The notes under the pieces: generated by a model
Seen by the model: the letters and a program-made list of their open reading frames with translations, nothing else
Database searches by the model: none
Told to the model about the DNA's origin: nothing
Shown here: positions 1-21,224 of the stretch, piece by piece
Position numbering within the stretch: the stretch's first letter is position 1
Layout: every line of letters starts with the position of its first letter
Source: a virus
Virus record (IMG/VR): IMGVR_UViG_3300048586_000142
Span: 1 to 21,224 of that record
DNA length: 21,224 bases
Strand: one strand, 5' to 3'
Translations under genes and position numbers: made by a program

Positions 1-218
1 GGGAGTTGCCTCCCCTGCTCGTAGCTGCGGACCGCGCCTTCGTAGGCATCCTTCAGAAACCCAGGCCAAGCGAACGTCAGGCTTCCATCTTCATACTGTC
101 CGATGGGGAGCATGGTCGCGCGGTCGATGATGGGAGCCGCCATCGCATTCGACGGTTGATCGACAGCATCCGGCGCGCGGAGCATCGCGTTCCGCGGCAA
201 CTCTCCGTAAGGAAGCAT
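1..218 (-). CDS. N-terminal part of an unknown phage protein (runs off left edge)
   Basis: The ATG at 218 opens a frame that stays open to the window edge, giving 72 complete codons. It follows the stop of the next gene with the tight junction TAG-CC-ATG and has an AAGAAGG ribosome site about ten bases upstream, so it is the last visible gene of the late operon. I do not recognise the family. The N-terminus contains PRNAML (residues 8-13), also found near the N-terminus of the ejection-like protein at 4065-5288, followed by a Pro/Ala/Met-rich stretch and an aromatic segment (FAWPGFLKDAYEGA). The position after the tail-fibre genes fits a virion or ejected protein, but that is inference. Confidence 0.7.
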   Translation of the reverse strand, partial: MLPYGELPRNAMLRAPDAVDQPSNAMAAPIIDRATMLPIGQYEDGSLTFAWPGFLKDAYEGAVRSYEQGRQL

Positions 219-220
219 GG

Positions 221-481
221 CTATCCGACCTTCTTGAGCTGCTGCTCTGCGGCGCTGTTCAACGCACCCATGGCAATCTCGATGCCCTCAACGCGGACCT
301 TATGATCCTCCATGAACTGGAGGATGAGCTGCATCGCCTTCTGCCATTCCATCTCGCGCTTCTCGAGCACGGCGAGCCGGTCCAGGACCGACTGCGGCAC
401 GAGTTCCGTACGCGTTTCGGTATGGTGGTTCTCCCGGATGATTGCGCCGGGCGCGCGGTGCCGCCATCCTTTTACGGCCAT
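221..481 (-). CDS. Small helical protein of unknown function
   Basis: This encodes 86 residues. Its ATG overlaps the end of the upstream gene by ten bases (ATGGCCGTAA) and its TAG is two bases before the next ATG, so it is coupled on both sides. The first ~25 residues are basic and polar; residues ~30-86 are a heptad-like amphipathic helix (SVLDRLAVLEKREMEWQKAM onward) ending in KKVG, which suggests a coiled coil. No catalytic or metal motif is visible. Its place among tail genes suggests a structural or assembly role, but the function is unknown. Confidence 0.65.
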   Translation of the reverse strand: MAVKGWRHRAPGAIIRENHHTETRTELVPQSVLDRLAVLEKREMEWQKAMQLILQFMEDHKVRVEGIEIAMGALNSAAEQQLKKVG

Positions 482-1152
482 GCCACCGCCTCGAAGATTG
501 CCTTGGCTTCTTCAGCCGAACCAGCTTCCTTGATCGCTTTCTTCGCAGCAAGACGGATACGCTCTATTGCGCCCCCGACTTCGGCGAATGCCTCGTAACG
601 GTCCATCACGAGCGTGGCCGCTTCGCGCAGCGTGTTGGCTTCAATACCTACGGACGCCGCAAGCACGGGATAGTCGGCTAGATCGAGTTCGGCATTCTCA
701 GGCTGCCCTAGGACCGCGATCGCCTGGTCCTTCTTCTCCTGGTACGTGAGGGCCATTCCGGCGCCGCCCGTAATGTGCGAAAGCCGAGCGCGCTCGGCGC
801 CGATGTCGACCAGCGCGAGACAGTCTTCCTTGGTCAACTGTTGCGGGATGGGCACCGCTTCCTCTGCGGCTTCGGCCTGTTCGGCGTGAAGCTCCGCGTC
901 GGTCTTCGCCGTCTCCCAGGCCGCGAGGATGTCACTGAACTCCGCCTTAAAGTCCTCTTCCGAGATCTTCCGCGGGGCTGGCCAGTACCCGTCTAAGGCC
1001 CTGTGCTCGACATACCCCGCCCCCGCTTCCAGCCGCGCGGCATTGATATGGCCGATGTCTTCGTGCCCAAGCCCGGCGGAGATGATCGGTACGGTTTTCC
1101 AGACCCCGTTGACCGCGACGCGGTTGTCCGGCGGGATGATGACGATGTCCAT
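472..1152 (-). CDS. Tail-fibre-assembly-like protein
   Basis: This encodes 226 residues. The N-terminal ~60 residues form a short beta-rich segment (IVIIPPDNRVAVNGVWKTV). The middle is acidic and Glu/Ala-rich (residues ~65-100). The C-terminal ~110 residues are helical, with a YQEKKDQAIAVL segment and a regularly spaced Ala/Glu helix bundle. This layout resembles the tail-fibre-assembly/chaperone-type proteins that follow fibre genes in many phages of Proteobacteria. It lies two genes downstream of the collar-type fibre. Its ATG overlaps the preceding stop (TGATG), indicating coupled translation. The family assignment rests on layout and context rather than on a diagnostic motif. Confidence 0.6.
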   Translation of the reverse strand: MDIVIIPPDNRVAVNGVWKTVPIISAGLGHEDIGHINAARLEAGAGYVEHRALDGYWPAPRKISEEDFKAEFSDILAAWETAKTDAELHAEQAEAAEEAVPIPQQLTKEDCLALVDIGAERARLSHITGGAGMALTYQEKKDQAIAVLGQPENAELDLADYPVLAASVGIEANTLREAATLVMDRYEAFAEVGGAIERIRLAAKKAIKEAGSAEEAKAIFEAVAWP

Positions 1153-1493
1153 CAGTGCTGCGCTCCCGGAAGGGCCTTATTGGCTGTTTCCATGCTCTGC
1201 AGCGCCCTGTCGCGCTGCTCGATCTGCTTGCGCCCGATCTTGGTGACCTGGTTGCGGAAGCTCTCGGTCGCGGCGCCAAGCTCGTTCGTCGCCTTGCCGA
1301 TGCTCATCAGCAACGTCGGAATGTGGTTGTCGACGCACTCCCAGAGGTTGATCGTCTCCTTGGTCTGCGGGTTGAGCCCTTGCAGGAGTTGCCACCGGTT
1401 CGAGCAGGCGCCGCTCGTGACCAAAGCCCGGCAGGACTTAGCGAACCCCGTGCAGTGGCACTTCTTCTCCTTGGGGGGCAGGTTGTCGCTCAT
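1152..1493 (-). CDS. Cys-rich small phage protein, unknown function
   Basis: This encodes 113 residues from the ATG at 1493, which has AAAGGA about six bases upstream and follows the fibre stop as TGA-CC-ATG. A TTG six bases further up is in frame but less likely. The N-terminal third has four cysteines at residues 12, 14, 21 and 30 (KKCHCTGFAKSC...GACSNRW), a spacing that could bind a metal or form disulfides. The rest is helical (residues ~50-113), with a run of Lys/Arg/Gln in RKQIEQRDRALQ. I do not recognise a named family. Position between a fibre gene and its presumed assembly protein suggests a tail or assembly role. Confidence 0.75.
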   Translation of the reverse strand: MSDNLPPKEKKCHCTGFAKSCRALVTSGACSNRWQLLQGLNPQTKETINLWECVDNHIPTLLMSIGKATNELGAATESFRNQVTKIGRKQIEQRDRALQSMETANKALPGAQH

Positions 1494-1495
1494 GG

Positions 1496-2248
1496 TCAAT
1501 CCTTTGTCGCGATGATGAAGTCGACGTATTTGGGGTCGAATGAAATCGACGTGCCGGATCCGCCAAGAGGCACAGTGCCCGCAATGCCCAGGGTGGTTGT
1601 GTTCCAGGAAAAGTTCTGAAGCGACGCCGGGCTTGAGAACGGGGCGCCACTGCCGCCGAGCGAACCGTTACGAACTATGCCGCCAACCTGAGAACCGCTG
1701 ATCGACAAGCTTGACGACACCAGATTGGCCGAGGGCAGGTTTCCTTGTGTCAGCGTTCGGTTTGCAAAGACGGAAGACACGGCATTGGTGCCGCCGGATG
1801 CAGCGGAGCCCGACACGAGGCGCGGCATGGCGTCGTCGTGGGTCACGCTCTTGGTCCAGCCGGGAGGGGCGTTCGTCTGCCCGAAAATCTGCACCGTACC
1901 GGCAGGGAGCTGCGCATTGATCAGGTCGTCGAAGCCGCCGGTATCGAGCGCGCCCTGGACGTTGTCATGTTCCCACACAACGACATCATCGTCGTCCTTG
2001 AGACGAATGCGATATGCGTCCGTGCCGGCGTACACGATCACGCGCGTGCCGCCCGACGAGACCGGATAGCCGCCCGCGTTGAGATCGACCGTGGTCCCCA
2101 GCGAGGTCAATAGATCCTTGTCGGAATAGACGGTCATGGGGTTGGTCGTGCCGGCGTCGAAAAACTCGATTGTGCCGCCGGCAATGATGATGCCGTTGTC
2201 GTCTTCCGCCCGCCAACCGGGCGTGAATACCTTGGTGCTATCGGCCAT
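1496..2248 (-). CDS. Tail fibre protein with collar-like C-terminal domain
   Basis: This encodes 250 residues. Residues ~1-100 form a beta-rich attachment domain (GWRAEDDNGIIIAGGTIEFF, then VYAGTDAYRIRLKD), as seen at the base of many phage fibres. Residues ~113-250 begin LPAGTVQIFGQTNAPPGWTK, the hallmark of the phage tail-collar/fibre-tip fold, followed by a Ser/Gly/Asn-rich receptor-tip-like region and the closing segment YVDFIIATKD. The length is short for a whole fibre, so it may be a tip subunit. The start directly abuts the previous stop (TAA-ATG). It lies downstream of the ejection genes, about where P22 has its receptor-binding gene (gp9), although it is not a P22 tailspike. Confidence 0.82.
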   Translation of the reverse strand: MADSTKVFTPGWRAEDDNGIIIAGGTIEFFDAGTTNPMTVYSDKDLLTSLGTTVDLNAGGYPVSSGGTRVIVYAGTDAYRIRLKDDDDVVVWEHDNVQGALDTGGFDDLINAQLPAGTVQIFGQTNAPPGWTKSVTHDDAMPRLVSGSAASGGTNAVSSVFANRTLTQGNLPSANLVSSSLSISGSQVGGIVRNGSLGGSGAPFSSPASLQNFSWNTTTLGIAGTVPLGGSGTSISFDPKYVDFIIATKD

Positions 2249-2437
2249 TTATCTGAATCCGCGCATGGCGTTGGAAGGGGGAGGAGACGCGGCGGGCACT
2301 GCGACGTCGGGAACGCCATCACCATCTAAATCAACGAGCTGTTGGCGAATGGTCGAGACGTCGTGATCGTATTGGGTGCGAAAGCGTTTGTTCGCAGGAT
2401 CGCGCGGTTGCGATAAGGAGTGGTGAGGCTTATCCAT
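2249..2437 (-). CDS. Small protein with calcium-loop-like Asp motif
   Basis: This encodes 62 residues, coupled upstream by TAATG and downstream by TAA-ATG. The N-terminal half is basic and polar. Residues 36-44 read DLDGDGVPD, i.e. Asp at 36, 38, 40 and 44 with Gly at 41, which is the DxDxDGxxD calcium-binding loop used in dockerin and thrombospondin-type repeats. The C-terminus is Pro/Ala-rich. With only one loop it may be a structural calcium site in a virion protein. I do not recognise the family. Confidence 0.7.
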   Translation of the reverse strand: MDKPHHSLSQPRDPANKRFRTQYDHDVSTIRQQLVDLDGDGVPDVAVPAASPPPSNAMRGFR

Positions 2438-4065
2438 TACCTACCTCCTGCCATCGCGTTGCCATTTCCGGCCCGGGCGACTTGCTCAGCCTGATAGATC
2501 GCCAAGAGCATCTGAGACAGTTGCTGCGGGCTCAGCTTCATCGCATTCATCGCGCCTTCCGCGCCGGCTGCGACGCGGCCCGTGCCATAACCAAGCTCTC
2601 CCATGAGCCGAGGCGAAGAGGCTGCAATCAGCGGCAGAAGGTACGGGTTCATGTGCGTAATTGCAGCGATACCGGTTCCCGTTGCTCCCAGCCCTTGAAG
2701 CCCGCGCGGCGTTGGACTGCTGAGAGTTTGACCAGCAAGCGCTGCTGGCAGGTCCGGCTCTTTGGCAGCCAGCTCATCCATAAGTTTCGTTCGGCGGCCG
2801 TAGTTGGTGTTGACGTTGTTGCGCATGACGGACTGGAGCTTGCGGGCCGTCGTGTCAGGCGCAGCGCGCTCTGAAATCGAAAACGTCTTCTGCAAATCCG
2901 TGATGCGATCTGACGCGTCTGCGTAGCCCTTCATCGTTTGGGCGTACTCAGGTACCTGCTTGGTGATTTCGGCTTTGATAGTGTTGTAGACGTGATCAGC
3001 CACGGCGCGCGCTTTAGTGCCGGGTTGCGTGCTCTGCCGGATCTCGCCAATGGATTGCTTGAGGGCATCAAAGCCTTCAGCCGCGCGATAGGAGGTGTCG
3101 GCCGGTCCAGCCTTTGCGACCTCTCGGAATTGATCGACCTTGGCCTGGATGTCGGAGAGGGTCTTGGCTGCTACATCGTCAATGGGGACACCGCGATAAT
3201 AGGCTATGCCGTGCGCGTCAGCGATCGACTGCACAACCGGCGCATAGCTGATGGGAGCGTCGCTCGCCTTGACCGCCTCCATCCCGGATTTGTAGGCATC
3301 AGAGCGGTCCTTCCTGATCTGCCCCATGGCGGACTGTGCCATGTCGATGGTGTCGTTGATGCCGGCGTTGCCGCGCATGTTGTCGAGGAAAACTCTATTA
3401 CCCTCGTAACCGGCCTTGCTGGCCGCGCGGATTGGTTCGGCTCCAGCACCCGTCAACACGCCAACGGCAGGAGCGACGACTTTTTTTCCGGTCAACTTGA
3501 TGGCTTTGGCGGCTGCCGTTATCGGATCGACTGCTCGACCCACAGCGCCGACCGTTTGCGCCACCTTCCCAGCCACCCCAGGAGCGCGCGCTGGCACTGC
3601 CGCGCCACCTGTGATGACTGTGGACGCGTCGGCTGCGAATCCTACTGGGTCTTGTGCAATCGTCCGCTTCAGGTCGTCTACGCTGCCGTACCTGTCACCG
3701 AAGAAGTCGGCGACAGCATCGAACGAAGCCTCCCGCTCCGCCTTGGCTTTAGGCTCCATCGGAACGCCCACAGCGCCAGCGGCCTTCGAAAGACCGCCGT
3801 AACCGACGTCGGCTACCGTCTTAATGGTCTCAATCGGGTGAGTGACAGCGTGAGCGATGTTGCCGCCGAACTCGGCTGCACTTTTGGGGATATTTGAGAC
3901 GGCCGTCGTGGCGACTTCAGACCACGGCATTGATTGCTGCGGCTGCTTAGGCCACTTTTCCATCGCAGCTCGCAACGCACCCTGGATCGCCTCTTCCGAA
4001 GCGTCGTCAGGGACGTTGATCCATGCCGTAGAGCCATCCGGTCCGGTCAGTTTTGCGCGCGGCAT
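2437..4065 (-). CDS. Putative DNA-ejection (internal virion) protein, gp16 position
   Basis: This encodes 542 residues. Residues ~1-40 are a small domain (LTGPDGSTAWINVPDDASEE) of the kind often found at the start of phage internal virion proteins. The rest is Ala-rich and helical, with hydrophobic Gly/Ala-rich patches (ADASTVITGGAAVPA, ~150-165; TGTGIAAITHMNPYLLPLIA, ~460-480) that could be membrane-active. It is the third of three consecutive proteins of 209, 407 and 542 residues, mirroring P22 gp7, gp20 and gp16 (229, 471 and 609) in order and relative size. These proteins leave the virion to form a DNA conduit. Sequence similarity to gp16 is not evident by eye; the assignment is from context. 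Start coupled as TGATG. Confidence 0.75.
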   Translation of the reverse strand: MPRAKLTGPDGSTAWINVPDDASEEAIQGALRAAMEKWPKQPQQSMPWSEVATTAVSNIPKSAAEFGGNIAHAVTHPIETIKTVADVGYGGLSKAAGAVGVPMEPKAKAEREASFDAVADFFGDRYGSVDDLKRTIAQDPVGFAADASTVITGGAAVPARAPGVAGKVAQTVGAVGRAVDPITAAAKAIKLTGKKVVAPAVGVLTGAGAEPIRAASKAGYEGNRVFLDNMRGNAGINDTIDMAQSAMGQIRKDRSDAYKSGMEAVKASDAPISYAPVVQSIADAHGIAYYRGVPIDDVAAKTLSDIQAKVDQFREVAKAGPADTSYRAAEGFDALKQSIGEIRQSTQPGTKARAVADHVYNTIKAEITKQVPEYAQTMKGYADASDRITDLQKTFSISERAAPDTTARKLQSVMRNNVNTNYGRRTKLMDELAAKEPDLPAALAGQTLSSPTPRGLQGLGATGTGIAAITHMNPYLLPLIAASSPRLMGELGYGTGRVAAGAEGAMNAMKLSPQQLSQMLLAIYQAEQVARAGNGNAMAGGR

Positions 4066-5288
4066 CAGTCAAACTCCAAGCTGAAGCCGTTGCCAAGATC
4101 GAGAGGTGCTTTGGGCAGGAAGCCACCCTCGCCGCGCCCCTGAAGGACGTTGCCGCCGTTACTCGCGCCGGCCTTTCTTTTGGCGATGTCGATAAGCTTG
4201 ACGACTTCGTCGCGGAACTCTTTCAGCGCCGCGCGATACGCCTTTGTGCCCATCGTCTGTGTCGTGAGGCGGTTATAGGCTGACTGTGCGGCTTGACCCT
4301 CCCGCTCCGTGATAGCGCCGCCACCACGAAGGTCGTTGTAGGCCTGCAAGAATGTCTGACCTTGGATCTGATCAAGACGGGATTGGGTCTCAGCCATCGC
4401 TTCGGTTTGCAGTTCTTTTGGAATGCGACCGCCAACGAAGCCTGTGACCTTGTCGAGGTTGGGATCGTTATAAATCGCATCGATTGTCGCCAGCATGCGA
4501 TCGCCGGCGCCAGTGACGGTGGGCAATGCGGCCGTCGCTTTGCCGCGCGCTTCACCTACAGCTTCGGCCGAGGCCTTTTCGGCAACGTTGATGGGTATGG
4601 TTTTCGGATCAGCAGATGGATTTATGGGATCGGGCGAGACGAATTCTGTCCCGGCGTTGTAGTATCGATCCGCCCGCTTCATCGTCAGGTATTTTTTCTG
4701 TTCTTCCGATGGGAGCCTCTGGAAGTACTCATATTCCTGGACGTTCGACGGCTTATCCTTGCCGAGGATGCCGCGCGCCGTCGACATGAACAGATCTGGA
4801 CCTGTCACGGGATCGAGGAACTGCTTCGGTGCGCCTTCAAACCCTGGCGTCGACAGCACGTCGTTCCACCGCTGCGCTCTGAGCGCCGGGTCCTTCTCGT
4901 TGATGACGTACTTTTCGATGTGAGGGGCGAGCAGCTTCACCTTCTCGGTGAACTTGTTCTGGGTGCGGTCCTCTTGCGAATTCGAGAACTCCGTGGCGGC
5001 GCGCTGGTCGACAACACCTTGGCGACCACGGGTGTATGCCGTCTCGTCGGCATAGCGCTGATCTTGAAGCTGGTCCCGGCCATGACGATAGGCTGTCTCT
5101 TCCGCATAGCGTCTGTCCGCCATGGCGTTGCGGCCGCGCTGGTAGGTGCGCTCTTCCTTGCGCTCCGCAGCAAGGCGGTCCTGCTGGTTGCGCTCGTTGA
5201 TGGCGTCGATGCCCGCATTGAGCCCGCTGAAATCCAGCATGGCGTTGCGGGGCACCTGATAAGCGGGAAGTGGAACGTATCCGGCCAT
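4065..5288 (-). CDS. Putative DNA-ejection protein with 18-residue repeats, gp20 position
   Basis: This encodes 407 residues; the upstream GGGGG stretch (AAGGGGGTATC before the ATG) is a good ribosome site. After an N-terminal PRNAML motif (residues 13-18), residues 45-98 are three exact-length 18-residue repeats built on E-E/T-x-Y-x-x-G-R...D-x-R-x-A, highly charged and probably a continuous helix. The C-terminal third contains GGGAITEREGQAAQSAYNRL (~325-345), a pattern I associate with phage internal/transfer proteins. It sits second of three putative ejection proteins and matches P22 gp20 in place. No enzyme motif is seen. Confidence in coding is very high; the role is inferred from context. 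Confidence 0.75.
   Translation of the reverse strand: MAGYVPLPAYQVPRNAMLDFSGLNAGIDAINERNQQDRLAAERKEERTYQRGRNAMADRRYAEETAYRHGRDQLQDQRYADETAYTRGRQGVVDQRAATEFSNSQEDRTQNKFTEKVKLLAPHIEKYVINEKDPALRAQRWNDVLSTPGFEGAPKQFLDPVTGPDLFMSTARGILGKDKPSNVQEYEYFQRLPSEEQKKYLTMKRADRYYNAGTEFVSPDPINPSADPKTIPINVAEKASAEAVGEARGKATAALPTVTGAGDRMLATIDAIYNDPNLDKVTGFVGGRIPKELQTEAMAETQSRLDQIQGQTFLQAYNDLRGGGAITEREGQAAQSAYNRLTTQTMGTKAYRAALKEFRDEVVKLIDIAKRKAGASNGGNVLQGRGEGGFLPKAPLDLGNGFSLEFD
4995..5156 (-). repeat. Three tandem 54-bp (18-codon) repeats inside the ejection-protein gene
   Basis: The codons for residues 45-62, 63-80 and 81-98 encode aligned units EERTYQRGRNAMADRRYA, EETAYRHGRDQLQDQRYA and DETAYTRGRQGVVDQRAA. Unit length is constant, with E/D-E, Y, GR, D, R and A conserved. 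Confidence 0.85.
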
Positions 5289-5297
5289 GATACCCCC

Positions 5298-5927
5298 TTA
5301 AGCAGGCTTGCCACCGCCGCCGGCCATCGCCTTGGCGACTGTGCCAGCGATGTTCAGCAGGTTGTTCGTGAGAATGCCGCGGCTCTCGGCCATCGCGTTA
5401 CCGTAGTTGACGGCGTTACCAGCCTTAGTCGCGCCGTAGCCCCAAGCCAGTTCGCCCTGTCCCGCTCTCACGTTTGAACGGCCCGTGGCGGCGTTGAAGC
5501 CCGTCTGCATTGCGTTCTGCCCGACGTCGCGCGTGCGATCGAGCCAGCCCTGATACCCTTCGTTCGCTACCCTTGCGCCGGCCAACGCCGCCTTTCCGCC
5601 TCCCACCGATCCGCGCGCGTTCTGGTAGCGCATCATGGCGTTCTGGTTGATGTCGTTCATGCGTTGATACGCAGGGTCGGAAAAGTACCGCTCCTGCGCC
5701 GCCGCGCGCTCTTCCGGCGTTCCGAGGCCTATGGCTTGGCGATAGATGTTATTGTCGGCCATGCCCTGCTGGCCGGCCTGCACGTAAGGCGAGAATTCGT
5801 CATAGGCCTTGCCGTAGTAGCCTTGGGCATCCTTGTAGCCCTGGCCAAGAGCGGCCTCAGATTTCTTGTTCGCCTTAGCAAGGTCCTTGCGCTGGCTCTT
5901 GCCAGTGAAATCGTCCCAGAATCCCAT
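5298..5927 (-). CDS. Putative DNA-ejection protein, gp7 position
   Basis: This encodes 209 residues from the ATG at 5927 (MGFWDDFTGKSQRKDL). A longer upstream reading to 6020 exists, but it would run across the small CxxC gene in another frame, and the 5927 start has the operon's usual TGA-CC-ATG spacing. The N-terminus is a short amphipathic segment, followed by a Tyr/Gln-rich helical region and a Gly/Ala/Asn-rich C-terminal half. MGFWDDFTG followed by a basic stretch is a style seen in small phage internal proteins. It is the first and smallest of three consecutive putative ejection proteins, as gp7 is in P22 (229 residues). Confidence 0.75.
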   Translation of the reverse strand: MGFWDDFTGKSQRKDLAKANKKSEAALGQGYKDAQGYYGKAYDEFSPYVQAGQQGMADNNIYRQAIGLGTPEERAAAQERYFSDPAYQRMNDINQNAMMRYQNARGSVGGGKAALAGARVANEGYQGWLDRTRDVGQNAMQTGFNAATGRSNVRAGQGELAWGYGATKAGNAVNYGNAMAESRGILTNNLLNIAGTVAKAMAGGGGKPA

Positions 5928-5929
5928 GG

Positions 5930-6064
5930 TCAGCTCAGTCCATTCAGAACGCGCACGATTTCCTGCAACTTGTCGCGCCAGCTCTTCTTGAGCGGCACAT
6001 TGGTCCCGCAGTGCGGGCACGTCCCGATCGGCTCATCCGGGCCGGGAAGCGAAATCTTAGGCAT
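5930..6064 (-). CDS. 44-residue CxxC protein
   Basis: This small gene runs from ATG at 6064 to TGA at 5930. It overlaps the end of the gp10-like gene by eight bases (ATGCCTAA), and its stop is followed by CC-ATG of the next gene, the same junction used elsewhere in the operon. The product begins MPKISLPGPDEPIGTCPHCG and continues with a basic helix (KKSWRDKLQEIVRVL). Cys16 and Cys19 form one zinc knuckle (CPHC); a second pair is absent, so metal binding would need a partner or dimer. It occupies the place where P22 carries the tail-needle gene 26. Function unknown. Confidence 0.72.
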   Translation of the reverse strand: MPKISLPGPDEPIGTCPHCGTNVPLKKSWRDKLQEIVRVLNGLS

Positions 6065-7499
6065 GCGCCGGCTCCAGGATTTCCATGTCCACCGAAGCGC
6101 TCATCATCACGGTCTCGACCGGAGCCGAGATCCGGAAGCGGAACTGACGGCCTTTCGGCCCGCACGTCCCAAGCCGATTGATGCGGACGCGAATGTTGCG
6201 CTGCCCGAGGGCACCAAGGGATTTCTCACGTGCGACCGACCACGACGCGCCGCCGTCATCCGACCAGTCGATCAGGATCTTCGGTTCGGCCGCATGCGTG
6301 TTGGTCGAGTTGAGGCCGACGCCAAGCACGATGTCGAGGAACAGGGCATGAAAGGTCACGCCATGCGGGAACGCATGCACCGTCGGCGTGATGATCTCCT
6401 TGACGAGGTAGTTCCCGGCCTCGTCGTAGAGGCGCTCGCTCATCTCGTAGAGCGCGCCCGTGTCGTAGTCGCCAGCAATCAGCTTGTTGCCGAAGCGGGT
6501 CACCTGGGACACGCGCCAGCGGTTCAGCCCATAGCTCTTGCGGTCGTGCCAAAAGCCCGTCTTGCCGTCGTAAACCTTGGTCCAGTCGTCGCACGATAGC
6601 GCGTAGAAGAACCGGCCGGAGGCGGCCCAGGACGTCGCGCGAAGCTCAGACGCCCGGTCTGCCAAGGCGAGATCGTGGATGGCCTGCGAGATCTCCGGGT
6701 TCGAGATAATGCCACCCGAGTACCCGTTCAGTTTCCGCACCGTGTGATCCGGGGCCACCCAGATCAGGGTTTCGAGATCCGGGCTTTCGACAAAGCAGAC
6801 ACTTCCCGCCGCAAGGCAGCCAATACCGATGGCCTCCTGCCGCTCGTAGGGGAAATCCGCATCGCCGGTATTGGCGTGGAACTCGATGGAGTCCGTTCCG
6901 AAGAACACAACCTGACGTCCGAGCGCCTCGGCGCGCACAAGCTCGTCAGGCTTGGACTCGCACACGCCCTCATCGAGAGCGTCGATGGTCGAGAAGTTGT
7001 CGAGGCCGGTGATCATGTACCGGCCGTTCTCGACCGGGAGAATACCGTAGCCGTCGTGCCAGGCGAGGCAGAGCGGCGGATCGAGATCAGTGTCCGAAAT
7101 CAGGCTCATGGAGCCCGACTGGATCACATAGTAGGTGCCGACCGTGCCCGCTACGACAAGACCGATCTGAGGCGGGACCGCGCGATTGGAGCGCATGTAC
7201 ACGTCGCCCTCGGCGTCGATGTTGCCGATGTAGTCTTGGGCCGCGTTCGCGTCATAGCCCACCACGGACGGCCCGACTGCCACATAGAGCGTGTCGCCGA
7301 CGGTCAGCATCTCACGCACCCCGCCGGCGGCGGTGGGCGCAAACTCCGACAGGCCCTCAGTCCCGTAGATGATCCAGTTCGACTTGCCGTCCTCGCCCTG
7401 CTCTTCCGCAAAGCAGTTCGTGAACTTGGCAGATCCCGCCTGCTTGTTGCGGGCTGCGTTCGAGCGAAGACCGAGAGAGAGAGGAACGATCTCGCCCAC
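6057..7499 (-). CDS. P22 gp10-like tail hub / packaged-DNA stabilisation protein
   Basis: This encodes 480 residues (P22 gp10 is 472). It starts at a GTG one base after the stop of the gp4-like gene (TGA-C-GTG). The N-terminus (residues ~1-50) has the family's SNAARNKQAGSAKFTNCFAE pattern, and the body is a beta-propeller-like series ending with WSDDGGASWS and RFRISAP segments, as in gp10 homologues. In P22, gp10 forms the hexameric hub that closes the portal-gp4 channel and carries the rest of the tail. Order portal, scaffold, coat, gp4, gp10 agrees. High confidence for family. Confidence 0.9.
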   Translation of the reverse strand: MGEIVPLSLGLRSNAARNKQAGSAKFTNCFAEEQGEDGKSNWIIYGTEGLSEFAPTAAGGVREMLTVGDTLYVAVGPSVVGYDANAAQDYIGNIDAEGDVYMRSNRAVPPQIGLVVAGTVGTYYVIQSGSMSLISDTDLDPPLCLAWHDGYGILPVENGRYMITGLDNFSTIDALDEGVCESKPDELVRAEALGRQVVFFGTDSIEFHANTGDADFPYERQEAIGIGCLAAGSVCFVESPDLETLIWVAPDHTVRKLNGYSGGIISNPEISQAIHDLALADRASELRATSWAASGRFFYALSCDDWTKVYDGKTGFWHDRKSYGLNRWRVSQVTRFGNKLIAGDYDTGALYEMSERLYDEAGNYLVKEIITPTVHAFPHGVTFHALFLDIVLGVGLNSTNTHAAEPKILIDWSDDGGASWSVAREKSLGALGQRNIRVRINRLGTCGPKGRQFRFRISAPVETVMMSASVDMEILEPAHA

Positions 7500-7500
7500 G

Positions 7501-8046
7501 TCAGATCACCCCCGAGAAGGACCACGTCACCGTGCCGTCCGTCACCGTAGATCGGCCCGTTGGGCCGACGAGTGCCGCAGACGTGCCGGCCGTCGTGCAT
7601 TCGTAGACGCGGCCGCGGTACTGGACGACGTCAGACACCGCGTAATCATTCTGCGGAAGCCAGTTTTCCGGGTTCGTCCGTCCGACCCACTGCCGCTGCG
7701 ATGGCATGTTGGACAGGGCCGGATCGAACTGGGCCGACGGCACGCGGATGTATTCGGCCAGAAGCCCCGTCCAGCCCTTCTCCGCATCGAGAACGACCTG
7801 CGCCGGGGCCTGCTTGCCGTAGTCAGGTGCCAGCCGGACAGCCAGAAGCGCAACGATGCCCTCTTCGTGCCGGGATGCGATCGGCACATCCGGGGAAATG
7901 TCCACGCCATCGTTCTGCCAGGAGGCAATCATCGCGTTGAGTGCGGCGTTGCCGTCCTGTGCGTCCGCTGCGTCAACGTCTTCACCGGGCGCGACGACGC
8001 CGATCCGCTTCAGGGCGCGTTTGACGATGTCAGACGACGAGCTCAT
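7501..8046 (-). CDS. P22 gp4-like head-completion (tail accessory) protein with extra C-terminal domain
   Basis: This encodes 181 residues. Residues ~1-110 are the helical head-tail connector fold of P22 gp4 (SDIVKRALKRIGVVAPGE, NAALNAMIASWQNDG, HEEGIVALLAVRLAPDYG), which binds below the portal. Residues ~125-181 are an unrelated beta-rich unit (WLPQNDYAVSDVVQYRGRVY then CTTAGTSA...DGTVTWSFSG), resembling carbohydrate-binding modules (CBM5/12-like) that recur in phage tail proteins. P22 gp4 (166 residues) has peptidoglycan-hydrolase activity; I cannot identify catalytic residues here. The ATG overlaps the preceding stop (ATGA). Confidence 0.85.
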   Translation of the reverse strand: MSSSSDIVKRALKRIGVVAPGEDVDAADAQDGNAALNAMIASWQNDGVDISPDVPIASRHEEGIVALLAVRLAPDYGKQAPAQVVLDAEKGWTGLLAEYIRVPSAQFDPALSNMPSQRQWVGRTNPENWLPQNDYAVSDVVQYRGRVYECTTAGTSAALVGPTGRSTVTDGTVTWSFSGVI

Positions 8047-8255
8047 TCGCTTTCCGGTTCCTCGGGCTTAGGCTTCTTCTTCGGGGCCGGCTTGGACGCT
8101 GCGACCTTGGCCGGGCTATCGACCCAGTCGCCCCCGGGCTCATCGTCGAACATGCGCCCGACGGCCTTCACTCCGTCGTCATTGGTGCCTTTCCACTCCT
8201 CGCGTGCTTCGGGCAAGGAGCCGTCATCGACGCGGTAGCGCCACATCTTGCTCAT
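8043..8255 (-). CDS. Small acidic/basic-tailed protein between coat and gp4
   Basis: This encodes 70 residues from the ATG at 8255, preceded by CAGGGAAAACTC as ribosome site; a longer reading to 8294 would include the coat-distal hairpin and is unlikely. The product begins MSKMWRYRVDDGSLPEAREE, has a central acidic part and ends with a low-complexity tail rich in Lys, Pro and Glu (PAPKKKPKPEEPESE). Small proteins of this kind at this place are common in P22-like phages, but I do not know the function; a decoration or chaperone role is a guess. Confidence 0.75.
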   Translation of the reverse strand: MSKMWRYRVDDGSLPEAREEWKGTNDDGVKAVGRMFDDEPGGDWVDSPAKVAASKPAPKKKPKPEEPESE

Positions 8256-8274
8256 GAGTTTTCCCTGGGACAGG

Positions 8275-8305
8275 GCCCGGGCGGGCCTTCTCAAGCCGCC
8301 CGGGC
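8275..8305 (-). promoter_or_regulatory. GC-only stem-loop just after the coat gene
   Basis: GCCCGGGCGG (8275-8284) and CCGCCCGGGC (8296-8305) are perfect 10-base inverted repeats with an 11-base loop, starting eight bases after the coat stop. No U-tract follows, so it is not a classical terminator; it may stabilise the coat message or partly attenuate reading into the next gene. Confidence 0.7.
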
Positions 8306-8312
8306 GCGTTGG

Positions 8313-9557
8313 TTACGCCGTACCCGACAGCTTGGTGCCGAGACGCGGATCGATCAGCGAGCGGCCGTAGAGAAGGTCGAGACGCCATTTGCTGATGTCG
8401 TTCGCACCGTCATAGACGGGGATGACGCGAACCGAGATACCCTTGTAGGACTCCCGGGCCACGTTGACCGCGCCCTGCGGCTTCTCCATCGGGACACAAG
8501 CGAGGGCCATGGCGTTCTTGTGATAGACCATGTTCGCCTTGTAGCCGGTGCTTGCCGTGCCGAGCAGTGTGATCGCCGCGTCGTCAGCCGGCGCAGCGTT
8601 GACCGTCTGATGCGGACCCGAGGTGATGATCGGGGGCGAGATGGTCAGGTTGGTGTCGTTGGCCGCGTTCGAGGCCGCAGTCACGTCCGAGGTAACCGTG
8701 AACTGCTGGAGGATGCCCGTGTTGGCCTTGGTCTTCGGATTCACCATGTAGACGTTGGCGATGGTGAACACTTGGCCCTTCTTGAGGGTCGAGGAAGCAT
8801 CCCAGCCGTCCGTCACCAGCGTCTGCGACCAGGCGTTCTTCGCCGTGTCGTAGGAGACGTTCTGGCTCGCGCCATCGACCAGCGGAGTCGTGTTGTCGGC
8901 GGTGCCGAGCGTGATGGTGGGCACCACCTGAGACATGACCGTCGAGACGTTGCCGATCATGCCCAGTTCGCCAGAGCGATAGGCGGAGTTCGCAGCGCCC
9001 TGAATGTAGAGAGCCGTCTGCGAGCCCAGCATCGCCCAATGGTCGGCCGGCGACAGAGCCGCAAAGCGGTTGTCCTGCGGCACGGCCATTTCGTCCAGAC
9101 GCTCCGGACCCTTCGCAAAGTCGGCAAAGGAGTTGATCGTCTGACCGGGAGTGCCAGCCCAGTTGTAGAAGCCCTGGGCCATGACCGTCAGCACGTCGCT
9201 CGTCATGTAGTTCACGATGGAACTCATGGCCGGCTTGATCACGCGCTCCGAGAGATCCTCGATTTTGAGCGTGAGATCAGAGGACGTGAACTGGAAGTCC
9301 ACGCCGCACTGCTGGTCGATCGTCAGCGTGGTCCGGCCTTCGATCACGTCCTGGGTGGACATGGCGGCGCCGGTACGGACGGTGAAGTCAGCCGGACGGC
9401 GGATACGGATGGTATCTCCGACCTTGTAGCCGTTGACCGAGTTGGTGAACTCTTCCTCATAGGCGCGGTGCACCGTTTTGAGGATGCCGAGTTCGTTCTC
9501 GAGGATTGCGAGCGACGCCTTGGCGACGACGTCCGCGGTCAGTGTCGTGTTCGACAT
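8313..9557 (-). CDS. Major coat protein, P22 gp5-like
   Basis: This encodes 414 residues (P22 coat is 430). The start has AAGGA nine bases upstream. The N-terminal region (LTADVVAKASLAILENELGI, HRAYEEEF) and the following VGDTIRIRRPADFTVR and QCGVDFQFTSSDL segments are the hallmark of the P22-type coat family, which assembles on a scaffold into a T=7 capsid. Residues ~215-340, rich in Thr/Asn/Asp (TPLVDGASQN, KGQVFTIANVYMVNPKTK), probably form the inserted I-domain. The C-terminus (WRLDLLYGRSLIDPRLGTKL) is again typical. The scaffold gene lies directly upstream, as in P22. Confidence 0.93.
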   Translation of the reverse strand: MSNTTLTADVVAKASLAILENELGILKTVHRAYEEEFTNSVNGYKVGDTIRIRRPADFTVRTGAAMSTQDVIEGRTTLTIDQQCGVDFQFTSSDLTLKIEDLSERVIKPAMSSIVNYMTSDVLTVMAQGFYNWAGTPGQTINSFADFAKGPERLDEMAVPQDNRFAALSPADHWAMLGSQTALYIQGAANSAYRSGELGMIGNVSTVMSQVVPTITLGTADNTTPLVDGASQNVSYDTAKNAWSQTLVTDGWDASSTLKKGQVFTIANVYMVNPKTKANTGILQQFTVTSDVTAASNAANDTNLTISPPIITSGPHQTVNAAPADDAAITLLGTASTGYKANMVYHKNAMALACVPMEKPQGAVNVARESYKGISVRVIPVYDGANDISKWRLDLLYGRSLIDPRLGTKLSGTA

Positions 9558-9586
9558 GAGCTTGTGTCCTTAGCGCTTAGGCTCCG

Positions 9587-10414
9587 TCAGCGCCCCGGAT
9601 AGAGCATCTTCTGCATCTCCGAGACCGACAGATCGGCCACGGATTTGGCAGCAGGGCTCGGGGCACCCGGCATTGCGGGAGGTGGCGGCGGAGCTTTTGA
9701 GACCTTGCGGACCTGTGGCGCGGCCTGAAGCCGGCCTTCGATCCGCGCGAGTTCGAGACCCTGTTGGTACGGGGCGAGACGCGAGATGCGCGCGGCTTCG
9801 TTCGGGTTCTGCGTGAGGAAGAAAGCGACTTCCGCTCCCTTCTCGCTGTCAGAAACAAACGATGCGACCTCGTTCGACACGACTGGCAACGCGAGGAACC
9901 TATCGACCAGACCCGGCATGCGATCGGCCACAGCCTCGGCTTTCGCCTCGAAGGTTGCCCGCATCGTGTGCCAAGCCTGCTCCGCTGCGCGGTCTGCCGC
10001 TTGCTGGACCTCTTCCGCACGCTGTTCGCGCACGGCGGCCTTCACATTGAAGCGGTCGATCTCGTCTTGGCTCGCATTCGGGCCTGGCTCTTGAAGCGGC
10101 TGCCTCAAGCGCTCGACCTCACGCCTTAGAGCGGCGTTTTCAGCCAGTGCCTGGTTCTTGGCGGCGCTGAGCTGCTGAATGCGTTCCTTTGCGGATACGC
10201 GGTTCTGCTGTCGCTTACTTTCGTCTTCCGTGCCTTCAGGTGTTTGCCCTTGCGTTTCGGCGGCGGGCTCGCCGGGGGTTGCCTGCGTATCAGCTGCGGG
10301 CTGCTGGGTCTCCGGAGTTACGGCTTCCGGGGCCGGGGTCTGAGCACTTGGCGCGGTGTCAGGAATCGCGACGGGGCTTTCGGCGCCCGCAACCGGGGTC
10401 GTTTCAGTCGTCAT
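9587..10414 (-). CDS. Capsid scaffolding protein, P22 gp8-like
   Basis: This encodes 275 residues (P22 gp8 is 303), with GAGGACATTGAG before the ATG. Residues ~1-65 are a disordered Pro/Thr/Glu/Gln-rich stretch. Residues ~70-110 are a charged helix/coiled coil (SAKERIQQLSAAKNQALAEN), followed by a long helical region with QNPNEAARISRL (~205-215), typical of these proteins. The tail has a polyproline hinge and the closing helix SVSEMQKMLYP. In P22 the C-terminal helices bind coat, and the scaffold leaves before DNA packaging. Position between portal and coat is diagnostic; sequence of this class diverges quickly. Confidence 0.88.
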   Translation of the reverse strand: MTTETTPVAGAESPVAIPDTAPSAQTPAPEAVTPETQQPAADTQATPGEPAAETQGQTPEGTEDESKRQQNRVSAKERIQQLSAAKNQALAENAALRREVERLRQPLQEPGPNASQDEIDRFNVKAAVREQRAEEVQQAADRAAEQAWHTMRATFEAKAEAVADRMPGLVDRFLALPVVSNEVASFVSDSEKGAEVAFFLTQNPNEAARISRLAPYQQGLELARIEGRLQAAPQVRKVSKAPPPPPAMPGAPSPAAKSVADLSVSEMQKMLYPGR

Positions 10415-10461
10415 CTCAATGTCCTCGAATGCTTACTTTCGCCTGATGGCGTGGGAACGCA

Positions 10462-12549
10462 TCACACAGGTTGCTGCTGGGCAGCCTGACGGTCCTGGTC
10501 CTCTACGGACCATTGCCGATCCTCGTAACGATGCCGCTCGGAGCGCTGTGCGTCGCGCTCGCCCTGGGCCGCATCGAACCTCTTCTCTTGCAGCGGGTCT
10601 TGCTGTGTCGGGTGGAGACCGCGCGCAGCCTGATTGGTGGCGAGCGCGTTTTCGATCTCCTGGCCTTCCGCCTGGGCGTTGGACTTGCGGGCGTCGGCCA
10701 GTTTCTTCTCAGTGTCAGCCTGTGCCGCCGCAGCTTCCATCTGGAATGCCGGGTCTTGCGTCGGATCGGGCGGCTGTGGAGCCTGCGGGTCGTCCGGATC
10801 AACCAGCAGACCTTGCGGCACCATGTTGCGAAGCCGCTTGGCGATCTCTTCGGCGCCGGGCGCGTCGATGTTCTGCGCGACGAGATCCATAACGGCGAGG
10901 CGCTGGTTGGGATCGAGCTGCTTGACGAACTCGCTCATGAACTGAGCGGTCTCGAGCCGCTTCGTTGCTGCCGAGCGGCCGATGGTCACGCGGATGTCAA
11001 AACGACCCGTGGATAGGTCGTTCATCACCACCGGCACGCCGTCCTGCCCCATCACGACGCGGTTGATCGGTACGAACTCTTCGGCCTCGTCGTCGCCCAG
11101 AATGCGAATGACGCGCTCGTTGTCATAGACCTTCGGAATGAGGTCGATCAGCACGCGCCCGCAGTATTCCAGCGATCGTTGCAGGTTGTCGGCGTAGTGG
11201 TAGTTGGCCGTGTCGCCCTGCACCTGGCGCTGGTTGATGGCGACGCCTGACGTTTCGTTGGACTTGCCGCCGAGCGAGGCATCGTAGATGCCCGTCGTGC
11301 CCTTCATGTCCTCGGCGGCGGTCTGCGCTTCGTTGATGTGCGCCATAGGCACGTCTGCCGGCGGCTCACGCTTGGGCGGGCCCGGATGTAAAGGATCGGG
11401 CTCATACAGCAAATACGGCCGGTTCTCCGTGTTGGCCGTGTTCCACATCTCCTGGAACTTCGCGATCTGCTTCGCCGTGCCGATGTACGGCGACTTGGCA
11501 GCCATGGCGATGCTTTCGGCCGCCGCTGTGCGTGAATAGTTGTAGAGCTGCTGCGGGTCGCGGGCGAAGCGTATCGTGCCGTAGCGATACACGCCGTTCT
11601 CGACGGGGATCTCGGAGCCGATGACGGGGATATGCGGGAAATACTTGCCGGCCCACTCGTAGGGGCCTTCGAGCACTTCCGAGCCCGACACGACAAACAT
11701 CTCAATCTTGTAGGCTTCGCAGTCCCGTTCTTTGACGACGCCCATCATGCGCTTCATGAGGTCGTCCATCTTTGTGACGTCGACCGTTTCGCCGCCTTGC
11801 GTGAGGCCGAGCCGCTTGGTCACCGGCACCTTGCGCCAGTAGTGCGACACACGCACGCCATCACGGTCCGACCAGAACAGAGCGCTCTCCGCCCCGTCTG
11901 ATGGTTTGTCGAGGCCTTCATGCTTCGCCTTGGGCCACTTGGCCTTGAACGTCGCCGTCGGCACCATCTCCGTGATGTGGCGCCACATGGAGTCGGAGCG
12001 ATCGGGGAGCACGGCCGCGGGATCGTCATAGACCGACAATGGGCTCTGGATACCGACGATTGCGAGTTCCTGATCGAACACGCTGTCGTCAACGTACCTC
12101 TGCACGATCTGAAACCAGCCGATGCCGCAGGCGCACTGATGCTCTGCCGCCTGGGCGTATACGGCCTTGGCCGACGACTGGTATTCGATCTGCTTGATCA
12201 GGCCGTCGAAAATCTTCGCGATCTTGGGGTCGGACTGGCCGTCGACGGGCGCAGTCTTGATGGCGAGATCGGCCTCACGGATGGGGTTCGTGACCTGGCG
12301 CAAGAACTGAGGGAGCCGATTGATGGTGAGCATCGGCCGGCCCTTGGCCTCACGCTGCCGGCGCACGACGTCAGGCCACTGGTCGCCAGCGAGGAACCGC
12401 AGATCGGTTGCGGCTTCCTGGCGGTTGTCCTTGTCCGCGTCCCATGCGGCCTGAAGCCGGTCGCGCGCTTCCTTAATGACATCGGCAGGCTTGGCCTTCG
12501 GATCGGAGTCCGTGGCCGAGATCTTGTCAGGCTTCAGCTCGCTAGCCAT
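10462..12549 (-). CDS. Portal protein, P22 gp1-like
   Basis: This encodes 695 residues (P22 gp1 is 725). The N-terminal region (ARDRLQAAWDADKDNRQEAA, FLAGDQWPDVVRRQREAKGR) and the LTINRLPQFLRQVTNPIRE segment are typical of P22-class portals. The middle contains FARDPQQLYNYSRTAAAESI (~325-345), and the C-terminal ~130 residues are a Gln/Ala-rich helical tail, matching the long barrel helices of P22 portals. Portals form the dodecameric DNA gate at one capsid vertex. The start overlaps the terminase gene's end by 16 bases, so the two are translated together. Confidence 0.93.
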   Translation of the reverse strand: MASELKPDKISATDSDPKAKPADVIKEARDRLQAAWDADKDNRQEAATDLRFLAGDQWPDVVRRQREAKGRPMLTINRLPQFLRQVTNPIREADLAIKTAPVDGQSDPKIAKIFDGLIKQIEYQSSAKAVYAQAAEHQCACGIGWFQIVQRYVDDSVFDQELAIVGIQSPLSVYDDPAAVLPDRSDSMWRHITEMVPTATFKAKWPKAKHEGLDKPSDGAESALFWSDRDGVRVSHYWRKVPVTKRLGLTQGGETVDVTKMDDLMKRMMGVVKERDCEAYKIEMFVVSGSEVLEGPYEWAGKYFPHIPVIGSEIPVENGVYRYGTIRFARDPQQLYNYSRTAAAESIAMAAKSPYIGTAKQIAKFQEMWNTANTENRPYLLYEPDPLHPGPPKREPPADVPMAHINEAQTAAEDMKGTTGIYDASLGGKSNETSGVAINQRQVQGDTANYHYADNLQRSLEYCGRVLIDLIPKVYDNERVIRILGDDEAEEFVPINRVVMGQDGVPVVMNDLSTGRFDIRVTIGRSAATKRLETAQFMSEFVKQLDPNQRLAVMDLVAQNIDAPGAEEIAKRLRNMVPQGLLVDPDDPQAPQPPDPTQDPAFQMEAAAAQADTEKKLADARKSNAQAEGQEIENALATNQAARGLHPTQQDPLQEKRFDAAQGERDAQRSERHRYEDRQWSVEDQDRQAAQQQPV

Positions 12550-13856
12550 CCGCCTGCCCCTCCCATTACCGGATCATAAGCGATTGGCTTGCCTGCTCTG
12601 CTCGGATCTTCGTAGGCCACGGCCATCAGGCCGAACCCGTCAGCGCCGTGCGACGACCAATCGTGGTCAGGACCAAGTCCGATGTTGCGATCATCTTCAG
12701 ACCTCTTCTCGTGATACCAGCCGAGCGCGTCACGGCCTGCTTCAGTCGTGCGCTCATCGAACCAAACACTCGGGAACACACGGCGGCCGGCCTCAATGCG
12801 CATGCGCGCGGCGCCCTTGCCCTGGTTGGGGATCACCACGACCTCGTAACCTGCGTCACGGAATGCGCTCTCGAATGAGACGTCGTAGACGCGATCGTTC
12901 GTGGCGCCGTCATGCGGAAGATAGATGTCGGCACGCTCAGGCCGGTATCCCTTCGAGTGCAGATAGTCGATGTGCGTCGACAAGGGCTGTCCCACCGCCT
13001 CGTAATAGTCTCGTGTTCTGATCTGGGCGCCGACGAACTGCGTGGGCCACATGGTGAAGGCGTCGGCCTTAGCGCCCGTGCCGCCAAGGTCGCAGTAGAC
13101 GCGCACGCGCAAGAGCGGATCGAAAGCGACCGGGCCAATGCGGCCCTGCTCCTTGGCGGTCTGCAGTGCAGCAGCGTAGTAGGCGCCCTCAACCACGGTG
13201 ACGTAATCGCCCTCCCACACGTGCTCGTATTGCTCGGGCCGCTTGGCCTTATCCTCAAGCCGGGTCTTGTTCAGAATGGCCGGAAACCAAGGGTTGTCCC
13301 GCCAATTGAGCTGCACGATCTTTGCCCCTTCGGGCGGGTCTTCTCGGAACCGCTTGTGTGTCGCGCTCTTCTTGCGCTCGGGATTCCACGTGACCCAGAT
13401 CTCAGAGCCTTCCTCGCGCACCGTCGGGATGGCTTTCGACCACGCTGTTTCGGAGACCGGCTCGCCCTCATCGACCCACAGGAGCCGGATGCGCGCCTTA
13501 GACTTGATGCTGTCCAGGTTGTGACGGAGACCGATGAACGCGAACTCGATGCGTCTGCATTTGGTGCGCACGTAGCGCTCGCCAACATCGTAGGCAGCTG
13601 CCAGCCACGGCTCAGAAGCGATCGCGGCCTTGACCTCTGCCATCGAGCTTTCGTCCAGTGAGTTCATAAACTCACGGCCACACACGATGACGCCTGGCTT
13701 GTTCTCCCTTGCGAACCGTAACCCCCACACCGCTGCCATCTTGGCGAACGAGCGGGTCTTGGCCGAACCACGGCCGCCGTAGGCCCCCCGGTACATCGCC
13801 TCTCCCGAGAACACCGGGATCAGCTTCGGGGGCAGCTCAATGCGCTGCGTGGTCAT
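12534..13856 (-). CDS. terL: Terminase large subunit (DNA packaging ATPase/nuclease)
   Basis: This encodes 440 residues, the usual length. The ATPase domain shows the Walker A loop YGGRGSAKT (residues 26-34, Lys33), Walker B LLWVDE (125-130, Asp129/Glu130) and the coupling motif VTWNP (155-159). The nuclease domain begins with YCDLGGTGAKADAF (254-267; Asp256 is a likely metal ligand) and includes a late acidic/His segment (DHDWSSHGADG, ~400-412). This arrangement fits the PBSX/Terminase_3 family. The enzyme cuts concatemeric DNA and pumps it through the portal. It overlaps the small-terminase candidate by 20 bases and the portal gene by 16, so the three are coupled. Confidence 0.95.
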   Translation of the reverse strand: MTTQRIELPPKLIPVFSGEAMYRGAYGGRGSAKTRSFAKMAAVWGLRFARENKPGVIVCGREFMNSLDESSMAEVKAAIASEPWLAAAYDVGERYVRTKCRRIEFAFIGLRHNLDSIKSKARIRLLWVDEGEPVSETAWSKAIPTVREEGSEIWVTWNPERKKSATHKRFREDPPEGAKIVQLNWRDNPWFPAILNKTRLEDKAKRPEQYEHVWEGDYVTVVEGAYYAAALQTAKEQGRIGPVAFDPLLRVRVYCDLGGTGAKADAFTMWPTQFVGAQIRTRDYYEAVGQPLSTHIDYLHSKGYRPERADIYLPHDGATNDRVYDVSFESAFRDAGYEVVVIPNQGKGAARMRIEAGRRVFPSVWFDERTTEAGRDALGWYHEKRSEDDRNIGLGPDHDWSSHGADGFGLMAVAYEDPSRAGKPIAYDPVMGGAGGWLAS

Positions 13857-14178
13857 CGCTTGCGATTGATGGGGCGACGAGTTCGATACGGCTGACTTCC
13901 ACAGTCGCGTCTACCTCTGCCTTCACATCGACAGAGCCGAGCTTCGGCTTCTCGTAACCGATGGCTGCCGTTGCCGCAGCGAGACGGTCCTTCAGTGTGT
14001 TCGTCTCGTTCTTGTAGACGGCCATGAGGAACGCGTGCGCATCGCCCTTGAACGATTCCGGCAGAATGCCGTCCAGTGCCACCGCAGCGTCTTTCATGCG
14101 CTGCACCGTTTCTTCGGTGCGCTTGTTTCTGGTGCCCTTCTGACGGCCACCTATTCTAGTTCCTTTGGGTACTGGCAT
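13837..14178 (-). CDS. Probable small terminase subunit
   Basis: This encodes 113 residues. The N-terminus (VPKGTRIGGRQKGTRNKRTE, from residue 3) is the basic Gly/Lys/Arg motif common at the start of small DNA-binding proteins encoded directly before large terminases in alphaproteobacterial phages. The middle is helical (EETVQRMKDAAVALDGIL; HAFLMAVYKNETNTLKDRLA) and the C-terminus is acidic. The small subunit recognises the packaging site and recruits the ATPase. Length and overlap with the large subunit support the role, but no family-level motif proves it. Start at ATG 14178 follows an AT-rich repeated leader (see regulatory entry). Confidence 0.7.
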   Translation of the reverse strand: MPVPKGTRIGGRQKGTRNKRTEETVQRMKDAAVALDGILPESFKGDAHAFLMAVYKNETNTLKDRLAAATAAIGYEKPKLGSVDVKAEVDATVEVSRIELVAPSIASDDHAAH

Positions 14179-14206
14179 GACCTATTTGAGCTATCCTGAG
14201 CTATTT
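14179..14206. repeat. Short tandem repeat before the small-terminase gene
   Basis: On the plus strand TGAGCTAT occurs at 14187-14194 and again at 14197-14204, ten bases apart, followed by a partial copy. The repeats cover the 22-base spacer and the end of the upstream gene. They could be a packaging-recognition or regulatory site, or chance. Confidence 0.4.
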
Positions 14207-14527
14207 TAGCTCGCTGTCCTCGTCCTTCGGGGGTGGCACGACCTTGAACGTCTGCCCGTCTGGTCTCTCGTAGACTTGGCCATAGAGCCACTTCGAGAAG
14301 TTCGCGATCGGTCCCTGACGTACAGGGCGGTTCAGATCTGGTGTCGTGCCGGTGCCTGGAGCATTCCTCACCAGTTCCAGCGTGATTTCCGAGGACGTGT
14401 CGGTGTTGAAGTCGTACTGCGGGATGATCACCACCTCTTTGCCGTCCCTGTGCTCGATGCGGACGTTTGGGTGGGAGAGGCGGATCAGTTCAAGGCGGTC
14501 TTCGGTAACTTGCTTCATGCTCACCAT
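14201..14527 (-). CDS. Small conserved-looking protein, unknown function
   Basis: This encodes 108 residues from the ATG at 14527, which overlaps the end of the repeat-protein gene; an alternative ATG nine bases on (14518) has GGTGA close by. The product has a helical start (VTEDRLELIRLSHPNV), a beta-like strand pair (HRDGKEVVIIPQY), then SKWLYGQVYERPDGQTFKVV with a charged tail. No motif identifies a function. It sits between the repeat protein and the packaging genes, and the tight spacing implies the same late transcript. Confidence 0.7.
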   Translation of the reverse strand: MVSMKQVTEDRLELIRLSHPNVRIEHRDGKEVVIIPQYDFNTDTSSEITLELVRNAPGTGTTPDLNRPVRQGPIANFSKWLYGQVYERPDGQTFKVVPPPKDEDSELK

Positions 14528-15291
14528 CCGGGACGCGTAAGCTCGGTGAAGTTTGCAGCGTTCTGAACCAATCCCGTGAAGGCCTGAGGAGTTGCGATCA
14601 GGCTGGCGTAGTTCGGGGCGTCTTGGATCAGGCCTTCTGTGGGTTCGTAGACTTGACCGCCGAAGTAGGCGACGGCGTTGAAGCCGAGCGGGTCGAGATC
14701 AATAGACGAGGTCGCGACAAGGGTTACTTCGCTGACTGCCGTGAATGTGATCGCATCTAGGGTCTTGCCTAGTGAACCGGTGACGCTAAGGACGCCTGCA
14801 GCTGTCAGGGTTGCGTCGTCGAGCGTCTTGGCGACAGTGCCGCGGAGGTCGATAGAGCCGGCAGTGGATAGGGCGACCCCGTCTAGCGTGATCGTGAGAT
14901 AACCGGACGTTCCGTTCTGGCCAGATGCCGTGAAGCTAAGACCGTCCAGAGTGACCGACGCCGCGGCGTTTAGGTCTAGAGCTCCAGTCGATGTCGGGAC
15001 AAGGTCTGAAAGCGTTACAGAGAGGGAGCCGACAGTGTCGAGGGCTCCGGTGAGTGTGCCGCTTAGGCTGTCGAGAGTGATCCCTGCTTGGCCAGAGAGA
15101 TCGATGGTGCCCGTGGCGGACGGGGTTACAGTATCGAGCGTGATGCTGGCTGAGCCAGCGAGAGTGATCAGAGACTCTGCCGTAAACGACACCGCGTCGA
15201 GCGTTATCGTGGCTTCGCCCGAGAGGTCTGCGGCGTCGGTTTGACGGCGGGCCGCGAGGGGAAGTTTGGCTAGAGCATCGAAGCCAAGCAC
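14521..15291 (-). CDS. Protein made of nine 21-residue beta-type repeats
   Basis: This encodes 256 residues from a GTG at 15291, with AGGAGG at 15303-15308, eleven bases before it; a TAG lies upstream in frame and no better start exists. Residues 1-22 are a leader (GFDALAKLPLAARRQ). Residues 23-211 are nine repeats of exactly 21 residues with the pattern L-x-G-x-A-x-(I/K/V)-T-L-D-x-(V/L/I)-x-x-x-A-x-G-x-(I/L)-D. A Thr/Ser/Ala-rich alternating pattern like this suggests a beta-solenoid or stacked sandwich. Residues 212-256 contain two copies of a GL-(I/V)-Q-(D/N)-A motif and end with LTRPGW. It is probably a structural, surface-exposed virion protein, but no function is known to me. Confidence 0.85.
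   Translation of the reverse strand: MLGFDALAKLPLAARRQTDAADLSGEATITLDAVSFTAESLITLAGSASITLDTVTPSATGTIDLSGQAGITLDSLSGTLTGALDTVGSLSVTLSDLVPTSTGALDLNAAASVTLDGLSFTASGQNGTSGYLTITLDGVALSTAGSIDLRGTVAKTLDDATLTAAGVLSVTGSLGKTLDAITFTAVSEVTLVATSSIDLDPLGFNAVAYFGGQVYEPTEGLIQDAPNYASLIATPQAFTGLVQNAANFTELTRPGW
14659..15225 (-). repeat. Nine tandem 63-bp (21-codon) repeats
   Basis: Codons for residues 23-211 divide without remainder into nine 21-residue units. The core TLD (or close variant) recurs at the same place in every unit. The DNA copies have diverged strongly, so the repeat is kept at protein level. Confidence 0.9.
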
Positions 15292-15376
15292 GAAGTGATA
15301 AGCCTCCTAGAGTCGGGTTTACTTGCGGAACCTTAGGTGCGAAATTGGTCGTCTGACTTTTTCATGGGCCAACGAC

Positions 15377-15610
15377 ATGATGCAACCGCTTAGCCGTGCT
15401 TGGAACAAGCTGCTAGATCTGTTCTACATGTTTCCGCCGACACGAGGCTGGGATTGGTGCGGGGCGGAGAGCACCATCACTTTGATTGATGGTAGCAAAG
15501 TCGAGCGTGGCACATACGTCATGTATCGACGCGTTAAAGGCGCTTGGGAGTACCGAGCCTGCACGCCTGATGAGTACGAAAACGCTGTCTTGATGAACGC
15601 GATCCGCTAG
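15377..15610 (+). CDS. Small plus-strand protein, unknown function
   Basis: This is one of only two plus-strand genes I support. From the ATG at 15377 it encodes 77 residues; a TTG at 15323 would add 18 residues, but neither has a clear ribosome site. The product contains LLDLFYMFPPTRGWDWCG, a strand pair (STITLIDGSKVERGTYVMYR) and KGAWEYRACTPDEYENAV. Its stop shares the CTAG at 15607-15610 with the stop of the convergent esterase gene. I do not recognise the family. The base composition looks less GC-rich than its neighbours, suggesting an inserted accessory gene. Confidence 0.6.
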   Translation: MMQPLSRAWNKLLDLFYMFPPTRGWDWCGAESTITLIDGSKVERGTYVMYRRVKGAWEYRACTPDEYENAVLMNAIR

Positions 15611-16365
15611 CCCAACATTTCGTGCATTGCAGTCGCTGCGGCTTCTCCCAATGTCACTAGACCAGCCGTGGCAACATGCACTTCGTCTCCCGAGATCACG
15701 GGAACGCCGGTTGCAGAGACGAACGCTATGCTGCCGCTCAGTCCTCCATCCATGCCAGAGAGTTGCGAGTTGATCGTATCGCGATAGGTCGCCGTCTCCC
15801 CGTCTTGCAACCCAATGATGACGAACTTGAGATCCGGCTCACTCACATCCGTGCGGAGTGACGTGAACATGGACAGAAGATTTGTCGCCATGTTCGAGGC
15901 TGCAGTGCTGTTCTCCGCGTCGTTCCAGCCCAACCACCACACCACACCCTTAAGCTGACCAGCTGCCTTGGCCTCGTTTGCTCGAGCAACCATTGAGCCG
16001 TAGAGCGTCGAGCGCGATAAACCGGACTTCGTCCAGTTCGCCATTGTGGTCGAGCCCTTGGCGCACGGGACCAGCCCTATTTCGTTGTACGGGCGTATCG
16101 ATGCTAGCTTGTTCCCGAAAGCCAGGGCTGGGCTAGCTGCGGCGGTGGCGTCAGATGAAACACTATCAACTTGACCGCTGGCACTGTCGATAGGCTCAAC
16201 GGCTGCTTTCCAGACACCGTCGTTCGCGTAGTTCTTGACCTTGTAATCGTATGCGAACGACGGGAGCTGACCGAGGTTTCCGCGTCCACTCGGATTGCTC
16301 TCGCCGGCGATTATGAAGATCTCTCGAACTGGCGTAACCGGGTTTAGCCGAACCATAAAAGCCAT
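15607..16365 (-). CDS. SASA/SGNH-type carbohydrate esterase-like protein
   Basis: This encodes 252 residues from the ATG at 16365, which follows the fibre-like gene's stop as TAG-C-ATG; a longer reading to 16500 would overlap that gene and is rejected. The fold is indicated by IFIIAGESNPSGRGNLGQLP (block I; nucleophile Ser23, with Glu22 replacing the usual Gln), GLVPCAKGSTTMANW (oxyanion Gly region), VVWWLGWNDAE where the family has WHQGESD, and GDEVHVATAG (Asp227 and His230). Sialate-O-acetylesterase-type SASA domains remove acetyl groups from sugars; a phage form would act on capsule or O-antigen. The odd middle block raises doubt about normal activity. Confidence 0.78.
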   Translation of the reverse strand: MAFMVRLNPVTPVREIFIIAGESNPSGRGNLGQLPSFAYDYKVKNYANDGVWKAAVEPIDSASGQVDSVSSDATAAASPALAFGNKLASIRPYNEIGLVPCAKGSTTMANWTKSGLSRSTLYGSMVARANEAKAAGQLKGVVWWLGWNDAENSTAASNMATNLLSMFTSLRTDVSEPDLKFVIIGLQDGETATYRDTINSQLSGMDGGLSGSIAFVSATGVPVISGDEVHVATAGLVTLGEAAATAMHEMLG

Positions 16366-16366
16366 G

Positions 16367-17695
16367 CTAAGCGGTACCCCACATAGCAACGCCAAGGTTC
16401 TTCGCCGCGACAGCGTTCGCCGTTCGCCAGCGCCAACGCATAGATGAGCCTGCCGGCTGCCCTGAGACATCAACGTTCCCGGTATCAAGAACACGGACAT
16501 TCCCTGGCTGCGTATAGAGTTCTACGAGCGTTGCGGTAGCCCAGGTGGTCCCGCCATCCCGCGATAGGTCGACCAGTGTATCCGTATTGAGCGTTATGCC
16601 AACTGCATCATGGAGCAGCACGAGAGCGCGCATAGTTTCGGGCTGCTCAGCGGCGCTAATGGCTTGTGAGCGCACCGAGACGTTTGAAAGTCCTGACTGG
16701 ACTTCAATTAGCGAGACGAGCCCAAAATCGTACCCGACCGATTGTGAGTAGCCCGACGCGTTTGCAGTAGAAACTTCCGTCGCTCCCGTCTTCGTCCACC
16801 AGTCGTAGTTAGTGGTGTCTGTGTTTACTCTGCATCGGATGTCGCCGCTCGTCGTGTGGAAGGCAACAACGAAGTCTTTCGTTTCATCAAAAGCATAGGT
16901 AATCCAGTCGGTAACTACCGTGGCGCCCGCAGCGACACTGAATGAGGCGTTTCCGCCGACCTTGACCTGGACCTGCGTCCCGTCAAAGTCGTATGCATCG
17001 CCCGCCGCGGCCTTGTGGCCAGCATACATCCCGGAAATCGCCGCCGCCGTGCCGGACGACACACCTGCCAATGTAAGCCGGAAAGCACTACCGTTTGCAG
17101 AAAGCTGCGAACCTGCCACCCGCATTCGGTGATTATAGTTCGTGAAGCCAGTCTGGTTTGCTGCAAGGGATGTGTTCGCTAGCGTGGTCGTTACAGCAAC
17201 AGATGGCTTTAGACAACCTGCTTCACTTGTATCAAGGTTCGTCGCCCCGCCGACATCGACATACGTCAGGCTGTCGAAGTGATCGTGAATGGCTGAGCCA
17301 TCTGGGCCAGAGAACCACGCACTGCCCCTCAGATCCGAAATCTCTAGGGACTGCATGCGATCATCGTAGAACAATCGCTCGATGGCAGACAGATCTTCAG
17401 CCGTTGCAGTAAAATACACCTTTGCCGACCCAGAGAGCGTCAGCTTTGTTGTCCCTGCCGTGCCGCCAATCTTGGATAGGTAGACCGTGTCACGTGAGAG
17501 CGTTGGGCCTGACGAAGAGTAGGTCCCGTACCCCACTTCAAAGTCAGTCCCATCTTCAATCACGTAAGGGTAGGATATCCCGTTGACCGCGCCGGCCTCT
17601 ACGGGCGTCGCATAGCCAGAGACAGCAGCGCCGACAGATACCGAGCCCGTACCGGACGTCGAGGTTTCAAACCCGACACGGTTCAGAAAGGCCAT
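16367..17695 (-). CDS. Tail-fibre-like structural protein
   Basis: This encodes 442 residues from ATG at 17695, chosen because it follows the preceding stop as TAG-C-ATG. The first ~105 residues (MAFLNRVGFETSTSGTGSVS, then YVIEDGTDFEVGYGTYSSSG, TLSRDTVY) are a domain common at the N-terminus of phage fibre or baseplate-associated proteins. Residues ~130-300 form a beta-sandwich-like section, and the C-terminus (~370-442) is Thr/Asp-rich beta (LSRDGGTTWATATLVELYTQ). It lies directly before the esterase gene, so the two may form a receptor-binding/modifying unit. No catalytic motif is visible. Confidence 0.75.
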   Translation of the reverse strand: MAFLNRVGFETSTSGTGSVSVGAAVSGYATPVEAGAVNGISYPYVIEDGTDFEVGYGTYSSSGPTLSRDTVYLSKIGGTAGTTKLTLSGSAKVYFTATAEDLSAIERLFYDDRMQSLEISDLRGSAWFSGPDGSAIHDHFDSLTYVDVGGATNLDTSEAGCLKPSVAVTTTLANTSLAANQTGFTNYNHRMRVAGSQLSANGSAFRLTLAGVSSGTAAAISGMYAGHKAAAGDAYDFDGTQVQVKVGGNASFSVAAGATVVTDWITYAFDETKDFVVAFHTTSGDIRCRVNTDTTNYDWWTKTGATEVSTANASGYSQSVGYDFGLVSLIEVQSGLSNVSVRSQAISAAEQPETMRALVLLHDAVGITLNTDTLVDLSRDGGTTWATATLVELYTQPGNVRVLDTGNVDVSGQPAGSSMRWRWRTANAVAAKNLGVAMWGTA

Positions 17696-17696
17696 G

Positions 17697-18104
17697 CTAG
17701 GCGTTGCCATCCGTGAGGGTGAAGGAAGTTATCGTGAAATTTTGCCCGGTGGCAAAACTAACGTTATCGACTGTAAGATCGCCGCCGCCGCCTGTCACCG
17801 TGACGGTTCCCTGCATGTGCTGGGTCGTGCCGTCCGACGCATAGAGCCGGAAATGAGCCGCGGTGCCGGTGTTATCCGCAGAGCTGTCCTGCCACGTGCC
17901 GGACTTAGCTTTCGAACCTGACGACGCAGCCGCCATCCAATCTGACGGGAGATTGAGAGTGGCGAGTACCGTGCCGGAGTCAGCGTCAGAGATGTTCGTG
18001 GGCGCTGATCCAGAGCGGATCTTGAGCACAGCTGATGTTCCAATCGCCGTCTCGAATGCGTCGAGGCGAGCGTTGCGGACGGTAGCAGAGAGCTTCACGG
18101 CCAT
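17697..18104 (-). CDS. Small beta-rich phage structural protein
   Basis: This encodes 135 residues with GAGGAATAGCC before the ATG. The pattern KLSATVRNARLDAFETAIGT, AVLKIRSGSAP, SGTVLATLNLPSDW and FRLYASDGTTQHMQGTVTVT is one I know from many hypothetical phage proteins beside fibre genes; the fold is probably a jelly-roll or beta-sandwich. It is coupled to the fibre-like gene by TAG-C-ATG. A decoration or fibre-attachment role is plausible, but unproven. Confidence 0.75.
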   Translation of the reverse strand: MAVKLSATVRNARLDAFETAIGTSAVLKIRSGSAPTNISDADSGTVLATLNLPSDWMAAASSGSKAKSGTWQDSSADNTGTAAHFRLYASDGTTQHMQGTVTVTGGGGDLTVDNVSFATGQNFTITSFTLTDGNA

Positions 18105-18106
18105 GG

Positions 18107-18301
18107 CTATTCCTCTCGTGCGGCGATGGCGTGGGCGGCTTCAGATACGCCATGCTCGACAAGCAGCGTCTCGAAAGCGTTGAGGCCGTCATAGCGGATG
18201 ACGGTCGCTCGGATGTATTCCTCGCACTGGCGGATGGTCTCGAGGCGGGCCTTCACCGACTTGGCAGCGTTTTCCGGATCGAGGTGGATGACGGTCGTCA
18301 T
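18107..18301 (-). CDS. Small helical protein, unknown function
   Basis: From the ATG at 18301 this encodes 64 residues (MTTVIHLDPENAAKSVKARL, ending in AAHAIAAREE). An upstream in-frame ATG at 18334 would add 11 residues and overlap the preceding reading frame as ATGA; I cannot decide between them. The protein is two or three amphipathic helices with no motif. It is followed by TAG-CC-ATG of the next gene. Confidence 0.6.
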   Translation of the reverse strand: MTTVIHLDPENAAKSVKARLETIRQCEEYIRATVIRYDGLNAFETLLVEHGVSEAAHAIAAREE

Positions 18302-18313
18302 GACTGGTTCCCG

Positions 18314-18329
18314 TGTTGCACGTGAAACG
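18314..18329. promoter_or_regulatory. parS-like ParB-binding site
   Basis: TGTTGCACGTGAAACG differs from the bacterial chromosomal parS consensus TGTTTCACGTGAAACA at positions 5 and 16 only, leaving the palindromic CACGTG core and one half intact. It lies just before the 18301 start (or within the first codons if the 18334 start is used). Confidence 0.45.
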
Positions 18330-18330
18330 T

Positions 18331-18552
18331 TCATCGCGCCAACAGCAGACCAATGCCGACGAGCGCCGTCTCTGTCTGCGCGTTTGGCGGTCCTAGTGGT
18401 GTCAGCGCTGTGATGAGCGCTCCCGAGCTTGTGCAGCGTTTCGGGGGCGTCATTGTATCTGGAATGTCGCGGTGCTTTGGGCGCAGTGCACCCGGCCAGG
18501 GTCTCAGCGTTTTCGATCCGCCTTGCCCGATGGTGGGTATCGTCTGGCTCAT
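18331..18552 (-). CDS. Possible small protein (weak call)
   Basis: This 73-residue frame (MSQTIPTIGQGGSKTLRPWP and ending ETALVGIGLLLAR) starts at ATG 18552 and ends at 18331, where its TGA overlaps a possible ATG of the next gene. It has a hydrophobic C-terminal segment but no motif and no good ribosome site. It fills what would otherwise be a ~300-base gap in a tightly packed operon. A plus-strand frame covers the same DNA and is less plausible. Confidence 0.35.
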   Translation of the reverse strand: MSQTIPTIGQGGSKTLRPWPGALRPKHRDIPDTMTPPKRCTSSGALITALTPLGPPNAQTETALVGIGLLLAR

Positions 18553-18584
18553 ACTCGAGGCCCACTAGGGTCCACCCAGATTCA

Positions 18585-18614
18585 GCCCTATGCGTGTTCG
18601 GGGGGCGCAGTCAA
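18585..18614 (-). promoter_or_regulatory. Candidate promoter for the late gene series
   Basis: A TTGACT -35 (18609-18614) is followed after 18 bases by a weak TAGGGC -10 (18585-18590). The flank TCTTGACTGCGC is identical to that at the HTH-gene promoter (19110-19121), which supports a shared phage promoter element. The -10 is poor, so this is tentative. Confidence 0.35.
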
Positions 18615-18631
18615 GAGCCTGCGAAGCCCAA

Positions 18632-18859
18632 CTAGATCACGTCTACCAGATTTAGCCGCTTCTCGATGCGGTCCATGCGCTGGTCCAGCCGATCGATGCG
18701 GCGATTGATGCCGCCGATGCCTTCCTCAACATGGGACATGCGTACCTTGAGGTCATGGACGTCAGCGCGAAGCAAGTCGAGCTTCTCGTCCATACTAAGG
18801 AGCTGCGCCCGAAAGTGACGCAGATGCTCGAGGATCAGGTTTTCCGTATCGTCTGTCAT
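18632..18859 (-). CDS. Coiled-coil protein, unknown function
   Basis: This encodes 75 residues; the ATG at 18859 overlaps the HTH gene's stop as ATGA, so the two are coupled. Residues ~5-75 are one long helix with heptads and charged positions (ILEHLRHFRAQLLSMDEKLD; GGINRRIDRLDQRMDRIEKR). Similar short helical proteins are frequent in alphaproteobacterial genomes, often next to small HTH regulators. No enzymatic motif is visible. It may form an oligomer or act as a partner of the HTH protein, which is inference. Confidence 0.75.
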   Translation of the reverse strand: MTDDTENLILEHLRHFRAQLLSMDEKLDLLRADVHDLKVRMSHVEEGIGGINRRIDRLDQRMDRIEKRLNLVDVI

Positions 18860-19083
18860 TTGCGCCAACGCTCAGGCCACTCTTCCTCAGGAAGTTTCTC
18901 CAAAAGCTCTGCGAATGCAACAAGCTCTGGCGTAACCGGGCGTTTCCCAGCCCAGATCCGGTGCAATTGCGACGGATGCCGATCTAGTGCGCGCGCCAAC
19001 CTCGCCGTTGTGCCGTGTCCGCCGAGAAGGGCTTCAAAACGAGCTTCAAGCGCCGCGCCATCTGCTTTTGATGCATGTGCCAT
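18856..19083 (-). CDS. Small HTH transcriptional regulator
   Basis: This encodes 75 residues from the ATG at 19083; an in-frame ATG at 19092 would lie inside the proposed -10. Residues ~27-57 (TTARLARALDRHPSQLHRIW, then KRPVTPELVAFAELLEKL) form a Cro/XRE-type helix-turn-helix, and the C-terminus (PEEEWPERWRK) is Trp/charge-rich. There is no Shine-Dalgarno sequence, and the promoter geometry suggests a leaderless message. Two palindromes lie immediately upstream and are likely targets for it. It may be the switch regulator of the phage, although no partner repressor is visible. Confidence 0.8.
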   Translation of the reverse strand: MAHASKADGAALEARFEALLGGHGTTARLARALDRHPSQLHRIWAGKRPVTPELVAFAELLEKLPEEEWPERWRK

Positions 19084-19089
19084 ACGCAG

Positions 19090-19119
19090 CATCTAGTGCC
19101 ATTGGCACCGCGCAGTCAA
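19090..19119 (-). promoter_or_regulatory. Promoter of the HTH gene with palindrome in the spacer
   Basis: TTGACT (-35, 19114-19119) and TAGATG (-10, 19090-19095) are 18 bases apart; six bases follow before the ATG at 19083. The spacer holds the inverted repeat GTGCC-ATT-GGCAC (19096-19108 on the plus strand), well placed for a repressor. Confidence 0.5.
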
Positions 19120-19120
19120 G

Positions 19121-19143
19121 AAAAGGTGTTTTAGTCACCTTTT
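19121..19143. promoter_or_regulatory. Operator-like inverted repeat
   Basis: AAAAGGTG (19121-19128) and CACCTTTT (19136-19143) are perfect inverted repeats around a 7-base spacer. They lie directly upstream of the TTGACT -35 box. A regulator-binding site is the simplest reading. A small hairpin is possible too. Confidence 0.6.
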
Positions 19144-19271
19144 GCGATTGCAATTCGGTGACTTTGGCACTATTCTTCTCAACCCTGACGGCATCCATGA
19201 TTAGGTCAGTCGCGTAAACCAGCCTGACGGGGGTTCTGTTCTCATATTCGAGGATGGCGCGACGCGAACCG

Positions 19272-19442
19272 TCATTTCTTCGCCCTCCCCGCATGTCGCT
19301 CAAGCGCGGCTCTGATCTCGTCCGACAGTGACCAGTTGTTGGCCTTCGCCATGGCGTCGAGTTTCGCCCGGAGTGTCGGGGTGATGCGGAGTGCGATCCG
19401 CTCGTAGGCGCCAAGCGCCTCGTCCTTCTTGGGTCTAGCCAT
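19272..19442 (-). CDS. Ribbon-helix-helix (Arc/CopG-like) regulator
   Basis: This encodes 56 residues from the ATG at 19442; the longer upstream reading would contain the promoter. MARPKKDEALGAYERIALRI gives the beta-strand, followed by TPTLRAKLDAMAKANNWSLS and DEIRAALERHAG as the two helices, the standard length and pattern of an Arc/MetJ/CopG fold. Such proteins bind palindromic operators as dimers of dimers. Phage P22 uses RHH repressors (Arc, Mnt) in its immunity region. Its own promoter overlaps a perfect 12-base palindrome, consistent with autoregulation. Confidence 0.82.
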   Translation of the reverse strand: MARPKKDEALGAYERIALRITPTLRAKLDAMAKANNWSLSDEIRAALERHAGRAKK

Positions 19443-19448
19443 GCTCAG

Positions 19449-19477
19449 GTTGTAGCAGGCTGTTGCTATAATGTCAA
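19449..19477 (-). promoter_or_regulatory. Promoter of the RHH gene
   Basis: TTGACA (-35, 19472-19477) and TACAAC (-10, 19449-19454) have ideal 17-base spacing. Six bases separate the -10 from the ATG at 19442, the same distance as at the HTH gene. No ribosome site is present. The -35 overlaps the TCAAACGTTTGA palindrome. Confidence 0.65.
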
Positions 19478-19482
19478 ACGTT
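19468..19482. repeat. Copy 1 of a 15-base direct repeat containing an RHH operator candidate
   Basis: ATAATGTCAAACGTT here recurs at 19529-19543. In this copy it continues into the perfect palindrome TCAAACGTTTGA (19474-19485). It overlaps the -35 of the RHH gene. Confidence 0.75.
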
Positions 19483-19528
19483 TGAACAAAACGCGAGAAA
19501 CATCTGATTTCGCTACGTTGGCGCTTGA

Positions 19529-19543
19529 ATAATGTCAAACGTT
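19529..19543. repeat. Copy 2 of the 15-base direct repeat
   Basis: It is identical to 19468-19482 and lies 61 bases away, but the palindrome is incomplete (TCAAACGTTATG). It sits just upstream of a TACAAT (19553-19558) that could serve as -10 for the plus-strand gene, so one regulator could act on both divergent genes. Confidence 0.7.
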
Positions 19544-19559
19544 ATGGCATTCTACAATT

Positions 19560-19593
19560 AAGGCCGGAAGCGGTTGCAGCCGCCCCGGCCCTT
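19560..19593. promoter_or_regulatory. Imperfect GC-rich stem-loop between divergent genes
   Basis: AAGGCCGG...GCGG pairs with CCGC...CCGGCCCTT around a 6-base loop, with one bulge and one small internal loop. It has no T-tract downstream on the plus strand, so it is not a standard terminator. Confidence 0.5.
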
Positions 19594-19631
19594 GTGAAGA
19601 CCCATCCATCGCAAAATGAAAGGCACGTCAC

Positions 19632-20552
19632 ATGACCACGAATAGCACTCCCGGCACTGGCCTGGCAATCGCCGCCGGCACCTTTGCCTCCATCGGCGCC
19701 ATGGCAATCCTGCTCTGGGAGCCGATCCACTCAGGGAACTGGACGCTCGATCACGCGCTGGTTCCTCTCGTCGTCGGGCTCACGATCGCAGCGGGTCATC
19801 TCGCAAAGGTCGCGGGCTTCCGTAAGTTTGGCGCAGCGCTCGGCTTCTCGATCGCCTTCCTGCTCGGGACTGCGTTCACGCTCTACTCGTCGATCGGTCG
19901 GCAGGCTACGACCTCGGAAGCGCAAGCTCTCTCGGTTGCAGAGGCCAACAAGCTCTACGAGGACGCGGCACGGATGAAGGGCGAAGCCGAAGGCACCGTA
20001 AAGGATCTTCGCGCCAAGGCCGTCCGGGAATGCTCGAGCGGCAAAGGCAAGCGCTGCGACGGCATCACCTACTCGATCACCACGTACGAGATGGCGATCA
20101 AGGGGTACGAGCAGACGATGCGGGATCATCCCCGCCAGTCGACCGCCACCAAGGCCAGCCAAGCGGCTGAGGTTGCGGCGCTCGCCGGGTTCTCGAAGGA
20201 AGCTTCTGAAGCCTTCTTCAAGATCTTCGAGCGGTTCGCCCTGGCCCTGATGTTCGAATGGACGGCGATCGTAGCGTTTGGCTACGGCTTCCCCCACCGG
20301 GCCATCACTGAGACTGCCCCTGGCAAGATCAGCGATGCAGAAATTGAAGAGTTCAAGAAAGCAACGTCGAACGACACTGAGCCCCTGCCGCCCACAGAAA
20401 TGATCGAGCCCAAGAAGGCGGGCGCTGAAGTAATCATCTGGGCCCAAGAGTTCGAGAAGCGTTGGGGCAGAAAGCCCCGTCTGGACGAGGCCGAAGCTGC
20501 CTTTAAGGAAGTCGCTCGAACCACAATCTACCGCCGCCTCAAAGCGGCATAA
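19632..20552 (+). CDS. Membrane protein with predicted periplasmic domain and C-terminal HTH-like segment
   Basis: This encodes 306 residues; AAAGG lies eight bases before the ATG. Hydrophobic segments at ~11-29, ~42-58, ~67-87 and ~200-221 look like membrane helices. The Lys/Arg-rich loop after the second (KVAGFRKFG) should be cytoplasmic, which puts residues ~88-199 in the periplasm, with Cys134 and Cys142 able to form a disulfide and a helical region (~96-131). The C-terminal ~35 residues (KRWGRKPRLDEAEAAFKEVA, then RTTIYRRLKAA) resemble a DNA-binding HTH on the cytoplasmic side. This could be a membrane-bound regulator or superinfection/lysis-control protein. Family not recognised; the topology is my prediction. 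Confidence 0.75.
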   Translation: MTTNSTPGTGLAIAAGTFASIGAMAILLWEPIHSGNWTLDHALVPLVVGLTIAAGHLAKVAGFRKFGAALGFSIAFLLGTAFTLYSSIGRQATTSEAQALSVAEANKLYEDAARMKGEAEGTVKDLRAKAVRECSSGKGKRCDGITYSITTYEMAIKGYEQTMRDHPRQSTATKASQAAEVAALAGFSKEASEAFFKIFERFALALMFEWTAIVAFGYGFPHRAITETAPGKISDAEIEEFKKATSNDTEPLPPTEMIEPKKAGAEVIIWAQEFEKRWGRKPRLDEAEAAFKEVARTTIYRRLKAA

Positions 20553-21032
20553 CTAGGCGGGGGCTTCGGCCCCCGTTTTTGCGAGCCCGTGGAACATCCA
20601 ATAGTGCAGAGGTTTATCTGCGAACCCGATGATCGTCAGCAGTGTGCACACCCTGTGAGGGCCTTCTTGCTCTTGTATGCTAATTAGCTCGTGCTGCTCC
20701 AATTGACGCAACCAGTACCGCACAGTCTTTATCGACCAGTTCCAACGCTCCGCCAGCCACCTTCGCGACACGACAACATCGCCAGGCTGCACGCTGTGCA
20801 CAACGCCGAGATTGTTCACGTTGGCTTGATTGGTATAGGCCGCCGCTACGAGATCTACCCACGCCTCAAACCTTGAGAACGACCAGCGAGTCCCATCCTT
20901 AGGTTTGACATGCTGGCCCCTCGCTATGGGCGAAACGGCTTTCGGGCTCCATTTCACTTCCAGCCGCTTGCTAGGTCCGTGCCTATGGCATTCTCTCTTT
21001 GCGAGGATCGGCTTCGTCTCACGCAATTCCAT
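20553..21032 (-). CDS. Winged-helix protein, possible phage replication organiser
   Basis: This encodes 159 residues from ATG 21032, which has a strong GGAGGGG site; an upstream TTG start is less likely. Residues ~1-50 are basic and probably disordered. Residues ~52-67 (FSRFEAWVDLVAAAYT) precede a winged helix at ~84-120 (GDVVVSRRWLAERWNWSIKT, VRYWLRQLEQHELISIQ), the pattern of N-terminal domains of phage replisome-organiser proteins. A usual C-terminal loader-binding part is absent, so it could be a single-domain form or another regulator. The last nine codons contain the terminator of the convergent gene. Confidence 0.6.
   Translation of the reverse strand: MELRETKPILAKRECHRHGPSKRLEVKWSPKAVSPIARGQHVKPKDGTRWSFSRFEAWVDLVAAAYTNQANVNNLGVVHSVQPGDVVVSRRWLAERWNWSIKTVRYWLRQLEQHELISIQEQEGPHRVCTLLTIIGFADKPLHYWMFHGLAKTGAEAPA
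20558..20580 (+). terminator. Rho-independent terminator of the membrane-protein gene
   Basis: CGGGGGC-TTCG-GCCCCCG followed by TTTTT is a 7-bp GC stem with a UUCG tetraloop and a U-tract. It starts six bases after the plus-strand stop codon at 20550-20552. It lies inside the 3' end of the convergent minus-strand gene. Confidence 0.92.
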
Positions 21033-21077
21033 CAGTTCCCCTCCAGTTCCGGGTTCCAAGCCAGTTCCACCCGGATT

Positions 21078-21224
21078 TCACGCTGCCTCAAGCTGGCTCA
21101 CCGGCACCTCGACTTCCTGCTTCCCGCCAAACATCGGAACCAGCACCCTCGCAGTCTCCCCCTTGATCGAGAGGATCGGCACGCAGAGATGCGCCCATGC
21201 GCTGCCGGGCAGCTCGACGAGATC
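21078..21224 (-). CDS. C-terminal part of an unknown protein (5' end beyond right edge)
   Basis: A minus-strand frame is open from the window edge to TGA at 21078, giving the last 48 residues: LPGSAWAHLCVPILSIKGE, then RVLVPMFGGKQEVEVPVSQLEAA. It ends 45 bases before the next start and is in the same orientation, so it probably belongs to the same early transcript. No family recognised from this fragment. Confidence 0.6.
   Translation of the reverse strand, partial: DLVELPGSAWAHLCVPILSIKGETARVLVPMFGGKQEVEVPVSQLEAA

Follow-up and report, generated by a model that had tools for sequence, protein, structure and literature searches.

The Membrane-HTH Gene and Its Genomic Setting

Does a phage carry a regulator that is anchored in the membrane and controls genes through a cytoplasmic DNA-binding tail? 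The question is raised by one gene of an IMG/VR fragment of 21,224 bases (the whole analyzed stretch, hereafter the window), in which the terminase, portal, and major head protein genes all lie on the minus strand. The window terminase is 79% identical to a copy in a Pseudolabrys MAG and 66% identical to a Bradyrhizobium copy, and the host therefore probably belongs to the Hyphomicrobiales. The gene in question (the membrane-HTH gene) is a lone plus-strand gene flanked by two minus-strand genes, one for an RHH protein and one for a DnaD-like helicase loader, the latter ending against the terminator of the membrane-HTH gene:

19632–20552, plus strand: coding sequence with ATG start for a predicted membrane-tethered HTH protein of 306 amino acids (open reading frame; 79%-identical copy in L002)
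20558–20580, plus strand: intrinsic terminator 3' of the membrane-HTH gene, CGGGGGC-TTCG-GCCCCCG-TTTTT (GC hairpin and T5; read from the sequence)
19272–19442, minus strand: divergent RHH (CopG/FitA-like) gene, 56 amino acids from the ATG at 19442 (open reading frame, profile match)

Comparison with the L002 copy showed that the reading frame is a real coding sequence, with a dN/dS of about 0.13 across the N-module. The terminator was absent from the automated terminator scan, perhaps because G–T pairs consume its T run. For the RHH gene, the ATG at 19442 is probably the start, and the TTG at 19538 given in the open reading frame listing is probably wrong.

Copies of the gene were found in phages (the window, L002, L169, and L201–L203), and many lie in prophages or islands. 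Their neighbors, named by eye, included terminase, NusG-like or replication genes and, in islands, integrases or tRNA-like sequences. In the related phage G001 (43 kb), the gene is oriented against the early operon; replication/NusG-like genes lie on one side of it and HigBA-like/late genes on the other, and two separate Xre/CI-like genes, forming a pair, are located about 6 kb from it. This arrangement indicates a moron position and not that of the main switch. The gene was accordingly rejected as the main repressor of the phage, and it is not the obvious prophage repressor. A HigB/HigA-like toxin-antitoxin pair was observed just past the divergent HTH gene in a related phage (L124, 5678–6273, minus strand). 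The original prediction had described the gene as an independently controlled module with its own terminator, and its location on the strand opposite to its neighbors, the GC hairpin with T5, a leader RNA of its own (see below), and the variable genomic setting all support this description.

Predicted Architecture of the Membrane Protein

The protein was divided into the following parts:

19659–19883, plus strand: TM1 (residues 10–28), TM2 (42–60), Lys/Arg loop, and TM3 (66–84), from hydropathy and the family alignment
19884–20231, plus strand: predicted extracytoplasmic helical hairpin (residues 85–200) with invariant R90, from alignment, AlphaFold2, and hydropathy
20031–20057, plus strand: Cys134 to Cys142, predicted hairpin tip, from alignment and AlphaFold2
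20235–20291, plus strand: TM4 (residues 202–220) with nearly invariant E209, from hydropathy and alignment
20424–20546, plus strand: predicted cytoplasmic C-terminal HTH (residues 265–305), LexA-like, type A tail, from AlphaFold2 and fold and profile matches

Four hydrophobic segments and a Lys/Arg-rich loop had been taken to give a single consistent topology, and this was recovered with the four TM segments listed above. Across 37 homologues, the K/R density per residue was 0.31 in loop 2–3 versus 0.07 in loop 1–2. Since this bias is accompanied by an even number of TM segments, an N-in/C-in arrangement fits, with the DNA-binding domain predicted to be cytoplasmic. A C-terminus outside the membrane had been named in advance as a result that would speak against the proposal; positive-inside bias and hydropathy placed it inside.

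The only cysteines of the window protein, C134 and C142, both lie in the extracytoplasmic segment of about 115 residues, in agreement with the two-Cys periplasmic domain proposed originally. This segment contained exactly two cysteines in all 42 homologues, spaced by 3–16 residues (usually 8 or 4). Three TM segments followed by at least one later TM segment were found in 37 of 42 full homologues by a simple hydropathy cut-off, and a 12-sequence alignment showed R90 and C142 to be invariant and E209 of TM4 to be nearly so. Full-length AlphaFold2 modeling with five sequences was of low confidence (mean pLDDT 60); at that confidence, the model contained a long helical hairpin formed by residues 66–135 and 139–165, whose tip bears C134 and C142, as well as three helices at residues 265–305. 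The two cysteines probably form a disulfide.

The C-Terminal Tail of the Window Protein

When the last 53 residues were modeled alone, AlphaFold2 gave a pLDDT of about 86–93 across most of the helical part, in an HTH arrangement. A predicted structure lacking an HTH fold at the C-terminus had been named in advance as the other result that would speak against the proposal; residues 265–305 are instead predicted to form a three-helix HTH, which fold and profile searches put closest to the DNA-binding domain of LexA. A Foldseek search of the window tail against PDB returned LexA 3k2z at the top (probability 0.99, TM 0.60, E 0.26), the lower ranks being mainly sigma factors (sigma region 4) and further LexA entries; the E-values, of which 0.26 was the best, are weak because the domain is short. 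An independent profile, built from 17 type-A tails and run against PDB sequences, placed LexA 3k2z second (E 0.033), outranked by the RecQ4 helicase fragment 2kmu. The tail and the LexA DNA-binding domain (PF01726; 3k2z) thus share the same predicted three-helix fold, and type-A tails have in common with LexA a pattern like G-x-x-P-(S/T)-x-x-E-(I/V). PF01726 itself was matched, weakly, by one of the 17 type-A tails, and no Pfam HTH family reached the cut-off with the window tail alone. Unlike LexA, the window protein lacks an S24 peptidase domain and is attached to the membrane; with no S24 match and a membrane protein in place of a soluble one, it does not belong with the CI/LexA-type phage repressors. 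DUF6881 was rejected as its family, the Pfam match having an E-value of only 0.17. Altogether, the models and matches make it very likely that the window gene codes for a membrane-tethered DNA-binding protein.

A Family in Mobile Elements of Hyphomicrobiales

The window protein had no significant match in Pfam, NCBIfam, PHROGs, or PADLOC, and the family, absent from these collections, was previously unnamed. Searches by tblastn with the window protein gave zero matches in cultured phages (even at E 10) or in plasmids; L092 and L096 were likewise without matches in phages, and L096 also in plasmids. Scans with peptide patterns turned up a single close relative among viruses and, in genomes, no match, and the gene was absent from other phages with a related terminase. 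A two-sequence profile (the window protein and its 79% relative L002) revealed homologues in Hyphomicrobiales genomes. A broad profile of 12 sequences (A2) proved too dilute, and a profile of the N-module (A3) was effective, with 33 positives among 103 genomes of one Hyphomicrobiales family. Judged from these sequences, a common design recurs across the family: a conserved Cys pair, exchanged DNA-binding tails, and, frequently, a small divergent regulator.

The phage of L002 also codes for a second protein in which three TM segments, a coiled coil with a Cys pair (GGCGPKC), and a further TM segment follow one another (P0001, L002 9371–10363, minus strand); a distant relative of it (36%) is present in Caudoviricetes sp. 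MW202785. P0001 showed no detectable sequence homology to the membrane-HTH protein of that phage and was rejected as a member.

Exchange of Tails on a Conserved Membrane Module

Three types of HTH tail were distinguished, namely LexA-like (type A, the type of the window), MarR/Crp-like, and a third winged type, with single exceptions in L197, which carries a D5-like tail (Pox_D5 Pfam match), and in L194 (see below). Comparison of 37 tails with Pfam gave matches to many HTH families; composition-matched shuffles of the same tails gave no HTH match and hit one unrelated family once. The maximum-likelihood tree of the N-module requires at least 12 switches of tail type, for example between L116 and L119, a fully supported pair. 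In pairwise comparisons, the window protein and L124 (the L002 copy) share 87% identity in the N-module and 59% in the tail, whereas the window and L199 share 26% and 73%, respectively. We take this repeated exchange as the strongest argument for the tail being a functional DNA-binding unit and for a change of target sites beneath a retained sensor. Counting against a regulator, the tail of L194 (7843–8703, plus strand) is not an HTH but is Lys/Ala/Pro-rich (KKRAARKKPAAKKPAAPRPR) and histone-like.

Tail swapping would also fit a protein that tethers the DNA of its own element to the membrane, binding it non-catalytically for replication, partition, or transfer without control of transcription. 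Membrane placement of DNA has precedents in phi29 p16.7 and Streptomyces SpdB2; p16.7 and the actinobacterial SpdB2/DUF2637 proteins combine a TM anchor with a DNA-binding domain and are carried on plasmids or phages, and a multi-TM anchor with a DNA-binding tail is also the build of the present family. The DnaD-like helicase-loader gene adjoining the window copy, the D5-like tail of L197, and the basic Lys/Ala-rich tail of L194, which could bind DNA without sequence choice, point in the same direction. However, a tether has no need of a conserved Cys-pair hairpin outside the membrane, and we know of no such hairpin in SpdB2/DUF2637 or p16.7. Copies occur also in genomic islands with no replication genes in view, a divergent repressor-like gene is often paired with the membrane-HTH gene, and DUF2637 was not among the Pfam matches up to E 1, which sets the family apart from SpdB-like proteins. 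We regard a pure tether as unlikely, and regulation of transcription as the preferred reading.

The Divergent Partner and Operator-Like Sites

A small divergent gene of RHH or Xre/YdaS type was found within about 320 bp upstream of the membrane-HTH gene in about 16 of 42 copies; at many loci the partner was missing or of another kind. The elements concerned in the window are:

18856–19092, minus strand: Xre-type HTH gene with the C-terminal end ELLEKLPEEEWPERWRK; in L192 and L199, the divergent partner is a gene of similar kind
19468–19482: operator-like direct repeat, copy 1, the 15-mer ATAATGTCAAACGTT (exact repeat)
19529–19543: operator-like direct repeat, copy 2, identical to copy 1 (exact repeat)

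Both 15-mers lie inside the 189-bp gap between the RHH ATG at 19442 and the membrane-HTH gene, so that the operator copies originally described as shared with the facing RHH gene are present as an exact repeat. In other loci, the gaps contained palindromes that went with the partner: TGCAACnGTTGCA in L176 and L187, which have one partner type, and CGCAATnATTGCG in L113, L171, and L172, which have another, both being nearly absent from the rest of 630 kb. The intergenic palindromes were consequently rejected as sites of the HTH tail; they track the partner, and the sites differ between the window and L199 despite their common tail. By the same token, the sequence comparison suggests that the window repeats go with the small partner and not with the membrane protein, and control of the divergent promoters most likely lies with the partner.

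Beside this family, small Xre-type HTH proteins with the C-terminal pattern ELLExLPxxxWPERW are found repeatedly (window 18856–19092, minus strand; L192; L199). A candidate promoter of the RHH gene, TTGACA-17-TACAAC (window 19443–19480, minus strand), ends a few bases before the ATG, and the transcript may thus be leaderless; its TTGACA −35 box, found by eye and not listed by the promoter scan, lies within the repeated operator sequence.

The partners match antitoxin-type RHH and Xre families, which could mean that the locus is a two-gene toxin-antitoxin-like pair, with a membrane protein harmful if over-made and a partner acting as antitoxin-like repressor. A leader RNA that may restrain translation would suit such a toxin. 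Nevertheless, the pair is divergent and not co-transcribed, the partner is absent or different in many loci, and the HTH tail would have no evident role in a pore toxin, which leaves this explanation very improbable.

A Structured Leader RNA

Directly 5' of the ATG, most copies carry a two-storey GC hairpin and a short second hairpin that often covers the ribosome-binding site. The window has a second variant of this leader:

19562–19590, plus strand: leader hairpin I, with a 6-bp lower stem, an AA/C internal loop, and a 5-bp upper stem (second variant)
19593–19634, plus strand: remainder of the leader as far as the ATG; a second hairpin, predicted less strongly, surrounds the Shine-Dalgarno-like GAAAGG (19618–19623)

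The hairpin over 19593–19634 is less certain in the window than in other homologues. Since MAFFT misaligned the complete set of leaders, a covariance model was built from a consistent subset of 13, and it gave 36 matches in 36 loci with E-values below 1e-6, including loci outside the training set. Changes on both sides were seen in 15 of 15 pairs. The covariation score was 0.473 versus 0.161 ± 0.015 in shuffles (reached in 0 of 500) and at most 0.108 in slid alignments, the alignment being structure-fitted, which favors the score. The covariance model had no match in the window leader, whose variant was recognized by its fold, a shape common to the window, L124, L196, L199, L200, L114, L183, and L182. 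Rfam gave no match to the window leader region, and the leader RNA appears to be new.

A genome-wide scan found leader matches in 39 of the 103 genomes. Among 38 leader copies away from profile matches, 20 stand before TM-hairpin-TM-tail proteins missed by the profile, a few before truncated versions, and the others before different short open reading frames; the tie between leader and architecture is thus strong and not exclusive. Shorter variants stand before unrelated short open reading frames in L221, L227, L230 (with a ParA-like neighbor), L240, L241, L243, L246, and L252, and the leader may be a more general feature of mobile elements. In L226, the leader is followed about 110 nt downstream by a 99-amino-acid protein with an HTH-like end and no TM segments. 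A tiny single-TM open reading frame lies between the leader and the membrane-HTH gene in L113 (9411–9617), L173, L174, and L244; in L113 and L173 it overlaps the start of that gene by 4 nt and is probably translationally coupled to it.

Comparison with Known Membrane-Bound Nucleic Acid-Binding Proteins

ToxR, CadC, and their relatives constitute the TTRs (survey, PMC10269533), which like the window protein join an extracytoplasmic sensor-like part, a TM anchor, and a cytoplasmic DNA-binding domain in one polypeptide. CadC also contains a periplasmic disulfide (PMC3096576). ToxR and CadC have an N-terminal OmpR-type winged helix and a single TM segment, whereas the window protein has a C-terminal HTH and four TM segments (3+1), and no OmpR-type domain was among the listed profile matches of the family. 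Unlike these TTRs, the family is borne by mobile elements, swaps its tail between HTH types, and is preceded by a leader RNA with a defined fold; words beginning with "phage" do not occur in the survey text (PMC10269533). With a TM anchor and a predicted cytoplasmic DNA-binding domain in one polypeptide, the window protein is predicted to work like a TTR in the broad definition (PMC10269533), without being a member of the ToxR/CadC family.

A membrane anchor and a nucleic acid-binding domain are likewise combined in AbiP and in the S. aureus prophage protein PdpSau (PMC10127798). These resemble the window protein as membrane proteins with a cytoplasmic nucleic acid-binding part, PdpSau being prophage-encoded, and differ from it in having a single N-terminal TM segment and an OB-fold instead of 3+1 TM segments and an HTH; pdpSau, moreover, sits in the lysis module (PMC10127798). 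A role in superinfection exclusion or abortive infection, in which a membrane sensor of incoming phage would use the DNA-binding tail to seize or silence the invading DNA, would account for the moron-like placement on the opposite strand with its own terminator, for the patchy presence (33 of 103 genomes), and for the fast diversification of the tails, as expected in an arms race. Yet PADLOC was without a match, the architecture is unlike that of AbiP and PdpSau, and regular pairing with transcription regulators is atypical for such proteins. Exclusion is on these grounds quite unlikely.

Proposed Function

On balance, we lean toward the gene coding for a transmembrane transcription regulator of a mobile element, here a phage. 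Mobile elements probably use the family for gene regulation exerted directly from the membrane, and the regulator plausibly senses the envelope or redox state. In the proposed mechanism, the three N-terminal TM helices and TM4 would anchor the Cys-tipped hairpin outside the membrane, where a change (in thiol/disulfide state, through envelope damage, or by binding of a ligand or protein) would be transmitted to TM4 with its conserved glutamate and from there to the cytoplasmic HTH, which would bind DNA at target genes to the benefit of the element. As the tail is a replaceable module, we propose that the one sensor is directed to different DNA sites in different elements. Expression would be restrained at two levels: the small RHH or Xre-type protein encoded divergently would act as a repressor at the intergenic region common to both genes, and a further restraint would come from the leader RNA, whose structure covers the ribosome-binding site in many copies.

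A wider reading, which we advance tentatively and consider doubtful, is that a modular one-component sensor is common to the mobile elements of Hyphomicrobiales. It would be made of an extracytoplasmic disulfide hairpin, freely exchanged DNA-binding heads, and a dedicated riboregulatory leader, and through it phages and islands would monitor redox or envelope state and influence genes from their membrane position. If so, this would be, to our knowledge, the first membrane-bound family of phage transcription regulators to be described.

Few natural records of domain swapping are as clear as the repeated exchange of DNA-binding tails beneath a single sensor. The leader with its covarying stems, present ahead of many members, including ones with unrecognizable N-modules, gives a new means of tracing all members of the class. 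Regulators of phages and islands tend to be pictured as soluble repressors that answer DNA damage or small peptides. If the proposal is true, a widespread family whose DNA-binding domain is governed from a membrane sensor would let mobile elements monitor the envelope directly, and the question of whether prophages sense the periplasm would become testable.
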